From Aggregatilinea lenta (GTDB taxonomy: Bacteria > Chloroflexota > Anaerolineae > Aggregatilineales > Aggregatilineaceae): a stretch of 64,000 nucleotides of DNA. Positions 1-64,000 of the stretch are shown piece by piece. Each line of letters opens with the position of its first letter. Positions within the stretch are counted from its first letter, which is position 1. The notes beneath the pieces are model-generated. The model made no database searches. It worked only from the letters and a program-made list of their open reading frames with translations, and was not told where the DNA came from. The position numbers were made by a program, and so were the translations under genes. The stretch spans positions 868,001-932,000 of the forward strand of contig NZ_BFCB01000002.1 of assembly GCF_003569045.1 (NCBI RefSeq). Reading direction: 5' to 3'.

Positions 1-372
1 GAGCCGTCCATCGCCTACACTGGCTTCTGGCTGACCGCCGACCCGTCCCACGTCACGCTCGGCGGCGATCTGGCGCAGGACCTGCGTAACTGGATCGGCA
101 TCGTCGCTCAGGAAAACGGCTGGGACGTGCCCACGCTGGAGATCGGCTCGGACTCGGTCGTGCTAACGCTGAGCATCCCACAGAAGACGCTGCCCGACGC
201 CGCCATCACCGTGCTCATGCAGGAAACCGCCGGGGCCGCCGCCGAGTATTACCCGGAGCTGGCGACGGCATCCGATCGGCTTTGGGCAGACGGTTACTAT
301 CTCATCACGCCGCCGCGCGAGCTGACCGACCGCGAGATGGCGCGCTTCGCCGCCTACCAGTACCAGCAGTAA
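1..372 (+). CDS. C-terminal part of a Y1 (IS200-like) transposase-fold protein, catalytic histidines lost
   Basis: Frame 1 is open from the first base to the TAA at 370-372, so the 5' end lies outside the window. The visible 123 residues follow the order of a Y1 (IS200/REP-type) transposase: a strand and helix (about 1-40), a strand where the HUH motif should sit, a helix ending in YYPEL, then the LWADGYYL segment and a final helix ending YQYQQ. In active Y1 enzymes the central strand carries His-hydrophobic-His; here it reads SDSVVL, so the metal-binding pair is absent. The usual nucleophile Tyr in the last helix is also not clearly conserved. I infer a domesticated or degenerate Y1 fold rather than a working transposase. 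The family call rests on pattern alone. Confidence 0.55.
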   Translation, partial: EPSIAYTGFWLTADPSHVTLGGDLAQDLRNWIGIVAQENGWDVPTLEIGSDSVVLTLSIPQKTLPDAAITVLMQETAGAAAEYYPELATASDRLWADGYYLITPPRELTDREMARFAAYQYQQ

Positions 373-410
373 ACATCCGCGCGGCCCGCAACAGACACAG
401 ACGCAAAGAC

Positions 411-437
411 AGCGCCCCGGTCATGAGCCGGGGCGCT
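411..437. terminator. Strong GC hairpin between convergent genes
   Basis: A ten-base perfect stem (AGCGCCCCGG paired with CCGGGGCGCT) lies 39 bases after the stop of the truncated Y1-fold gene and 62 bases past the stop of the minus-strand exported protein. No long T-run follows on either side, so it may be a bidirectional terminator or only a transcript-end hairpin. Confidence 0.5.
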
Positions 438-498
438 GCTGCGTTCTCCTCGCGATGTCAGGCGCGAGCAGGTCTTACATCAGTTCACTTACCGTCAC

Positions 499-1305
499 TT
501 AGTTGCTGACGACGTCGCTGGGCAGCGGCGCGTGGTTCCACAGGTCCTCGCCGTCCGTAGTCACGGAGGCTGCCGGGAGCCACAGCGTGCCGCAGTTCAC
601 CTGGATCTGGTAATACTCGTGCGCTTCGTCCTGGCCGAACACCCACACCGTCTTGCCCTGCTCCATGATCGTGGTCGGGTAAACACGGGCGTTCTCGTCA
701 GGGGCGTAGTAGAGCGGCGTGTCGGTGGCAATCGTGCCCATCACGGCGCCGGTCAGGTCCATCAGGTCGCAGCCGGGACGGGGCTGGACGGGCGAAGGCT
801 GCGAGCAGTCCGCGTACGGCACAGTCTTCTGGTCGAACATGTACGGGCCATCGGCCATTGCGACGGACGGGCCAAACGGTGCGCTGGGCGCGCTGTAGCT
901 GCCGAGCAGGTCCGCCCAGTACAGCGAGAAGACCACGTCCGTGCCGGTCGGCAGCGAACTGAAGTTTACGTAGTCCGAGAAGTCGCCGCCGAAATAGGGC
1001 ACGCTGGCGTTACGCTGGCCGAGGACCGCGCCCGTGAGCGGATCGGTCACGACGATATTCAGCGAGATATTCTCAGGCATGGCCGACGCCTTGCCGAGGC
1101 CAAAGATCTGGATCGGGCTGTACGCAACCGGATGATAGTTATCGGCCTGCACGGTGAAGTAGCCGCTTTCGCAGTGAGCGCTCACCTGCATGAAGTGAAC
1201 GTTGTTTTTCGCCGCCTTAGCGGGCAGAACGACGCTTGACGCAGCTAACAAAACCAGAACAATCGCCAAACCGAGCAGCTTGATACGTGAGATTTTCACC
1301 ACCAT
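499..1305 (-). CDS. Exported SH3-like-domain protein, paralogue of its upstream neighbour
   Basis: 268 residues. The N-terminus is a clear Sec signal peptide: basic MVVKISRIK, a hydrophobic stretch to about residue 30, then an Ala-x-Ala type cleavage site (AKAA). No lipobox Cys is seen. The central part is predicted beta-rich. The C-terminal 90 residues (from about CDLMDLTGAV) resemble a bacterial SH3-like wall- or ligand-binding module, with the pattern YYAPDENARVYPTTI...WVFGQDEAHEYYQIQ. The neighbouring 1525-2301 gene has the same architecture and a near-identical signal-peptide start (KISRIKL), so the two are tandem duplicates. A GGAGGGT Shine-Dalgarno precedes the ATG. Function is unknown; surface or envelope binding is inferred. 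Confidence 0.8.
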   Translation of the reverse strand: MVVKISRIKLLGLAIVLVLLAASSVVLPAKAAKNNVHFMQVSAHCESGYFTVQADNYHPVAYSPIQIFGLGKASAMPENISLNIVVTDPLTGAVLGQRNASVPYFGGDFSDYVNFSSLPTGTDVVFSLYWADLLGSYSAPSAPFGPSVAMADGPYMFDQKTVPYADCSQPSPVQPRPGCDLMDLTGAVMGTIATDTPLYYAPDENARVYPTTIMEQGKTVWVFGQDEAHEYYQIQVNCGTLWLPAASVTTDGEDLWNHAPLPSDVVSN

Positions 1306-1440
1306 GACCCTCCATACGGATAGTTGATTACTGTTTCGTCATTTGTACTAACTATATTTTCCCATAATTAAACTGTCATTAATTCCAAATTGATAATTTT
1401 AAATGTCCTCGAAAAAGCCGTAACTCACGCGAAGAATCAT

Positions 1441-1475
1441 CCGGCGGCGCTGAGAGGTAGCCTCAACGCCGCCGG
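1441..1475 (-). terminator. Hairpin downstream of the second exported SH3-like gene
   Basis: A nine-base perfect stem (CCGGCGGCG with CGCCGCCGG) with a further short stem in its loop lies about 50 bases beyond the stop of the 1525-2301 gene. It is not followed by a T-run, so it is only a possible terminator. Confidence 0.4.
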
Positions 1476-1524
1476 AGTTCAGCGGTTATCAGGTTGTGCG
1501 CTGCCGGGCTGTCCCGGCCAGCGG

Positions 1525-2301
1525 CTAATCGACGACGTTCGTCGGCAGCGGCCAGCCAAACCACGGATAGTTGAAGTTAGGCGTCATGGTATCGACCGGT
1601 ACCCACAGCGGGGTACAGCCCAACTGCACCTTGTAGTAGGCATGCGTGGCGTCCTGGCCGAAGACCCACAGCGTCGTGCCCTGGTCGATGGTGATGACCG
1701 GATAGGTCAGCGCGCTCTCGGACGGCGCGTAGTAGGCGTTCGTGCTGGCGATGAACCGCCCCACGACCGCCCCGGTGAGATCGACGAGATCGCAGCCGGG
1801 CGTCGGCAGACTCGGAAGCACAGGCTCCGTGCAGGGACTGAACGGAGCGACGAACGAATCGACGTAGCCAGCCCCCTGCGCATGGGCGCTCCCCACCCCG
1901 CTAAACGGATTCGAGAGCGCGCTGGTCAGCGGTGACGTGTTGTACAGGTAAAACGTCACGGATGTGCCGGTCGGCTCGGTCGAAAACGGAATGGTCCCTG
2001 GATGAGTGCTCGTGATCAGATAATCGAACGCGCCGGTATCCTGGCCCAGAAGCGTCTCCCCATCATACACCTGGATCAGGAACGTGCCAGGGATGCCTTG
2101 CCGGACCAGCATCGTAATCCGCGCACCGAGCGCCAACTGTTCGTAATGCACGACGTATGACCCCGACATACAGCTTGCGCTTGCGCTCGTTATCGTTAAT
2201 GAGTCGGGAATCTGCGCCTGTGCGGGTGGAATCAGGCTCGTGATCGCGATGACGGCCAGAACAAGAACGATCCCCACTAACTTTATCCGTGAAATCTTCA
2301 T
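1525..2301 (-). CDS. Exported SH3-like-domain protein (tandem paralogue)
   Basis: 258 residues with a Sec signal peptide (MKISRIKLVGIVLVL, cleavage near AQA at about residue 29). The mature protein has a beta-rich middle and a C-terminal module of about 85 residues starting at CDLVDLTGAV, with the YYAPSESALTYPVI...WVFGQDATHAYYKVQ pattern shared with the 499-1305 protein. Both end in a short Pro-rich tail with LP(S/T)(D/N)VV. Start choice is supported by AGGGAGG a few bases before the ATG. Same strand as its paralogue with 219 bases between, so they may be transcribed separately. Role unknown; I infer an extracytoplasmic binding protein. Confidence 0.8.
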   Translation of the reverse strand: MKISRIKLVGIVLVLAVIAITSLIPPAQAQIPDSLTITSASASCMSGSYVVHYEQLALGARITMLVRQGIPGTFLIQVYDGETLLGQDTGAFDYLITSTHPGTIPFSTEPTGTSVTFYLYNTSPLTSALSNPFSGVGSAHAQGAGYVDSFVAPFSPCTEPVLPSLPTPGCDLVDLTGAVVGRFIASTNAYYAPSESALTYPVITIDQGTTLWVFGQDATHAYYKVQLGCTPLWVPVDTMTPNFNYPWFGWPLPTNVVD

Positions 2302-2464
2302 GCCGTTTACCTCCCTAAGATTGATGAATTATCTGTTGACTAGAGGTGTACCGGACTGTAATTGAACATTCTTATCATCAATACCATCAGAACACAAGTC
2401 AGCCCTCACGAGCCAGTTGAAAAGTTACGTCGATTCGCGTTTGCCCTACCCCCTAACGCAAGCG

Positions 2465-2770
2465 GTACGGGTGGCGAACGCGACGCGGCGTTGTTTCGCA
2501 GGGCGGGTTCCTAACCCATAGCCATTAAGCTAACGGGGTACATGTGAGCGTTTCCCCTCGCGTCAAAGCAAAGCGTAAGTGTTGGTAACCGTAGGGGTAG
2601 AGCAAGCTCTACCCGTTTTCTCTTAACGGGCGGGGCAAGCCGCCCCTACGAAAGACCACGTTTCCCTCAGAAATGCTTAACTTAATGCGTATGGGTTTCT
2701 AGCCCGCCCGGTCGGGACAGGTCATGACCTGCCCCGACAGAGCCAATTCGCCAACAGTGTCGCAAGCGAA
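2465..2770. repeat. Foldback repeat, copy 1 (MITE-like palindromic element)
   Basis: About 300 bases that share both ends with 14596-14908: the left end contains GGCGAACGCGACGCG-CGTTGTTTCG and the right end CCAATTCGCCAACAG-GTCGC. The ends are imperfect inverted repeats of each other (CTG-TGGCGAA against its complement near 2752). The interior holds several GTAGGGG...CCCCTAC hairpins and the motif AAGTTAAGCAT/ATGCTTAACTT. The interior block at about 2585-2700 is in the opposite orientation to the corresponding block of copy 2. No protein is encoded. It also explains the gene-free stretch 2302-2800. Confidence 0.75.
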
Positions 2771-2807
2771 GGAAGGTGCCGGGGGATGCAGGTTTCCGTA
2801 CCCACTT

Positions 2808-2846
2808 AAAAAGCGGGTAACGAGGAGAACTGCTCCCGTTACCCGC
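2808..2846 (-). terminator. Rho-independent terminator of the 2876-4132 gene
   Basis: On the minus strand, a stem GCGGGTAACGGGAG...CTCCTCGTTACCCGC is followed directly by TTTTT (2808-2812). The stem is 14 pairs with one bulged base. It lies 30 bases past the stop codon at 2876. Confidence 0.9.
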
Positions 2847-2875
2847 GCACAACAGGCTTTTTTGCAGGGAATCGA

Positions 2876-4132
2876 TTACGGTGTCGGCGTCCAGGTGGGC
2901 GTCCAGGTCCAGGTGGCCGTCAGGGTCCAGGTCGGCGTCCAGGTCCAGGTGGCCGTCAGGGTCTCGGTGGGCGTCCAGGTCCAGGTCGCGGACCAGCTCG
3001 GCGTGATGGTCGGCGTCCAGGTCGCCGTGGCGCTGGTGTCCGTAGTGGGCGTCGCCGTCACGGTCGTGGTGGTGTCGGTCGTGGGGGACCCCGTTTCCGC
3101 ACCTGAGGCGGACGGGACAGCGGTCGGCGGCGCGGGCGGCGCGTCGGCCACCGGCACGGCGGAGCAGTCGCCGGAGGTCTGGACCGTCGCCAGGCCAGAG
3201 GCCACCCAACCGGGCGCGCCATCAAACGTCACCTGCCACCAGCTCGTATCCGCCGTCCGCCCCGTTACCGGCAGCGTCGATCCCGGCGCAGCGATACCGC
3301 GAATCGTGTGGAACATAGATGGCCCGGTGCGCACGTTCACGCCTCCGGCAAAGTTCACCGCGCACGCCCCGCTCGACGATCCGGGCGTCTGGTTCGGCAC
3401 GCCGCCGGGCGGCACGATGCCATTCGTCACGTCCCAGGTAATCATGAGCTGCTGTGGCGCAACGCCGGGGTCCAGGGACAGAACAAACACGGTCGGAACC
3501 GGCAGCACGATCGCCAACTGGTTCAGCATGCCCGCCTCCACCGACAGCGCAGTCGTGCCCTGCCCCGAATTGACCAGCCTCAGCGCGGGCAAGCTCGCCG
3601 GAGCCGCCGGATCTTCCGTCACGGGGACGATCGCCAGATAGGTAGACGGCACGCCGTCCGGCGGGGTGAGGCTGAAGTGCAGCGCCCCCGCACCCAGATC
3701 CACCACGGTGTCGCCCAGCGCCAGGGGCGTCGGCTCGACCGGGCTGCCGTTTAGCAGAATCAACAGATCCCCCGCGCCCGACGACTGGATCACCAGTTGG
3801 TAGACGCCGCCCGCCGCCAGCGCGTCGAACGACGCGGAGATGTTGCCATCAGGGCCGGGCGGCAGCAGCGTGGCAGTCTGCTGCGGGTCGATCAGCACGG
3901 CGGAAAAGCTGAAGTCCGTCAGGTGCGCGACGGTCAGCGCCAGGCTGTCACCGGCCTGGGCCGAAAAGGTCCGCGTCAGTGACTGCCCGGCTGTCAGGCT
4001 GATGATGACCGGCTCGTTGTAAGGAAGCGTGCCATCTCCCTGGGCGCGTACCGTCCAGGGCTGCGCTCCTACGGCAGCAACAGCCAGCACCACGACAAAG
4101 GTAAGCGTGAGTAGAAAACGGATGCGCGTCAT
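2876..4132 (-). CDS. Exported SH3b-domain protein with WTPT-repeat tail
   Basis: 418 residues. Signal peptide at 1-29 (MTRIRFLLTLTFVVVLAVAAVGAQ). Residues about 35-240 form two beta-rich modules (TRTFSAQAGDSLALTV, GDLLILLNGSPVEPTPLALGDTVVDLG) of the kind found in bacterial pre-peptidase-like domains. Residues about 258-320 are a bacterial SH3 domain (FAGGVNVRTGPSMFHTIRGI...WWQVTFDGAPGWVASGLATV). The remaining 95 residues are Thr/Pro/Trp-rich repeats (WTPTxTxTATWT), encoded by a 36-bp tandem DNA repeat. It is a close paralogue of the 4331-5557 protein; the tail is the main difference. The tail may span or bind the envelope or carry glycans (inferred). It has its own promoter-proximal box and terminator, so it is probably monocistronic. 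Confidence 0.85.
   Translation of the reverse strand: MTRIRFLLTLTFVVVLAVAAVGAQPWTVRAQGDGTLPYNEPVIISLTAGQSLTRTFSAQAGDSLALTVAHLTDFSFSAVLIDPQQTATLLPPGPDGNISASFDALAAGGVYQLVIQSSGAGDLLILLNGSPVEPTPLALGDTVVDLGAGALHFSLTPPDGVPSTYLAIVPVTEDPAAPASLPALRLVNSGQGTTALSVEAGMLNQLAIVLPVPTVFVLSLDPGVAPQQLMITWDVTNGIVPPGGVPNQTPGSSSGACAVNFAGGVNVRTGPSMFHTIRGIAAPGSTLPVTGRTADTSWWQVTFDGAPGWVASGLATVQTSGDCSAVPVADAPPAPPTAVPSASGAETGSPTTDTTTTVTATPTTDTSATATWTPTITPSWSATWTWTPTETLTATWTWTPTWTLTATWTWTPTWTPTP
2879..3012. repeat. 36-bp in-frame tandem repeat encoding the WTPT tail
   Basis: The block AGGTCCAGGTGGCCGTCAGG starts at 2905 and again at 2941, exactly 36 bases (12 codons) apart, with degenerate units on either side. On the minus strand it encodes Trp-Thr-Pro-Thr based units. 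Such repeats expand and contract by slippage, so tail length may vary between strains. Confidence 0.8.
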
Positions 4133-4182
4133 ATGGTCGTCTCTGTTCCCTTCGATTCCAAGTTAAACAAGATCATTATGCA

Positions 4183-4203
4183 TTTTATTAGGATAAGGGT
4201 TAA
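4183..4203 (-). promoter_or_regulatory. 21-base box shared by two exported-protein genes
   Basis: These 21 bases are identical to 5608-5628. Each copy lies 50 bases upstream of the ATG of a paralogous exported-protein gene. The flanking sequence diverges. It is probably a promoter or activator site kept after duplication; on the minus strand a TTGCTT (this copy) or TTGATT (other copy) sits just upstream. Confidence 0.55.
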
Positions 4204-4251
4204 TCGCTATAAAAAGCAATTCCCATCTTTTCCAGAGTGGTACACGAACAC

Positions 4252-4286
4252 AAAAAACGCCGCGCTCCCTTGTCTGGAAGCGCGGC
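4252..4286 (-). terminator. Rho-independent terminator of the 4331-5557 gene
   Basis: Minus strand: GCCGCGCTTCC, a six-base loop, GGGAGCGCGGC, then GTTTTTT. It sits 45 bases beyond the stop codon at 4331 and just upstream of the regulatory box of the next gene. Confidence 0.9.
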
Positions 4287-4330
4287 ACATGACTAAACGA
4301 TGGAGTGTGGTGCGGTGAGTTCAGGCGGCG

Positions 4331-5557
4331 CTATGGCCCCAGCGTGACCGGCACGAAGGTGACGATCAGTGGCGTGATCGCGATAAAGGTGACCGGAACG
4401 AACGTCACGGCCAGGGTCGGTCCCGTCGTCCAGGTCGCGCTCGGCGTGTAGGTGACCGTGGGCGTGGCGGATACGGTCGCGGTCGGCGTGTCCGGCGCGG
4501 GGGTGAAGGACGGCAGCGGCGTCAGGGTCGGCACGTTGGTCGGCGGCAGCGGCGGCGCGGGAGCCACCGGCACCAGCGAGCAGTTGCCCGACGGCTGGAC
4601 CGTCGCCAGACCTGCCGAAACCCAACCCGCCAGCCCGGCATAGTTCACCTGCCACCAACTGTTGTCCCCATTGCGGCCCGTCACCGGCAGCACCATGCCC
4701 GCCGACGCGACGCCGAGGATCGAGTACGCGGTGCTCGGCCCCTGGCGGACGTTCACCCCGCTCGCAAAGGTAATCTGGCACGGCCCCGTCACGTCGATCG
4801 TGGCGGTCGGGGTCGTCGCGTCGCCGGGCGGCACGACGCCATTCGTCACGTCCCAGGTGATCACCACCTGCTGCGGCACAGGGCCGGGGTCCAGGGACAG
4901 GTAAAAGACGGTGGGAACCGGCAGCGTCAGCGAAAGCTGGCCCAGCGCCAACGGCTCCAGCGAGAGCACGGTCGTGCCCTGCCCCGAATCGATCAGACTC
5001 AAGGACGGTAGTTTGAGCGAGGACGCCGGATCTTCTGCCAGGGTGGCAATCGACAGGAACGTCGATGGTACGCCCTCCGGAGGCGTCAGGCTGAAGCGCA
5101 GCGGCTCCGTGCCCAGATCGACGACGGTTTCACCCAGCGTCAGGGCCACCGGCTCGACCGGGCTGCCGTTCAGCAGAATCAGCAAATCCCCCGCACCCGA
5201 TGCCTGGATGACCAGTTGGTACACGCCTCCCTGCGGAATGGACTCAAACGTCTGGGCAATGTTGCCGTCGGGACCGGCAATCAGCAGCGAGGCGTTTTGC
5301 TGCGGATCGATCAGGACGGCGGAAAATCCGAAGTCGGCCAGGCGCGACAGCGTGAGCGCGAAGCTGTCCCCGGCAAAGGCCGAGAACGTCCGCGTGACCG
5401 CTTGCCCCGCCGTCAGGGGCACGATGACCGGCTCGTTATACGGAAGGGTGGTGTCGTCTCCCTGGGCATGCGCCGTCCAGGGCCGTGAACCCGCCGCAGC
5501 GGCGGCAGTCAGCGCCACTACAAGCGTGAGAACGAGGAAAAAGCGGATGCGTGTCAT
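4331..5557 (-). CDS. Exported SH3b-domain protein (paralogue, Thr/Pro linker)
   Basis: 408 residues. Signal peptide 1-31 (MTRIRFFLVLTLVVALTAAAAAG). The same modules as the 2876-4132 protein follow in order: two beta-rich modules (about 37-245), then an SH3b domain (about 262-325, ITFASGVNVRQGPSTAYSILGVA...WWQVNYAGLAGWVSAGLATV). The C-terminal 75 residues are Thr/Pro-rich but end in VTFVPVT-type hydrophobic repeats rather than WTPT units. A GGAGGAGA Shine-Dalgarno lies upstream of the ATG. The pair arose by tandem duplication that included the upstream 21-base box. Role is unknown; envelope or surface location is inferred from the signal peptide and SH3b module. Confidence 0.85.
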   Translation of the reverse strand: MTRIRFFLVLTLVVALTAAAAAGSRPWTAHAQGDDTTLPYNEPVIVPLTAGQAVTRTFSAFAGDSFALTLSRLADFGFSAVLIDPQQNASLLIAGPDGNIAQTFESIPQGGVYQLVIQASGAGDLLILLNGSPVEPVALTLGETVVDLGTEPLRFSLTPPEGVPSTFLSIATLAEDPASSLKLPSLSLIDSGQGTTVLSLEPLALGQLSLTLPVPTVFYLSLDPGPVPQQVVITWDVTNGVVPPGDATTPTATIDVTGPCQITFASGVNVRQGPSTAYSILGVASAGMVLPVTGRNGDNSWWQVNYAGLAGWVSAGLATVQPSGNCSLVPVAPAPPLPPTNVPTLTPLPSFTPAPDTPTATVSATPTVTYTPSATWTTGPTLAVTFVPVTFIAITPLIVTFVPVTLGP

Positions 5558-5607
5558 ACGGTTGTCTCTGTCTCCTCCATTTCTAAATTAAAGAAGAAAC
5601 AAACCCG

Positions 5608-5628
5608 TTTTATTAGGATAAGGGTTAA
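5608..5628 (-). promoter_or_regulatory. Second copy of the 21-base upstream box
   Basis: Identical over 21 bases to 4183-4203 and the same distance from its start codon (ATG at 5557). The rest of the gap up to 5917 holds a partial family-B hairpin repeat and no gene. Confidence 0.55.
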
Positions 5629-5800
5629 GGACAATAAAAATCAACCCGTCTCTTGTACCAGGCATGTAAAAAATCAGGCGAAACGAACACGCCGCCCCAT
5701 CCCAACAGGAGCGGCGCGGCGTGGTATGGCGTTCGAGCATATTGTGCGCCTTCTCGCGCGGAACGGTCAAACGGCGCTCTGTCAACAGCACTTCCCCGCC

Positions 5801-5832
5801 CCCTCTCCAATCGGATTGGAGAGGGGGGAGAC
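5801..5832. repeat. Family-B hairpin repeat (partial)
   Basis: CCCTCTCCAA-TCGG-TTGGAGAGGG palindrome. It has the stem of the dispersed family-B element but not the usual CCGGGGGTGAGG right flank; the sequence continues GGGGAGACGAGCG. Confidence 0.75.
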
Positions 5833-5917
5833 GAGCGTCAGGGAGTGGGGATTAGGTTTCTTTTTCCGCGCTTCTGGTCGCTCAAAAAAAGTGCATAACA
5901 CGCCCTGAGGCGGAAGG

Positions 5918-7390
5918 TCAGTTCAGACGTGTGACGCTGCCGGTGATGACCCACTGCACGTAGGTATTCGCCCCCGCTACTGCCGTGATGGTCACCGAAC
6001 CGGTGTTGCTGTCAAAGTTGACTTCGCGGTCCAGAATCGTCTGCCCGCAGCTGTAGGTGCTGCCGGAGACGAAGAACTGTACATTCCCAGTACCGGTCCC
6101 GAAGCAGCTTGCCGCGAGCACCAGCCGGGCGCGCCCACCGGGAAGCGCCACGCTCGAATTCAAGCCGGAGACGCCGTACCCCACGCGATCTTCCGTGTCG
6201 CCATCGGGATAAGAGACGAAGTCTGTGATCGAAGCAGTGGTATCCAGTGCAATGGTGAGCGCGTAGTTCGAGTCCGCCGGGGCCACCGGGGGCGGCGGCG
6301 GTGTTGTCGGCGTGTAGCTCGGCGTATAGGTGTGCGTCGGTGCGACGGTCGTGGGTGTGTAGCTCGGCGTATAAGTCGGCGCGACGTCGTCCGCTGCCAT
6401 CGTCGGCGTGTAGGTGTAGGTTGGCGTATAGGTGTAGAGCGGCGGCGTGTACGTATAGGACGGCGTATAAGTGTAGGTCGGGGTACGTGTCGGCCCGGTC
6501 GGCGTATAGGTCGGGGTTGGCGGCGTGCCCGAAACCGTCGGCGTTGGGGTGTAGGTGTACACCGGCGTACCGCTGCTGGAGCTGCTCGAGCTGTCGCCGG
6601 AGCTGCTCGAGCTGTCGCCCGAACTGCTGCTCGACGAGGAGGAGCTGTCCGGCGTGGATTCGACCACCACGTCCGGGATCGGGTTCCAGTTCACGGTGAC
6701 TTGCATTGGCTGGTCGCCGGGCAGGATCACCAGCACGAACGACTGCCCCGGCGGCAGGATTGACGCAAGCCGTGGCACACGCCCGCCCACGGACGAAAAG
6801 ATCGTTTCGCCGGTCTGCTCGTCCACCACCATGACGGCGGGCAGGTTCAGCGGTGCGAGCAGATCGTAGGGCAGCGTGTCGATGATCAGCTCGGTCGGGT
6901 CGGTCAGGTCCGGCGGCAGGACCAGCGCGTACTGGCGCTCGGCGTCCGTCAGATCGACGATCGTCTGCCCGAAGTTCAGCGGATCGGGCGTGGTGGACTG
7001 CATACTGAGCTGTACCAGCATGTCCCCGCTGGCGTTGCCCTGGACCAGCAGCGTATACACCCCGGCGGGCACGCCGTTGCCACTGTCGTAGGCCACGTTG
7101 CCGTCCGCGCCGGGCGTAAGCGGAAGCGTGGCGCTATCCGGTGCAAGCAGCACCGCCGTAAACGGATAGTCGGTCAGGCGCGTCAGAGACAACGTGAACC
7201 CGGTCCCTGCCGCGACGTCGAAGGTGCGCGTCACGGCCTGGCCCGGTTCCAGGTGAATGATCTGCGGCGTGTCCGGGATGAGGGGCGCGTCGTCGCCCTG
7301 GGCGAGGGCCGGTTGGCTGCCGGGTACGGTGGATTGAACCAGAACAAGGATTAATGACAAGACGAGGAAAGCACGGGCAATACTCTTCAT
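5918..7390 (-). CDS. Exported surface protein with Ser-rich and YTPT-repeat linker
   Basis: 490 residues. Signal peptide 1-31 ends near ALAQG. Residues about 35-240 repeat the beta-rich module plan of the two SH3b paralogues (HLEPGQAVTRTFDVAAGTGFTLSLTRLTDYPF). Residues about 247-275 are almost pure Ser with Gly-Asp breaks (SSSSSSSGDSSSSSGDSSSS). Residues about 276-370 are Tyr-Thr-Pro repeats (PTYTYTPT). The last 115 residues form a separate domain (ADSNYALTIALDTTASITDFVSYPDGD...) with two Cys about 20 residues apart. The linker resembles wall-spanning or glycosylated stalks. AAGGAG lies 10 bases before the ATG, and a good promoter sits 75 bases upstream. No catalytic motif is seen; an adhesive or structural role is a guess. 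Confidence 0.85.
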   Translation of the reverse strand: MKSIARAFLVLSLILVLVQSTVPGSQPALAQGDDAPLIPDTPQIIHLEPGQAVTRTFDVAAGTGFTLSLTRLTDYPFTAVLLAPDSATLPLTPGADGNVAYDSGNGVPAGVYTLLVQGNASGDMLVQLSMQSTTPDPLNFGQTIVDLTDAERQYALVLPPDLTDPTELIIDTLPYDLLAPLNLPAVMVVDEQTGETIFSSVGGRVPRLASILPPGQSFVLVILPGDQPMQVTVNWNPIPDVVVESTPDSSSSSSSSSGDSSSSSGDSSSSSSSGTPVYTYTPTPTVSGTPPTPTYTPTGPTRTPTYTYTPSYTYTPPLYTYTPTYTYTPTMAADDVAPTYTPSYTPTTVAPTHTYTPSYTPTTPPPPPVAPADSNYALTIALDTTASITDFVSYPDGDTEDRVGYGVSGLNSSVALPGGRARLVLAASCFGTGTGNVQFFVSGSTYSCGQTILDREVNFDSNTGSVTITAVAGANTYVQWVITGSVTRLN

Positions 7391-7463
7391 GATGCAATGG
7401 CTCCTTGCACAACAGGGGCCCCCGGCGTACCCCTCTCAGCTACCGCGCCGGGTATGTTCCAAC

Positions 7464-7493
7464 AGTATAGGTGTTAATTAATATTACGGTCAA
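7464..7493 (-). promoter_or_regulatory. Sigma-70-type promoter for the Ser/YTPT surface protein
   Basis: Minus strand TTGACC, 18-base AT-rich spacer, TATACT. The -10 lies about 75 bases before the ATG at 7390. One of the best canonical promoters in the window. Confidence 0.75.
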
Positions 7494-7567
7494 TAAAATA
7501 ATTGTAAATGAATAAATTCACGTGCAAAACAGACTGGGCGGGCATCGCCGCGCCGCCGTCGAGGTGG

Positions 7568-7573
7568 TATACT
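7568..7573 (+). promoter_or_regulatory. Candidate -10 box of polA
   Basis: TATACT 43 bases before the polA ATG. The -35 position at 7545-7550 reads TCGCCG, which is weak, so only the -10 is claimed. Confidence 0.45.
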
Positions 7574-7615
7574 CTACGCACATCCGTTCAACTTCTGCGG
7601 AAAAGGATCGTGCCC

Positions 7616-10468
7616 ATGGACCGCCCTGTTCTCGTCTTGATCGACGGCCACGCCCTCGCCTATCGCCAGTTCTTCGCCCTGCCCATTCAAGGCTTCAGCA
7701 CGCGCAGCGGCGAACCGACCAACGCCGTCTATGGCTTCGCGCGCACCCTGATCGACATCCTTAACGAGCACCCGGTCTACCTGGCCGTCGCGTTCGACCG
7801 GGGCATGTCGGGCCGCGACGAGCTGTTCGAGGAATACAAAGGCACGCGCGAGAAGATGCCCGACGAGATGCGCACGCAGATGGCGCGCATTCGCGAGCTG
7901 ATCCAGGCGTTCAACATCCCGATCCTGGAACTGGAAGGCTACGAGGCCGACGACGTGCTCGGCTCCATCGCGCCGCAAGCGGAAAGCGAAGGCTGCTCGG
8001 TGCGCATCATCACCGGCGACCGCGACCTGCTGCAATTGATCACCGACTGCACCAGCGTGCAGCTGCCCGGCAAGCGCCAGGGCGACGCGCAGATCTATGA
8101 CGTGGACCGCTTCCACGAGGAATACGACGGCCTGGAGCCGCTGCAATTGGTCGATCTCAAGGGACTGATGGGCGACAACTCCGACAACATCCCCGGCGTG
8201 AAGGGCATCGGGCAGAAGGGCGCGCAGAAGCTGATCAAAGCCTACGGCTCGGTGGCGAACCTCTACGACCACCTGGACGAAATCAAAGGCTCCACGCACG
8301 ACAAGCTCGAAGCCTCACGGGATCTGGCCTTTCTCTCGCGCGAGCTGGCGCGCATCCGCACCGACGTGCCGGTGACCATCGCGCTGCCGTCCTGCGTCGC
8401 GCACGATTACGAGTACGACAAGGTCGAGGCGCTGTTCCGCGCGCTGGAATTCCGCTCGTTGATCGACCACCTGCCCGGCGCGCCGAGACACACCGAGGCC
8501 AGCGGCCCGGTCCAGCAGCTCTCGATGTTCGAGGTCGCGCAGGCCCCGCAGGAGACCGTGCCGGAAGAAGCGCCGGTCCCCTTCGCCATCGTGGACGACG
8601 ACGAGAAGCTGGCGGTGCTGGTCGCGCGGCTGAACGCGGCGGAGGCGATCACGTTTGACGTGGAGACGACCTCCATCGACCGCATGTTGGGCGATCTGGT
8701 CGGGATCTCGCTCTCCGTGGACGGCGGCGAGGGCTACTACCTCCCGGTGGGGCACATCGCCACCAACGCGCCCCACTCCACCGAGGTCACGCAGCCGGAT
8801 CTGGTCGAGGGCCACACGCCGAAGCAGATCCCGCTCAAACAGGTGATGGACGCGATCCGCCCGGCCATGACCAACCCGGCCATCCCCAAGTACGCGCACA
8901 ACGCGTCCTACGACCTCGTCATGATGCGCCGCTACGGGATCGACGTACAGCCGATCACCTTCGACACGATGGTCGCGGAATGGGTCTGCGACCCCACCAG
9001 CCGCAACCTGGGCCTGAAGAACCTCGCCTGGGTGCGTACCGGCGTGCGCATGACCGAGATCAGTGACCTGATCGGCACGGGCAAGAATCAGATCACGATG
9101 GACCGCGTGCCCGTCGAGCGCGCCGCGCCCTACGCCGCCGCCGACGCCGTGCTGACGCACCGGCTGGTCGATTTGTTGAAGCCGGAGCTGGAGGAGCGCA
9201 ACGCCTGGACCCTGTTCAGCGAGATCGAGATGCCGCTGGTGCCGGTCATCGCGGACATGGAAATGAACGGCGTGCTGCTCGACGTGGATTACCTGCGCGC
9301 CCTCAGCAAGGACCTGGGCGAGCGGCTGGCGACCATCGCGGACGAGATTTACGCGCTCAGCGACGGACCCTTCAACATCGGCAGCCCCAAGCAGCTCAAC
9401 GAAATCCTCTTCGACCGGCTGAAGCTGCCCACCGAGGGCCTGCGCAAGACCACGCACGGCCTCAGCACCGCCGCCGACGTGCTCGACAGCCTGCGCGACG
9501 CGCACCCGATCGTGGAGCGCATCCTGGCGTGGCGCGAGCTGAGCAAGCTGCAAAGCACCTACGTGGACGCGCTGCCCACCCTGATCAACCCGAACACCGG
9601 GCGCGTCCACACGCACTTCAACCAGACCGGCACGGCCACCGGGCGCGTATCGTCCATCGACCCCAACCTGCAGAATATCCCCGTGCGCACCGAGGAGGGC
9701 CGCCGCGTGCGCCACGCCTTCATCACGCCGGAGGGGTGCAGCCTGCTGGCCGTGGACTACAGCCAGGTCGAACTGCGCATCCTGGCCCATTACAGCCAGG
9801 ACGAAGCGCTGCTGCAAGCCTTCCGCAACGGCGTGGACATTCACCGCGCGACGGCGGCGGCGGTCTACAGCGTGCCGCTCAACTCGGTGACGTACGAGCA
9901 GCGCAGCTTCGCCAAATCGGTGAACTTCGGGCTGATGTACGGCATGGGCGCGTTCCGGCTGGCGCGTGACAGCGAACTCACCCTGGCCGAAGCGGAAGAC
10001 TTCATCACCAACTATTTCCAGCAGTTCCCCGGCGTGCGCAAGTACCTCGACCAATCGCTGGAACACGCCCGCCAGCGCGGCTACGTCGAGACGCTGCTGG
10101 GGCGGCGGCGCTACTTCCCCGTGCTCAAGGACCAGGGCGGCAAGCCCTCGCGCACGCCCGCCTACCAGCGCGCCGAACGCGAAGCGATCAACATGCCGGT
10201 GCAGGGCACGGCGGCGGACATCATCAAGATCGCCATGATCGATCTGTCCCAGGCGTTGAAGGACGGCGGCTTCCAGTCCAAGATGATCCTCCAGGTGCAC
10301 GACGAATTGGTGCTCGAAGGCCCGGACGAGGAAATGGACCGCGTCGCGCCGCTGGTAATGGACGTGATGGAGTCGGCTTTCACGCTCGACGCGCCGCTGC
10401 GCGCCGACGCCCGCATCGGGCAGAACTGGGCGGAGATGACGCCCTACGAGCGCGAGCCATCCCGGTAG
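7616..10468 (+). CDS. polA: DNA polymerase I
   Basis: 950 residues with the full Pol I layout: a 5'-nuclease domain (about 1-290, LIDGHALAYRQFFAL and the Asp cluster YEADDVLGS / GDNSDNIPGVKGIG), a 3'-5' exonuclease domain (about 330-510) and a family-A polymerase domain (about 570-950). Proofreading looks intact: FDVETT (Exo I), YAHNASYD (Exo II) and YAAADA (Exo III) all keep their acidic residues. Polymerase motifs A (DYSQVELR), B (RSFAKSVNFGLMYG) and C (QVHDE) are present. The enzyme removes RNA primers and fills gaps in lagging-strand synthesis and repair. The start at 7616 is chosen over an in-frame ATG at 7508 because AAAAGGAT precedes it and the protein then begins at the conserved LVLIDG strand. 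Confidence 0.97.
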   Translation: MDRPVLVLIDGHALAYRQFFALPIQGFSTRSGEPTNAVYGFARTLIDILNEHPVYLAVAFDRGMSGRDELFEEYKGTREKMPDEMRTQMARIRELIQAFNIPILELEGYEADDVLGSIAPQAESEGCSVRIITGDRDLLQLITDCTSVQLPGKRQGDAQIYDVDRFHEEYDGLEPLQLVDLKGLMGDNSDNIPGVKGIGQKGAQKLIKAYGSVANLYDHLDEIKGSTHDKLEASRDLAFLSRELARIRTDVPVTIALPSCVAHDYEYDKVEALFRALEFRSLIDHLPGAPRHTEASGPVQQLSMFEVAQAPQETVPEEAPVPFAIVDDDEKLAVLVARLNAAEAITFDVETTSIDRMLGDLVGISLSVDGGEGYYLPVGHIATNAPHSTEVTQPDLVEGHTPKQIPLKQVMDAIRPAMTNPAIPKYAHNASYDLVMMRRYGIDVQPITFDTMVAEWVCDPTSRNLGLKNLAWVRTGVRMTEISDLIGTGKNQITMDRVPVERAAPYAAADAVLTHRLVDLLKPELEERNAWTLFSEIEMPLVPVIADMEMNGVLLDVDYLRALSKDLGERLATIADEIYALSDGPFNIGSPKQLNEILFDRLKLPTEGLRKTTHGLSTAADVLDSLRDAHPIVERILAWRELSKLQSTYVDALPTLINPNTGRVHTHFNQTGTATGRVSSIDPNLQNIPVRTEEGRRVRHAFITPEGCSLLAVDYSQVELRILAHYSQDEALLQAFRNGVDIHRATAAAVYSVPLNSVTYEQRSFAKSVNFGLMYGMGAFRLARDSELTLAEAEDFITNYFQQFPGVRKYLDQSLEHARQRGYVETLLGRRRYFPVLKDQGGKPSRTPAYQRAEREAINMPVQGTAADIIKIAMIDLSQALKDGGFQSKMILQVHDELVLEGPDEEMDRVAPLVMDVMESAFTLDAPLRADARIGQNWAEMTPYEREPSR

Positions 10469-10492
10469 CGTCTTGCTAGCCCATTTGTGATC

Positions 10493-10740
10493 CGTAGGGG
10501 CGGGTTTGCAACCCGCCTGCTTTTCTTGGCCCTGACTCAAACCGCAAACGAGGTCCAGACAAACACCCCCTGGATATGGTTTTCTCCCCTCTCCAGCCCA
10601 GACTGGAGAGGGGCCGGGGGTGAGGTCTGCTCGTGAAAGGACCAATTTGTAAATGTGCATAGAGCCGCCCGGCTCTTGCTTTTTCCCCTTCTCCCGCACG
10701 GAAGAGAAACCAGCGTAGGGGCGTATGGCCATACGCCCCA
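10493..10740. repeat. Composite of family-A and family-B palindromic repeats
   Basis: Three elements lie in this stretch. A family-A hairpin at 10493-10520 (CGTAGGGGCGGGTTTGCAAC...) could also act as the polA terminator, as TTTTC follows it. A family-B hairpin at 10583-10629 is followed by CCGGGGGTGAGGT. A second family-A hairpin lies at 10714-10740. The rest of the gap 10469-10916 shows no gene. Confidence 0.75.
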
Positions 10741-10916
10741 CCCACCCCAAACGTTTGAAACGTAAATTCCGGCGAGGGCGGCGCATCACAGCCGCCGGAC
10801 CGGGCACAGGTACCGCTTGCATGAATCGCCCGACGATGCAATGATGGAGGGCGGCTGGCCTATAGGCCAGTCACCATCGCACAGCACAATGGTCCGGGGG
10901 GACAATAATCGCTGCC

Positions 10917-11219
10917 ATGACTGCCTTAATGTTGCCCATTGCTTACCATCTTGAGATCTACGAACCCGACACCCCGCACGTCATCGCGGCGGCCTTCGCC
11001 AGCAGCACGCCTTTCCAACGCATCAGCGCCGGCGACGTCATCAACCCGATTAGCTGCAACGACGACAGCTTCCCGCCCGCCTATCTGCGTGTGGTCAACG
11101 TAGAGCACATCATCCTGCAAACCGAGGATCACATCGACCACAAGGTCCTGGTCTTCACCGAGCGCCTGCGCGAGCAGACTCCTGACGCCCGGCTGGAGAT
11201 CGTCGCCAGCGCCGGCTGA
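10917..11219 (+). CDS. Small hypothetical protein
   Basis: 100 residues, acidic, no signal peptide, membrane segment or Cys pair. The sequence has alternating strands and helices (YHLEIYEPDTPHVIAAAFASSTPFQRISAGDVINP...VNVEHIILQTEDHIDHKVLVFTE). This could be a small alpha/beta or barrel domain, but I do not recognise the family. Codon usage matches its neighbours and a long clean frame in GC-rich DNA with good third-position bias supports it being real. The ribosome site is weak. It stands alone between polA and the PfpI-family gene. Confidence 0.65.
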   Translation: MTALMLPIAYHLEIYEPDTPHVIAAAFASSTPFQRISAGDVINPISCNDDSFPPAYLRVVNVEHIILQTEDHIDHKVLVFTERLREQTPDARLEIVASAG

Positions 11220-11530
11220 TTCGGCCTGCGCCAACGCTCAGGTCGGCGCTTGCCGGTCGCGGCGGCGTGCAGTCCGCCGAAGGGCCATGCTGCGTCGTAG
11301 GCCCACCTCACATCCACCCAATCGCGCCTATCCCACGGCACGCCACGGCGTTGCCGTGCCCCTCATTCCCCCTTTCACCGCGCAACTAATCGCGCCCGGC
11401 GGGGATTGTCATTATAATCATGGGGTTCATTCAAATCCGGCGATTACCCTCTGGACTGCGCTGTGCAAGCATGAGTGGGTATAATAGCCGGGTTACACAC
11501 TTTTTTTGAGGTCAGAGAGAACTCAAACTT
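11220..11530. other. Gap upstream of the PfpI-family gene, with a candidate -10
   Basis: No convincing gene. TATAAT at 11480-11485, with no good -35, lies 46 bases before the next start codon. GAGGTCAGAGAGA forms a weak Shine-Dalgarno region. Confidence 0.4.
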
Positions 11531-12136
11531 ATGGCTAGAAATGTTCTGGTCACCCTATTTGACGACGTTGACACCCTGGACTTTTGCGGTCCCCTTGAGG
11601 TGTTTGCCATCACCGGACAGCGCGCGACGGGGCTGGTGCCCTTCGCGGTAACCACCGTCGCCGAGCGGCGCTCCCCGCCGATCACCACACGCAGCGGTCT
11701 GTGGATTACGCCCTACTACAGCTTTGCCGACGCCGTTCAGGCCGACATCCTGATCATCCCCGGCGGGCTGGGCGCGCGCCACGAGCGCAAGAATCCGCAG
11801 ATGCTCAGCTTCATCCGCGAGCAGGCCAAAAACGCCGAGATCGTGCTGTCGATCTGCACCGGCGCACTGCTCCTGGGCGCGACGGGTCTGCTCGATGGGC
11901 TGACGGCCACCACGCATCACGGCGCGCTCGACGAGCTGGCGACCATCGCCCCCGCCTGCACGGTGGTGGGTGGCCCGCGCTATGTGGACAACGGCAAGGT
12001 GATCACCTCGGCAGGCATCACCGCCGGGCTGGACACGGCACTGTACGTCGTGCAGCGGCTGTTGGGGGTCGCCACCGCGCGCGAAACGGCTTCGCACATG
12101 GAATTTGTCTGGGAGCCAATCGAGCAACACCCGTAA
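11531..12136 (+). CDS. DJ-1/PfpI-family glutamine-amidotransferase-like protein
   Basis: 201 residues, a single class I glutamine-amidotransferase-like domain. Visible hallmarks are the N-terminal DDVDTLDFCGPLEVF (with the conserved acidic residue of the GPxEVF motif), LIIPGG, and the nucleophile-elbow SICTGALLLGATGLL with the reactive Cys at about residue 118, followed by TTHH. This subgroup includes isonitrile hydratases and the N-terminal domain of GlxA-type AraC regulators; here no DNA-binding domain follows. A hydratase or chaperone/deglycase-like role is possible, but substrate cannot be told from sequence. Single gene, with its own candidate promoter. Confidence 0.88.
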   Translation: MARNVLVTLFDDVDTLDFCGPLEVFAITGQRATGLVPFAVTTVAERRSPPITTRSGLWITPYYSFADAVQADILIIPGGLGARHERKNPQMLSFIREQAKNAEIVLSICTGALLLGATGLLDGLTATTHHGALDELATIAPACTVVGGPRYVDNGKVITSAGITAGLDTALYVVQRLLGVATARETASHMEFVWEPIEQHP

Positions 12137-12242
12137 CAGGTTTTGCCCCCCATCGAACCAACTGCACAGCTCGTGAGTAGTATCAGAAGAGGGGTTTGTA
12201 CGAACCTGCCCGGCGTTTTGACAAGTTGAACAACTCGGTCAC

Positions 12243-12271
12243 TTGCAAAATGGCCGAGCGTGGTATATAAG
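12243..12271 (+). promoter_or_regulatory. Candidate promoter of the oligopeptide-binding protein gene
   Basis: TTGCAA, 17-base spacer, TATAAG. If used, it gives a 5' leader of about 380 bases before the start codon at 12658. A perfect TTGACA at 12218 has no matching -10. Confidence 0.5.
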
Positions 12272-12313
12272 ATTTAGGGACATCTGGTCCGTTGTGCTTG
12301 GCTGTTGTACCCA

Positions 12314-12373
12314 GACTGGAATAGACTCACGGGCGACACTATGCAGACGATCGACAGCTATTCCAATCCAGTC
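12314..12373 (+). other. Inverted repeat in the leader of the oligopeptide-binding gene
   Basis: GACTGGAATAG at 12314-12324 pairs with CTATTCC...CCAGTC ending at 12373, with a three-base bulge and a 33-base loop. It lies about 45 bases after the candidate promoter and would form in the RNA leader. Confidence 0.5.
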
Positions 12374-12563
12374 CTATATCAGATCATACGTACCAACTGC
12401 ATCGCTTTGTCACTAGCGCGCTGAATGTGAAGCCCCCTGCAAGGCTCCGTCTGCGCGCGTATTGTTTTACGAGCTGGTTCCAACTTAGTTTTAGGCGACT
12501 TAAAACCACTTTTTGAAGCCGGAAGCCAGCAACTTTGTAGCCGGAAGGAGGCGCACCGAGCCA

Positions 12564-12609
12564 ACTGTCTGACCACGCTTGCCGGGGCGACGTGGCCGGT
12601 CAGGACAGT
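12564..12609 (+). other. Long imperfect hairpin just before the oligopeptide-binding gene
   Basis: ACTGTC-TGACC-ACG at 12564-12577 pairs with CGT-GGCC-GGTCA-G-GACAGT ending at 12609, leaving a GC-rich loop. It ends 49 bases before the ATG. No known riboswitch consensus was recognised. Confidence 0.5.
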
Positions 12610-12657
12610 AGCATTCCAATCGAATTGTTGACCAGACAGCTCTAGAAGGAGCGAAGA

Positions 12658-14427
12658 ATGCTTAAAATCAAGAAGCAGGCACTCCCTACCATTCTCGTTT
12701 TGATGAGCATGGTTTTGGCGCTCGTGCCAACCGGATTTGCCCTCGCGAATAATGTGGACTTCACGCTGACCAGCGTGATGCAGGCCGCCGAGCCTGTAAC
12801 TTACTACGTGACCGACAGCGCGCAGATCAGCTCGCTGGACCCGGCCCGCGCGACCGACGAAGTGTCGATCACCGCGATCGAAAACCTGTTCCTGGGCCTG
12901 ACGGACTCTGACCCGACGACCCCCGGCAACATCAACCCCGAGCTGGCCACCAGTTGGGAAACCAGCGAAGACGGCCTGACCTGGACGTTCACCCTGCGCG
13001 ACGACGTGCCGTGGGTGCGTTGGGACCCGGTGAGCGACGAAGGTGAAGTGCTGCGCAACGTGACCGCGCAGGACTTCGTCTACGGCATCCAGCGTGCGTG
13101 CGACCCGCGTATTGCGGACCTGTACGGCGCCGTGGCAGCCTCCGTTATCGCGGGCTGCGATGAAATCCACACCAAGGACATCACCGAAGTGACCGACGCC
13201 GACTACGACCTCGTTCAGGTCGAAGCCCTCGACGACACGACGCTGGCGATCACCCTGCAGTTCCCGGCGGGCTTCTTCTTCAGCATGACCACCATGTGGA
13301 TGCTGCGCCCGGTTCCGCAGGAAATCATCCAGGAATACGGCGACGACTGGACCGAGCTGGGTAACCTGACCACCAACGGCCCGTTCGTGCTGGACGAGTG
13401 GGTGCGCGGCGTGCGCCGTGTGTATGCCACCAACCCGTACCTTCCCGAAGATCTGCGCGGCCCCGGTAACGTGGAACGCGTCGTCGTGACCATCGTGGAA
13501 GACGCCGGTACGACCCTGGCCCTGTACCAGGACAATCAGGTGGACCGCTCTGGCGTGCCCGCCGCCGAAGTGCAGTCGATCCTCAGCGATCCGGACTACC
13601 AGGACCAGCTGAGCCAGGTCTCCGACCTCGTGGTGTACTACTTCGCGTTCGCGTACGACAAGGAACCGTTCGGTGACGTTCATGCTCGCCGCGCGTTCTC
13701 CGCAGCCGTCGACCGCAACGCCTTCATCCAGGAGATCGTCCAGGGCCGTGGTGTCCCGATGATCCACCTGACCCCGCCCGGCATGGTGGGCGCGCCGCCC
13801 ATCAACGAAGTGGGTGTTGGCTACGATCCTGAGTTCGCCGCCGCCGAAATGGAAGCAGCGGGTTTCCCGGGCTGCGAAGGCTTCCCGAACATCGAGATCG
13901 TGACCTACCAGGGCGCTGGCACCTGGGCCGAGTTCCTGGCCGCGTCGGTTGAGCGCGAACTGGGCTGCGACCCGAACGTCTTCACCATCGAAGAACAGGA
14001 ATTCTCGGTGCTGCTCGAGGCCACGGACCCGGACAACGCTTCCGAAGATCGTCCCAACATGTGGACGCTCGGTTGGGGCCCCGACTATCCTGACGCCAAC
14101 AACTGGGTCTTCGACGCTGGCCTGCTGGCCTGCGAAGCGGAAAACAGCGTGAAGCGTCCCTGCACCGAGATCGACGACCTGATCGCTCAGGCTGCCGAGG
14201 AATCGGATCAGGCTGTCCGCGCCGAGCTGTACTACCGCGTCGAGGAAATGGCCTTCGGTCCTGAGGGCGAATACCCGATCATCCCGCTCTACATGCGTAC
14301 GGTCTATCAGCTCACCAAGTCGTGGGTCACCGGCCCGCTGGACACCGACGGTGTCATCGGCGGCGCGCACTACGACTGGCGTACGATCGACCAGGAATCG
14401 CAGTTGGCGGCTCGCTCCGGGTCGTAA
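12658..14427 (+). CDS. ABC transporter substrate-binding protein, oligopeptide/dipeptide family (SBP family 5)
   Basis: 589 residues. Sec signal peptide 1-31 (LKIKKQALPTILVLMSMVLALVPTGFALA). There is no lipobox Cys, so it is secreted or held by other means. The body is a family-5 extracellular solute-binding protein: the start TYYVTDSAQISSLDPARATDEVS, the central TTNGPFVLDEWVRGVRRVYATNPY and DKEPFGDVHARRAFSAAVDRNAFIQEI, and the late WTLGWGPDYPDANNW are all typical. It would capture peptides or similar solutes outside the membrane. No permease or ATPase genes lie nearby, so it is an orphan here. AAGGAG lies 7 bases before the ATG. Codon use looks highly biased, suggesting strong expression. 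Confidence 0.92.
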   Translation: MLKIKKQALPTILVLMSMVLALVPTGFALANNVDFTLTSVMQAAEPVTYYVTDSAQISSLDPARATDEVSITAIENLFLGLTDSDPTTPGNINPELATSWETSEDGLTWTFTLRDDVPWVRWDPVSDEGEVLRNVTAQDFVYGIQRACDPRIADLYGAVAASVIAGCDEIHTKDITEVTDADYDLVQVEALDDTTLAITLQFPAGFFFSMTTMWMLRPVPQEIIQEYGDDWTELGNLTTNGPFVLDEWVRGVRRVYATNPYLPEDLRGPGNVERVVVTIVEDAGTTLALYQDNQVDRSGVPAAEVQSILSDPDYQDQLSQVSDLVVYYFAFAYDKEPFGDVHARRAFSAAVDRNAFIQEIVQGRGVPMIHLTPPGMVGAPPINEVGVGYDPEFAAAEMEAAGFPGCEGFPNIEIVTYQGAGTWAEFLAASVERELGCDPNVFTIEEQEFSVLLEATDPDNASEDRPNMWTLGWGPDYPDANNWVFDAGLLACEAENSVKRPCTEIDDLIAQAAEESDQAVRAELYYRVEEMAFGPEGEYPIIPLYMRTVYQLTKSWVTGPLDTDGVIGGAHYDWRTIDQESQLAARSGS

Positions 14428-14453
14428 CTGCGACCAGTTTCACTTGGTCCATT

Positions 14454-14489
14454 CCGGCGGTGCTGACCAGCACCGCCGGTTTTGTTTTC
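14454..14489 (+). terminator. Rho-independent terminator of the oligopeptide-binding gene
   Basis: CCGGCGGTGCTG, four-base loop, CAGCACCGCCGG-type stem with TTTTGTTTT after it. Perfect stem, 27 bases past the stop codon. Confidence 0.95.
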
Positions 14490-14539
14490 GGACTCCCACG
14501 CATCATACGATTCAACAAATTGAACCGGTTATCATTATC

Positions 14540-14564
14540 GTAGGGGCGGGGCTTGCTCCGCCCG
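14540..14564. repeat. Family-A hairpin repeat
   Basis: CGTAGGGGCGGGGCTTGCTC-CGCCC palindrome, 32 bases before the second foldback element. Confidence 0.75.
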
Positions 14565-14595
14565 GCTCTGGCCTTATCCCCCTTCCCTCCGTTTG

Positions 14596-14908
14596 CGGTA
14601 CTGCTGGCGAACGCGACGCGACGTTGTTTCGTAGGGGCGGGTTTCTAACCCATACGCATTAAGTTAAGCATTTCCGAGGGGAACACGGCCTTTCGTAGGG
14701 GCGGGGCTTGCCCCGCCCGTTGAGAGAAAAGCCGGGTAGGGCAAGCCCTACCCCTACGGGCACAACCGCTCGCGCTTTGCGTTGACGCCAGGGGAAACCG
14801 TTACGTTTGGGTCGTTAGCTTAATGCCTATGGGTTCCTAACCCGCCCGGTAGGGGGAAGTTGTGAACTGCCCCTACAAAACCAATTCGCCAACAGCGTCG
14901 CTTGCGTG
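14596..14908. repeat. Foldback repeat, copy 2
   Basis: It matches 2465-2770 at both ends in the same orientation, but the interior block 14635-14760 matches the reverse complement of the copy-1 interior. It contains three GTAGGGGC-type hairpins. The ends are inverted-repeat-like (CTGCTGGCGAA at 14601 against the complement of TTCGCCAACAG at 14885). This element fills most of the gap before the ornithine carbamoyltransferase gene. Confidence 0.75.
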
Positions 14909-15052
14909 GAGTGATTTTCCCGCCGCGAGCCTGCCAATTTGTCGCCGCCGTTTGCCTGACGCGCGGACAGCGCAAGCCCGCTCGTTGTGCTATACTAGCG
15001 GATTACATCAAACCTTGTACCCGTGACGCAAGGCGCACCAAAGGATCGGCAT

Positions 15053-16024
15053 GTGAAACACTTTCTCGAACTGGCTGATTGGACTTCATCGGACCTGTGG
15101 GATATGCTGCAGCTGGCCGTCGACCTCAAAGAGGAATGGCGCGACGGCGGCAATGAGCCTATTCTGAAGGGGAAGGCGCTGGGCATGATCTTCCAGAAGC
15201 CGTCCCTGCGCACCCGCGTGAGCTTCGAGATGGGCATGGTCCACCTCGGCGGCTATGCGCTCTATCTCAGCCCGCAGGAAATTGGCCTGGGCAAACGCGA
15301 GAGCATCGCCGACATCGCCCGCGTGATGGGCGGCTATGTCGACATCGTTATGGCGCGCACCTTCGCGCACGATCACGTCCTTGAGCTGGCGAAGTGGAGT
15401 CCCGTCCCGATCATCAACGGCCTGACCGACTACAACCATCCCTGCCAGGGCATGGCCGACCTGCTGACCATCTACGAAGAATTCGACCGTCTGCAAGGGC
15501 TGCACCTCGCCTACGTCGGCGACAGCAACAACGTGGCGACCAGCCTGTTGATGGGCGCGGCCCAGTTCGGTATGAAGATGACCATCGGCAGCCCCGAAGG
15601 CTACCAGCTTGGCCAGGACGTCATCGCCGCCGCGCGCGAAATCGCGCATGACGGGTTCAGCATCGAGATGACGACCGATCCCGTGGCCGCCGTCGAAGGC
15701 GCGGACGTGGTCTACACCGACACCTGGACCAGCATGGGCCAGGAAGAGGAACTCGAAAAGCGCAAGCAAATCTTCCCACCCTTCCAGGTCAACGACGCGC
15801 TGCTGAGCCACGCCGCCGATCACGTCATCGTCATGCACTGCCTGCCCGCGCATCGCGGCGACGAGATCACTGACGAAGTCGCAGACGGCCCGCACTCGCG
15901 GCTGTTCCCGCAGGCCGAAAACCGGATGCACGCGCAGAAAGCCATCATGGCGACACTGCTCCGCGACGCCGGCAAATCGTCTAAGAAAAAGGATGAGAAA
16001 GACAAAAAGAAGCACAAGAAATAA
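15053..16024 (+). CDS. argF: Ornithine carbamoyltransferase
   Basis: 323 residues from the GTG at 15053. The enzyme joins carbamoyl phosphate and ornithine to give citrulline in arginine synthesis, or runs in reverse in catabolism. Motifs in order are SLRTR (carbamoyl-phosphate loop, about residue 45), HPCQ (about 123) and the ornithine-binding HCLPAHR (about 263). The GTG is chosen over the in-frame GTG at 15023 because AAAGGA lies 7 bases upstream and the protein then starts [10 protein letters not shown], typical of the family. Unusual: after the normal end (about LLRDAG) there is a tail of about 15 residues, mostly Lys with some Asp/Glu ([14 protein letters not shown]). No other arginine genes lie nearby. 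TATACT at 14991 may be its -10. Confidence 0.95.
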
Positions 16025-16088
16025 CTTCTCGGATCGCAGCAGCGCGACCAGCGCATGCGCACAACCGGTGAAACCAGACACCCCCACG

Positions 16089-16115
16089 CGTAGGGACAGG
16101 GTGCTTGTCCCTGCG
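16089..16115. repeat. Family-A hairpin repeat
   Basis: CGTAGGGACAGGGTGCTTGT-CCCTGCG palindrome between argF and the TPR gene. It could form at the 3' end of the argF transcript but has no T-run. Confidence 0.65.
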
Positions 16116-16179
16116 CCGGTTCTTGTCACCGTTCGCTGCTGACCCGGTCGGAACCGTTCAAACGAGGATAAAGCGCGAT

Positions 16180-18435
16180 ATGCCTGGCAACCGCCCCCTT
16201 TACGAGCAAGTCATGAACATGGGCCACAGCGCGGCCTGGGATCAGCAGTGGGATAAGGCGATCGCCGCTTATGGCCGGGCGGTCCAGGAATTCCCCGACG
16301 ATCCCGCCGCGCACAACAGCCTCGGGCTGGCGCTGCTGCAAGCGCGCCGCCTGGAGGATGCCCTCAAGGTGTACACCCGCGCCCACCAGCTTGCGCCCGA
16401 AGACCCCATTCCGCTCGAAAAAAGCGCCGACGTGCTCGAACGGCTGGGCCGCATGAAAGAAGCGGCGCAGCAGTACATCAACGTCGCAGAAGTGTACCTG
16501 TCCCAGCGCGACCTCGAAAAAGCCATCGACAACTGGGAGCGCGCGACACATCTCACCAGCGGACTGGCGCACATTCACCAGCGGTTGGCGATGGCCTACG
16601 AGCGCACCGGGCAGCGGCAGAAGTCGATCAACCAGTATCTGCGCCTCGCCTTCGATTTCCAGAGCGCGCAGCGCACCGATATTGCCACGCAGGCCGTCGA
16701 GCGCGCCCTGCGCATCGATCCCAAGAATGCCAACGCCCTCAACACACTGCAGGCCCTGAAGAACGGCGCGCCGCTCTCCCCGGATATGCTGGAAGACAGC
16801 GAGATCGACCAGGAGCCGAAGCGGCAGCGCGGCTTCGAAGCGGCGCCGGATAAGGGCAAGGCCACCGGCGAACAGGTCGCGGCGGAAGCCAGCCCCCTGG
16901 GGCCGCTCGGCGAAGCGGTCGAAAATGCGCTGGCGGCGCTGGCGGCGTACGTTTTCGACACCGACATGAGCGAAACGGGCATTTTGCACGCGGTCCAGGG
17001 CATCGAGTACCAGCGGCAGGGTCTGGTGTCCGAGGCGGTCGGCGCGTACGAGCGCGCCATCGCCGCGCACATGAGCCACCCCGCCCTGCACTTCAATCTG
17101 GGCGTGCTGCAGCTTGAGTTGGAGCACTGGAAGGAGGCCGCGCGCCATTTGGAGCTGACCACCGACGATCCCCCCCTGGCTGCCGGGGCGATGCACGGTC
17201 TCAGCCAGATCTATAACGCGCTCGGCAACCCGCGCGCTGCGTCGTTCCATCTGGTTCAGGCGCTGCGGCTGGTGGACATCGACATGGCTGCCAGCCCCGA
17301 GGATGCCGACCAGCTCAGCGAGATTTACGACAAGCTGACCGGCGGCATCGACCAGGCCGACGAGCAGCAGTTGCGCAACATGAACCGCCGCTTCCTGGAG
17401 CTGCTCACCGGGCCGGAGTGGAAGCAGCGCGTCACCAAGACGCGCCGCCAGCTCGAAGAAGCCATTACGCTGCAGGACCCCGAATCGCTGATCAACATCA
17501 TGCCCTACATCAACGACCACATCACCGAGGGCCTGAACCTGATCGACGCCTACGTGCGCAACGGGCTGTTCAACCTGGCGATGGACCAGGCGCATTACAT
17601 GCTCGAAAGCGCGCCCGATTATCTGCCGCTGCACTGGCGCATCGGCCAGATCCTGCTGGAACGCGACAACATCCAGGGCGCCATCAACAAGTACAACCTC
17701 GTCGCCAAGACGTACCTCGTGCGCGGCGACAAAGAGCGCGCCACCGAGATTTTGCAGGAAGCGCTCAAGGTCGCGCCGATGGACACCAGCCTGCACCAGA
17801 GCCTGATCGAAGTCCTGGTCGAGATGGAAAAGTGGGATCAGGTGCTCAGCCAGTACGTCGACCTCGCCGACGCCTACTACCAGCTCGCTGACACCGATTC
17901 GGCGCGCGCGACGTACCAGTCCGCGATCCAGCTCGCGCAGCGCATCGACACGCCCAAAGACCAGATCGTGCACATCCTGCACCGCATGGGCGACATCGAC
18001 ATCAGCCGCCTGGATCTGCGGCAGGCGATGCGCACCTACGAGCAGATCCGCAAGCTGGACCCCGAAGACGAGCAGGCCCGGCGCGCGCTGGTCGATCTCT
18101 ATTACCGCCTCAACGACCCGATCTCCGCGATCCGCGAGCTGGACGAGCTGCTGCGCGTCTACGCCAAGCAGCACCGCGCCAACCGGATCATCCAGGTCCT
18201 TGAAGAAGAAGTCACGCGTTACCCCGGCGACATGGCGCTGCGCTCGCGGTTGGCGGCGGTCTACCGCCAGACGGGCAGCGTGCCCAAAGCCGTTGAGCAG
18301 CTCGACTCGCTGGCCGAGCTTCAGTTGGAGTCCGGGCTGCACGGCGACGCCCTGGTGACGATCCGCCGCATCATCAGCATGAATCCCGACCGCCTCGAAG
18401 ACTACCAACGGCTGTTGCAGCAGTTAAGCGGCTGA
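16180..18435 (+). CDS. Large TPR-repeat protein
   Basis: 751 residues made mostly of tetratricopeptide repeats. The clearest units are near the N-terminus (AWDQQWDKAIAAYGRAVQEFPDDPAAHNSLGLALLQ and following), at about 290-370 (YQRQGLVSEAVGAYERAIAAH) and through the C-terminal half (VRGDKERATEILQEALKVAPMD, LRQAMRTYEQIRKLDPED). A charged break sits at about 200-260. There is no signal peptide or membrane helix, so it is cytoplasmic. TPR arrays hold other proteins together; no catalytic domain is present. The start at 16180 (GAGGATAA upstream) is preferred to an earlier in-frame start at 16105, which would add a poor-looking extension. It lies between argF and cdaA without obvious operon linkage. 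Confidence 0.88.
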   Translation: MPGNRPLYEQVMNMGHSAAWDQQWDKAIAAYGRAVQEFPDDPAAHNSLGLALLQARRLEDALKVYTRAHQLAPEDPIPLEKSADVLERLGRMKEAAQQYINVAEVYLSQRDLEKAIDNWERATHLTSGLAHIHQRLAMAYERTGQRQKSINQYLRLAFDFQSAQRTDIATQAVERALRIDPKNANALNTLQALKNGAPLSPDMLEDSEIDQEPKRQRGFEAAPDKGKATGEQVAAEASPLGPLGEAVENALAALAAYVFDTDMSETGILHAVQGIEYQRQGLVSEAVGAYERAIAAHMSHPALHFNLGVLQLELEHWKEAARHLELTTDDPPLAAGAMHGLSQIYNALGNPRAASFHLVQALRLVDIDMAASPEDADQLSEIYDKLTGGIDQADEQQLRNMNRRFLELLTGPEWKQRVTKTRRQLEEAITLQDPESLINIMPYINDHITEGLNLIDAYVRNGLFNLAMDQAHYMLESAPDYLPLHWRIGQILLERDNIQGAINKYNLVAKTYLVRGDKERATEILQEALKVAPMDTSLHQSLIEVLVEMEKWDQVLSQYVDLADAYYQLADTDSARATYQSAIQLAQRIDTPKDQIVHILHRMGDIDISRLDLRQAMRTYEQIRKLDPEDEQARRALVDLYYRLNDPISAIRELDELLRVYAKQHRANRIIQVLEEEVTRYPGDMALRSRLAAVYRQTGSVPKAVEQLDSLAELQLESGLHGDALVTIRRIISMNPDRLEDYQRLLQQLSG

Positions 18436-18524
18436 GCCATTTGCGTGAGGGACGTGTATTTAGAGCGGGTTATGCACGTATTAAGAGGGAACTGGTTTTT
18501 CACTCGTCCACTACCCCCGCGATC

Positions 18525-18555
18525 CGTAGGGACGGGGTTCCAACCCGCCCGGTCG
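18525..18555. repeat. Family-A hairpin repeat
   Basis: CGTAGGGACGGGGTTCCAAC-CCGCCC palindrome in the gap between the TPR gene and cdaA, followed by GGTCGGGGC...GCCCCGGC. The rest of the gap holds no gene. Confidence 0.65.
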
Positions 18556-18680
18556 GGGCAGAATAGCCCCGGCAAAATCGGTTTGCAAACGGGATCGCTT
18601 TCTTATCCTTCAATTCTGGCTTGGTGCAACACGAGTTGGGGTGGCGACGCAGAAGAATGCCCGCTTGCGGGTGAATGGGC

Positions 18681-18686
18681 TATAGT
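18681..18686 (+). promoter_or_regulatory. Candidate -10 box very close to the cdaA start
   Basis: TATAGT ends 5 bases before the ATG at 18692, and no Shine-Dalgarno is seen. If it is a real -10, transcription would begin at or next to the start codon, giving a leaderless mRNA. No good -35 is visible. Confidence 0.4.
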
Positions 18687-18691
18687 ATCGT

Positions 18692-19576
18692 ATGCGATTA
18701 ATCTGGACGCTTGAAACCTTCCGGTGGTCGGACGTGCCCGACGTGCTCGTCGTGGCGGCGATCATCTTCGCTGCCGCCATGCTCATGCGTGGCACGCAGG
18801 CTATTCCCCTGCTGCGCGGCACAATCGTGGTGCTGCTGGTCATCGCCTTTTTCGCCACGGCGCTGGACTGGGTGGCGTTCCGCTGGCTGCTGAACAACCT
18901 GATCACGGCGGCGGCCTTCGCCATCCCGGTGATCTTCCAGCCAGAGCTGCGCCGCGCGCTGGAGCGCGTGGGCCGCGCGGGCCTGGGCACGCTGTTCAGC
19001 CGTGCGCCCTCCTTCACCGAGCACGAACAGATCATCGACGCGATCTGCGCCGCTGCCTCGCGCCTGTCCGAACGGCGGCACGGCGCGCTGATCGTGCTGG
19101 AACGCAACGATTCGCTGGACGAGTTCATCCAGACCGGCGTCCCGCTGGACAGCGACGTCAGCCCGCAGTTGTTCCTGACCGTCTTCTGGCCGAAGACCGA
19201 GCTGCACGATGGCGCGGTGATCATCCGCAACGGGCGCGTCGCCAGCGCCGCATCGGTGCTGCCCCTGTCGTCCGGGCGCAACCTGACCGACCGCAAGCTC
19301 GGCACGCGCCACCGCGCGGGGCTGGGCATCAGCGAGGTGTCGGACGCGCTGTGCGTGATCGTGTCGGAAGAGACGGGCCGCATCTCGGTCGCCAACCGGG
19401 GTCGCATGATCCGGCGTCTGGATGCCAACCGTCTGCGCACTATCCTGAATGCGTTCTATACCAGCCCGGCGGCCCAATCCGAAAGTCCGTGGGCGTCGTT
19501 AATCGCCCGCGCGCGCGACGAGCTGGCGCGGCTGCGCAGCAGCGACGGGCCGGATCAGGGACGCAAGGCGGCGTAA
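18692..19576 (+). CDS. cdaA: Membrane diadenylate cyclase (CdaA type)
   Basis: 294 residues. Three hydrophobic segments span about 15-75 (VLVVAAIIFAAAMLM, LLRGTIVVLLVIAFFATALDW, WLLNNLITAAAFAIPVIF). A DisA_N/DAC domain follows. The domain keeps both catalytic signatures: DGA in ELHDGAVIIRNGRV and RHR in GTRHRAGLGISE. The enzyme makes cyclic di-AMP from two ATP at the inner face of the membrane, a signal for osmotic and envelope control. A ybbR-type partner gene lies 288 bases downstream, the usual cdaA-cdaR order. A glmM gene, often third in this cluster, is absent from the window, although glmS lies 14 kb away. Confidence 0.95.
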   Translation: MRLIWTLETFRWSDVPDVLVVAAIIFAAAMLMRGTQAIPLLRGTIVVLLVIAFFATALDWVAFRWLLNNLITAAAFAIPVIFQPELRRALERVGRAGLGTLFSRAPSFTEHEQIIDAICAAASRLSERRHGALIVLERNDSLDEFIQTGVPLDSDVSPQLFLTVFWPKTELHDGAVIIRNGRVASAASVLPLSSGRNLTDRKLGTRHRAGLGISEVSDALCVIVSEETGRISVANRGRMIRRLDANRLRTILNAFYTSPAAQSESPWASLIARARDELARLRSSDGPDQGRKAA

Positions 19577-19613
19577 CACAGCCGCGAAACGATGGCGCGC
19601 CTCAACGAGGTTC

Positions 19614-19754
19614 CGTAGGGGCGGGACTTGCTCCGCCCGGCTTTTGCCCTTTTTTCCACTGCCGTGGAGGCAGATCGACACTCTCGAGGCATGCCAGATG
19701 TGGCTTGTCTCCCCTCTCCAACTTGATTGGAGAGGGGCTGGGGGTGAGGTCTCT
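19614..19754. repeat. Family-A plus family-B composite repeat between cdaA and ybbR
   Basis: A family-A hairpin (19614-19640, CGTAGGGGCGGGACTTGCTC-CGCCC) and a full family-B element (19706-19754, CCCCTCTCCAACTTGATTGG-AGAGGGGCTGGGGGTGAGGT). The insertion separates two genes that are normally in one operon. Confidence 0.8.
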
Positions 19755-19864
19755 ACCGGGACGGGTTCGCGACAGAAGCGGCGTCAGGCCGCCTTTACTA
19801 ACAACATGGTGCGCGTTACCCGGCCACCTGCCGGACGCGTTACACGCCTTAGGATCAAACGCTC

Positions 19865-21247
19865 ATGCGCGAGCAATCGCTCTTTCCGCTCCTCATCCGT
19901 AACCTGGGGTGGCTGCTGGCCTCCATCCTCCTCGCCCTGGCGATCTGGGTGGCGGCGAAAATGTCGAATAACCCGATCGAGCAGCGCGAAATGAGCCGCG
20001 TCTCAATCGATTACCTCGTGCCGGACGGCTACGTGCTGGTCGATCAGGCCGCTAGCAACGCGAGCATCGTGGTTCGCACGGAGCAAAGCGAATGGGATCT
20101 GCTGACGGCGGACGACATCATCATCACCGCGGATCTGGGCGATGTCAACGAGCCGGGTGAATACCGCATCGAGCTGGAGGGCAAGATCACCTCACCGCGT
20201 CACGGCAGCGTGGTCGCCATCCGGCCCAGCACACTATCGGTCACGATGGACCGCGAGGCGGAAAAGCGTGTCCCGGTCGAAGCGGTGATCGTGCGCGAAC
20301 CGCCGTTAGGCTACAGTTCGACCGTCGAAAGCTGCTCGCCCAGCGAGATCACCGTACGCGGCAGCGCGGAAAAAGTGGACAGCGTCGCCCGCGCCGAGGT
20401 GCGCCTGTCGCTCAGCGACGACCTCAACCCGACCACCAAACTCAGCCAGCCGCTGATCGCGGTCAACGAAGACAGCCGCGAGGTGACGGGCAACATCACG
20501 CTCGACCCGTCGAGCGTGAGCTGCTCGGTGGACATCCAGGTGCGCGAGGACGTGATCCAGATGCGCGTGCTGCCCAACGTCATCGGCGCGCCGCCCAGCG
20601 GCTACCTGTTCGCGGGCTATGCCAGCGTCAACCCGGAGACGGTGGCCGTCACCGGTGACCGGCTGGCCATCGACGAGATGAACTACGTCGCGCGCACGGA
20701 GCCGATCGACCTCTCGACGCGCACGGAGACGTTCACAGTGCAGGTCCCGCTCGACTTGCCGGACGGCGTCTCGCTCGTGCCGGAAGATCAGCTGATCGAC
20801 ATCACCGTGATCATCACCTCGTCGCTGAGCAGCCGCCAGATCGAGGACGTGCCGATTGAGGTCACCGGGATCGACATGGCGCGCTACCGCGTCACCGGCC
20901 TGCCGAGCGTCGTCACGGTCGTGGCCGTCGGCCCGCAGGACCAACTGCCCCAGCGCGAGAATTTGCGTGTGACGGTGGACCTCACCGGCATGGAGCCGGG
21001 CAACCATCGGGTCGTGCCCCAGGCCGCCCTGCTCGGCCCGCTGAACGCCGACGGCCTGACTTTGAGTGTACTGCCCGAAGAACTGAGCGTGACCATTGAG
21101 GCAGCGCAGCCCACCGCCACGCCCAGCCCGACGCCCGGTGCGTCCACGGCGCGCACCACCACGCCAGCGGCCAGCGCGGACGTGGGCACGGCCACGCCGA
21201 TCGCGGTCGTCACGTCCCCACCCACCGCGCAGCCCCTCGACGACTGA
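19865..21247 (+). CDS. cdaR: YbbR-domain protein, predicted regulator of CdaA
   Basis: 460 residues. There is one N-terminal membrane anchor (about 12-32, NLGWLLASILLALAIWVAAKM), then a long extracytoplasmic region with several YbbR repeats (VSIDYLVPDGYVLVDQAASNASIVVRT, VPVEAVIVREPPLGYSSTVESCSPSEITVRG, and further units to about 410). The tail is Thr/Pro/Ala-rich (TPSPTPGAST). In Firmicutes the homologous CdaR modulates the diadenylate cyclase; the neighbouring gene here encodes that enzyme, so the same role is inferred. The start codon is the ATG at 19865; a clear Shine-Dalgarno is lacking. Confidence 0.88.
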   Translation: MREQSLFPLLIRNLGWLLASILLALAIWVAAKMSNNPIEQREMSRVSIDYLVPDGYVLVDQAASNASIVVRTEQSEWDLLTADDIIITADLGDVNEPGEYRIELEGKITSPRHGSVVAIRPSTLSVTMDREAEKRVPVEAVIVREPPLGYSSTVESCSPSEITVRGSAEKVDSVARAEVRLSLSDDLNPTTKLSQPLIAVNEDSREVTGNITLDPSSVSCSVDIQVREDVIQMRVLPNVIGAPPSGYLFAGYASVNPETVAVTGDRLAIDEMNYVARTEPIDLSTRTETFTVQVPLDLPDGVSLVPEDQLIDITVIITSSLSSRQIEDVPIEVTGIDMARYRVTGLPSVVTVVAVGPQDQLPQRENLRVTVDLTGMEPGNHRVVPQAALLGPLNADGLTLSVLPEELSVTIEAAQPTATPSPTPGASTARTTTPAASADVGTATPIAVVTSPPTAQPLDD

Positions 21248-21353
21248 CGCCGCCGCCGGGCATTTGTGCCAGATGGCGCGATTGAAAATTCTCACAAAAT
21301 TTTCGATCTCGTTTTTATTTGACATTAATTTTGATCTGTTATCTTTAAAATAA

Positions 21354-21376
21354 GCAGGTGACCAAACACCACCTGC
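21354..21376 (+). other. AT-rich stretch with promoter-like box and short hairpin
   Basis: 21290-21352 is strikingly AT-rich for this genome and has TTGACA at 21319-21324, with TTATCT and TAAAAT as possible but badly spaced -10 boxes. It is followed by the hairpin GCAGGTG...CACCTGC. It may drive der or be a remnant of inserted DNA. Confidence 0.35.
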
Positions 21377-21458
21377 GGCCAAAATCGGTATCTTCAGAGA
21401 ACGCAGCTTGTTTGCTCCACACCCACCTGACCCACCTTGCGTTGCTCTGGATACAAAA

Positions 21459-21500
21459 AAGGGAAGGCAGTCCCCGCCACCTTCCCTTTCTTCTTTTTTA
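21459..21500. terminator. Bidirectional-looking terminator before der
   Basis: AAGGGAAGG, a loop of about 11 bases, CCTTCCCTT, with AAAAAA on the left and TTTCTTCTTTTTT on the right. On the plus strand it would stop transcription coming from cdaR. Confidence 0.75.
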
Positions 21501-21614
21501 AAGGCCCAACTGCCGCCATCCGCCCCCCACGACATCGGCCCTCCCATCCCTCGCGAGATTCTGTTAGAATCATCACAGCATCTCCCTTGATCTTTGAGTT
21601 GAAACGGTTATCCG

Positions 21615-22994
21615 ATGAAAAAACCCCTCGTCGCCCTGGTGGGGCGGCCCAATGTTGGTAAATCTGCGCTGTACAACCGGCTCGTCGGGCAGCGCCAGGC
21701 CGTCGTCTCGGACGTGCCCGGCACCACGCGCGACCGGTTGATTGGCGAAACCGAATGGAATGGCGCGACGTTCAAACTGGTCGATACGGGCGGCATCGAA
21801 GTCTACCAGCCCAGGCAGGACGGCCAGCCGACCAGCCCGCTCGAAGAAGGAAGCGAGCTGTTCGTGCCGCAGATCCGCGCGCAGGCGATGCTTGCCATTG
21901 AAGAGGCGGACGTGATCGTGATGGTCGTGGACGCGATCCAGGGCATCACCGCCGCCGACCAGGAAGTCGCGGACATCCTGCACCGCTCGCACAAGCCGGT
22001 AATCGTCGCGGCCAACAAGGCCGACAACTACAAGCGCCACGACGACACCTTCGAGTTCTACGGCCTGGGCCTGGGCGAAGTCTTCGCCCTCTCCGCGCTG
22101 CACGGCACCGGGACCGGCGACCTGCTCGACGCGGTGGTCGAGGCCCTGCCCTACGAGTCGCCGGAGGATTACGACGCAGAGGACGACTCGATCAAGATCG
22201 CCATCGTCGGGCGGCCCAACGTGGGCAAAAGCTCGCTGCTCAATAAGCTGATCGGGCACGATCGCGTCATCGTCAGCGACATCGCCGGAACCACCCGCGA
22301 CGCAATCGATATGCAGGTCGTGTGGGAAAACATCCCGATCACGCTGATCGACACGGCAGGTATCCGGCGGCGCGGGCGCGTCGCGCAGGGCATCGAGCAG
22401 TACAGCGTGATCCGCGCGCAGAAGGCCGTCGAGCGCGCCGACGTGGTGCTGCTGGTCATCGACGCGCAGGATGGCATCACGCAGCAGGACGCGCACATCG
22501 CGGGCATGGTTCAGGACGAGTACAAGAGCGTGGTGATCGTGGTCAACAAGTGGGACGTCATCGAAAAAGACACGAACACGATGAACACCTTCATGGAGGA
22601 CATCCGCCGCGATCTGGCGTTTTTGCCGTATGTGCCCGTCGTGTTCATCAGCGCGCTGACGGGCCAGCGCATCCATACCGTGCTGGAGGCGGCAATCCGC
22701 GTGCAGGAAGAACGACTGACGCGCATCCCCACCAGCGAACTCAATCGCATCGTGCGCGACGCGATGCTGCGCCACGCCCCGCAGACCAGGCAGCCTCGCC
22801 CGCTGAAGATCTTCGTCGCGCAGCAGGTGCGCGTCGATCCGCCCACCTTTTTGTTCCACATCAACGATGCGTCGCTGCTGCACTTCACCTACGAGCGCTA
22901 CCTGGAGAACCAGATCCGGCGCGTCTACCCCTTCACCGGCACGCCGATCCGGTTGAGCTTCCGCCCGCGCGAGCGCCGCAAGCGCGAGAAATAA
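21615..22994 (+). CDS. der: Ribosome-assembly GTPase Der (EngA)
   Basis: 459 residues with the tandem GTPase layout unique to Der. G1 motifs are GRPNVGKSALYN (about residue 9) and GRPNVGKSSLLN (about 199). Switch regions are PGTTRDR and AGTTRDA, G3 motifs are DTGG and DTAG, and G4 motifs are NKAD and NKWD. A KH-like domain (about 360-450, LKIFVAQQVRVDPPTFLFHINDASLLHFTYERYLENQIRR) and a basic tail (RPRERRKREK) close the protein. Der helps mature the 50S ribosomal subunit. Between the two G domains lies a short acidic linker (EDYDAEDDS). The TTATCCG before the ATG is a poor ribosome site. It is not in an obvious operon. Confidence 0.97.
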   Translation: MKKPLVALVGRPNVGKSALYNRLVGQRQAVVSDVPGTTRDRLIGETEWNGATFKLVDTGGIEVYQPRQDGQPTSPLEEGSELFVPQIRAQAMLAIEEADVIVMVVDAIQGITAADQEVADILHRSHKPVIVAANKADNYKRHDDTFEFYGLGLGEVFALSALHGTGTGDLLDAVVEALPYESPEDYDAEDDSIKIAIVGRPNVGKSSLLNKLIGHDRVIVSDIAGTTRDAIDMQVVWENIPITLIDTAGIRRRGRVAQGIEQYSVIRAQKAVERADVVLLVIDAQDGITQQDAHIAGMVQDEYKSVVIVVNKWDVIEKDTNTMNTFMEDIRRDLAFLPYVPVVFISALTGQRIHTVLEAAIRVQEERLTRIPTSELNRIVRDAMLRHAPQTRQPRPLKIFVAQQVRVDPPTFLFHINDASLLHFTYERYLENQIRRVYPFTGTPIRLSFRPRERRKREK

Positions 22995-23031
22995 CTACCA
23001 TGCCTGATCAGCGTCTTGCGTGAGAACCCCG

Positions 23032-23069
23032 AAAAAAAGCAGGCTCGCCCGACGTGTGGGTGAGCCTGC
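23032..23069 (-). terminator. Rho-independent terminator of the reductase-like gene
   Basis: Minus strand GCAGGCTC...GAGCCTGC stem followed by TTTTTTT (23032-23038), 21 bases past the stop at 23090. It also faces the end of der. Confidence 0.9.
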
Positions 23070-23089
23070 ATGATTCAATCCGAAGGCGA

Positions 23090-23692
23090 TCAGGCGAATG
23101 ACCCCGTCTCGACCTCCCCAGCGCGCTCATAATTAGCCAGGATAACGCCGCTTGGCGACACCTTGCTTTCAGTGAGCTTAAAAGCCGCCGGAATGGTGCC
23201 TTCCGCAAACAGGCGTTTCCCTGTTCCCAGCGTGACCGGGAAGATCTTCAGCCAAAACGCATCGACGAGATCGTGCTTCAGCAGCGTCTGAATCAGGTTC
23301 CCGCTGCCGTGAACCTGCAAGTCGGGACCGTCTTGCTGTTTGAGTTTCCGGATCGTATCTACCAGAACGTCGCTCGTCAGGAAGACCGACTTCTCCCAGG
23401 GGTGGGATGTCAGCGTATTCGACGCCACGTATTTCGTTGCCTGATTGATGCCGGGCCAGTCCTCGGCATGTTGGGGCCAATACGACGCAAAGATCTCGAA
23501 GGTTTTCCGACCCAACAAGTATTCAGCTGGCCCGCTCATCTGTTGGCTCATGACCTCGCCGGAAAACTCGTCGAAGTAGGGCACGGTCCAGCCGCCGTAG
23601 GGAAAGCCGTTGCTGGCGTCTTCCTCTGGGCCGCCGGGAGCTTGCATGACGCCATCGAGTGTGATGAAGGTCAGAACGATCAGCTTTGCCAT
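23090..23692 (-). CDS. Dihydrofolate-reductase-like (RibD C-terminal fold) protein
   Basis: 200 residues. The start MAKLIVLTFITLDGVMQAPGG is typical of the YyaP/YwjB branch of the DHFR/RibD_C superfamily. The further pattern YLLGRKTFEIFASYWPQ, KYVASNTL, LQVHGSGNLIQTLLKHDLVDAFWLKIFPVTLGTGKRLF matches the same family, including the glycine-rich nucleotide-binding turn. These proteins are presumed NADPH-dependent reductases, mostly with unknown substrates. It is the last of a minus-strand series (acyltransferase, FHA, asnB, SRPBCC, this gene), but the gaps of 70 to 240 bases do not show that they share a transcript. Confidence 0.9.
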   Translation of the reverse strand: MAKLIVLTFITLDGVMQAPGGPEEDASNGFPYGGWTVPYFDEFSGEVMSQQMSGPAEYLLGRKTFEIFASYWPQHAEDWPGINQATKYVASNTLTSHPWEKSVFLTSDVLVDTIRKLKQQDGPDLQVHGSGNLIQTLLKHDLVDAFWLKIFPVTLGTGKRLFAEGTIPAAFKLTESKVSPSGVILANYERAGEVETGSFA

Positions 23693-23770
23693 GCGTCACC
23701 TTCCTGCTATACGCGCTTAAACGGTCAGGAAGGTTTTAACGGCCTTCGTTCCTGGCGGCAAATCATTGGC

Positions 23771-24226
23771 TCAGGTCGCTTTGTTCCGTAGGTACGCGTC
23801 AAGCCCGGCGAGGTTCTGCTTCAGCACCTGCCCCAGCAGGCGATCCATCGCCACGCGCTCGAACAGGCGGCTGACCGGCCCCAGCCGGGGCAGGAAGCGG
23901 TACTCGACGCTGAACCGCACCCGCGTGCCGCCCGGCACGGAGTCAAGGGTGAGCGTCATGGTCGAGGGCAGAACCGTTGACCGGGACTCGTGCACCTGGC
24001 GAGTGACCGGTTCGAAGGCCGTGACCTGCCAGGGCGTCTCCTGCGGGAACGGTCCCAGGCGGTTGTGGTCGTGGTAAATGCTGCCCGCGCCGTACGGCCC
24101 CGGCGTCTTGACCTCCGCCGCCGCCAGCCCGGATACCCACTCCGGCGTGTGTTCGATGTCGTTCAGGCAGTCCCAGACCGCCTGAGGTGGCGCGTTTAAG
24201 ATTCGTGCCGCTTCTGCGTGCCCCAT
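23771..24226 (-). CDS. SRPBCC (START-like) ligand-binding protein
   Basis: 151 residues from the ATG at 24226, chosen because CAGGAG lies 6 bases upstream; an in-frame start at 24280 would add 18 residues without family similarity. It shows the polyketide-cyclase/START helix-grip pattern: ARILNAPPQAVWDCLNDIEHTPEWVSGL at the N-terminus, beta strands through the middle (VTAFEPVTRQVHESRS, LTLDSVPGGTRVRFSVEYRF) and a long C-terminal helix (LLGQVLKQNLAGLDAYLRNK). Such proteins bind lipids or other hydrophobic ligands, and no catalytic residues can be assigned. The ligand is unknown. Confidence 0.87.
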   Translation of the reverse strand: MGHAEAARILNAPPQAVWDCLNDIEHTPEWVSGLAAAEVKTPGPYGAGSIYHDHNRLGPFPQETPWQVTAFEPVTRQVHESRSTVLPSTMTLTLDSVPGGTRVRFSVEYRFLPRLGPVSRLFERVAMDRLLGQVLKQNLAGLDAYLRNKAT

Positions 24227-24296
24227 GGACAGCTCCTGCCGGGCGCAGCCCCTAACACACCGACTCAGCGAAACCTGCACTCTCCCCCATATTGTC

Positions 24297-26255
24297 CTAT
24301 TGAACGATGGCGTCGGCCAGATCCTGCGGGGCCAGCTTGTGGTCGAGCGTCAGGCTCCCGTCGATGTACAGCGCGTGCCAGACCTGGAACGAGAGGATCG
24401 CCCACAGCGGCCACAGCTCGTATCCCCGCCGGGACATGTGATCGTCCACCAGCCGGGCGACCGTCTCCGGGCGGAACACGCCCGCCGCCTCGATCCGCTC
24501 GCGCGCGAGGTGCGTGTCAACCAGCGGGCGCAGCACCGTGCGCAGCCAGTCCGAGCTGGGCGGGATGAATCCCCACTTAGGCCGGTTCAGGATCTCGGCA
24601 GGCACGAGGTCGCGCACGGCGTCTTTGAGGATCGTCTTGAACCCACCCCCGCGCAGCTTGTAATCGAGCGGAAGGCTCAGGCCAAAGTTCACCAGCGCGT
24701 GATCCTCGAACGGCGCGCGTGCCTCGATGGACATCGCCATGCTCATCTTGTCCACGCGCATATTGCTGTCTTCCGCCACCCACCGCCGCAGGCTCGTATA
24801 CGCGATGCGATCCGCGAAATGATCAGTCTGCGGCGCGCTCAATATCGGGCGTAGCGAACGCTCCAGAATCGCCGGCGCGCGCCCAGCCAGCCCGTCCCGC
24901 GCCAGCAGATCGGGCAGCTGCGCGGGGTCGATGATGCGCATCCAGTGCAAATAGCGCGCCACCGGCTCCACTGCCCGCGATTTCTGCGCGAGCTTGCGCA
25001 CGCTGTCCAGGCGGGCGGGCGCGCGCTCCAACAGCGGCGTCAGCACGGACGAGCGCAGCAGCCCCGGCACGCGCAGATAGCGCTCAAGCATGAGGTCGGC
25101 GCGATAATGCGCATATCCGCCAAAAATCTCGTCGCTGCCGTCCCCGCTGAGCAGCACCGGCACGCCCCTCAACCGCGCGAGTGCCGCCACGTACGCCGTC
25201 TGCACGATGGCGGGCTGCACGGTCGGCTCGTCCATCGCGTGGATCAGGTGCGGGAATAGCGCCGCCAATGACTCATCCTGCCGGATCGTGATCAGGTGAT
25301 GTTCCGCCTTCAGCGCCTGCGCCGCCACCGCCGCGTAACGCGTATCGACGTTGAATTTGGTATCGCCCTTGCTGCCCGGCGCGTGATCGAACCCCACGGT
25401 GAAGCTCTGCACCGGCTGGTTGATCGCCCGGCTGACCAGCGCAGCCACGGCGGTCGAATCGACGCCGCCGCTCAGGAACACGCCCAACGGCACGTCGCTC
25501 ATCAGCCGCATCTCGACCGCTTCGGCCAGCATCTCGCGCGTGCGCCGCACCGCCTCGTCGTACGATCCGGCAAACGGGTGCAGCGTGTCCATGTCAGGCT
25601 GCCAGTAGCGCCTCGTCTCGACACCTTCCGCGTCCACCCGCAGCCATTCGCCCGGCGCAAGCTTCTCGATTCCATCGAACAGCGTCAGCGGCGGCGCGAC
25701 GTATCCCACCGAAAGATACGAGATCAACGCCTCGTCGCACACCGCCCGCCCCACGCCCGGATGTTCCAGCAGCGCCTTGATTTCCGACGCAAACAGCAGA
25801 TCGTCGCCCCGGCGGACCACATACAGCGGTTTTTCGCCCATGCGATCCCGCGCCAGAAACAACCGCCGCCGCCCGCAATCCCAGATCCCGATGGCAAACA
25901 TGCCACGCAGCCGGGTCAGCACGTCCAGGCCCCACGCCTCGTACCCGTGCACGATCACTTCGCTGTCCGTGCCGGTTGCAAAGACGTGGCCCGTGCCCTG
26001 AAGCTCAGCCCGCAGCGCGCGGTAGTTATAGATCTCGCCGTTGAACACCACCGCCACACTGCGATCTTCGTTAAACAGCGGCTGCACGCCCGCCGCCAGG
26101 TCAATGATCGCCAGCCGTCCCGCGCCGAACGCCAGCGCGCCATCGTGAAACGTGCCATACCCGTCGGGGCCGCGATGCGACAGGCACGCCGCCATGCGCT
26201 CGATCAGGGCGGGATCCGCTCCGTGGGGGTTAAACTGACCGTAGATGCCGCACAT
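24297..26255 (-). CDS. asnB: Asparagine synthase, glutamine-hydrolysing
   Basis: 652 residues. The first residue after Met is Cys (MCGIYGQFNPHG), the glutaminase nucleophile of the class II amidotransferase domain (1 to about 215, with SHRGPDGYG, LAIIDLAAGVQPLFNEDRSVAVVFNGEIYN). The synthetase domain (about 235-620) has the ATP-pyrophosphatase loop FLSGGVDSTAVAAL and SGDGSDEIFGGY. It converts aspartate, glutamine and ATP to asparagine. At 652 residues it matches the longer AsnB/AsnO group, whose members sometimes modify other substrates, such as cell-wall components, so a non-asparagine role cannot be excluded. AGGAACC upstream serves as ribosome site. Confidence 0.94.
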   Translation of the reverse strand: MCGIYGQFNPHGADPALIERMAACLSHRGPDGYGTFHDGALAFGAGRLAIIDLAAGVQPLFNEDRSVAVVFNGEIYNYRALRAELQGTGHVFATGTDSEVIVHGYEAWGLDVLTRLRGMFAIGIWDCGRRRLFLARDRMGEKPLYVVRRGDDLLFASEIKALLEHPGVGRAVCDEALISYLSVGYVAPPLTLFDGIEKLAPGEWLRVDAEGVETRRYWQPDMDTLHPFAGSYDEAVRRTREMLAEAVEMRLMSDVPLGVFLSGGVDSTAVAALVSRAINQPVQSFTVGFDHAPGSKGDTKFNVDTRYAAVAAQALKAEHHLITIRQDESLAALFPHLIHAMDEPTVQPAIVQTAYVAALARLRGVPVLLSGDGSDEIFGGYAHYRADLMLERYLRVPGLLRSSVLTPLLERAPARLDSVRKLAQKSRAVEPVARYLHWMRIIDPAQLPDLLARDGLAGRAPAILERSLRPILSAPQTDHFADRIAYTSLRRWVAEDSNMRVDKMSMAMSIEARAPFEDHALVNFGLSLPLDYKLRGGGFKTILKDAVRDLVPAEILNRPKWGFIPPSSDWLRTVLRPLVDTHLARERIEAAGVFRPETVARLVDDHMSRRGYELWPLWAILSFQVWHALYIDGSLTLDHKLAPQDLADAIVQ

Positions 26256-26438
26256 AAGGTTCCTACTGTGTTGGAATGTGATCAGGCCACACTGAATAGT
26301 ACAGCGACACGCTGGTGTCAGCGCGCGGATGAGAGATATCAGCGGGATGTGGAATGGTTGGCCCTAAGAGCGTATCTGCAAAGGGGATTGTGGTATGATC
26401 CCTACTATCCCTCAAGACCCGGAGCGTTAATAGAGTGG

Positions 26439-26492
26439 CTCCCCTTCTCCCCAGGGGAGAAGGGGCTGGGGGTTGAGGGTTTGCGGACACAC
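26439..26492. repeat. Family-B variant hairpin repeat
   Basis: CCCCTTCTCCCC-AGGGGAGAAGGGG followed by CTGGGGGTTGAGGGTTTGCG and ACACAC. The 32338-32392 repeat shares the same right flank. It directly abuts the stop codon of the FHA gene. Confidence 0.75.
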
Positions 26493-26493
26493 G

Positions 26494-27006
26494 CTAAGAC
26501 GTGCGCGGCTTGCGCTGGAACGAGATCCGCAGCGCCAACTTGCCCAGCACCAGCTCGTCTTCGTTGCGCAGCACGCGCGGCTGGAAGGGAAACAGCCGCT
26601 TCCCGTTCAGGAAGGAGCCGTTGACGCTGTCCAGATCCTGCACCATGATCGTGGCGCTCTGGCGCACCAACTTGACGTGACGGCGCGACACGCCCATCGC
26701 CATCGCGCCGAACGGCGTCAGGTCGATGTCCGGTGACGCATCGCCCCCGGCACGCCCGATCACGCACTCGTACGCGAAGCGCGTTTCGAGCTGATCGTTG
26801 GTGTGGCGAATGCGAATGATGATGCTGCTTTTATCGCCAAAATAGGCTGTGCCCCAGCGCATTTGGGGCTGAAGGTGTTGCGACTGTGGGAGGTTATGCG
26901 TCGCCAGGGCCTGCAACCCGGCAGGTAAAATGTGGCCGCACGCATAACAGTAGGTCGCATCCTCCGTGTTAACCGTTTTACAGTTGACGCAAACCTGATC
27001 CGCCAT
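26494..27006 (-). CDS. Zinc-ribbon plus FHA-domain protein
   Basis: 170 residues. Residues about 5-25 form a zinc ribbon (CVNCKTVNTEDATYCYACGH). An FHA domain follows at about 65-165 with the core signature YECVIGRAGGDASPDIDLTPFGAMAMGVSRRHVKLVR and DLDSVNGSFLNGKRL: Gly-Arg, Ser-Arg-Arg-His and Asn-Gly are all present. FHA domains bind phosphothreonine, so it likely reads Ser/Thr kinase signals, although no such kinase is in the window. It lies one base after the acyltransferase stop codon (TAA-C-ATG), so the two are almost certainly co-transcribed and translationally coupled. Confidence 0.92.
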   Translation of the reverse strand: MADQVCVNCKTVNTEDATYCYACGHILPAGLQALATHNLPQSQHLQPQMRWGTAYFGDKSSIIIRIRHTNDQLETRFAYECVIGRAGGDASPDIDLTPFGAMAMGVSRRHVKLVRQSATIMVQDLDSVNGSFLNGKRLFPFQPRVLRNEDELVLGKLALRISFQRKPRTS

Positions 27007-27007
27007 G

Positions 27008-28108
27008 TTAATAGTTCCGCCTCACGCTGGCCGCAATCAGCGTCTCGGACTGCCCACCTGCCTTCATTATAGTCCGTTCCGGCAGCACGCGCACTTGGAA
27101 GCCTTGCAGCTCCGCCCAGGCGATCTGCGCCCGCAGCGCGCGCAGCGCTTCCACCACACGCTCGGCGCGGTTATAGCCCAGCCGGTAGCCCAGGAAGATC
27201 GGGTCGCCCTCGTAGAAACGGATCGCGGCGTCCAGGGCAGCCCCCAGTTTGGCCGGGTCGGTCAGCGTCGCGTACTGCGACAGCGGCTTGGCTTCCAGCA
27301 GCTTGTAGTTGCGGTAGACCACTTCCAGCAGCACGTCGTGATGGAAATAGTAGGCCAGGTCTTCGCCGTATGGAATCTCCAAATCCGGCGGCACGAACAC
27401 CGGTAGGCCGTCCGGCATCGTGATTTCAGTGCGGAAGGCGTAGCGCTCCTCCAGGACCTGGCTGTCGGACGCTCGTGTCTCGACCGGCATCAGGGCGTGG
27501 ATGCGCCGCATGATCTCCTGGCTGGCGTCGTTAATCGCGGCCCGGCGCTCGCGGACCGAGGGTGGGTTGGGCACGGGCGGGATCAGCTGGCCGATGGACA
27601 TCGACAGGCGCGGACGCTTCAGGCGCATGGCGTTACCAATTGCCCCGAACATCCCGCCAAAGCCAATCGGCAGGATCGGCGCACCGGTCTGCTGGCTGAG
27701 CCACGCTACACCGGGACGCGCTTCGTCGGCGTGGTGATCCCAGATACCCCCCTCGGGGAAGATCCCCAGCACGTTGCCCTGCTCCAGCACTTCACGCGCG
27801 GCGCGCAGCGCTTCGCGGTCGATGTGTCCGCGCCGGATCGGGATGAAGCGATACCACTGCGCCATGAAGTTGAACGTGGGGTCGAACGGCACGTCGCCGT
27901 TGCCGATTAGCTCCGGCACGTGCGGCAGGTTAACGACCAACAGCGCCACTTCGATCGCGGCGCTGTGATTTCCAACAGCAATATATGGCCCGCGCCGGGG
28001 GATGTTTTCCAGCCCGGTGATGGTGGTGCGTGTGAGGGCGGCCTGTAACACCCGACCGATCCGTTGTGAGATCTGGCGGCGGTAGAAATAGCGAACGCGA
28101 TTGCTCAT
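27008..28108 (-). CDS. PlsC-like 1-acyl-glycerol-3-phosphate acyltransferase-family protein
   Basis: 366 residues from the ATG at 28108; the longer open frame to 28219 adds residues without family similarity. An acyltransferase domain covers about 25-215. Block I reads GNHSAAIE, so the catalytic His is present but the usual Asp of HxxxxD is Glu. Block III is FPEGGIW, replacing the common FPEGTRS, and block IV is LPIGFGG. A second part of about 150 residues follows (AFRTEITMPDGLPVFVPPDLEIPYGEDLAYYFHHDVLLEVVYRNYKLLEAKPLSQ), whose function I do not recognise. The family transfers fatty acyl chains to lysophospholipids at the membrane. It is the first gene of a two-gene unit with the FHA gene. 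Confidence 0.85.
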   Translation of the reverse strand: MSNRVRYFYRRQISQRIGRVLQAALTRTTITGLENIPRRGPYIAVGNHSAAIEVALLVVNLPHVPELIGNGDVPFDPTFNFMAQWYRFIPIRRGHIDREALRAAREVLEQGNVLGIFPEGGIWDHHADEARPGVAWLSQQTGAPILPIGFGGMFGAIGNAMRLKRPRLSMSIGQLIPPVPNPPSVRERRAAINDASQEIMRRIHALMPVETRASDSQVLEERYAFRTEITMPDGLPVFVPPDLEIPYGEDLAYYFHHDVLLEVVYRNYKLLEAKPLSQYATLTDPAKLGAALDAAIRFYEGDPIFLGYRLGYNRAERVVEALRALRAQIAWAELQGFQVRVLPERTIMKAGGQSETLIAASVRRNY

Positions 28109-28316
28109 GGGGAACGTTCCTGGTTGTGCTGTGCGTCTGCGTAGAGGTGCGAATTCACCATCCCAAACTATACCCCATCCTGGCCGGTTTCGCCGTCGGT
28201 TCTGCCAAACAACCGCCAAATTTCATCCGTTTGTCCTGCCCCCTCGCGAGCAGCACAGCGCGGGAACGCCAGAGGCTCGTACGCCGCCGCTCCCCGATCG
28301 CTCATGGACCGCTGTT

Positions 28317-28423
28317 TAAGGGCAGGTTTCTAACCTGCCTGCTCTTTTGGTCCATACGCCCCTACAGAACCACCGGGCATTGGCTTGTCTCCCCTCTCCA
28401 ACTTGATTTCGGGGGTGAGGTCT
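28317..28423. repeat. Family-A hairpin plus family-B element lacking one arm
   Basis: 28317-28342 is a family-A type palindrome (AAGGGCAGGTTTCTAACCTG-CC). From 28360 the sequence CCTACAGAACCACCGG is shared with 58025. 28387-28423 begins CCCCTCTCCAACTTGATT as in other family-B copies but jumps to CGGGGGTGAGGTCTG, so the right stem arm is deleted. Confidence 0.7.
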
Positions 28424-28474
28424 GCCCTTAGGTCCCTCGCGTATGGACCCGCACATATGCAAACGCCGGGCGTT

Positions 28475-28507
28475 TAAAAGCACTCGACCGGAGCAAGTCC
28501 GGTCGAG
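28475..28507 (-). terminator. Rho-independent terminator of the sigma-factor gene
   Basis: Minus strand CTCGACCGGA, five-base loop, TCCGGTCGAG, then TGCTTTT. Perfect ten-pair stem about 50 bases past the stop at 28555. Confidence 0.88.
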
Positions 28508-28554
28508 CACACTATGAGGGGGACATAGTGGAAGATGTTATGCTGTAACTCGAA

Positions 28555-29667
28555 TTATTCGAGATACTCGCCTAAGCCATATTCCTGCTGAAGCTGGCGC
28601 AGTTTGCTCAGCGCCGCGTGCTGAAGCTGGCGAATGCGCTCGCGGCTGTAGCCCATGAGCTGCCCGATCTGCGACATGCTGTGCGTATCGCCGTCTTCCA
28701 GCCCAAAGCGCAGCTGGATGATGCGGGCTTCACGCGGGGGCAGCGCGCCCAGCAGGAAGCTGATCGATTCGACAAGCAGCTCGCGGGCAGTCGCCTCTTC
28801 CGGCAGCTCGCTTTCCTTGTCGGCCACGAGGTCGGCACGCGGGCGGTTTTCTTCGTCGCCGATCAGCTCGTCGAGCTGCACCGGCTCGCGCGCGGCCAAC
28901 ATGGTCGTTTCGACCTGCTCCGGCGTCAGGTTGCTTTCCTGCGCCAGTTCTTCATAGGTAGGCTCGCGGCCCAGTTCCTGGGCGAGGCGCTCGCTGGCGC
29001 GGCGCAGCCGGCCCCACCGCTGGCCCTGGTTGATCGGCAGGCGGATGGTGCGGCCACGGTCACCGGCAGCGCGGGCAATCGACTGGCGAATCCACCACGT
29101 CGCGTAGGTGCTCAGACGCACGCCGCGCAGCGGGTCGAAGCGATCGACCGCCTTCATCAGGCCCAGATTGCCTTCCTGAATCAGATCCGGCAGCGGCAGG
29201 CCGCGACCCTGGTACTTCTTCGCGATGGAGATCACCAGGCGAGTGTTCGCCATGATCAGTTCCTGGCGCGCCGCTTCACCCAGTTCGTAGACATCAGCCA
29301 ACTCGCTGCGCACCTCGTCGGACAGGTTCTCGGCGTGCAGCCGCTCGTTAGCGTGGTTACCGGCCTGCACCATGCGCGCCAGCCCCTGCTCGCGCTCCAC
29401 GTCGATCGGCTCGGAGATCGGGCGAATGTCACGGAAATAGAATTGGAGAAGGTCGGCATCAACGGCTGGCATATCTCGCTCACGCGAGGCGTTTTCGGTA
29501 TAACCCTCCGGCTCGGCTTCAGCCTGAGCGCCGGTTTCGACTTCGTCGTCGTCTTCTTCCGGTGTTTCGACGACTTCTTCGTAAGGCGCGTGGTATTCGC
29601 GCAGGCCCCAACGCGCTGAACGAGCGTCTTCAACCTTCTCGTCAAGGTAACTCGGAATAGCAACCAC
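28555..29667 (-). CDS. Primary-type RNA polymerase sigma factor (RpoD/SigA family)
   Basis: 370 residues, starting at GTG with AAGGGG 7 bases upstream. Region 1.2 is recognisable ([32 protein letters not shown]). Region 2 is canonical: [76 protein letters not shown]. Region 3 ([25 protein letters not shown]) and region 4.2 ([48 protein letters not shown]) follow. The N-terminal 65 residues are very acidic with runs of Glu/Asp and replace a classical region 1.1. It could be the housekeeping sigma or a group 2 paralogue; one window cannot decide. It stands alone with its own terminator and an AT-rich upstream region. Confidence 0.93.
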
Positions 29668-29787
29668 AGGTAGACCCCTTCCCTGGCGGAGTGGACGCTA
29701 GGCCGCCTGCCTAAGCCCTCATACGACCGAGAGCGGAGACGAATCCACTCAACTTAATGGTACAGCATTAATCAGATTTACATGATT

Positions 29788-29806
29788 AGAATTTGAGAAA
29801 AATTCT
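29788..29806 (-). promoter_or_regulatory. AT-rich palindrome upstream of the sigma-factor gene
   Basis: AGAATTT-GAGAA-AAATTCT, a perfect seven-base inverted repeat within the AT-rich segment 29755-29820 and about 120 bases before the GTG start. It could be an operator or part of the promoter region. The remaining gap to 30137 contains no gene that I can support; TATATA with AGGAG at about 29932 may belong to the CPBP gene transcript. Confidence 0.45.
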
Positions 29807-30137
29807 GAGCAAATTCATGCGCTCGATTGAGGACGGTCACTTGTCCTCCGGCGTCACCCCGATCGCTCACGGCGACGCTGGCTATAAAGTTACGCTAATT
29901 CACAGGGGAACACATCAGCCTATCGGACGGTTTATATATAGGAGAAGTGGGTAATTTATGCCGGTTTGGGGTGGAAAATGGCCCAAAACCGGGGTATTCT
30001 GCCATGAGTCAGGGGGGCGAGGACTGTTTGGGCCTGGATCATCTGGTTCGGTTATAAGCGTGATCGAGTCTCGCTGCCAACTACAGCGGCCCGCCGCCGC
30101 ACCCCAAAACGGCTTGTTGGAGCTAGAGGATAAACCC

Positions 30138-30770
30138 ATGCTGCCATCACCGGCGTCTACGCCCGGCTCAGAACGTGCATCGTTTCGCATCAATGCGTTG
30201 CGCCTGACGCGCGGCGGCGTGCTGCTCGGTGCGGGTATGATCGCGCTGGGCGTGCTGTGGGCAGGCGTCATCCGGGACCGCGACCTGAGCGCGTGGTTCC
30301 CGGCGCAGGGCTGGCTGGGCGAGATCGCGCTGGGGCTGCTGGTCGGCGCGGGGTTCAGCGCCCTGGCCTGGACCGCCGCGTCCCGCATTCCGGCACTGAA
30401 TGCGATCCTCCGCCTGCTCACCGAAACGCTCGATTTCCCCTCCTTCCGCTACTATCACGCCCTCACGCTGGGACTGGTGGCGGGCGTCCCGGAGGAAATC
30501 CTGTTCCGGGGCGCGCTCCAGCCCGACCTCAAGCTGGTGCTCACGGCGATCCTGTTCGGCCTGCTGCACGCGATCACCCCGGCCTATGGCCTTTACGCGA
30601 CGCTGGCGGGCGGCGTGCTGGGCGCGCTGACGCTGTGGCGCGGCAGCCTGTGGGCCGCCGTCGCCGCGCACGCCGCCATCGACACGGTGACGTTCGTGCT
30701 GCTCATCCGCCGCTGGCGGCGCCTGCATGCCGCCGCGATTGCCGGGCCGGACAGCCGCCCGGTCTGCTAG
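30138..30770 (+). CDS. CPBP-family intramembrane glutamic protease
   Basis: 210 residues, with AGAGGA 7 bases before the ATG; a longer frame from 29958 looks non-coding. It is a multi-pass membrane protein with hydrophobic segments at about 25-43, 60-80, 108-125, 135-150, 155-170 and 175-195. The three family motifs are in order: EExxxR (PEEILFRGAL), FGLLHA and HAAID. These residues form the active site of Rce1/Abi-type proteases, which cut proteins in the membrane and, in bacteria, are linked to bacteriocin immunity or envelope tasks. The substrate is unknown. No peptide or bacteriocin gene was seen beside it. Confidence 0.88.
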   Translation: MLPSPASTPGSERASFRINALRLTRGGVLLGAGMIALGVLWAGVIRDRDLSAWFPAQGWLGEIALGLLVGAGFSALAWTAASRIPALNAILRLLTETLDFPSFRYYHALTLGLVAGVPEEILFRGALQPDLKLVLTAILFGLLHAITPAYGLYATLAGGVLGALTLWRGSLWAAVAAHAAIDTVTFVLLIRRWRRLHAAAIAGPDSRPVC

Positions 30771-31119
30771 AGGCTGTTATGCACTGTCCGAGGGGGAAAA
30801 CGGTTTTTTCCTCGCCTACTGACCTGTGAGAGGTTGTTCTTTCTGCACACCGGTTCGGCCCAAAAGTTCATTACAGCCTCTGGAAGCCACGCTACACGGC
30901 AGCGCATCTTTTATAAGACGAGCGGGTTTTTCAATTTTGAGGAATATCCTCTAAGCGTTACACTCATTCGCTTGGATTGCGGAATCATCAGATCCGCGCT
31001 CACCAGACCTGTCCGACTAAGCGCCGACGGGCCTTTTCTGTGATAGTGTGTTTCTATGTCTGCCGCTGCATCGCCTGCGAAAGCAGTCACCGCTCAGCCT
31101 GTATGGAGGTTCAAAAACT
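30771..31119. other. Gap between the CPBP gene and ino1
   Basis: No gene supported. A small hairpin GAGGGGGAAAACGGTTTTTTCC at about 30789 may end the CPBP transcript. No clear promoter for the next gene was identified. Confidence 0.3.
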
Positions 31120-32271
31120 GTGTCTGATCATAAAGTCCGCGTTGCCATTATTGGTGTAGGTAACTGCGCCAATTCCCTCGTCCAGGGTGTTCACTTCTAC
31201 CAAAACGCTGCCGAAGACGAGCAAATCCCCGGCCTGATGCACGTCAATCTCGGCGGGTATCATATTCGTGACGTCGAGTTCAGCGCCGCGTTCGACATCG
31301 ACGCAGATAAGGTCGGCAAGGACCTGAGCGAGGCGATCTGGAGCGGCCAGAACAACACGATCAAGTTCACCGACGTGCCGTTCATGGGTGTGCCGGTCCA
31401 CCGTGGCATGACCCACGACGGTCTGGGCAAGTACCTCAAGCAGAAGATCACCAAGGCCCCCGGCCCCACCGCCGACATCGTGCAGATCCTCAAGGACACC
31501 AAGACCGACATCGTCGTCAACTACCTGCCCGTGGGCAGCGAGCAGGCGACCAAGTGGTACGTCGAGCAGGTGCTCAACGCGGGCTGTGCGTTTGTGAACG
31601 CGATCCCGGTCTTCATCGCCCGCGAGCCGTACTGGCAGAATCGCTTTGCCGAGCGCGGCCTGCCGATGATCGGTGACGACATCAAGTCGCAGGTCGGCGC
31701 GACGATCCTGCACCGCGTGCTGGCCAACCTGTTCAACGATCGCGGCGTCAAGCTGGAGCGCACCAGCCAGCTCAACGTTGGCGGCAACATGGACTTCTAC
31801 AACATGCTGGAGCGCGAGCGCCTGGAGAGCAAGAAGATCTCCAAGACCAACGCCGTGACCAGCCAACTGCCCTACGAAGTCGATCCCAATAACGTCTACA
31901 TCGGCCCGAGCGACTACGTGCCGTGGCTGCTGGACCGCAAGTGGGCGCACATTCGCCTGGAAGGCACCACCTTCGGCAATGTGCCGCTGAACATCGAACT
32001 CAAGCTGGAAGTCTGGGACAGCCCCAACAGCGCGGGCGTGATCATCGACGCGGTGCGCTGCGCCAAGATCGGCCTGGATCGCGGCCTGTGCGGCACGCTC
32101 GAAGCCCCGGCGTCCTACTTCATGAAGTCGCCGCCCGTCCAGCACCCCGACGACGTCGCGCGCAACAACGTCGAGGCGTTCATTCACGGCGACTACAACG
32201 AAACCGTACGGCCTCCGGCGGGCTACAGCGGCCACGACAAGCCGTCGGTGCCCACCTCGGACGAAGAATAA
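31120..32271 (+). CDS. ino1: Inositol-3-phosphate synthase
   Basis: 383 residues from the GTG at 31120; GGAGG lies 10 bases upstream, and the protein then begins [23 protein letters not shown], the NAD-binding turn. Further family marks are [34 protein letters not shown], ALxAG-type [33 protein letters not shown] and [20 protein letters not shown]. Length and sequence fit the shorter actinobacterial/archaeal type of the enzyme rather than the eukaryotic one. It turns glucose-6-phosphate into inositol phosphate for phosphatidylinositol lipids or compatible solutes. It has its own strong terminator and appears monocistronic. Confidence 0.95.
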
Positions 32272-32337
32272 GAGCGCGTAAGGAAAGCGGTTTACTACCC
32301 TTCGCGTTACTCACGGCAAGCACCCCTCCTGTTCTGT

Positions 32338-32392
32338 TCCCCTTTTCCCTGAGGGAGAAGGGACCGGGGGATGAGGGTTTCCGTACACACTC
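32338..32392. repeat. Family-B variant hairpin repeat
   Basis: CCCCTTTTCCCT-GAGGGAGAAGGG followed by ACCGGGGGATGAGGGTTTCC and ACACAC. The right flank matches 26439-26492. Lies between ino1 and its terminator. Confidence 0.7.
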
Positions 32393-32413
32393 TAGCCCTC
32401 ACACGATATTTCA

Positions 32414-32440
32414 AGGGCAGCCGCGTGGCTGCCCTTTTTT
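32414..32440 (+). terminator. Rho-independent terminator downstream of ino1
   Basis: AGGGCAGCC-GCGT-GGCTGCCCT followed by TTTTT. Perfect nine-pair stem. It lies about 140 bases after the ino1 stop, beyond the family-B repeat. Confidence 0.93.
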
Positions 32441-32441
32441 G

Positions 32442-32640
32442 TATCTACCTCCTTGCAAACAGTTGGATTTTGTAATTGCCTGTAAGGAAAAAACGGCCAA
32501 AATCTGCATTTTGAGGCAAAAACAGCCCATTTTTGTAAGGTTAGACTTTAAAATGCCTTGCAAAAACTTATAAAAACACTTTACAAACTTCACTAAATTG
32601 GCCTATGATAGACATTACATAAAGATTGTCATAAGCACTG
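32442..32640. other. AT-rich upstream region with repeated TTGTAA/TTGCAA-like words
   Basis: About 200 AT-rich bases, unlike nearly all other gaps here. TTGTAA, CTGTAAGG, TTGTAAGG, CTTGCAAAAA, TTATAAAAA and TTACAAA occur at short spacing. No repeat of fixed length and no gene. It ends 30 bases before the small gene at 32671 and probably contains its promoter. Confidence 0.45.
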
Positions 32641-32670
32641 TCCCATTTTTACTGGTGAGGGCCGCACAAG

Positions 32671-33066
32671 ATGGGGTTCGTCGTACGTAAACTACAGGGT
32701 GAGCCGATTGCCATCGTCACCCTTGCGCTGCCCATCGAGCGCTATCCCAGCGGGCCAGGCATGATCTGCCACCAGCTCGCACAGTTAGCCGCCCGCGAGG
32801 CTGGTCCCCTGTTCGCCATCTTCGATATGCGCAGGCTCGAACCATCACTGAGCGATATTCACCTCTGGCTCGCCGATCAAACGCACACCGCCAGCGGCTC
32901 CATCTACGACTCGCGCATCCATCCCATCCTCGTCGGCACCCACCCGATGGTCCCTCTCGCCGCCAAAAAAGCCCGCCAGCACCTGGACATGGAAGTCCGC
33001 CACGTCGCCACCCTGGACGAGGCGCTCACCTACGCGCGCTGCGCTCGCCCGTCCAGAACCGCCTGA
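32671..33066 (+). CDS. Small hypothetical cytoplasmic protein
   Basis: 131 residues, no signal peptide or membrane helix. The pattern of alternating strands and helices (IAIVTLALPIERYPSGPG, GPLFAIFDMRRLEPSLSDIHLWLADQT, IHPILVGTHPMVPLAAKKARQ, VRHVATLDEALTYAR) suggests a compact alpha/beta fold, possibly of the STAS/SpoIIAA kind, but I cannot assign it. GTGAGG upstream is a modest ribosome site. The AT-rich region before it suggests distinctive regulation. It lies just before the glmS leader and on the same strand, separated from it by a candidate promoter. Confidence 0.65.
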   Translation: MGFVVRKLQGEPIAIVTLALPIERYPSGPGMICHQLAQLAAREAGPLFAIFDMRRLEPSLSDIHLWLADQTHTASGSIYDSRIHPILVGTHPMVPLAAKKARQHLDMEVRHVATLDEALTYARCARPSRTA

Positions 33067-33138
33067 GCGCACGCCTTACAACCGCCTCGCATCACCCGCC
33101 GTTTTCCGATCAACTTGCTTACAGTTTTGCCAAGGTGC

Positions 33139-33166
33139 TGGACCCGCGCAAAAAGTTCTGTATACT
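33139..33166 (+). promoter_or_regulatory. Candidate promoter of the glmS leader
   Basis: TGGACC, 16-base spacer, TATACT. It would start the RNA at about 33173, some 70 bases upstream of the predicted ribozyme cleavage site. Confidence 0.55.
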
Positions 33167-33240
33167 GGCTGTAGGTGTTAAACACTTCAACCGGACTTGA
33201 TGCTATCGGGAGGCCGCCTATACGCCCAAACGGGGGAACA

Positions 33241-33422
33241 CTAGCGCAAGGCCCCGCACGTTTCACGCGGGGATACGAGGTGGCGGTTGCTCACCGTGGG
33301 GTGAGACTAACCCCGCCAGGGAAACCTGTGCCGGGGGAAAATCGAGGTATCTGCGGATGCCGCCAGGGCGCACACCATCGCCCTCGTCAGTTCCCTCCCA
33401 ACTGAAGCCGCGTCACAAAGAC
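33241..33422 (+). ncRNA. glmS ribozyme: glmS ribozyme (glucosamine-6-phosphate-responsive self-cleaving leader)
   Basis: It lies 160 bases before glmS. Read against the known glmS ribozyme, the parts come in order: cleavage site A33243/G33244 in TAGCGC; P1 hairpin CCCCGC...GCGGGG (about 33252-33272); the conserved ACGAGGTGGCGGTT; ATCGAGGTATCTGCGGATG (33341-33359) matching the core AUCGA...GGCGGAUG; then CCGCC closing P2 with GGCGG; a downstream hairpin AGGGCG...CGCCCT; CAGTT...AACTG; and ACAAAG. Pairings covary: CGCA after the cut site pairs with TGCG in the core, where Firmicutes have CGCC with GGCG. A segment of about 50 bases is inserted in the P2 loop. In known examples, bound glucosamine-6-phosphate triggers cleavage and lowers GlmS. 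Identification is from memory of the consensus, not a search. Confidence 0.85.
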
Positions 33423-33583
33423 CCCAGGCAACTGCGGCCCAGAACCACGCGGCAGTGGTGATCTTCCAAACATCCGACAACCGAATGCTATCTACGCGAC
33501 GACCGGTCTGCGCGCACGCCTGCGCCTGTCACGGCTGCCTGCGCACACCCGGATCGCCGCGTTTCCCTGGGAGGGACTCTATT

Positions 33584-35431
<1,848 letters not shown>

Positions 35432-35469
35432 GGCGGGGATCCACCGTCCCGCGCACGGCAGAGGCACAC

Positions 35470-35513
35470 ACACGGGCCGCCCGGAGATTACACACGTTCC
35501 GGGCGGCCTGTGT
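35470..35513. terminator. Long perfect-stem hairpin between glmS and the AT-rich gene
   Basis: A 16-base stem (ACACGGGCCGCCCGGA with TCCGGGCGGCCTGTGT, one G-T pair) with a 12-base loop. No T-run on either side. It separates convergent genes and probably ends transcripts from both. Confidence 0.6.
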
Positions 35514-35530
35514 ACTGACGAATCAAAGCA

Positions 35531-37330
35531 TCACAAGATAGCGTTTACGGTTGGATCTCCATCAGGAAATGCAAGCTGGATAGTGTCCTCAAAAACCTTA
35601 TCCGCATTAACTCGAATATAGTCACTTCGTACCAGTTTCGAAGCGTAAAATGACTCGGAAAGATACTCACCAAGTGACATCATTCGACCACTATAAATCA
35701 TATTGACGTAGTCGCGCAGCAGCGCTGTCAAACGAAAATTCCGGATTGAGGATTCTAGGATTTCCAAATCCCCAATAGTCATAAGAATCAAAGGTGCCAC
35801 CCGAAATCGTCCTATCACCATATCAGCAGTATCACGCCGTACAGGTGGGGCTAATCTATCTTGAAACTCCCTCAAAAAGAACTCTTGATAGAATGACATT
35901 CCAAGTATTACATCATGCACTAGGAGAACAGGAAACACACGCTGAACTTTAGAGATATTCTGTGGCCTAGAAGAATTTTGCTCAAGGGGTATCCTTTTTC
36001 TCGATTCAATGTCCTTGATTGCTCTCGCTAACTGCGCAATACCTATACCATATCTTTCACGTAAATGGGTGATATAGACCTGATGATCTGGATGTAAAAC
36101 ATACTCATCCTTTATCAGTTTGGCTTTCATCTCGATCAAAATAAGCGTATCGATGCTGTTTAGGCTCGCATCAATAATTTCTTCTCGTCTGCCCTTCTTT
36201 ACGAAAAATTGCATAGGAACGGTGAGCCCACTATACAAACTGTCAGATTCGAGATACATATGCTTCAAAATGTCGCCTGCATACTTCCCGAATGCCTTTC
36301 CGAATCTATCAAATATCTTGCCGTTTTCATGTGACGACACACCCTTCAGGATGCAAAAGAGCGGACCGACCGCCGCTCGTTCAATAAAAAAGGTTGGATC
36401 CATAACACCAAATCGACTATCAACACGAAGAATCGGTCTTTGACGTATACACGAATAATTGAACGGCGGTGCCGTCGACGGATCTGAATCCCAGACTTTA
36501 GACCAGAGGTTTTCTTTTAGGTTTTCAGCCGTTTGCGCTTCAAGTTCAAAGTACTTGTCAAAGATGGGTTTCATGTGTGGAGCATGAACAAGATGGGTTT
36601 CTGGGTCAAAAAGATGAATGATATCGACCACAGGTGTTTGTTCGATATAGGAAGTGCTCCAATAATGCACAAACAGTAGCAATATACATGCATAATATTC
36701 GTTGATCGTTAAGCCTGTCTTAGAGATAAATTCTTCAGCAAAGACTGGGTATAACTCAGACATAGCTTCAAATATCTGTTTTCCGCGTCCCAATGAAACA
36801 ACAGGATCGTATCTTAGGGACGTATCCGCTGCTCCTTGGCGCATTACACCTAGAATCCGCAGTCGTGCATCTATGGTATGGTCAAACTCGGTGAACCTTC
36901 GCCCTTTGTCAGTAATGCGATCTGACCATAAGCTACTAGCTATCAATAACGCTTTGCCAAATTTTTCCCTGGTGACATCATCAGTGATGTCGTGGTTGGT
37001 AACGGCACGATCACCGCAATAGAGACTTGCCCAGCGCATTAGTTCAAGTAACTGCCCTCGATGGACAAAATGCACTCGATCAGCTCCATGTTCATTGATG
37101 AAGCGAATAGCATTGGTTCGCGCATCGGCAGCGAAAAATGCTTGCACAAAAGATGCTTGAAATTGGCGATTGTCAATTCTCATTGGGTGAGACACATGCA
37201 AATTCAGGTGGGAGCACCAGATCAATACTTGATCTCGGTTCAAATTCTGTAGCAGTGACCTAAATGTCGCATGATCATCTAGAGAATCGGGATAAATATC
37301 TCGAAGTGTAGGGAAAAGCTCGATCTTCAT
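35531..37330 (-). CDS. AT-rich unknown protein with PD-(D/E)xK nuclease-like motif
   Basis: 599 residues, no signal peptide or membrane helix. Base composition is plainly lower in GC than everything around it, suggesting transfer from another genome. The strong GAGGAGG ribosome site and intact frame argue it is working. I do not recognise the N-terminal 330 residues, which look helical. At about 340-405 the pattern FGKAFGKYAGDILKHMYLESD, then IIDASLNSID-TLILIEMKAK resembles the start and core of a restriction-endonuclease fold: an entry helix, Asp387 or Asp394, then Glu400-x-Lys402. The rest (RERYGIGIAQLARAIKDIE...) is helical. A defence or DNA-processing nuclease is inferred; there is no methyltransferase or partner of matching composition beside it. 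Confidence 0.72.
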   Translation of the reverse strand: MKIELFPTLRDIYPDSLDDHATFRSLLQNLNRDQVLIWCSHLNLHVSHPMRIDNRQFQASFVQAFFAADARTNAIRFINEHGADRVHFVHRGQLLELMRWASLYCGDRAVTNHDITDDVTREKFGKALLIASSLWSDRITDKGRRFTEFDHTIDARLRILGVMRQGAADTSLRYDPVVSLGRGKQIFEAMSELYPVFAEEFISKTGLTINEYYACILLLFVHYWSTSYIEQTPVVDIIHLFDPETHLVHAPHMKPIFDKYFELEAQTAENLKENLWSKVWDSDPSTAPPFNYSCIRQRPILRVDSRFGVMDPTFFIERAAVGPLFCILKGVSSHENGKIFDRFGKAFGKYAGDILKHMYLESDSLYSGLTVPMQFFVKKGRREEIIDASLNSIDTLILIEMKAKLIKDEYVLHPDHQVYITHLRERYGIGIAQLARAIKDIESRKRIPLEQNSSRPQNISKVQRVFPVLLVHDVILGMSFYQEFFLREFQDRLAPPVRRDTADMVIGRFRVAPLILMTIGDLEILESSIRNFRLTALLRDYVNMIYSGRMMSLGEYLSESFYASKLVRSDYIRVNADKVFEDTIQLAFPDGDPTVNAIL

Positions 37331-37429
37331 ATTATCTCCTCCTCTCGCTTACGATTAAGTGTAAGAGATAATACGAACTGATGAAAGTTGAGGGCATCAA
37401 GGAAATCAGGTGCGTATGAAGCTCTGTTC

Positions 37430-38257
37430 CTACCCCTTCCGCGCCACAATCCAGATCGAGTTATCGCCCACCATGCTGGCCTGCTCGACCGTGAAGTGCT
37501 TGCGCACGTGCAGGTCGATCGGCTTGGCGGCCTTGTCCGCGCGCAGATCGGCGGGCACGGTCGGGTCGAGCGCGAGGTAGAAGGTGTGCACGTGCGGCGA
37601 CGCGCCTTTGGCGTCCGCGTAGCTGTGCGTCCCGGCGCGCCAGCGCGTGCAGGTGTACGCGGGCAGATGCAGCACCAGCACGCCGCCCGGCTTCAGCTTG
37701 CGGTTGAGCAGTTGCAGCGTGCCGTCCAGCGCGGCGATGTGCTCCAGCGTGTGGCTGGAAAAAATATAGTCGAGCGAGCGGTTTTTGACCGCCTTGAGAT
37801 CCTGGTAGGCCACCGGACGCCCGAAGACATCCGTGTCGAGCCGGTCGCAGATCGGCACGTTCGGGCCGATCGGGCCGCGCGCCCCGCCGAAGTCCAGCCC
37901 TTCCCCGTCCCCGAACACCAGCGGGATCAGGAATTCGCTGTTCTCGTACACGCCCAGCCAGCGCCACGCGCCCAGCACTGCCGCGCGCTTGAAGTGCCGC
38001 CAGCGGTAGTTGCGCGTCATCCATTCGGCGCTGTGCAGGCCGTCCCTACCCAACACCAGATAGCGGGTCATCAGGTGGTTGTAGTCCGTCGAGTCGAGGA
38101 ATTCCCGCGTCAGGACGCGGCGGCGGAGCGACTCCGTACGGCGCTGCGCGATGGGGTTGCGCAGGGCCAGCGTGTGGACTTTGTCGACGAGACGGCCCGG
38201 CAGCCCGTTCAATGACGGCACGAAATCGTGCGCATTCGAAGTGGTTTCCATATACAT
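37430..38257 (-). CDS. Class I SAM-dependent methyltransferase-like protein
   Basis: 275 residues from the ATG at 38257, with GGGGG just upstream; the ATG at 38251 and a longer frame to 38344 are alternatives. The middle has a methyltransferase-type nucleotide-binding segment (LDFGGARGPIG). The post-motif YIFSSHTLEHIAALDGTLQLLNRKLKPGGVLVLHLPAY is the classic Methyltransf_11 region. The first 110 residues are basic and helical and may recognise the substrate. It resembles methyltransferases associated with glycan or surface polysaccharide loci, but the target cannot be stated. It is separated from the AT-rich gene by 99 bases and reads the same way. Confidence 0.82.
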   Translation of the reverse strand: MYMETTSNAHDFVPSLNGLPGRLVDKVHTLALRNPIAQRRTESLRRRVLTREFLDSTDYNHLMTRYLVLGRDGLHSAEWMTRNYRWRHFKRAAVLGAWRWLGVYENSEFLIPLVFGDGEGLDFGGARGPIGPNVPICDRLDTDVFGRPVAYQDLKAVKNRSLDYIFSSHTLEHIAALDGTLQLLNRKLKPGGVLVLHLPAYTCTRWRAGTHSYADAKGASPHVHTFYLALDPTVPADLRADKAAKPIDLHVRKHFTVEQASMVGDNSIWIVARKG

Positions 38258-38411
38258 TTGCCCCCGCCAGCCGGTGCGACGCGTGCACGGCCAGACTATG
38301 AAATTCGTAAAGAGATCGTAGTGGGTTGTGGGGCCGAGTGTCAACAGTACCGGGATAATGCGTCACGCGGGTCCAGGGCTGCTAAAGTCTGGGGGACACA
38401 AGGAGGCTCGC

Positions 38412-38915
38412 ATGCGTTGGATTGAACTCGAAAACGTGCGCCGCGACCGCATCGCGCCCGACTTTCGCCTGACCACGGCGGGCGGCGACACCGTCACCCG
38501 CACCCAGTACCGGCACAGGCGCATCCTGGCGCTGCTGTTCTGGCCCGATCTGGCGGCGGACGACGCGCAGGCCGTGCTGGCGGATCTCGCCGCGCGGGGC
38601 GACCAGCTCGATCTCGCGGCGACGGTCCCGTACGTGATCAGCGGCACAGCGGATGTAAACAGCCCGATCCCCGTGCTGGCCGATCCCGACGGGATGGCGC
38701 GCGCCGGCTACGCCGCCCTGTTCCCGGCGGACGAGCGCCCCGCCCTAGGCGCGCCGTTCGTCGTGCTGCTGGATCGCTTCGGCGGGCCCTATTACGGCGG
38801 CATCGGCCCGCTGGACCCGGCGACGACCGCCCAGGAGATCGAGGATCACATCTGGATCATCGCCTACGATTGCCCGGAGTGCGTCGTGCCGGAGTGGCCC
38901 GCGTCGAGCATGTGA
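38412..38915 (+). CDS. Thioredoxin-fold (AhpC/TSA-like) protein lacking the peroxidatic cysteine
   Basis: 167 residues. AAGGAGG lies 5 bases before the ATG. The N-terminus APDFRLTTAGGDTVTRTQYRHRRILALLFWPD follows the redoxin layout (APDF, then a strand). Where peroxiredoxins have TxxC or thioredoxins CxxC it reads WPDLAADDA, so the usual active-site Cys is missing. The later part, DPDGMARAGYAALFPADE...PFVVLLDRFGGPYYGG, fits the fold. The only two Cys are at the C-terminus in CPEC (DCPECVVPEWP). This may be a relocated redox or metal site, or the protein may be a non-catalytic scaffold. Confidence 0.8.
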   Translation: MRWIELENVRRDRIAPDFRLTTAGGDTVTRTQYRHRRILALLFWPDLAADDAQAVLADLAARGDQLDLAATVPYVISGTADVNSPIPVLADPDGMARAGYAALFPADERPALGAPFVVLLDRFGGPYYGGIGPLDPATTAQEIEDHIWIIAYDCPECVVPEWPASSM

Positions 38916-38929
38916 CGCAGAATGGTCAC

Positions 38930-38955
38930 CGTAGGGGCGGGGCTTGCTCTGCCGT
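38930..38955. repeat. Family-A hairpin repeat
   Basis: CCGTAGGGGCGGGGCTTGCT-CTGCC, a slightly decayed copy, just after the redoxin-like gene. Confidence 0.6.
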
Positions 38956-39018
38956 CCTGCACAATGCCCCGCAAAAGTGGGCATGCTGCGCCACAAAAGA
39001 TAAAATTCGCTTAACTCA

Positions 39019-39036
39019 GGTAAAATATAATTTACC
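39019..39036 (+). promoter_or_regulatory. Operator-like palindrome over a -10 box upstream of the phosphate transporter
   Basis: GGTAAA-ATATAA-TTTACC, six-base perfect arms, with a TATAAT (39026-39031) inside it. It lies 38 bases before the transporter ATG. A repressor bound here would block the -10. The surrounding 39000-39045 is AT-rich. No convincing -35 was seen. Confidence 0.6.
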
Positions 39037-39074
39037 TTTTATCCGTCGCGTCCGGCCCATGACCGGAGATGTGT

Positions 39075-40094
39075 ATGCCGTTCCCCGTTGCCCCATCCAT
39101 TTCGCTGCCGTCCATTCACGCCGTGCTGCTGGTCGCCATCGCGCTGCTGTTCGGCTTCACCAACGGCAAGAACGGCTCGGCGGGCATCGTCGCGCCTCTG
39201 ATCGCCACGCGCGCCCTCGGCTACCGCAGCGCGCTGCTGCTGGCCGCCCTGGCGGAAGCAGTCGGCCCGTTCCTGTTTGGCATTGCCGTGGCGCGGACCA
39301 TCGGGCAGGACCTGCTCGCGCCGTCCGCCATCACGCTGCCGGTCGTCTACGCGGCGCTGCTGGCCGCGACAACCTGGAACAGCTTCTCGATGGTGCTGAG
39401 CATCCCGACCAGCGCCTCGCACGCGCTGGCAGGCGGCATGATCGGCGCGGCCTGGATCGGCCACGGGGCCGACGCCATCCTCTCTGTCGGAGTGATCAAG
39501 ATCGTGGTGGCGCTGATGGTTTCGCCACTGCTGAGCATGATCGCGGGCTACGCCATGCTGCAAACGGTGATCTTCCTGGCGCATGGCGCATCCCCGCGCA
39601 TCAACCGCTCGTTCCGGCACGGGCAGATCCTCAGCGCGATTGCGCTGGCGCTGTCGTTCGGCAGCAACGACGGGCAAAAAATCATGGGCATGATCGTGCT
39701 TGGACTCGTCGCGGCGGGCGAATTGCCCGCCTTTTCGATGCCGCTGTGGGTCGTGGCGGCCAGCGCCGCGTCACTCTCTCTGGGCACGCTGGCGGCAAGT
39801 CGCGGTACGATTCAGACAGTAGGCCGCAAGTTCTTCCGGCTGCGCCCGGTGCACGGGTTCAGCGCACAGGCGTCGTCCGCGGCAGTGATCCTGGGTGCAG
39901 GGCTGCTGGGCGGTCCGGTCAGCACGTCGCACGTGGTCAGCTCCACGATCGTGGGCGCGGGCACCGCCGACCGCATGCAGATGGTGCGCTGGACGGTCGT
40001 CGAGCGCATCCTGTTCTCGTGGCTGGTCACCTTCCCCGCATCGGCGGCAGTCGGCATGGCGCTGCACACGCTTCTGCGCGGCATCCTCCCCTGA
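39075..40094 (+). CDS. Pit-family inorganic phosphate transporter
   Basis: 339 residues, about nine to ten hydrophobic segments, so an integral membrane protein. Family features are the duplicated signature: the second copy, ALSFGSNDGQKIMGMIVLGL, matches the usual GANDAQKxMG. The first copy is deviant, FGFTNGKNGSAGIVAPLIATRALGY, where most Pit proteins have N-D-G-A-N-D. PTSASHALAGGMIGAAW and PVSTSHVVSSTIVGAG are also typical. It imports phosphate, often as a metal complex, with protons or sodium. The start at 39075 is chosen because GGAG lies 6 bases upstream; ATG 39069 is too close. A very short ORF and a small membrane protein follow. Confidence 0.9.
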   Translation: MPFPVAPSISLPSIHAVLLVAIALLFGFTNGKNGSAGIVAPLIATRALGYRSALLLAALAEAVGPFLFGIAVARTIGQDLLAPSAITLPVVYAALLAATTWNSFSMVLSIPTSASHALAGGMIGAAWIGHGADAILSVGVIKIVVALMVSPLLSMIAGYAMLQTVIFLAHGASPRINRSFRHGQILSAIALALSFGSNDGQKIMGMIVLGLVAAGELPAFSMPLWVVAASAASLSLGTLAASRGTIQTVGRKFFRLRPVHGFSAQASSAAVILGAGLLGGPVSTSHVVSSTIVGAGTADRMQMVRWTVVERILFSWLVTFPASAAVGMALHTLLRGILP

Positions 40095-40192
40095 CTGGCC
40101 TCCGATCTGGCCATCTGGCTATTCCGCAAACGACCACCCGGACTACTCAAAGATGCGCCGGGTGCATCGTGTTCGTTGGTGAGGTGTTCAAT

Positions 40193-40249
40193 ATGATTAA
40201 GACCATCAACAACACACTCACAATGAGACAGTGGAGCCACCAACCATGA
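40193..40249 (+). CDS. Short leader ORF (18 residues) overlapping the next start codon
   Basis: ATG at 40193 with GAGGTG 6 bases upstream encodes 18 residues ending at TGA 40247-40249. That TGA overlaps the ATG of the next gene in the arrangement ATGA. The peptide is polar (MIKTINNTLTMRQW...). The good ribosome site and stop-start overlap suggest translational coupling to the downstream gene, whose own ribosome site is poor. It is too short to judge by codon use. Confidence 0.5.
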   Translation: MIKTINNTLTMRQWSHQP

Positions 40250-40446
40250 CAGGCCTGACCGCCTTCTTCCTTCTTTCGACCACCCTGCTCGCCGTGCTGG
40301 GATTTGGCGTCATCGCCGGGCTGGCAGCCGTATTTGTGAAGTTCACGACCGTCATTTTCGGGCTGCTGACGGTGCTCTCGCTGGCGTTTGGCCGCGCGGA
40401 ACCACGCAAACAGGATATCGCCGCGCCCGTCAAACAGCGCGCGTAA
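40246..40446 (+). CDS. Small membrane protein
   Basis: 66 residues. One or two hydrophobic segments span about 3-48 (TAFFLLSTTLLAVLGFGVIAGLAAVFVKFTTVIFGLLTVLSLAFG), followed by a charged C-terminus (RAEPRKQDIAAPVKQRA). No family recognised. Its start overlaps the stop of an 18-codon ORF, so translation is probably coupled. It may relate to the phosphate transporter upstream, but the 150-base gap leaves this open. Confidence 0.6.
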   Translation: MTGLTAFFLLSTTLLAVLGFGVIAGLAAVFVKFTTVIFGLLTVLSLAFGRAEPRKQDIAAPVKQRA

Positions 40447-40471
40447 TCCGGACCACAACACCCCTGGACCT

Positions 40472-40500
40472 AAAATCGCCCGGCCACAATTGGTCGGGCG
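40472..40500 (-). terminator. Rho-independent terminator of the merR-monooxygenase unit
   Basis: Minus strand CGCCCGACC, six-base loop, GGCCGGGCG, then ATTTTA. Stem of nine pairs including one G-T, 22 bases past the stop at 40523. Confidence 0.85.
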
Positions 40501-40522
40501 TTCGCGTCTGCGCTAAGACCGC

Positions 40523-40834
40523 TCAGCCTTCCTCGGCGGAAACCACCTCGTAGTGCTGCACGGTCGGCTCGAACTCCAGCAGGAAACCAGCGTCTTCGGG
40601 GTAATACTTCGCGCGGCGGATGTCCTCTCCCGCGAACGCCGCGACCGCCTCGTACGAGTCCCAGAACGTCAGCGTGATGAAGTGCGCCGCGTCCGCACGG
40701 ACGTCGCGCAGCAGGTGCACGCCGCGATTGCCCGGCACGGACTGGTAGTCGGGGATGGCCCGCGCCTTCAGAAACGCGAAGTACGCGTCGGCCTGCTCGA
40801 CGGCGGTCCGGCCATGCCAGATGCGGGCGATCAC
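40523..40834 (-). CDS. Antibiotic-biosynthesis-monooxygenase-fold (ABM) protein
   Basis: 103 residues starting at a GTG that overlaps the merR stop codon (GTGA); AGGAGAAG lies upstream inside merR. A single small dimeric ferredoxin-like domain is expected: VIARIWHGRTAVEQADAYFAFLKARAIPDYQSVPGNRGVHLLRDVRADAAHFITLTFWDSYEAVAAFAGEDIRRAKYYPED. The pattern WxxYEAVxAFxGEDI fits ABM/heme-degrading-like stress proteins. Function varies in this family, from quinone oxidation to heme cleavage or none known. It is the second gene of an operon with the MerR regulator and is probably controlled by it. Confidence 0.87.
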   Translation of the reverse strand: MIARIWHGRTAVEQADAYFAFLKARAIPDYQSVPGNRGVHLLRDVRADAAHFITLTFWDSYEAVAAFAGEDIRRAKYYPEDAGFLLEFEPTVQHYEVVSAEEG

Positions 40835-41244
40835 CGCACCTTCTCCTGATCCTGCGCGGCCCGCCGCATGGCTTGCTCGCTGGCTCCGATCTCCTTGTAG
40901 TGGCTGATCTTCATGTCGAGCACGGTCAGGTAGTCGGTCAGTTCCTGCACCCGCTGCATAACGCGCGCGCGGTGGCGCTCCAGCAGCTTGCGCCGCTCCT
41001 CGACCGTTTGATCGCCCTGCCACAGCAGCCCGGCGTAGGACTGCATCTCGCGGATCGGCATGCCGGTGGCGCGCAGCCGCTTGAGGAACTCGACCCAACC
41101 GACGTCACCATCCGAATAGCGCCGGTGGCCGCTCGACGCACGGTCGACCGGCTGGATCAACCCGATACGCTCGTAGTAGCGCAGGGTGTGCGCCGTCAGG
41201 CCGGTGCGCTCGGCCATTTCCTGAATCGTCAGAGTTTCTTCCAT
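40831..41244 (-). CDS. MerR-family transcriptional regulator
   Basis: 137 residues from the ATG at 41244, with AAGGAG upstream; a longer frame to 41349 runs into the promoter and is rejected. The N-terminal winged-helix domain reads LTIQEMAERTGLTAHTLRYYERIGLIQPVDRASSGHRRYSDGDVGWVEFLKRLRATGMPIREMQSYAGL, the standard MerR pattern. A coiled-coil dimerisation helix follows (about 75-120, ERRKLLERHRARVMQRVQELTDYLTVLDMKISHYKE). There are no Cys in the effector region, so it is unlikely to sense metals by thiols; it resembles the NolA/YyaN-type group. The operator upstream has the 19-bp spacing typical of MerR-controlled promoters, so autoregulation is inferred. Confidence 0.95.
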   Translation of the reverse strand: MEETLTIQEMAERTGLTAHTLRYYERIGLIQPVDRASSGHRRYSDGDVGWVEFLKRLRATGMPIREMQSYAGLLWQGDQTVEERRKLLERHRARVMQRVQELTDYLTVLDMKISHYKEIGASEQAMRRAAQDQEKVR

Positions 41245-41269
41245 GTTCAACGCTCCTTGGTCCGTCCAC

Positions 41270-41300
41270 AGTGTACACCCCGTCACGCCGCGCGCGTCAA
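41270..41300 (-). promoter_or_regulatory. Second candidate promoter of merR, also with 19-bp spacing
   Basis: Minus strand TTGACG, 19-base spacer, TACACT, between the main MerR operator and the merR ATG. It has no clear palindrome in its spacer. It may be a weaker or MerR-independent start. Confidence 0.4.
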
Positions 41301-41340
41301 GCACCCCTGTGGCGCTGGTGCGGCGGTTCCCCCAGTTGAC

Positions 41341-41371
41341 AGCATACAACTTAGAGCGCGCTCCAAGTCAA
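41341..41371 (-). promoter_or_regulatory. MerR-type promoter/operator upstream of merR
   Basis: Minus strand TTGACT (41366-41371), a 19-base spacer and TATGCT (41341-41346). The spacer region holds the near-perfect 20-base palindrome ACTT-GGAGCGCGCTCT-AAGT (41349-41368). MerR activators twist just such over-long spacers to bring the -35 and -10 into register. This is the clearest regulatory site in the window. Confidence 0.88.
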
Positions 41372-43410
41372 GCGGATGGGCGGGTTCCAGGCAGAAGCTG
41401 TGCAGGCTCCGCAAGCAGATCGCCCGCCCGGTGCCACCCCTGACGCACCGAGCCGGGCACCCGAACCAGGACGTGAGACACCAGGACGTAATCCTGACCT
41501 GCATCGCTCACGAGGCGTTCCCAGGTATCAGCGCGATAAAAGCCTGTGATCAGCTGGTAGTCGCCGGGCGGCACGTCAGCCCCAATGCTGAGCGTAAAGG
41601 TGCGGCTGACCAGCGTCTCATCAGGATCGGTCCAGTCCTTTGTCGAGCGGCGCGTATCGACCAGCGGCGGCCCGTCTACCTGCGCGACTATCTCGCGTGA
41701 CTCCAGAGGCGTCAGGTGAGTATAGACGGTGTAATCGCCTGCCGGAGCCGCATCCGCACGCCAGTACAGCGTGAAGGTCAGGCTGTCCCCCGGCACGACG
41801 ACCGCCCGATCGAGGTCGTAGCCAATGAGACGAACGGGGCCAAGACTGCGATCGACGTCATGTTGAAAGGGCGCCAAGCGGAAAACTGCCATCGAGGGAC
41901 CGCGCGTTCCCCCCGGTGGGTAAGTCTTGAGCAGCAGCATATCGTCGAGATACCCTCGCCCTTCAGGCGTGGCTTGCAGCTGTTCAAAGGTCGCGTAGGG
42001 CACGATAGCATACTTGACGCCCTGCGCGCGCCAATCGTCCAGAGGACGATCCGTGATCGAGGCCACCTGCGCCAGCGGGAACTCGTGCTCGCCGGGATAA
42101 CCGCCCCAGGACCGGTTGAACGTCTTGTGCTGATCGATATCGCCAATGTAGGGACCCGGCGTCAGCGACGTATCCATGTAAGCGGCCATCGCATTGCGCT
42201 GATCCGGAAGCGTGTGGTTTCGCGCATTGGCGATGGACGTATTCAACCGCGAAAGGTTCGCCAGAATCAACGCCAGCACGAGCAGCCCGGTGGCAATCTG
42301 CGCCGGACGAGGCAGTTTGAGCACCGAAGTTCGCACCCGCCCCAACAGCCAGGCAAGCGCGTCTGCCCACAACTTGAAGCCCACCGCGAGTAGAATGCAG
42401 GTCAGCGCGCCCATCGTAATGAACTGGCGAAACTCCTGGTAGCCAAACAAACTTATCCCCACCCACCAGGCCAGCACCGCAAGGCCCACCGTGGCCAGAG
42501 CCAGCCGGTCTACCGACTTGCGGAAGGCAGGCGCAGCAACGAGCGCCAAACCAAGCCCGCCGATCGCCAATTCCCAATCGCGCCATAACGGATCGAGCGC
42601 CGAATGCCAGTTGATCCGCACCATATCCCAGGTAGGCAGTCCAGCCGCGCTGGTCGGCGCCACCCAGTTCGGCGTATCGTTCGCTTCCAGGGCGGGGTAA
42701 ATGGCGATCAGCCAGAAGAAGAACAGGGCCAGATACAGCACGTTATATGCCGCATTGGTCATCAAGTGGCGGCGGTGGCCCGGCATTGGGTACAGCCGCC
42801 AGAGGGGAAGCGCCCACACCAGCGGCAGCAAAAAGACCGCCTGGTACTTGAATACAATCGCCAGCATCATCGCCACGACGCCCCACGTCGCCCAGCGGTC
42901 GCGGTCGAAGAGCGTCGCGGACAGGGCACAAAACAGCGCCAGCAGCGCCAAAAATGTCACGAAGGGGTCGGCGGTAGCGTAGCGGCTGTGCTCGACCGCG
43001 ATTGGCGACACGGCCCACAGCCCGGCGGCGACCAGCCCTGCCAGTTCCCCGGCGAGCCGGTAGGCCAGCAGTCCAATGATCGCGATTGTGCCTATGCTGG
43101 CCGTGATCGCGATCAGGCGCACCCAGGGAATAATGACGCCCGGCGGATCGGCAGGGTCCTGGAAGAAGCGCAGCAAGACATAGTTGAGGGTAATGATCCC
43201 GGGCGGGTACCCCTGATAATGAAGCGGCTTGGCCGAGCCAAAATCGATCATCGCGCGCCCGGACAGGTTCCAGTTTGGCTCGTCGGCGTGGTCAATGTAG
43301 GGCAGGCTGAACCGGTAACCGACGTAACGCAAGCCGCCCGCGAGCAGCAACAGCACGCCCAACGCCAGCCACCATCGACGATCCGGCCAGAAGGCCCTAA
43401 GTTGACCCAT
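41368..43410 (-). CDS. GT39/PMT-like membrane glycosyltransferase
   Basis: 680 residues from the ATG at 43410; in-frame ATGs at 43434 and 43494 are alternatives, but a promoter overlaps the region before 43445. At least ten hydrophobic segments fill about 10-400. The first loop has the acidic signature YIDHADEPNWNLSGRAMI, comparable to the catalytic Asp/Glu loop of ArnT and PMT enzymes, and YPPGIITLNYVLL follows. The last 250 residues are soluble and beta-rich (VRLIGYDLDRAVVVPGDSLTFTLYWRADAAPAGDYTVYTHL), probably on the outer face. Such enzymes move a sugar from a polyprenyl-phosphate carrier to a protein or lipid; the acceptor is unknown. The gene ends about where the merR operator begins (41368-41371), so the two sites touch. 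Confidence 0.82.
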   Translation of the reverse strand: MGQLRAFWPDRRWWLALGVLLLLAGGLRYVGYRFSLPYIDHADEPNWNLSGRAMIDFGSAKPLHYQGYPPGIITLNYVLLRFFQDPADPPGVIIPWVRLIAITASIGTIAIIGLLAYRLAGELAGLVAAGLWAVSPIAVEHSRYATADPFVTFLALLALFCALSATLFDRDRWATWGVVAMMLAIVFKYQAVFLLPLVWALPLWRLYPMPGHRRHLMTNAAYNVLYLALFFFWLIAIYPALEANDTPNWVAPTSAAGLPTWDMVRINWHSALDPLWRDWELAIGGLGLALVAAPAFRKSVDRLALATVGLAVLAWWVGISLFGYQEFRQFITMGALTCILLAVGFKLWADALAWLLGRVRTSVLKLPRPAQIATGLLVLALILANLSRLNTSIANARNHTLPDQRNAMAAYMDTSLTPGPYIGDIDQHKTFNRSWGGYPGEHEFPLAQVASITDRPLDDWRAQGVKYAIVPYATFEQLQATPEGRGYLDDMLLLKTYPPGGTRGPSMAVFRLAPFQHDVDRSLGPVRLIGYDLDRAVVVPGDSLTFTLYWRADAAPAGDYTVYTHLTPLESREIVAQVDGPPLVDTRRSTKDWTDPDETLVSRTFTLSIGADVPPGDYQLITGFYRADTWERLVSDAGQDYVLVSHVLVRVPGSVRQGWHRAGDLLAEPAQLLPGTRPSA

Positions 43411-43451
43411 AGTGCGCAGCACCCCCCATAGCATTTTCTCTGCCACGCCTG

Positions 43452-43479
43452 ATCGTAGCCAAGTTACAGGGCGTGTCAA
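43452..43479 (-). promoter_or_regulatory. Promoter of the GT39-like gene
   Basis: Minus strand TTGACA, 16-base spacer, TACGAT. It lies inside the longest open frame and so argues for a start at 43434 or 43410. Confidence 0.6.
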
Positions 43480-43509
43480 GATGCCGGGCCGCATTTTGAC
43501 ATTCGGGGC

Positions 43510-43538
43510 TTGACAAATTAGAACACATGTGCTATCGT
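43510..43538 (+). promoter_or_regulatory. Promoter of the glyoxalase-fold gene
   Basis: TTGACA, 17-base spacer, TATCGT, 58 bases before the ATG at 43597. It is divergent from the GT39-like promoter. Confidence 0.7.
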
Positions 43539-43596
43539 GTTTAATGTCAGCGCTAGCCTATCCACAATGCCCGTTCGCCGCTGCCAGGAGGTCACC

Positions 43597-43965
43597 ATGC
43601 CCCGGATCGTGCACATCGAAATCCCGTCAGAAGATCCCGACAAGGCTGCCAAGTTCTACAAGGAAGTGTTCGACTGGGAAACCACCAAGTGGGACGGCCC
43701 CATGCCCTACTGGCTGGTGAAGACCGGCCCGGATGACGAGCGTGGTATTGACGGGGCCTTCATGGATTCGGCGAACAACAACCGCCTGACTTACGTGCTG
43801 GATGTGGACGACGTGGACACCTACGTCGCGAAAGTGCAGCAGCACGGCGGCACCGTGGTCATGCCGAAAGATGCGGTCCCCGGCGTCGGCTACCTGGCCT
43901 ACTTCGAAGACCTGGACGGCAACCTGTTCGGCATCATGCAGCGCGACGAGAGCGCAGGCACCTGA
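43597..43965 (+). CDS. VOC (glyoxalase/dioxygenase-fold) protein
   Basis: 122 residues, with AGGAGG 5 bases before the ATG. Paired beta-alpha-beta-beta-beta modules of the vicinal-oxygen-chelate fold are visible: RIVHIEIPSEDPDKAAKFYKEVFDWETTKWDG in the first half and LTYVLDVDDVDTYVAKVQQHGGTVVMPKDAVPGVGYLAYFEDLDGNLFGIMQRDE in the second. The EDLDGNLFGI segment near the C-terminus is typical of this fold. It resembles the short VOC proteins often annotated as glyoxalase or bleomycin-resistance-like; the substrate is unknown. Single gene with its own promoter and terminator. Confidence 0.92.
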   Translation: MPRIVHIEIPSEDPDKAAKFYKEVFDWETTKWDGPMPYWLVKTGPDDERGIDGAFMDSANNNRLTYVLDVDDVDTYVAKVQQHGGTVVMPKDAVPGVGYLAYFEDLDGNLFGIMQRDESAGT

Positions 43966-44046
43966 CGCGGCAACACGCGCCGCCGCAAGGCCGCCCCCCC
44001 TATCCTCGGCCCTTGCGCGGCATTTGCACAGCAAGTTCCCCCGACG

Positions 44047-44083
44047 ACAGCCCATACGCTCCCATGGGCTGTTGTGTTTTTGT
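44047..44083 (+). terminator. Rho-independent terminator of the glyoxalase-fold gene
   Basis: ACAGCCCAT, eight-base loop, ATGGGCTGT, then TGTGTTTTTG. Nine-pair perfect stem. Confidence 0.88.
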
Positions 44084-44199
44084 TGTCAGGTGACAGGGCG
44101 TCGCGTGGCAAGCGGCTGTTTCGCGTGGGGCGAGGGTCGGGCAAGCGAGCGCGTTTGGTCTACAATTGGGGTACGCTGACGATTGTGCAAAGGACAGCC

Positions 44200-46017
44200 G
44201 TGTTGAGTACCGTTCGAGAATGCCCCCACTGTGGCGCGCACGTCCTGTCGGAAGGCAACTTCTGTCCGCGCTGCGGCCACCAACTGAACGCCGACCCCAC
44301 GCCCGTCGCGGCGCATCCGTCCACCGATGCCCTGCCGCCCACCCTGCCCGAAGACGACCGCCCCGTGGCGACGGCGGACGCGGAAGACATGGGGGCTGCC
44401 GGAGATGAACTCCAGCCGGTCCAGATCCCCGACATAGACGAGGCCCTCGCCGCGCCCGCTGACGCCGACGTTTCGCCGGAAGAAAATATCGCCGCGCCAG
44501 ACTTCAACGCCGAAACGCGCGCTGCCGCCCCAGAGTGGGATACGACGGACCCGGACGAGGGCGGCGACGCGGTCGCGGACGACGACGCGGTCGCAGACAG
44601 TATGGACGGCGGCATGCTGCAAGCGATCGTCGTGCCTGACGCACTTGACGAGATCGATGCTGCCGACGAAGCTGAACAAACCGCATCCCCTGACGACGAC
44701 GCTGCCGGACCGGACAAATCCGAGGATCGCGCCGTACCGGAAGACCGCGCCGACCTGCCCACCACGCGGTTGGGCACGGTCGAGCCGTCGAGCGAAACGA
44801 GCGTCGCCGCGTGGGGCGTGCCGGACGCACCACCCGACACGAGCACCCCGGCGGCGATAATCGACACGGAAGGCGGCAAGCAGCAGGACGAAACGGGCGA
44901 ATATTCGACCGGGGACTGGTCCGAGAGCGCCGAGGCGGAGCCGGAAATCGTCGAGCGGCCCGCCGAGCAGGAAACGCTGCCGGAAACCCCGGTCCCCGAC
45001 GTGACGCCCCCCGGCGAGGACGCGGCTCACGAGCCGAAGCCGCACCCGTGGCTGGCGGAGCTGGACGAGGCCGACGAAACACATCCCCGGCTGGACGAGC
45101 GCCCGCCGGACATGGCCGACACGATGCCGCGTCTGACCGGCGACCTGCTCCAACCCACGAACGCGTTCGCGACGGACTGGCAGGACGAGCCGGAACCCGT
45201 TCCGGCAGACGTGACCAGCCCCGTGTTGGCGCAGGGCGCGGCGGCTCCCGCAGCGGCGAGCGCCATCCCGCCCGCGCCATTCACGCCGCCGCCCATGCCC
45301 GACACCGCCGCGCCGGCCTTCATCGCGCCGCCTGCGCCCTACGCACCCGCACCCTATACCGCTGCGCCGTACGCGCCGGGCTACGCGCCGTCCCCGGCGA
45401 TGGCGTTCATGCAGCAGCGCGACCAGTTGTACCAGCGCGACGGTTACCACCTGCTCAGCCACGCCCCGCACGAGGTCGTGCTGGCACGCGGCAAGCGCCT
45501 GGGCGTGGCGGGATGGCTGGTGGCGTTGGTGAGCATCAGCGGCGCGCTGTGGTACTTCCTGATCCTGCTGCTGAGCGGGTTCCAGCGCGACCGGGTTTAT
45601 ATCACCCTGGAAGGCGACGGTTACGTCTACGAAGACGGGCCGGGCGCGGCCCACGTCCGGCGGCAGCGCGCGCGCGGCGGGCGGCGGTGGCGGCTGATTG
45701 GGTTGATCCTGTTCGTGCTGTCGTTCGTGCTGGCCGCAGGACTGGCGATCGCGGCGGCGATCACCGTCAGCCAGGACCGCTATCAGGCTGCCCTGCGCGA
45801 AGCCTACCCGGCCTACACGCTGTTCGAGGAGCGCTTCACGGCGGGCGACGCCGATCAGGCCGACGTGGACCTGATGCACGACGGGCTGGTCGCGTGGTCG
45901 ATCGCCGCCGTGATCGCGGGGGTCGGGCTGTGGGGCGGACTGACGCTGTTTTTCGTCGGCCACATCCACGCGACGGCGTACCGCGTGGACGTCCCGGCGC
46001 TGCCGGGGACAAGCTAG
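44200..46017 (+). CDS. Zinc-ribbon, acidic-linker membrane protein
   Basis: 605 residues starting at GTG 44200 (TTG 44203 is also possible), with AAGGA upstream. The N-terminal zinc ribbon is CPHCGAHVLSEGNFCPRCGH. About 350 residues of highly acidic, Asp/Glu/Ala/Pro-rich and probably disordered sequence follow. A Pro/Ala/Tyr-rich stretch precedes the C-terminal domain (about 445-600). That domain has at least three hydrophobic segments (VAGWLVALVSISGALWYFLILLLSG, LIGLILFVLSFVLAAGLAIAAAI, AWSIAAVIAGVGLWGGLTLFFVGHI). The zinc ribbon and acidic linker presumably lie in the cytoplasm. I do not recognise a function; scaffolding at the membrane is a guess. Confidence 0.8.
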   Translation: MLSTVRECPHCGAHVLSEGNFCPRCGHQLNADPTPVAAHPSTDALPPTLPEDDRPVATADAEDMGAAGDELQPVQIPDIDEALAAPADADVSPEENIAAPDFNAETRAAAPEWDTTDPDEGGDAVADDDAVADSMDGGMLQAIVVPDALDEIDAADEAEQTASPDDDAAGPDKSEDRAVPEDRADLPTTRLGTVEPSSETSVAAWGVPDAPPDTSTPAAIIDTEGGKQQDETGEYSTGDWSESAEAEPEIVERPAEQETLPETPVPDVTPPGEDAAHEPKPHPWLAELDEADETHPRLDERPPDMADTMPRLTGDLLQPTNAFATDWQDEPEPVPADVTSPVLAQGAAAPAAASAIPPAPFTPPPMPDTAAPAFIAPPAPYAPAPYTAAPYAPGYAPSPAMAFMQQRDQLYQRDGYHLLSHAPHEVVLARGKRLGVAGWLVALVSISGALWYFLILLLSGFQRDRVYITLEGDGYVYEDGPGAAHVRRQRARGGRRWRLIGLILFVLSFVLAAGLAIAAAITVSQDRYQAALREAYPAYTLFEERFTAGDADQADVDLMHDGLVAWSIAAVIAGVGLWGGLTLFFVGHIHATAYRVDVPALPGTS

Positions 46018-46050
46018 CACAGCGACGTAGAAGTTAAGCCGGTGATTTTT

Positions 46051-46102
46051 CGTAGGGCGGGGCTTGCTCCGCCCGGCGGGGCGTATCGCAATACGCCCCT
46101 AC
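46051..46102. repeat. Two adjacent family-A hairpins
   Basis: CGTAGGGCGGGGCTTGCTCC-GCCC followed at once by GGGGCGTATCG-CAATACGCCCCTACA. Both are GTAGGG...CCCTAC-type palindromes. Confidence 0.7.
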
Positions 46103-46221
46103 ATTTGTCTCCCCTTCCCTCCGCTGGCGTGGGGGCTTCCGGCCCCCCTGCTGCCGAATGCCCCGGCACCTCTGGCGCGCATTTCCCCTGCGCCGAGGCG
46201 GGTCAACGGCTGCCGGGGCTG

Positions 46222-46250
46222 TTGCCGCAGACCAGGGCGTGGGGTATAGT
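46222..46250 (+). promoter_or_regulatory. Promoter of lepB
   Basis: TTGCCG, 17-base spacer, TATAGT. The -10 ends 46 bases before the TTG start at 46297. Confidence 0.7.
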
Positions 46251-46296
46251 CTAGTCTCTCGACCGTATCCGAGACGTAATCAAGAGCGACCACCTG

Positions 46297-47013
46297 TTGA
46301 CAGTCCCAGACGAACGCTTTCCTCAATACTCGGTCACGCCTCCGGCGCCACCCACCACCGTCCCCCGCCCGCGCCTGCGCCGTAAAGGCGGCTTCATGCG
46401 CGAAATCCTGGAGACGATCCTGCTGATCGCGGCCATTTACGCGTTCGTCAATCTGGCGACCGCACGCTTCGTGGTGGACGGGCACAGCATGCTGCCCAAC
46501 TTCACCACCGACCAGTTCATCATCGTCAGCCGCCTCACGTACCTCGCCAACGATCCGCAGCGCGGCGACGTGGTGGTGTTCCACTACCCGCTGCAGTCGG
46601 ACCGCGACTTCATCAAGCGCGTGATCGGGCTGCCCGGCGAAACGATCGACATCCTCCAGGGGCGCGTGTACGTGGACGGCAAGCTGCTGGACGAACCCTA
46701 CATCGACAAGTTCTGCCGGGGCACGTCGTGTGACGGCCAATGGGTCATCGGCCCCGACCAATACTTCGTCCTGGGCGACAACCGGGGCGAAAGCAAAGAC
46801 TCGCAGGACTTTGGCCCGGTGGATCGCGAGTTCATCGTGGGCCGGGCGTTCGTCCGCTACTGGCCGCCCTCCGACTGGGAGCTGGTCAACCACCCGCGTT
46901 ACGATCTTTCCACGGCAGAGGTCATGCCCACCCTCACACCGACGCCCACGGCCACGCCTGAGGGGACGCCAGCGGCGACGTCCAGCCAAATGGCACCCAG
47001 TGGCGTGTTCTAG
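46297..47013 (+). CDS. lepB: Signal peptidase I
   Basis: 238 residues from a TTG at 46297; an ATG at 46396 (MREILETILL) would give a 205-residue protein starting just before the membrane anchor and is a real alternative, as neither has a strong ribosome site. One membrane anchor (about 37-55). The serine-lysine catalytic dyad is present: Ser in VDGHSMLPNF and Lys in DFIKRVIGLPGE. Box C/D is RGDVVVF and box E is LGDNRGESKDSQDFGPV. The enzyme cuts signal peptides from exported proteins such as those at 0.5-7.4 kb. The Thr/Pro-rich tail (TPTPTATPEGT) is an unusual addition shared in style with those exported proteins. Confidence 0.94.
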   Translation: MTVPDERFPQYSVTPPAPPTTVPRPRLRRKGGFMREILETILLIAAIYAFVNLATARFVVDGHSMLPNFTTDQFIIVSRLTYLANDPQRGDVVVFHYPLQSDRDFIKRVIGLPGETIDILQGRVYVDGKLLDEPYIDKFCRGTSCDGQWVIGPDQYFVLGDNRGESKDSQDFGPVDREFIVGRAFVRYWPPSDWELVNHPRYDLSTAEVMPTLTPTPTATPEGTPAATSSQMAPSGVF

Positions 47014-47035
47014 CACGCGAGAAGCGACGCCATCC

Positions 47036-47332
47036 ATGCCCATTGATACATGTCCATCTTGTGGGGTCGGCCTGCTCAAGTCGGCCCAAACCGTTTACGT
47101 GCAGGTCTATAACGGCACGCTGGTCAGCGCGCCGAACGTGCCCGCCTGGATCTGCGACGTATGCGGCCTGACCCTGTTCGATTCCACCGCGCTGCAAAAC
47201 ATCGAGTTCATGATCGGGGAATCCGGGCCGCCGCCGAACCGCCATCTGCCCGCACCGTCTGCCGAGCGCAGCGCCGGGCCGCTGGACGACGCCGACAACG
47301 CCCGTTCCCGCGCCAAGCCTGACGCCGGATAA
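47036..47332 (+). CDS. YgiT-type zinc-finger protein
   Basis: 98 residues. The fold is a two-CxxC zinc ribbon: CPSCGVGLLKSAQTVYVQVYNGTLVSAPNVPAWICDVCG, as in YgiT/MqsA N-terminal domains. The last 45 residues are Pro/Ala-rich and probably disordered. In YgiT/MqsA antitoxins a helix-turn-helix follows; none is present here and no toxin gene lies nearby, so it is not a classical antitoxin. It starts 22 bases after the lepB stop and is likely co-transcribed with it. Confidence 0.82.
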   Translation: MPIDTCPSCGVGLLKSAQTVYVQVYNGTLVSAPNVPAWICDVCGLTLFDSTALQNIEFMIGESGPPPNRHLPAPSAERSAGPLDDADNARSRAKPDAG

Positions 47333-47431
47333 CCGCCGAGCGTCCCGTACAGCCTCCCCGCTTGTGGCGGTGTTGAAAAATACTCACCCCGGCACTGCGT
47401 GCCACCCCGCCCTCAAGGGCGAGGGGAAAAT

Positions 47432-47492
47432 CTCCCCTTCTCCCCTCAGAGGGGAGTGCGGGGCCGGGGGTTGAGGGGACTTACTGCACACC
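47432..47492. repeat. Family-B variant hairpin repeat
   Basis: CTCCCCTTCTCCCCTCAGAG-GGGAGTGCGGGG then CCGGGGGTTGAGGGG and an ACACC flank. The gap 47333-47605 holds nothing else that I can support. Confidence 0.65.
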
Positions 47493-47605
47493 GTCTGTAA
47501 CCTCGCCGCAACTCAATTCGAGCAAAATGGGTTATAAATAACCCTGAACTCATCGTATCAGCGTGAACTGATAGCACACCGCCCCAGCAGCCGAGGACAT
47601 TGCAT

Positions 47606-48148
47606 ATGATTAACCTGTGGCAAAGCCTGCCTTCTGGCCCGGACATTCCCGACGTGATCTACTGCATCGTGGAGATCCCCAAAGGCAGCCGGAACAAGTA
47701 CGAATACAGCAAAAAGTCGGGCGTGATCAAGCTCGACCGCGTGCTGTACAGCCCGATGCACTATCCCAGCGACTACGGCCTCGTCCCACAGACGTACGCC
47801 GAGGACGGCGACCCGCTCGACATCCTGGTCATGGTCAACGAAGCGACGTTCGCCGGGTGCGTGATCGAAGCCCGGCCCATCGGCATCTTCCACATGCTCG
47901 ACCGGGGCGATCCCGACGAGAAGATCCTCGCCGTTCCATCGACCGATCCGCAGTTTGACGACTATCACGACCTGAAGGACGTGCCCAAGCACTTCCTGAG
48001 TTCGGTCGCGCACTTCTTCCAGGTGTACAAGGAACTGCAAGGCATCCCCGTCGAGCCGCAGGGCTGGGAAGGCGCGGAGGTCGCCAAGCAGGCGATCCTG
48101 GCGTCCATCGACGCGTACAAGAAGAAGTTCCCGGTCGATCTTGTTTAG
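47606..48148 (+). CDS. ppa: Inorganic pyrophosphatase (family I)
   Basis: 180 residues. The family I soluble pyrophosphatase fold is shown by VEIPKGSRNKYEYSKKSGVIKLDRVLYSPMHYPSDYGLVPQTYAEDGDPLDILVMVNEATFAGCVIEARPIGIFHMLDRGDPDEKILAVPSTDP. The signature DGDPLDILV and the acidic DRGDPDEKILAV supply the metal-binding Asp residues. It splits pyrophosphate to two phosphates, pulling polymerisation reactions forward. The ATG at 47606 is chosen, with GAGG 9 bases upstream. It stands alone, with no obvious terminator. Confidence 0.96.
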   Translation: MINLWQSLPSGPDIPDVIYCIVEIPKGSRNKYEYSKKSGVIKLDRVLYSPMHYPSDYGLVPQTYAEDGDPLDILVMVNEATFAGCVIEARPIGIFHMLDRGDPDEKILAVPSTDPQFDDYHDLKDVPKHFLSSVAHFFQVYKELQGIPVEPQGWEGAEVAKQAILASIDAYKKKFPVDLV

Positions 48149-48313
48149 CAGCCCACACCGAACCACTCTCGTGCAGTGCCCCGGAGCCTGAGGGCTGCGG
48201 GCGCTGCACCGCTACCCCACGATCCCCCGCGCGCGCTGCAATCCTTTTAAGTGCGAAATAGCCTAGAACGGGTAAAATGAAGGCCGTCTGTTCGCCCCGT
48301 GCGGAGGCCGCGC

Positions 48314-50143
48314 ATGCACACCGGTACGGCAACCTTGTTCAGCATCGCCGCGACGGTTTCCCTTGCTGTCATCGGGATGGCCCTGGCCCTGCTGGTCGTA
48401 TGGCAAGATCCTTATCGCCGCAGCAACCAATACTTCGGACTGGCCTCGCTGGCACTGGCGGTGTATGGCATCTTCTACGCGCTGTGGCAGGTCGCCCAGC
48501 AGTTCGACATGGCGCCCCGCCCCATCTATTTCACCATCGCGACGCTGTACATCGTGTCGGCGCTGCTGCTGTTCAAGTTTGCGCTGGCGTTTGCCGAGGT
48601 ATCCCCGCGCATTCTGCGCGCCGAGCTGGCCGTCAGCATCCCGGTCGGCGTGACGCTGATCGCGCTGGTGTGGACCGACAACGTCTATACGCGCTTCGTG
48701 CCCCTCGCCAGCGGGACCTACGGTTACAGCGTCACGCCGGTCGGCTACGCCGCGCTGGGCAGCGGCCTGCTTTACATGCTGGCGTGCATCGCCATCCTGA
48801 ACCGCCAGCGCACGCCGAAGGCGCATGAGCTGGTGCTGGCGATCGGCGTCATGGGCGTGGGCATCCTCGGTTTTTCGCTGATCCCGGTTCTGCGCCGCTA
48901 TCCGTTCAACGTGCTGGCCGTCGCCGTCGCCATGATCACGCTGGGACGGCAGATGATCAAATATCAGGTGTTCCAGCCGCTGGAAGATCTCAACGCGGAG
49001 CTGGCGCTGAAGAACGCCGAGATCATCGAAGCCTCGCGCGCCAAAAGCCAGTTTCTGGCGAACATGAGCCACGAGCTGCGCACGCCGCTGAACTCGATCA
49101 TCGGCTACACCGATCTCGTGCTCAACCGCACCTACGGCGATGTGACGCCCACCCAGGTGGACCGGCTGGAGAAGGTCCGGCGCAATGGGCGGCTGCTGCT
49201 GGAGCTGATCAACGACGTGCTCGACCTGAGCCGGATTGAGGCCGGGCGCATGGATCTGAGCTTCAGCCGCATCTCGACCGTGGCTCTGCTCGACACCGTC
49301 ACGCAGCAGTTCGCGGTGCGCGCCGTCGAAAAAGGGCTGACGCTCGTCCGCGCGTATGGCGATCTGCCCGCGCTGTGGGCCGACGAGGCGCGCGCGCAGC
49401 AGATCCTCACCAACCTGCTCTCGAACGCGGTGCGCTATACCGAGCAGGGCTGGGTGATCGTGCGCGGGCACTACGACGCCACGCTGAACCACGTGATCGT
49501 CAGCATCACCGACACGGGCATCGGCATCCCAATCGACCAGCAAACCCTCATCTTCGACGCCTTCATGCAGACGGACGGCACGCTGACCCGCGCGCAGGAC
49601 AGCACCGGCCTGGGGCTGGCGATCACGCAGCAGCTCACCAGGCTGCATCACGGCGACCTGTGGTTCGAAAGCACGGTCGGGCGCGGCTCGACCTTCCACG
49701 TGGCCCTGCCCGCCGCGCCCGAAAAGATCCCTGCCGGGGTGATCTTCAAGCCGCGCCAGCAGAAGTCCGGCGCGCTGATCCTGGTCATCGACCGCGACAG
49801 CGCGGCGATCCGGCGGCTGCAAGAGGTGATGGATGCCGATCACATGCGCCTTTACGGCACGTGCAGCGTCAACGAAGGACTGATGCTGGCGCACGACCTG
49901 AAACCGGACCTGATCGTGCTGGACCTCGGCCTGTCCGAAGCGGACGGCCCGCAGGTATTCGATGCGCTGCGCAACGACCCGAACACGGCCCACCTGCCGA
50001 TCCTGGCGGTCACGGACGATCCCGGCGCACCGCCGCCCGCCGCCGACGGCACCGTGCACCGCTTCGACGGCCCGACCGCCCAGCGCGACCAGATCCGCGC
50101 GCTGCTGGCACGCGCCGATGCGCCGCAGGGAGTGGCCTCATGA
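48314..50143 (+). CDS. Membrane hybrid histidine kinase with degenerate receiver domain
   Basis: 609 residues, CGGAGG 6 bases before the ATG. About seven hydrophobic segments in the first 225 residues form a membrane sensor resembling the histidine-kinase N-terminal 7TM type. The HisKA box is FLANMSHELRTPLNSIIGYTD with the phospho-acceptor His. The ATPase has the N box (ILTNLLSNAVRYTE), G1 (DTGIGI) and G2 (GLGLAI). A C-terminal receiver-like domain (about 480-600) keeps the phospho-Asp (LIVLDLGLSEADG), but the N-terminal acidic pair is altered (LVIDRDSAA) and the conserved Lys is not seen, so its phosphorylation is doubtful. Its stop overlaps the next kinase's ATG (ATGA). Confidence 0.9.
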   Translation: MHTGTATLFSIAATVSLAVIGMALALLVVWQDPYRRSNQYFGLASLALAVYGIFYALWQVAQQFDMAPRPIYFTIATLYIVSALLLFKFALAFAEVSPRILRAELAVSIPVGVTLIALVWTDNVYTRFVPLASGTYGYSVTPVGYAALGSGLLYMLACIAILNRQRTPKAHELVLAIGVMGVGILGFSLIPVLRRYPFNVLAVAVAMITLGRQMIKYQVFQPLEDLNAELALKNAEIIEASRAKSQFLANMSHELRTPLNSIIGYTDLVLNRTYGDVTPTQVDRLEKVRRNGRLLLELINDVLDLSRIEAGRMDLSFSRISTVALLDTVTQQFAVRAVEKGLTLVRAYGDLPALWADEARAQQILTNLLSNAVRYTEQGWVIVRGHYDATLNHVIVSITDTGIGIPIDQQTLIFDAFMQTDGTLTRAQDSTGLGLAITQQLTRLHHGDLWFESTVGRGSTFHVALPAAPEKIPAGVIFKPRQQKSGALILVIDRDSAAIRRLQEVMDADHMRLYGTCSVNEGLMLAHDLKPDLIVLDLGLSEADGPQVFDALRNDPNTAHLPILAVTDDPGAPPPAADGTVHRFDGPTAQRDQIRALLARADAPQGVAS

Positions 50144-52365
50144 TCTCGCACACGACCATCGTCGTCGTCACGGCCAACGCCATTACGGCGGTGCTCTCCG
50201 TCGCGCTGCTGATGCTCGTCTTGTGGCAGGCCCCACGCCGCCGCAGCAATCAGGTCTTCGCCTTCATGATGGCGACGCTGGCGATCTACAGCGGGTTGAA
50301 TGGCTTCGCGCGCTTCATCGACGTTTTGGAGCTGAAGCCGGAGCCGGTCTTCTTCACCGCGACGACGGTCTACGGTATCTTCATCCCCTCGGTGTTCATC
50401 TTCGCGTCCGAATTCGCCCGGAATTATTCGCGCCCGGTCAGGTTCATCCGCGCGTTCGGCGTGATCATGTTCGTCGTGCAGTTCGTGGCGCTGTGGACCG
50501 GCCACATCGCGACCAACATCCGGCCCGTCGAGGCACACGACGGCGGCTATGTGTGGGACTACACGCTGTTCGGGCTGATCACGAACCTGACCATGATCAT
50601 TTACCTGCTGAGCAGCGTTGTGGTGCTCTACCGCATGCCCGAAGAACGCGGGCGCGGCCTGTGGCGCGCCCCGGCCCTGCTCGCCGCCAGCCCGATCTCC
50701 GCCGCGCTCATCTGGCCGATCGTGCCGATTCCGCTCAGCGCGCTGTGTCTGGCAGGCGCGGCGGCGGTGCTCGGCCAGCAGGTGCTTACCTACGAGCTGT
50801 TCGATCCGCTCAGCCAGCTTCACGCCAAGCTCGCCCAGCGCAACGCGGAGCTGCAAGAGGCCAGCCGCCTGAAAAGCCAGTTTTTGACCAATGTCAGCCA
50901 CGAGCTGCGTACGCCGCTCAACTCGATCATCGGCTACACCGAGATGGTCATGAACGGCACCTACGGCGCGATCAACGAGACGCAGAACAACCGCCTGGAA
51001 AAAGTCGTGCGCAACGGGCAAAACCTGCTCAACCTGATCAACGACGTGCTCGACCTCAACCGGATCGAAGCCGGACGCATCGCACTGGACTGGAAGGTCG
51101 TGCCCACGCCGGGCCTGATCGAAAGCGCGCTGGCCGCGATCGAGCCGCTGGCGACGCAGAAGAGCCTGATCATCGTGCGCGACATCGACAACGCGCCGCC
51201 GCTCTATGCCGACGAGATGCGCGCGCGGCAGATCGTGACCAACATCCTGGGCAATGCGGTCAAGTTCACGCATGAGGGCGGCGTCACCGTGCGAGCGCGC
51301 GGCGAAGGCGACCGCGTGCGCATCGAGATCGCGGACACGGGCATCGGCATCGCGGAGGACCAGTTCGAGGCCGTGTTCACGGAGTTCAAACAGGCCGACA
51401 GTTCCTCGACGCGCCAGTACGAGGGCACCGGCCTGGGCATGGCGATCACCAAGCGCCTCGTGGACCTGCACGGCGGCGACATCCGCTTCGAGAGCGTCGT
51501 CGGCCAGGGCACCACGTTCACCGTGACGCTGCCCGCCGCGCCGCTGGGGCCACTGCCCGGCAGTGCAGCGCAAGCCGCCGCCCCGGACGCCGTGCGAGTG
51601 CTGGTCATCGACGACAGTGCCGAAACGCGCGAGATGCTGTCGGACACGCTGACCCGCGCGGGCTACCGCGTCCACACGGCGGGCAGCGGCGCGGATGGGT
51701 TGGCGCTGGCGCGCGCCATGCACCCGCACATCATTACGCTGGACGTGCTGATGCCCGGCCTGGACGGGTGGGAGACGCTGCGCCGCCTGAAGTCGCAGCC
51801 CGACCTCCAGCGCATCCCCGTGATCATCGTCTCCATCGTGAAGAACCGCCCGCTGGCGCTGATGCTCGGCGCGGAAGACGCGCTGCCCAAGCCCATCGCG
51901 GTCGACCGGCTGCTGCATACGCTCGAAACCGCGCTGACCGAGACCCGCAGCGACGAGCCGATCCTGGTGGTGGACGACGCGCCCGACGACCGCACGTTGA
52001 TCGCGGACGCGCTGAAGCGCAAGCACTATAAGGTCGAAGTGGTCGCCAGCGGCGCGGACGCGCTGACCTGGCTGGATGAAAACACGCCGCGCCTGGTGCT
52101 GCTGGACTGGGTGATGCCGGAGGTCAGCGGGTTCGACGTGCTGGCCGCGATCCGGGGCAGCGAGCGGCTGGCGTCCCTGCCCGTGATCGTCATGACGGGC
52201 AAGGACCTCTCGCCGGAGGAGCAGGCGTTGTTGCACGACCGCTGCGCCGAGCTGGTACGCAAGGGTTACGGCGGCATGGAGACGTTTTTACAGGCCGTGC
52301 ACAGCGCCGTCATTCGCCCGGACGCGGTCGCTGACTGCGGTGAGGACTTAAAAACCAGGGAATAG
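50140..52365 (+). CDS. Membrane hybrid histidine kinase with two receiver domains
   Basis: 741 residues. Its ATG overlaps the previous gene's stop, so translation is coupled. The N-terminal membrane sensor (about 1-225) has the same layout as its neighbour, and the kinase cores are similar: FLTNVSHELRTPLNSIIGYTEMVMNGTYGAIN; N box IVTNILGNAVKFTH; G1 DTGIGI; G2 GLGMAI. The two genes are therefore paralogues. Two receivers follow: first VLVIDDSAETREM...ITLDVLMPGLDG...PKPI, second ILVVDDAPDDRTL...VLLDWVMPEVSG...RKGYGG. Both keep the acidic pair, the Asp and a Lys. No DNA-binding output is attached; partners are probably the receivers encoded downstream. Confidence 0.92.
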   Translation: MISHTTIVVVTANAITAVLSVALLMLVLWQAPRRRSNQVFAFMMATLAIYSGLNGFARFIDVLELKPEPVFFTATTVYGIFIPSVFIFASEFARNYSRPVRFIRAFGVIMFVVQFVALWTGHIATNIRPVEAHDGGYVWDYTLFGLITNLTMIIYLLSSVVVLYRMPEERGRGLWRAPALLAASPISAALIWPIVPIPLSALCLAGAAAVLGQQVLTYELFDPLSQLHAKLAQRNAELQEASRLKSQFLTNVSHELRTPLNSIIGYTEMVMNGTYGAINETQNNRLEKVVRNGQNLLNLINDVLDLNRIEAGRIALDWKVVPTPGLIESALAAIEPLATQKSLIIVRDIDNAPPLYADEMRARQIVTNILGNAVKFTHEGGVTVRARGEGDRVRIEIADTGIGIAEDQFEAVFTEFKQADSSSTRQYEGTGLGMAITKRLVDLHGGDIRFESVVGQGTTFTVTLPAAPLGPLPGSAAQAAAPDAVRVLVIDDSAETREMLSDTLTRAGYRVHTAGSGADGLALARAMHPHIITLDVLMPGLDGWETLRRLKSQPDLQRIPVIIVSIVKNRPLALMLGAEDALPKPIAVDRLLHTLETALTETRSDEPILVVDDAPDDRTLIADALKRKHYKVEVVASGADALTWLDENTPRLVLLDWVMPEVSGFDVLAAIRGSERLASLPVIVMTGKDLSPEEQALLHDRCAELVRKGYGGMETFLQAVHSAVIRPDAVADCGEDLKTRE

Positions 52366-52394
52366 GGATTGGGGAACAGGGATCAGTGCGTACC

Positions 52395-52484
52395 CGTAGG
52401 GACGGGCTTGCTCCGCCTCTACGCGACAACGTGCTTTTCTCCCCTCTCCAACTTGATTGGAGAGGGGCCGGGGGTGAGGTCTCT
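52395..52484. repeat. Family-A plus family-B composite repeat
   Basis: Family-A type CGTAGGGACGGGCTTGCTCC-GCC at 52395-52418 and complete family-B at 52437-52484. The family-B part is nearly identical to 19706-19754. Confidence 0.8.
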
Positions 52485-52574
52485 GCGATGACCGGATGCA
52501 GCCGCTGAACCACGTCAATAAGCCCAACGAGGACCGAGAACCACGCACACACCACAGAGCACGAGAGACTGACC

Positions 52575-53402
52575 ATGAGCGAACTGGACGCCATTCAGGG
52601 CAGCAACACGCCCAACACCATCACGTCACTGGCGGCGGAGCTGGCCGCACTCGGCGTGCAGCCGGGCATGACGGTGATCGCGCACTCGTCGCTGAGCAAG
52701 CTCGGCTGGGTAGCGGGCGGCCCGGTCGCGGTCGTGTATGCGCTGGAGCGCGTAGTGGGGCCAGAGGGCACGCTGGTCATGCCGGCCCACTCCGGCGACC
52801 TGTCCGACCCCGCCGAGTGGCAAAATCCGCCTGTGCCCGAAGTCTGGTGGGAGATCATCCGCGAAACCACGCCCGCCTTCGACCCCGACCTGACCCCGAC
52901 GCGTGGTATGGGCGCCATCCCCGAATGCTTCCGCAAGCAGCGCGGCGTCCTGCGTAGCGCCCACCCGCAGGTGTCGTTCGCGGCGTGGGGCAAACACGCC
53001 GAAGCCATCACACAGAACCATCTGCTGCCCTACTCGATGGGCGAGACGTCGCCGCTGGCGCGCATCTACGACCTGGACGGCTGGGTGCTGCTGCTGGGCG
53101 TCGGGCACAGTAACAACACCTCGCTGCATCTGGCGGAATACCGCGCCGACTGGCCGGGCAAACAGGTTGTGAAGCTCGGCGCGCCCATCCTGACCGGCGG
53201 CGAACAGCAGTGGACGTGGTTCGACGACATCAACACGGACACGGACGACTTTCCGCTGTTGGGCGAGGCGTTCAACGCCACGGGTGCGGTCAAGACCGGC
53301 AGCGTGGGCCGGGCCGAGGCGCTGCTGATGTCGCAGCGCGCGCTCGTCGATTTTGCGGCGGCGTGGCTGGCCGCCAACCGCCGCGCGCCGGATTCGCCGT
53401 AA
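52575..53402 (+). CDS. AAC(3)-family N-acetyltransferase-like protein
   Basis: 275 residues of the Antibiotic_NAT fold: MTVIAHSSLSKLGWVAGGPVAVVYALERVVGPEGTLVMPAHSGDLSDP at the start, then TPAFDPDLTPTRGMGAIPECFRKQRGVLRSAHPQVSFAAWGKHA, and VLLLGVGHSNNTSLHLAEYRA. The HSSLS, RS-HP-SFAAWG and GVG-NNTSLH segments are the family's conserved core. Known members acetylate the 3-amino group of aminoglycosides; many environmental relatives (YokD type) have other or unknown substrates, so resistance should not be assumed. It stands between kinase and receiver genes, with a repeat composite upstream. The ribosome site is weak. Confidence 0.9.
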   Translation: MSELDAIQGSNTPNTITSLAAELAALGVQPGMTVIAHSSLSKLGWVAGGPVAVVYALERVVGPEGTLVMPAHSGDLSDPAEWQNPPVPEVWWEIIRETTPAFDPDLTPTRGMGAIPECFRKQRGVLRSAHPQVSFAAWGKHAEAITQNHLLPYSMGETSPLARIYDLDGWVLLLGVGHSNNTSLHLAEYRADWPGKQVVKLGAPILTGGEQQWTWFDDINTDTDDFPLLGEAFNATGAVKTGSVGRAEALLMSQRALVDFAAAWLAANRRAPDSP

Positions 53403-53675
53403 GGACTGCGACAGGAGGGGCCGCGCGCCCCGCAGCGACGTTTTAGCCGATTTGGCCGCGCTCGCCTATACTGTGTAAAGAGGGACAGCCTGTGCTGCCT
53501 GCATCCGCGCCTGCCAGCGCCCCGGCGCAAGGGAAAACACCGCCCAGTCTTCGATTGGCCGCCGATACCCAAACAGGGTGCGATGCCGGGTGCGCATCGG
53601 CGCACAATACGCTAAGATTCTCTCGAGCGAGAGTTGCCGGAAAGGAGCAAACGCGCCGTTCGCGCGCGGAGGCTG

Positions 53676-54041
53676 ATGGTACATCGAATTCTGGTCGTTG
53701 AAGATAACCCGGACAACCGGATCCTGATCACCGACATTCTGGAGACGCTGGGCTATATCACCCTCGTCGCGGAAGACGGCGAATCCGGGCTGACGATGGC
53801 TCAAACCGAGCGTCCCGACCTGATCCTGATGGATCTCTCGCTGCCGAAGCTGGACGGGTGGGCGGTTGCCAAACAGTTGAAGGACGAGGACGGCATGGCT
53901 CACATTCCGATCATCGCGCTCACGGCGCACGCTATGGTGGGCGACCGCGAGCTGGCCTTGCGTGCCGGGTGCGACGATTACGTCGCCAAACCGATCAACC
54001 TGCACGAGCTGGAAAGCAAGCTGGCGCATTTTTTGAGCTGA
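53676..54041 (+). CDS. Single-domain response regulator (CheY-like receiver)
   Basis: 121 residues: HRILVVEDNPDNRILITDILETLGY, phospho-Asp in LILMDLSLPKLDGW, Thr in IIALTAHAM, Lys in YVAKPINLHE. All receiver residues are present and no output domain follows. Such proteins relay phosphate between kinases and other partners. The nearby orphan hybrid kinases are likely partners. The ATG at 53676 has GGAGG only three bases away; no better start exists in frame except a TTG at 53634. Confidence 0.9.
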   Translation: MVHRILVVEDNPDNRILITDILETLGYITLVAEDGESGLTMAQTERPDLILMDLSLPKLDGWAVAKQLKDEDGMAHIPIIALTAHAMVGDRELALRAGCDDYVAKPINLHELESKLAHFLS

Positions 54042-54088
54042 GCCACCGCTGGCGCATGCTCGCGCCCAGCAGAAAATGACCGCGTCCG

Positions 54089-55135
54089 ATGAGCATCCCG
54101 AAGATCCTGATCGCCGAGGATAACCGCGACAGCCGCGAGCTGGTGGCGGATATTCTGGACAGCCTGGGCTATACCCCGGTTATGGCCGAGGATGGCCGCC
54201 GCGCGTTGGACATCGTTCAGACCGACCCGCCGGATCTGGTGATCCTGGACGTGAACATGCCGGGGCTGGACGGCTTCGAGGTGTGCGCGGCGATCAAGCG
54301 CAACCCGGCGACGGCCAAGATCCCGGTGATCATGCTCACGGCGCAAACCGACGTGGACTCGCGGGTCAGCGCGTTGGGGCTGGGGGCCGACGACTACCTG
54401 CCCAAGCCGTTCCACCCGCGCGAGCTGGCGGCCCGCATCCATGCGCGCATCCGCGCCAAAGAGGTCAACGACCTGCTGCGCGAGCAGCGCGAGCAGATCC
54501 AGCGCACGTTCGAGCGCTTCGTCGCGCCCGAGATCGTCGAGCAGCTTCTGGACGACCCGACGCGCGTGCAGCTCGGCGGCGCAGAGACAACCGTCACGGT
54601 GCTCTTTGCGGATCTGGAACGCTTCACGACCGTGTCGGAGCACGCGGCCCCAACGCGGCTGCTGGAAGTGCTCAACGGCTACCTGACGCTGCTGGTGCGC
54701 TGCATCAAGTCGCACGGCGGCACGGTCAACAAGTACCTGGGCGATGGCATCATGGCGCTGTACAACACGCCCCTGCCCCAGGAGGACCACGCGCTGCGCG
54801 CCGTGAAGACCGCGCTCGATGCGCGCGCGGCGCTGCCGGACTATTACGCCGAGCTTGAGCCGGAGCTGCAGCTGCCGGTCAACTTTGGCATTCACACCGG
54901 CAAAGCGATCGTCGGCAACATCGGGACGCCGGAGCTGATGGATTTCACCGCCGTAGGCGACACCGTCAACCTGGCCAGCCGCCTGCAAGATCTCAGCGAT
55001 CATGGCGAAATCACCATCAGCCAGGACAGCCACCGGCTGGTGGCCGATCAGGTCCTGGCCGAGTGTGTGGGGCCGCGCATCGTGCGCGGGCGTGAAGAGC
55101 AGGTCGTGACGTTCCTCGTTCAAGGTCTGCGCTAA
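54089..55135 (+). CDS. Response regulator fused to a class III adenylate cyclase
   Basis: 348 residues. The receiver domain (1-122) is complete: ILIAEDNRDSREL, phospho-Asp in LVILDVNMPGLDG, PKPF. A helical linker (about 123-160, EVNDLLREQREQIQRTFERFVAPEIVEQLL) leads to a class III cyclase domain (about 165-345). Metal-binding Asps are seen in TVLFADLERFTT and KYLGDGIMA, adenine-type residues in NKYLGD (Lys) and MDFTAVGD (Asp), and the transition-state Arg in NLASRL. It therefore probably makes cAMP rather than cGMP under control of phosphorylation. It lies 47 bases after the lone receiver gene, which suggests one transcript. A cyclic-nucleotide-binding protein is encoded 5 kb downstream. Confidence 0.93.
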   Translation: MSIPKILIAEDNRDSRELVADILDSLGYTPVMAEDGRRALDIVQTDPPDLVILDVNMPGLDGFEVCAAIKRNPATAKIPVIMLTAQTDVDSRVSALGLGADDYLPKPFHPRELAARIHARIRAKEVNDLLREQREQIQRTFERFVAPEIVEQLLDDPTRVQLGGAETTVTVLFADLERFTTVSEHAAPTRLLEVLNGYLTLLVRCIKSHGGTVNKYLGDGIMALYNTPLPQEDHALRAVKTALDARAALPDYYAELEPELQLPVNFGIHTGKAIVGNIGTPELMDFTAVGDTVNLASRLQDLSDHGEITISQDSHRLVADQVLAECVGPRIVRGREEQVVTFLVQGLR

Positions 55136-55242
55136 CCGCCTCGCGCCCTCCCGTCGCACCATCGTCCTAATCGTTTTATCGTCAACCAGGCAGGCACGCC
55201 TGAACGGAATCATCCGGGTGCCGCCTCTGTGGAGGAGTCGTA

Positions 55243-56430
55243 ATGGATTGGAATGACCTGCGCGCAGCGGTCGGTGACAACACGTCAGAAGCCCTCACCC
55301 GTCTGGGTGGCATCGCCCTGATCCTGCTTATCACCTGGCTGGTGCGGTGGGTTGTGCTCACCATGATCCCAAGCCTCGTCAGAAAGGTCACCAGCCGCAC
55401 CAACACCACCCTCGACGATCGCGTAGTGACTATCATCGAGCCGCCGCTGCACTTCCTGATCACGGTGCTGGGGATCTGGCTGGCGCTGCGCGTGCTGGAA
55501 TTCCCGTACGGCATTACGGACGTCATCGACCGCATCATGTCCTCGCTGGTCGCCGTGGCGTTCTTCTGGGCGGCCTACCGGGGCGTGGAGCTGGGCATGT
55601 CGATGCTGCGGCGCGTGCTGCGGCGCACCACGACGCCCGTCTCGAACATCGCCAACAACCGGCTGTCGCTGGCGATGGAGCAGATCGCCCGCGCGACGAT
55701 CATCCTGTTCGCGGCGACGACCATCCTGCAAACGTGGGGTTACAACGTCGGCAGTCTGGTCGCCGGGCTGGGCATCGGCGGGCTGGCGGTCGCGCTGGCC
55801 GCGCAGGACGCGCTGGCGAACCTGATCGGCTACTTCGTGATCCTGGCCGACGAGCCGTTCATCGTGGGCGAGTTCATCGTCATGGGCGACCTGTCCGGCA
55901 CGGTCGAGAAGCTCGGCTTCCGCAGCACGCGGGTGCGTATGCTCGACCAGTCGCTGGTCACCGTGCCGAACAAGACGATCGTGAACTCCAACATCCGCAA
56001 CTGGTCGCGCCTGTCCAAGCGCCGCCTGAACATGACGCTCGGCATCGAATACGGCAATGCGCCGGAAGCGGTGCTGTCGGTCGTGCAGGCCATCCGTGAA
56101 ATGCTGATGAATCACGAGCTGGTCGAGAACGACTCGGTCGTGGTGCAGTTCACCGACTTCGGCGCCAGCTCGCTCGACCTGATGATCATCGCGTTCATGA
56201 CGACGCCGGGCTGGAACGAGTTCCAGGCCGCGCGCCAGGACATCAACCTGAAGATCATGACGCTGCTGGCCGAGCGCGGCGTGGGCGTCGCCTTCCCGAC
56301 GCACACGGTCGTTCTGGAGAGCGGGGCCAAGTCTGGCGACGGGCACCAGAGCGCGTTCTTCCCGCCGTCCAAAGCGGAACCGGAGCGCACGGCGGCCAAT
56401 TCACCCGTGCCGGACGACGCCGCAAATTGA
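55243..56430 (+). CDS. MscS-family mechanosensitive channel
   Basis: 395 residues, with GGAGGAG 5 bases before the ATG. There are four or five hydrophobic segments (about 22-45, 70-95, 105-120, 145-165, 170-190). The pore helix and following beta domain match MscS: VGSLVAGLGIGGLAVALAAQDALANLIGYFVILADEPFIVGEFIVMGDLSGTVEKLGFRSTRVRMLDQSLVTVPNKTIVNSNIRNWSR. It opens under membrane tension to release solutes in hypo-osmotic shock. The last 40 residues are a charged tail. It is about 100 residues longer than the E. coli MscS because of extra N-terminal membrane helices. Confidence 0.95.
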   Translation: MDWNDLRAAVGDNTSEALTRLGGIALILLITWLVRWVVLTMIPSLVRKVTSRTNTTLDDRVVTIIEPPLHFLITVLGIWLALRVLEFPYGITDVIDRIMSSLVAVAFFWAAYRGVELGMSMLRRVLRRTTTPVSNIANNRLSLAMEQIARATIILFAATTILQTWGYNVGSLVAGLGIGGLAVALAAQDALANLIGYFVILADEPFIVGEFIVMGDLSGTVEKLGFRSTRVRMLDQSLVTVPNKTIVNSNIRNWSRLSKRRLNMTLGIEYGNAPEAVLSVVQAIREMLMNHELVENDSVVVQFTDFGASSLDLMIIAFMTTPGWNEFQAARQDINLKIMTLLAERGVGVAFPTHTVVLESGAKSGDGHQSAFFPPSKAEPERTAANSPVPDDAAN

Positions 56431-56614
56431 AACGTACGCCGCTGCCGGGTGACTCACGCGCCATAGCGCCAGATGGCGAATTGAGTATCATGAAGGCAGG
56501 CCGCGCGGGGGACGCATCGCCGTGTGGCCTACGAGTTCTAGAGGCTGTTATGAACTTTTCGAGCGAACGGAAGTGCGGAAGAAGAAACCTCACCCCCACT
56601 CACTAACGCTCGTT

Positions 56615-56660
56615 TCCCCCTCTCCAATCCGCTTGGAGAGGGAGCCAGAGGGTGAGATGC
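56615..56660. repeat. Family-B hairpin repeat
   Basis: CCCCCTCTCCAATCCGCTTG-GAGAGGG followed by AGCCAGAGGGTGAGATG, a diverged right flank. In the gap between the MscS and PpiC-like genes; nothing else supported there. Confidence 0.7.
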
Positions 56661-56743
56661 TCTTGACACAGCACCGTTTTAGCCGTTTACGGCGCGAAAG
56701 GCATGACACGCTTCAGGCAAGCGTGCGGCGACAAGGGACTGTT

Positions 56744-57880
56744 ATGCGAGAACTATTCCGGCGTTATTCAAGTTTGATCCTCGTAGGCGTGCTCGCCAGC
56801 ATAGTGGTGCTGGGCGCGCTCGCGCCCGTTTCGGCGCGAACCGGCCATGCGCAGTCCGGCGACGACGCGATCGTCTCGACTGTCAACGACGAGCCGATCG
56901 CGCGCGCCGAGTTCGACGCGCGGGTGCGCTTCCTGCGCTGGCAGTATCTCAACGAGATGGTGAAGATCTACGAGGTGACGGGTGGCAGCCTGGAACTGGC
57001 CGGAGATTACCTGCGCAGTCACCTGGCCGACCTGAGCGATCCGCAGGCGTTTGGCGACAGTGTGCTGCGCCAGATGGAAGAGGACCGCCTGCTGTGGCAG
57101 GCCAGCGAGGCCCTGGGCCACTCGGTGACCGCCGAAGACGCCGCCGACCGTGAAGCGCGCTTCTTCAGCGCGTGGACCGGCGTGGACGCCGCCAGCCTGG
57201 AGGGCGACGCGACCGCGCAGGCGTTCATCACGCAGTGGTTCGGGGAAGCGTCCGCCGTGTCGGGCCTCAGCGAGGACGACCTGCACGCGATCTTCGCCAC
57301 CGAGGAGCTGCGCGACGTGCTGCTGGACGTCATCGGGCAGAACGTGCCGACCGAGGAACTCGCGGTCGATACGCGCCATATCCTGTGCGCCTTCACGCCG
57401 AGCAATCCCGGCGCGGTCAGCGATCCTACAGCGGCGCAGCGTACCACTGCCGAAGCGTGCATGGCCGAGGTCATCACGCGGCTGGACGCCGGGGACGACT
57501 TCGCCAACGTGGCGATGACACTGTCCGACGACACAAGCAGCGCCGCCGGCGGGGGCGACCTCGGTCCGGTACTGATCAGCTACCTGACGCAGAATTACGC
57601 CGACGCGGTCAAGGACGCCGACTTGAACACGCTGATCGGCCCGGTCGAGACGGAGTTCGGCCTGCACCTGATCGAGGTGCTGGGCCGCGAAATGCAGCCG
57701 CTGACCGACGAGCAGATCGAGGACGGCCAGTACGGCTACTTCGAGACGTGGATCGACTCGCTGTGGGCGGACGCCGAGGTCACGCGCAGCGATGACTGGA
57801 TGGACGGCATCCCCGACACACCCGGCCTGGACACCCTGCCGGACGACGTGCGTGCGGCGGTCGATACGCTGACGGAGTAG
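56744..57880 (+). CDS. Exported PpiC/SurA-like peptidyl-prolyl isomerase
   Basis: 378 residues from the ATG at 56744 with AAGGGA upstream; longer frames lie in the repeat. N-terminal signal or anchor (about 8-38, YSSLILVGVLASIVVLGALAPVSARTGHAQ). The chaperone-like helical part (about 40-200) starts DDAIVSTVNDEPIARAEFDARVRFLRWQYL, typical of SurA/PrsA N-domains. The parvulin domain is at about 205-320: DTRHILCAFT, ITRLDAGDDFANVAMTLSDDTSSAAGGGDLGPV, FGLHLIEVLGRE. It folds exported proteins outside the membrane by turning proline bonds. Two Cys in the parvulin part (about 25 residues apart) could form a disulfide. Confidence 0.9.
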   Translation: MRELFRRYSSLILVGVLASIVVLGALAPVSARTGHAQSGDDAIVSTVNDEPIARAEFDARVRFLRWQYLNEMVKIYEVTGGSLELAGDYLRSHLADLSDPQAFGDSVLRQMEEDRLLWQASEALGHSVTAEDAADREARFFSAWTGVDAASLEGDATAQAFITQWFGEASAVSGLSEDDLHAIFATEELRDVLLDVIGQNVPTEELAVDTRHILCAFTPSNPGAVSDPTAAQRTTAEACMAEVITRLDAGDDFANVAMTLSDDTSSAAGGGDLGPVLISYLTQNYADAVKDADLNTLIGPVETEFGLHLIEVLGREMQPLTDEQIEDGQYGYFETWIDSLWADAEVTRSDDWMDGIPDTPGLDTLPDDVRAAVDTLTE

Positions 57881-57895
57881 CGCATCTATGGCGCC

Positions 57896-58094
57896 GGTAG
57901 GGGCGTATCGCTAACCCCTACAGGAACCTTCCAGGAAACGCCCGTGTTGGGCAACTCATGAATTGCCCCAACGGGAACGGATGCGGTAGCGAGCGATTGA
58001 AACAGGACGGTTTTTTAACCCGTCCCTACAGAACCACCGGATATTTGCTGGTCTCCCTCTCCAATCGGATTGGAGAGGGGCCGGGGGTGAGGTG
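57896..58094. repeat. Family-A hairpins and family-B element
   Basis: 57896-57923 (GGTAGGGGCGTATCGCTAAC-CCCTAC), 58005-58031 (GGACGGTTTTTTAACC-CGTCCCTAC) and a complete family-B element at 58051-58094. CTACAGAACCACCGG at 58026 is shared with 28361, showing that A and B travel together. No gene in the gap 57881-58156. Confidence 0.75.
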
Positions 58095-58156
58095 CTTGTG
58101 GCCTTTGCTCTAACTAAAACTAATCACTGAAAACTGAACACTACATCGGGGGGCCT

Positions 58157-58690
58157 ATGGAGTCGCAGCAGTTTTCCGGCACCCGCACCGGGTTCGTCGC
58201 AGGGGAATTCCTCACGCACAACTACCGCATCAGCGCGGAGGTCAACACGCGCGGCGGCAAGCTGCTCGACGAACTGAACGACCACATGGCGCTGTTCGTC
58301 CAGATCGAGCGTGCGTTCGTCTCGCCTCTGCACGACCCCGTCACGCTGACAGGCAGCTATCCCCTGGGCCAGATCCGCAAAGACCGTTTGGCACTCGTCG
58401 TGCTCAAGCAGCTGCGCGACGGCCTGCCCCACCGCGAGGGCCAGTACATGGGCCGCGATCACGTCGATCGCGCCGTGCAGATCCTGGCGGGCGGCTTCGA
58501 AGTGCGCGGCACGATCCGCGTGCACCCGTCTGTGGACGTGGGCACGTTCCTGCGCACCACGCCGGAAGCCTTCGTGCCCGTGTTCGACGCGACGGCGGCG
58601 GCCACCGGGCGCGCCGAAGTGACGTTCAGCGGCGGCGCGATCCTGGTCAACCGGGGCCGCGTCGAACTCTTTTTCACCGGCGATCGCTGA
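58157..58690 (+). CDS. Hypothetical protein, possible DNA- or ligand-binding beta fold
   Basis: 177 residues, no signal peptide or membrane helix. The first half looks beta-rich (GFVAGEFLTHNYRISAEVNTRGGKLLDELNDHMALFVQIERAFVSP), followed by a basic region, then VRGTIRVHPSVDVGTFLRTTPEAFVPVFDATAAAT and a final AILVNRGRVELFFTGDR. I do not recognise the family. GGGGGGCCT before the ATG is a weak ribosome site. Being 84 bases upstream of the receiver-ATPase gene on the same strand, it may belong to the same signalling cluster. Confidence 0.72.
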   Translation: MESQQFSGTRTGFVAGEFLTHNYRISAEVNTRGGKLLDELNDHMALFVQIERAFVSPLHDPVTLTGSYPLGQIRKDRLALVVLKQLRDGLPHREGQYMGRDHVDRAVQILAGGFEVRGTIRVHPSVDVGTFLRTTPEAFVPVFDATAAATGRAEVTFSGGAILVNRGRVELFFTGDR

Positions 58691-58774
58691 CGCCGCCGGG
58701 CAAACGTAAATTTCAAGTCGTGTTACAATGACGGCGATACGCCTGAATCCTCCAACACATTCGAAAGTCCGGCA

Positions 58775-60064
58775 ATGGCTCAAATCCTGCTGGTAGATGA
58801 CGATCTGAATCTGCTTCAAATGGTACGGCTGATGCTTCAGCGGCTCGGCCACGACGTCGTGACCTCGCGCGAGGGCGAGGAAGGGCTGCGGCTGGCGGCT
58901 GAGATCCAGCCGGACCTGGCGATCATCGATATTATGATGCCCGGCCTCAGCGGCTACGACGTGGTCAACCGGCTGCGCTTCGATCCGAAGACGGCCCACG
59001 TGCCGATTATCATCCTGACGGCGCGCAGCCAGCCGATGGACAAGCACAAGGCGCTGCGCGCCGGGGCGAATGCGTTCATTTCCAAGCCCGTCACGGCGCA
59101 GGAACTGGCCGACCGCGTCGAGGCCGTGCTGGAAGCAGGCGTCGGATTCCGCATCAACACCGGGCTGCTGGCCGAGCCGGTCAGCGCGGACCTCGGCCCG
59201 CCGCCGCCGAGCACCGGCACGCTGGAAGGCAAGCCGACCCTGCGCGAAACCGCGCCGTTTGGCCCTACCGAGCCGCCCAACGCGACGCGTCCGCCCTGGG
59301 AGCGCCCTCAGCCGGGCGTTACGCCCGCCCTGGACCGCGTGCTTGAGCCGCTGCCGCTGATCGCGGTCGTCGGCCTGCGCGGCGGTACCGGGAGCACGAC
59401 CGTCGCCGTCAATCTGGCCTGCTGGCTCGCCGCTCAAAAGCGCGCGATCACGCTGGTGGATCTCAGCACGAGCAGCGGGCACGTACCGCTGCATCTCCAC
59501 CTGACGCCGCCCAAACATTGGGGCAGCCTGCTGCACCACGTCGAGCCGCCCGACGAGCGTACGGTCAAGGCGCTGCTGATCCGTCACGCCGAAACCGGCA
59601 TGGCCGTGCTGGCCGCGCCACCCATGCCGCCCGTCGAGACGCTCGGCGTGCCGATCGTGGAGCACCTGCTGCGCACGCTGAGCGCCGGATCGGGCACGAT
59701 CGTGCTCGACGTGCCTCAGCTCGACCTCGCCAGCGCGCATGCCCTGCGGCTGGCGCGCGTCATCGTGCTGGTGCTGTCCGACGATCCGGCCTCGATCCAG
59801 ACGGGGATCCAGTCGCTGATGGTCTTCGAGCAAATGGGCATCCCGGCCAGCCGGATCAAGCTGGTGCTCAACCACGTGCGCCGCACGCGCGACATCCCCG
59901 CCGAAACCGTGCAAAAGGTGCTCAAGCGCACGCTCGCCGTCGAAGTGCCCTTCGAGCCGGAACAGATCAACGCCATCCGTCGCGGCGCGCCGCTGGTCAG
60001 CACGGCAGCCGGCAGCGACTTCACCCGCGCCATCCAGCAGCTCGCGCGTCACGTGGAAGGATAG
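58775..60064 (+). CDS. Receiver domain fused to a CpaE/TadZ-like ATPase
   Basis: 429 residues. Receiver domain at 1-120 (ILLVDDDLNLLQM, phospho-Asp in LAIIDIMMPGLSG, ISKPV). A Pro-rich linker is at about 125-185. A MinD/ParA-like ATPase domain (about 190-425) begins IAVVGLRGGTGSTTVAVNLACWLAAQ. The deviant Walker A of this superfamily is KGGxGKT; here both Lys positions are changed (R and S), as often at least partly happens in CpaE/TadZ proteins. Walker A' is ITLVDLS and Walker B is TIVLDVPQLD. CpaE/TadZ proteins place Tad pilus machines at the cell pole. No tad genes are visible in the window but may lie beyond it. It starts the tight cluster with the two following genes. Confidence 0.88.
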   Translation: MAQILLVDDDLNLLQMVRLMLQRLGHDVVTSREGEEGLRLAAEIQPDLAIIDIMMPGLSGYDVVNRLRFDPKTAHVPIIILTARSQPMDKHKALRAGANAFISKPVTAQELADRVEAVLEAGVGFRINTGLLAEPVSADLGPPPPSTGTLEGKPTLRETAPFGPTEPPNATRPPWERPQPGVTPALDRVLEPLPLIAVVGLRGGTGSTTVAVNLACWLAAQKRAITLVDLSTSSGHVPLHLHLTPPKHWGSLLHHVEPPDERTVKALLIRHAETGMAVLAAPPMPPVETLGVPIVEHLLRTLSAGSGTIVLDVPQLDLASAHALRLARVIVLVLSDDPASIQTGIQSLMVFEQMGIPASRIKLVLNHVRRTRDIPAETVQKVLKRTLAVEVPFEPEQINAIRRGAPLVSTAAGSDFTRAIQQLARHVEG

Positions 60065-60076
60065 AACGAAGAGGAC

Positions 60077-60553
60077 ATGATGGTTTTAGACGACTATTCT
60101 CTGGACAATGCCGGCCATTGGCTGGTGACGTGGGGCTTTGCGGGCCAGGAATTCGAGACGCTGCGCTCGTATGCCCAGGAAATCTCATTCCCGGCGCGCG
60201 CGACGATCTTCGCCCAGGGCGATCCGTCGGACGGCATGTACCTCGTGGTGGAGGGCATGGTGCTCATTTTCGTGCGCGATGATGCCGGAACGGAACATAC
60301 CATTGCCATCGTCACCGAAGGCCAGTCGTTCGGGGAACTGGGCCTGCTCGTTGGCAAGCCGCGCCAGGAAACCGCCGCCGCGGGCCTGAACGTCCGGCTG
60401 CTGAAGATCGTGCCCGAAACACTCGACCGGCTGGAACAGGAACATCCTGAGCTGATGTTGAAAATGTATAAAGTGCTGGCACAAACGCTAGCCGATCAGT
60501 GGCTCCGTGGGGGGCCGTGGGCTGAGAGACTATGGACCCAGATGCACGAGTAA
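60077..60553 (+). CDS. Lone cyclic-nucleotide-binding domain protein
   Basis: 158 residues; ATG at 60077 or 60080 with GAGGAC just upstream. A single cNMP-binding domain is present: FPARATIFAQGDPSDGMYLVVEGMVLIFVRDDAGTEHTIAIVTEGQSFGELGLLVGKPRQETAAA. The phosphate-binding cassette FGELGLL-KPRQETA keeps the Glu and Arg that hold the nucleotide. There is no helix-turn-helix, so it is not a CRP-type regulator; it must act through protein contacts. It lies 12 bases after the ATPase gene and overlaps the next gene by 22 bases, which points to one operon. cAMP from the receiver-cyclase is a plausible ligand. Confidence 0.9.
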   Translation: MMVLDDYSLDNAGHWLVTWGFAGQEFETLRSYAQEISFPARATIFAQGDPSDGMYLVVEGMVLIFVRDDAGTEHTIAIVTEGQSFGELGLLVGKPRQETAAAGLNVRLLKIVPETLDRLEQEHPELMLKMYKVLAQTLADQWLRGGPWAERLWTQMHE

Positions 60554-61905
60554 ACGACCAGGCCGTCCAGTCCGAGTCCCCCGACGACGCCGTACGCGCG
60601 TCGTCGCAGGTGGACGTGCTCAAGCAGTTGATGCAGGCTCCGCAGGCGCTCGACGAGTTGGATATCTCGCCGTCGGTGGTCACCGACCTGCTGATGCGCA
60701 TCCTCTTCAACGAAGGCGTCGTCAGCCTGCGGCGTCTGGCCGAGGTCACCCGGCTGGACCTCAAGCTGATCGACGGCATCATGGAAAAGATGCAGTACGA
60801 CCAGCTCGTGGAGGTCGCCAGCGCCGGCTCGATGGGCCGCTTCACCTACAGCTATTCCCTCTCCGATGCGGGCACGCTGCGCGCGCGCGACGCGATGGAG
60901 CGCACGCAGTACGTCGGCCCGGCCCCCGTCTCGCTGGGACGCTACAGCAAGATGATACTGCTTCAAACCTCGCGCAAGCTGCACATCACCCCACCCGACG
61001 TAATCGCCGCGCTCAAGCACCTGCTGCTGCCGGAGAACTTCCACCGCCGCATCGGCCCGGCGATCAACGCGGGCACGTCGCTGTTCCTCTACGGCCCGCC
61101 CGGCAATGGGAAGACGTCGATTGCCGAGTCGATCGCGCACCTGATCTCCGGCGCAAGCCCGATCTGGGTCCCGTACGCGATCAGCACCGGCGGCTACATC
61201 ATCAGCCTGTACGATCCGGCCATCTTCCGCGAAATCGACGTCACCAAAGACCAGCTCAAGTCGCTGCGGACCAGCGGCCTGAACGAAGTGGACCGGCGCT
61301 GGGGCCTGTTCGAGCGCCCGGCGGTGATGGTCGGCGGTGAGCTGTCGATGGAGGCGCTGGATCTGCGCTTCGACCCGATCGCCAAGTTCTACGAGGGGCC
61401 GCTGCAGCTCAAGGCCAACGGCGGCATGTTCCTCATCGACGACTTTGGCCGCCAGCAGATCCGCCCCGCCGACCTGCTCAACCGCTGGATCGTGCCGCTC
61501 GAATCCGGGTACGACTTCCTGCGGCTGCGGACCGGGCAAACACTGCAAACGCCCTTCCGCCAGCTCATCGTGTTCAGCACCAACCTCGATCCGCTGGAAT
61601 TGGTGGACGATGCGTTCCTGCGCCGCATCCAGATGAAGGTCGAGGTCGAAAGCCCCGACGAGCGGCTGTTCTTCCAGATCTTCGCGACGGTGGCGAAGAG
61701 CCTGGACGTGCCGCTCGACAAAGACGGGTTCATGTACTTCCTGAACCGCTGGTACCGCGAAACGGGCCGCACGATGCAGGCCGTACACCCGCGCGACGTG
61801 CTGAAGATCCTGGTCGCGATGTGCGAGTACGAGAGCATCCCGGCGCAGCTCACGCCCGCGCTGATCGACGCGGCGTGCGAGAGCTATTTCGTCGATCACG
61901 GCTAA
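60532..61905 (+). CDS. AAA-type ATPase with N-terminal winged-helix-like region
   Basis: 457 residues. Residues about 28-125 look like a winged-helix or helical bundle (VVTDLLMRILFNEGVVSLRRLAEVTRLDLKLIDGIMEKMQYDQLVEVASAGSMGRFTYSLSDAG). An AAA domain follows (about 175-430) with Walker A GPPGNGKTS, Walker B GGMFLIDDFGRQ, and a sensor-1-like FSTNLDPLELVDDAFLRRI with arginine-finger candidates. Its start overlaps the cyclic-nucleotide-binding gene by 22 bases. Similar ATPases occur with pilus-type clusters in Chloroflexota, but I recall this only loosely; the substrate is unknown. With the preceding two genes it may form a regulated ATPase module. Confidence 0.88.
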   Translation: MDPDARVNDQAVQSESPDDAVRASSQVDVLKQLMQAPQALDELDISPSVVTDLLMRILFNEGVVSLRRLAEVTRLDLKLIDGIMEKMQYDQLVEVASAGSMGRFTYSYSLSDAGTLRARDAMERTQYVGPAPVSLGRYSKMILLQTSRKLHITPPDVIAALKHLLLPENFHRRIGPAINAGTSLFLYGPPGNGKTSIAESIAHLISGASPIWVPYAISTGGYIISLYDPAIFREIDVTKDQLKSLRTSGLNEVDRRWGLFERPAVMVGGELSMEALDLRFDPIAKFYEGPLQLKANGGMFLIDDFGRQQIRPADLLNRWIVPLESGYDFLRLRTGQTLQTPFRQLIVFSTNLDPLELVDDAFLRRIQMKVEVESPDERLFFQIFATVAKSLDVPLDKDGFMYFLNRWYRETGRTMQAVHPRDVLKILVAMCEYESIPAQLTPALIDAACESYFVDHG

Positions 61906-62507
61906 GGAGTCCGATCACGACGCCCGCCCAATCCATCCCATCGACCGATCCGTCCGCGCAGCGGCGCATCCCCTGCCCGTCGTGCGGACGTTTAAATGCC
62001 GCGTGGCGCACTACCTGCGAGCAGTGCAGCGCGCGCCTGCCCCGCCTGGAAGACGTTCCCCCGCCGCCAAAGCCGCACGTCGAGCGGCCCGGCTGCGTGA
62101 CACTGTGGCTGCTGCTGCTGGGCATGTACGTGTCCGTTTACGTCGTGGTGCTGCTGCTCGACACCGCCGCTGGGGATGCGCTGTCCGCGCGCGACGTGCT
62201 GATCCTGGGTGCGGCGGGGATCGGCCTGGCGATCGGAGCCGTGATCGTGGGCGGTTTCTGGCGCATGAAGCCCTGGGCGCGCGTTCCGGCCATCGCGGTG
62301 CACGCCGTGCTGCTGGTGCTGTTCGGCTACAGCGAGCTGACCGGCGACACGGCGGACGGCGCGGAAGGCTTCTTCGAGCGCACAGCCAGCCTGATCTGGC
62401 TGGCCGCGCTGGCCACCGTGATCGGCTGGCTGGCGACGCATCGCGCGGACTTTCACCGCACGCCGCACGTCGCGCCATACGGGGAAGATGCGCAGGAGCA
62501 ACCATAG
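61875..62507 (+). CDS. Zinc-ribbon membrane protein with unclear start codon
   Basis: At most 210 residues. The frame is coding from about 61914: TPAQSIPSTDPSAQRRIPCPSCGRLNAAWRTTCEQCSARLPRL, a zinc ribbon, then three or four hydrophobic segments (CVTLWLLLLGMYVSVYVVVLLLD, VLILGAAGIGLAIGAVIVGGF, VPAIAVHAVLLVLFGYSEL, ASLIWLAALATVIGWLATH). AAGGAG at 61904-61909 overlaps the AAA gene stop, but the codons after it are ATC (4 bases away) and ACG (7 bases away), not ATG or GTG. The GTG at 61875 used here has no ribosome site. Layout resembles a short version of the 44200-46017 zinc-ribbon membrane protein. Confidence 0.7.
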   Translation: MRELFRRSRLRSPITTPAQSIPSTDPSAQRRIPCPSCGRLNAAWRTTCEQCSARLPRLEDVPPPPKPHVERPGCVTLWLLLLGMYVSVYVVVLLLDTAAGDALSARDVLILGAAGIGLAIGAVIVGGFWRMKPWARVPAIAVHAVLLVLFGYSELTGDTADGAEGFFERTASLIWLAALATVIGWLATHRADFHRTPHVAPYGEDAQEQP

Positions 62508-62640
62508 AGGCACCCTACCCCCGCCCCGCACCTTACACTCCCTAAATGTCTCGTGAGAATGTGCGACAATCACTGGCTGGACGGCAAACTTAGGGTTATT
62601 GTCTTAAGAATACGCTTAGGCTGCATGATAAAGGTGCTGT

Positions 62641-64000
62641 ATGGCCCACTCCCCCCGACGACTGATCGCGACGCTGGCGCTGGCTGCCGCGCTGATCCTG
62701 ACCACGATCGGCGTATCATTCGCGCAGACGGACGAGCCAACCGAGGCCCCGGCCACCGAGCCGCCGACCGCCGAGCCAACCGAAGCGCCCGCCACAGAAC
62801 CGCCCGTCCCGGCCACGGAAGCGCCAACGGACGCCGCCGCAGACGGCACGATCCCCGCGCCGGAAGCGACCGAAGCGCCCGCCGAGCGGCCCACGTTCAG
62901 CCTGCCGTTCGCGGAAGCGCCGGGGCCGTCCACGTGGCTCTACGAGCAGCACTACGGCAACACGCTTTCCGCCTATAACTTTGGCACGGACTGGTATTTC
63001 AGCGGCCAGGGGCTGCACTTCGGCATCGACCTGGAAGCGAAATGCGGCACGCCCGTGCTGGCGATCGGCGACGGCGTGGTGCGCTACGTGGACGCGGAAG
63101 GCTTCGGCTCCTTGCCGCACAACCTGATCATCGACCATACCGGGACCGGCTACAGCTCGCTGTACGGCCACCTGAACGCCGTGCCCGTCGTCAGCCCCGG
63201 CGACGCCGTGACGCGCGGGCAGGTCGTGGCCGAATCGGGCGACCCGGACAACACGTGCGGATCGCGCCCGCACCTTCACCTGGAAATCCGCAACGCCGAT
63301 TACACCTACGCCTATAATCCCACCGAGTTCATCGACGCCAACTGGCACATGCTGGCCAGTATCGGCCTCGTGTACAGCATCTTCGAGCAAGACCTGGAGC
63401 ACCCGTACTTTGGCATGACACTCGAAGGCCAGCCGGATGTCAAGTTCGGCGCGAACTGGCTGAACCACTTCGCGCGGGCGTGGCCGGTCAAGCTGGAGCG
63501 GCAGCCGCCGGACAACCCGCCGCTGGCCCGCCACCTCGATCCGCTGCCGGAGGGCGTGACCGTGACGCGCACGCCGGTGTCGCTGGACGCCTGGAACCTG
63601 GGAACGTGGTGGGACGCGTCCGACCCGGACGCGATCTACCTCGTGGATCAGGTGCCGGATCAGGGTGAAACGGGCGTCTTCCGCCAGCCGCTCGACGGAT
63701 CGGCGCGCACCTATGCCGGAACGGTCCCGCCGCCCGTGCTCTCGCCGGACGGCAGCGTGCAGGTCGTGTATCAGGTGAATGGATCGATGCAGGTTACGCG
63801 CACAGCGGACGGGTCGCAGTGGGAGGTGCTCACCCAGGGCAGCTATCCCGCCGTCTCGCCGGACGGGACGCGCCTGCTGTGGCAGGTCTACTACGCGGAC
63901 ATCCTGCCCGGCACGCAGCCGCCCGGCATGGAGGTGTGGATCAGCAACCTGGACGGCAGCGTGCCGCGCCTCGTCTACCGGCAGTCCGGCGGGTGGACGA
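62641..64000 (+). CDS. Exported M23 metallopeptidase, 3' end outside the window
   Basis: ATG at 62641 with AAAGGTG upstream; the frame is open to the end of the window (about 453 residues). Signal peptide about 1-29 (LIATLALAAALILTTIGVSFAQ). A Thr/Glu/Pro/Ala linker at about 30-85 is built of repeated (A/P)TEAP units. The M23 LytM-type domain (about 100-220) has HFGIDLEAKCGTPVLAIGDGVVRYV and the second metal-site HLHLEIR; GYSSLYGHLNAVPVVSPGDAV is also typical. It would cut peptidoglycan cross-bridges or act as a degenerate activator; the first site here is H-x3-D as in active enzymes. The later part (LSPDGSVQVVYQVNGSMQVTRTADGS, VSPDGTRLLWQVYY) resembles TolB-like propeller repeats. Confidence 0.9.
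   Translation, partial: MAHSPRRLIATLALAAALILTTIGVSFAQTDEPTEAPATEPPTAEPTEAPATEPPVPATEAPTDAAADGTIPAPEATEAPAERPTFSLPFAEAPGPSTWLYEQHYGNTLSAYNFGTDWYFSGQGLHFGIDLEAKCGTPVLAIGDGVVRYVDAEGFGSLPHNLIIDHTGTGYSSLYGHLNAVPVVSPGDAVTRGQVVAESGDPDNTCGSRPHLHLEIRNADYTYAYNPTEFIDANWHMLASIGLVYSIFEQDLEHPYFGMTLEGQPDVKFGANWLNHFARAWPVKLERQPPDNPPLARHLDPLPEGVTVTRTPVSLDAWNLGTWWDASDPDAIYLVDQVPDQGETGVFRQPLDGSARTYAGTVPPPVLSPDGSVQVVYQVNGSMQVTRTADGSQWEVLTQGSYPAVSPDGTRLLWQVYYADILPGTQPPGMEVWISNLDGSVPRLVYRQSGGWT

Follow-up and report, generated by a model that had tools for sequence, protein, structure and literature searches.

A predicted glmS ribozyme with a two-hairpin core insert in the glmS leader of Aggregatilinea lenta and its relatives in Chloroflexota

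The glmS leader of Aggregatilinea lenta

The window analysed here is a stretch of 64,000 nucleotides of the A. lenta genome (GCF_003569045.1, contig NZ_BFCB01000002.1, positions 868,001 to 932,000), and all positions below count from its first letter. It contains glmS and, in the glmS leader, a candidate ribozyme that occupies 33232-33460 when the P0 and P3.1 strands are included (Table 1). A frame of 131 aa (32671-33066) lies upstream of the leader on the same strand.

Table 1. Features of the glmS leader in the window
Feature	Position	Strand	Basis or remark
-10-like box TATACT	33161..33166	+	sole promoter-like site in 33060-33600; 9/12 consensus letters; shuffles mean 0.2 sites
Shine-Dalgarno-like GGGAGG, 5' of the cleavage site, without gene start	33208..33213	+	sequence reading
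P0 5' strand (GGGGGAAC)	33232..33239	+	pairs with 33390-33397, one G-U
Predicted cleavage site A(-1)/G1	33243..33244	+	sequence reading
P2.2 5' strand GCGCAAG	33244..33250	+	pairs with 33351-33355; bulge is position 5 or 6
P1 hairpin	33251..33273	+	33252-33257 with 33267-33272
ACGAGG box	33275..33280	+	CGA pairs with UCG 33342-33344 (P2.1)
P2 5' strand GGCGG	33282..33286	+	pairs with CCGCC 33360-33364
Two-hairpin insert, 52 nt, linker ACUAA, tail GAAA	33289..33340	+	between GGCGGUU and AUCGA
Inserted hairpin I, CTCACC-GTGG-GGTGAG	33290..33305	+	7/7 pairs changed on both sides (47 relatives)
Inserted hairpin II	33311..33336	+	33311-33315 with 33332-33336; inner CAGG-GAAA-CCTG 33317-33328; 5/5 pairs changed on both sides
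AUCGA, P2.1 3' strand and putative cofactor pocket	33341..33345	+	role after PMC7125110 (available parts)
P2.2 3' strand CUGCGG	33351..33356	+	sequence and relatives
P2 3' strand CCGCC	33360..33364	+	covariation and sequence
P3 hairpin, AGGGCG-CACACCAT-CGCCCT	33365..33384	+	covariation and sequence
J3/4 pyrimidine strand	33390..33400	+	33390-33397 pairs with P0; 33392-33400 (TCCCTCCCA) exactly complementary to 33568-33576 (glmS ribosome site)
P4 domain	33407..33453	+	GCCGCGT 33407-33413 with ACGCGGC 33447-33453; ACAAAG 33415-33420; L4 GCAA 33428-33431
P3.1 3' strand GTGGTG	33455..33460	+	pairs with P3 loop 33373-33378
glmS ribosome-binding site GGGAGGG	33569..33575	+	sequence reading
glmS, glutamine--fructose-6-phosphate transaminase, 615 aa	33584..35431	+	start ATG 33584; TIGR01135 783 bits, cut-off 418

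The leader shows the characters of a glmS ribozyme: a scissile A/G1 followed by GCG, a P1 directly behind G7, the double pseudoknot P2/P2.1/P2.2, P3 with the P3.1 pseudoknot, and the location ahead of glmS. A P4 with a GNRA L4 and a purine-rich internal loop is also present, as read in the window only. The P2.1 and P2.2 pairings were assigned after the available parts of PMC11602151 and PMC7125110. Among relatives, P2 and P2.2 show compensatory variation; P2.1 is invariant and is therefore a reading of the sequence, not proved by covariation. Position -1 is A in 126 of the 127 glmS-linked copies with a placed cut, which is partly by construction since the placing favoured A. The folding energy of the stretch is not unusual (z -1.17) and was dropped as proof of a ribozyme.

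All the ribozyme parts named in the original prediction are in the sequence (cleavage site, P1, ACGAGG, P2, AUCGA, CUGCGG, P3, ACAAAG), and its two helix replacements relative to the Firmicutes version (P2.2 as GCGCAAG/CTGCG, P2 as GGCGG/CCGCC) were right. The proposed extent, 33241-33422, lies inside the RNA but is too short, as P0 begins at 33232, P4 closes at 33453 and the P3.1 strand follows at 33455-33460. The parts listed in order do exist, but the 52 nt with two hairpins between GGCGGTT and ATCGA had been passed over. The identity as a glmS ribozyme is supported by the anatomy, the GlmS context and the covariation among relatives: the leader very probably encodes a glucosamine-6-phosphate (GlcN6P)-activated, self-cleaving ribozyme of an insert-bearing Chloroflexota subtype.

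Collection of relatives and distribution in Chloroflexota

A DNA search gave matches at E <= 0.01 in 39 of 61 genomes (its own and 60 relatives) and none in the remaining 22. A scan of public genomes with an inserted-core pattern gave at least 120 stretches; pooled with the DNA search these make at least 150 loci, at least 147 with the core pattern and at least 134 distinct. Because the copies were gathered by core patterns, they carry the letters of those patterns by construction, and this conservation is not used as evidence. In the 206 distinct copies discussed below, a gene was labelled if blastp matched it at 45 bits or more to one of a small set of query proteins, with the nearest frame taken first; gene counts over these copies are not rates, because the public scan gives the matches listed only (at least 120). 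The cut is not placed in 22 of the 206; 180 copies were used for the Shine-Dalgarno-like block, 204 for P3.1 and 189 for P0.

Among the matches listed, 115 of 120 inserted-core records bear titles read as Chloroflexota, and four genomes of the window's own family share 900-base stretches with such records, in agreement with the host phylum originally proposed. By record title, the other five among the matches listed are one Actinomycetes, one Gracilibacteria and three Bipolaricaulota MAGs. The insert-bearing type is widespread in Chloroflexota.

Across 301 genomes of the phylum, the Rfam glmS model (RF00234) finds 90 at E <= 0.001 and 78 over its cut-off; model R1, built from an alignment of 47 relatives that leaves out the window's own sequence, finds 97. 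Rfam's model thus already detects the ribozyme in the phylum; the unusual points are the two-stem insert and the use of the insert type before other genes. Insert-less forms occur in the phylum too (L262, L264, L276, L280, L288, L300, L305 and L306), with P2 within a few bases of an AUCGA-like box. R1 matches 112 places in the phylum outside the window; a broadened core pattern is absent from 39 of these, at least one of which (L267) does have an insert.

Pairings on either side of the cut

A Shine-Dalgarno-like GGAGG or AGGAG is found at -60..-12 from the cut in 94 of 125 glmS-linked copies, against 17.2 in shuffles and eight of 125 in each neighbouring interval. The block is present in three of 26 glnA-linked copies, none of 11 ada-linked copies and eight of 39 places without the core pattern. 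Counting every label, 106 copies have the block, at a median position of -36. No consistent start codon stands behind it: 55 of the 106 blocks have no ATG/GTG/TTG/CTG/ATH at 3-10 nt and the rest are mixed, with start-stop minimal frames in a few copies. A CAAYYGAATA-like motif was seen over the same interval in eight of the 26 glnA-linked copies (shuffles 0.3), where the block is rare.

Among 90 thinned copies, the mean P0 match is 6.13 with the own partner versus 4.87 with swapped partners (z 11.4), and J3/4 matches the glmS ribosome site over 5.82 versus 5.00 (z 8.3); both exceed all 200 swaps. Relatedness as the source of the P0 and the J3/4-ribosome-site matches was checked by thinning and by reversed strands: the reversed ribosome site is flat (z 1.1), whereas reversed P0 exceeds swapping (z 5.7), so that part of the P0 signal is lineage composition. 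The J3/4 tests drew on 133 glmS copies for base sharing and 121 for the swap test. In 70 of the 133 copies both J3/4 pairings reach at least 5 bases, and 47 of these 70 share bases between the two.

P0 pairing is also above swapping in the 37 glnA copies (5.54 vs 4.84 ± 0.15); it shows no excess in the 11 ada copies (5.45 vs 5.45) and is weak or missing in the Roseiflexus/Chloroflexaceae types. For P3.1 the mean longest match in 139 glmS copies is 5.32 versus 4.77 ± 0.06 partner-swapped, and there is an excess in glnA (4.97 vs 4.56) and ada copies (5.91 vs 5.46) but not in the 11 glutamate synthase-, SIS- and DegT-linked copies (4.82 vs 5.01 ± 0.23).

In Bacillus, the GlcN6P-induced cut followed by RNase J1 decay of the 5'-OH glmS mRNA is established (PMC3997798, available parts). 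RNase J is encoded twice in the A. lenta genome (590.7 and 538.3 bits, cut-off 400). With ample GlcN6P, the RNA would be cut between 33243 and 33244 and would lose the 5' piece with the Shine-Dalgarno-like block and the P0 strand. The 5'-OH end would then be open to RNase J, leading to decay of the mRNA, and the J3/4 strand 33392-33400, freed from P0, could cover the glmS ribosome site by pairing and so shut down translation as well. We put forward this strand switch of J3/4 tentatively, as possible rather than probable, from the complementarity of the strands.

The RNA could instead act only as in Bacillus, by the cut and RNase J decay, with P0 and the J3/4-ribosome-site complementarity having no regulatory role. 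This is a serious possibility, close to even: the mechanism is established, RNase J is present twice, and pyrimidine-rich J3/4 strands and purine-rich ribosome sites match easily (the swapped mean is already 4.9-5.0). Own-partner matches lie above all swaps for both pairings, however, reversed ribosome sites do not stand out, and in the window 9 bases of J3/4 are complementary to the ribosome site of its own glmS, all of which speaks against this reading.

The two-hairpin insert

Among the matches listed, hairpin I could be parsed in 131 of 134 inserts and hairpin II as well in 129; three inserts are without a parsed hairpin I and two more without a parsed hairpin II. Alignment A1 comprises 47 of 63 copies, with 38-46 nt inserts and a short P1. 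In it, 89.9% of cells are paired, versus 70.1% when shuffled and 36-47% when slid by 1-3 columns, and all 12 modelled base pairs of the insert show compensatory changes.

Three elements recur in the insert over the 206 copies gathered: YUAA behind the first ten bases (182 copies), a GCRA word at the loop place of hairpin I (125 copies) and a GAAA/GAAC/GAAG tail (168 copies). The UAA/GAN internal-loop motif has UAA 5' and GAN 3' of a helix and is closed by a second helix. The YUAA and the tail of the insert may correspond to its UAA and GAN sides; the counts cover these two elements. There are exceptions to the two-hairpin plan: L026 has a single hairpin and L018 seems to be without hairpin I.

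The extra hairpins probably brace the core, a role that is a guess. A second aptamer, by which the ribozyme would respond to a further metabolite, is quite unlikely. The insert does adjoin the cofactor pocket and has its YUAA linker and A-rich tail, but outside the linker, the tail and the frequent GCRA loop the stems vary freely, like bracing hairpins, and L026, and seemingly L018, do with less than two. No constant pocket is seen in the aligned inserts, and the second-aptamer reading was set aside.

Detection by covariance models

At its gathering cut-offs Rfam has no match in the window, and RF00234 has none in the whole genome. Relaxing the threshold brings up an RF00234 match of 22.2 bits at 33232-33463 (E 0.005 in 701 bases; gathering cut-off 37), in an alignment that must bridge 61 core bases holding most of the 52-nt insert. 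The window thus falls under the cut-off because the insert separates P2 from AUCGA. Six of 20 other insert-type stretches scanned do exceed 37 bits, so the insert does not exclude membership of the glmS-ribozyme family. R1 gives 113.4 bits (E 4.7e-30) on the window, its sole match up to E 1 in the 64 kb. The Infernal search proposed with the original prediction hence fails with the Rfam model but succeeds with a model built without the window. Thirty-six sampled genomes belong to the same class as A. lenta but to other orders; RF00234 (E <= 0.001) has matches in 19 of them and R1 in 29, a comparison that favours R1, which was built from related Chloroflexota.

The score under Rfam's cut-off would fit a decayed, inactive remnant of a glmS ribozyme, but the core letters are intact in the window and the helices are kept by compensatory change across relatives, which makes decay hardly tenable. 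Chance resemblance, for which the sub-threshold Rfam score is all that speaks, is ruled out by the covariation, the R1 score and the GlmS context (94 of the 112 other places in the phylum).

Genes downstream of the ribozyme

The blastp labels of the genes downstream of the 112 R1 places are GlmS (94), GlnA (4), a glutamate synthase-domain protein (1) and a DegT-type aminotransferase (1). Of the 12 unlabelled places, 11 precede an Ada-like gene (at two of these a small gene intervenes) and one (L307, 26.9 bits, inside a reading frame) was judged spurious. Among the matches listed, the 206 distinct copies precede GlmS (139), GlnA (37), Ada (9), an Ada-like locus with a small gene (2), glutamate synthase-domain proteins (7), SIS/GTPase proteins (3), DegT (1) or no labelled gene (8). 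Seven of the last eight have little downstream sequence (16-506 bases) and one is L070.

Profile searches confirm the labels in the cases scored: TIGR00653 (GlnA, cut-off 429) gives 554.8 bits in L072 and 655.1 bits in L091, and PF01645 gives 302-342 bits in four glutamate synthase-domain loci (L037, L096, L119 and L142). Copies linked to glnA are found, for example, in Bellilinea caldifistulae GOMI-1 (L120) and Levilinea saccharolytica KIBI-1 (L131); genome G164 contains the L120 stretch plus a second copy before glmS. A linkage to glnA as a mere neighbour effect of glmS was rejected for G164, G228 and G260, because the glnA- and glmS-linked copies are on different contigs, and likewise for the glutamate synthase-linked copy in G156.

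In L240 the Ada-like protein combines AraC-type with methylguanine methyltransferase domains. An EamA transporter is encoded further downstream in L245 and in several ada-linked loci. Pfam has no match for the small gene of L258 or for a 46-aa frame in L070.

Several further loci are worth recording. L070 (760-1243, Longilinea arvoryzae KOME-1) has a bulge-4 ribozyme (see below) before that 46-codon frame (MAEENALPIEFNEIEDEYIEQR...), with a ribosome-site-like GGAGG, and not before glnA. Insert-type ribozymes precede a GTPase-SIS protein in three MAGs titled Bipolaricaulota (L088, by Pfam; L111 and L121, by blastp). A 6S RNA (RF00013) lies directly 5' of the ribozyme in the glnA-linked L202 (49-224, 66 bits) and in the ada-linked L240 (1-160, 48 bits).

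The glnA/ada branch

Copies before glnA and ada differ from the glmS-linked ones in P2.2: its sequence is GCG[G/A]CUG and its bulge falls at position 4 in 32 of 37 glnA-linked, 11 of 11 ada-linked and one of seven glutamate synthase-linked copies; together, 43 of 48 glnA- and ada-linked copies have the bulge at 4, versus none of the 127 placed glmS-linked copies (12 are unplaced). Position -1 is A in all 44 bulge-4 copies. Of the 31 thinned glnA copies, 28 (without L053, L074 and L135) form alignment A2, in which the fold is preserved: 97.3% of cells are paired versus 89.4% shuffled and 19 pairs are changed on both sides.

The ada copies are altered further: bases 26-27 are changed (CA or TA), AUCGG replaces AUCGA in 11 of 11, and a loop is longer. 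Second copies with ada linkage and altered core letters were seen at L236, L239, L240, L242, L245, L247, L252, L258, L259, L261 and L263. At the pocket position U43, for which the pattern would have accepted U or G, every one of the 37 glnA and 11 ada copies has U. Among GlmS copies U43 is G in nine of 139, and AGCGA stands for AUCGA (cofactor pocket and P2.1) in some glmS-linked copies (L211, L246 and L248).

Between ribozyme and gene, 148-197 nt downstream of the core, 16 of 37 GlnA, four of seven glutamate synthase and five of nine Ada leaders have a hairpin GCAYGC-N2-6-GCRUGC, in most cases with a U-rich stretch after it. It is found in neither of the two Ada-like leaders with a small gene nor in any of 138 glmS leaders, and it occurs a single time in the remainder of the 850,664 bases. 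A looser terminator scan gives 19 of 37 for GlnA (shuffled 4.3), five of seven for glutamate synthase (1.0), seven of 11 for Ada-like (0) and seven of 139 for GlmS (9.7). As the hairpin resembles an intrinsic terminator, attenuation may be added in the glnA, glutamate synthase and ada leaders.

The glutamine riboswitch RF01739 has no match at its gathering score in the 20 stretches scanned, which include eight glnA-linked leaders (L120, L131, L072, L091, L202, L206, L219 and L224; L120 and L206 are one place). Two of these leaders, L219 and L224, exceed the cut-off of RF00234.

Relation to known RNAs

The RNA shares with RF00234 the A/GCG site, P1, the double pseudoknot P2/P2.1/P2.2, P3, P3.1, P4 with a GNRA L4, and the place in the glmS leader. 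It differs in the two-hairpin insert in J2/2.1, in the P0 helix 5' of the cut, in a J3/4 complementary to the ribosome site, and in a P2.2 bulge often at 5, or at 4 in glnA/ada-linked copies, instead of 6; the window moreover scores below Rfam's cut-off. The glnA RNA (RF01739) also precedes glnA, but the RNA here is of the glmS-ribozyme kind.

McCown, Roth and Breaker are said to have described, in 2011, Deinococcus-Thermus variants of the glmS ribozyme with additional stems in the catalytic core, and reportedly found glmS ribozymes linked nearly exclusively to glmS. By that description those variants share with the RNA here the presence of extra core stems, and the insert may be partly known already. 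In the open-licence literature, no report of the glnA linkage or of the insert was found among titles and abstract openings, and no paper on ribozymes in Anaerolineae was found; neither linkage nor insert is reported in the available parts of PMC2258182 and PMC3766115.

In STAB-SD leaders, a strong Shine-Dalgarno without a start codon stabilises the leader (Agaisse and Lereclus 1996, as cited in the available parts of PMC3997798). The block found here is likewise strong, near the 5' end and without a start codon; unlike STAB-SD, it is on the piece that the ribozyme would cut off, and its stabilising effect is putative.

Implications

The current covariance model overlooks part of the Chloroflexota ribozymes. 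GlcN6P is an inhibitor of glutamine synthetase in E. coli, and since GlcN6P is made with glutamine, its control of the glnA copies would fit nitrogen economy. For a property that mutational mapping of the core had suggested (PMC7125110, available parts), the bulge-4 P2.2 would be an example from nature. A wider, somewhat unlikely reading is that the insert type is a cut-triggered strand switch that has spread to glnA, glutamate synthase-domain genes and the ada-EamA locus, with the glnA/ada branch, marked by its bulge-4 P2.2 and leader-specific terminator-like hairpin, as a sister class whose cofactor is maybe no longer GlcN6P. If this reading is true, the glmS ribozyme would not be a one-gene device: nitrogen-assimilation genes, a setting where such switches were not expected, would have the supply of glutamine and glutamate tied to the amino-sugar level, or else the cofactor would have changed.
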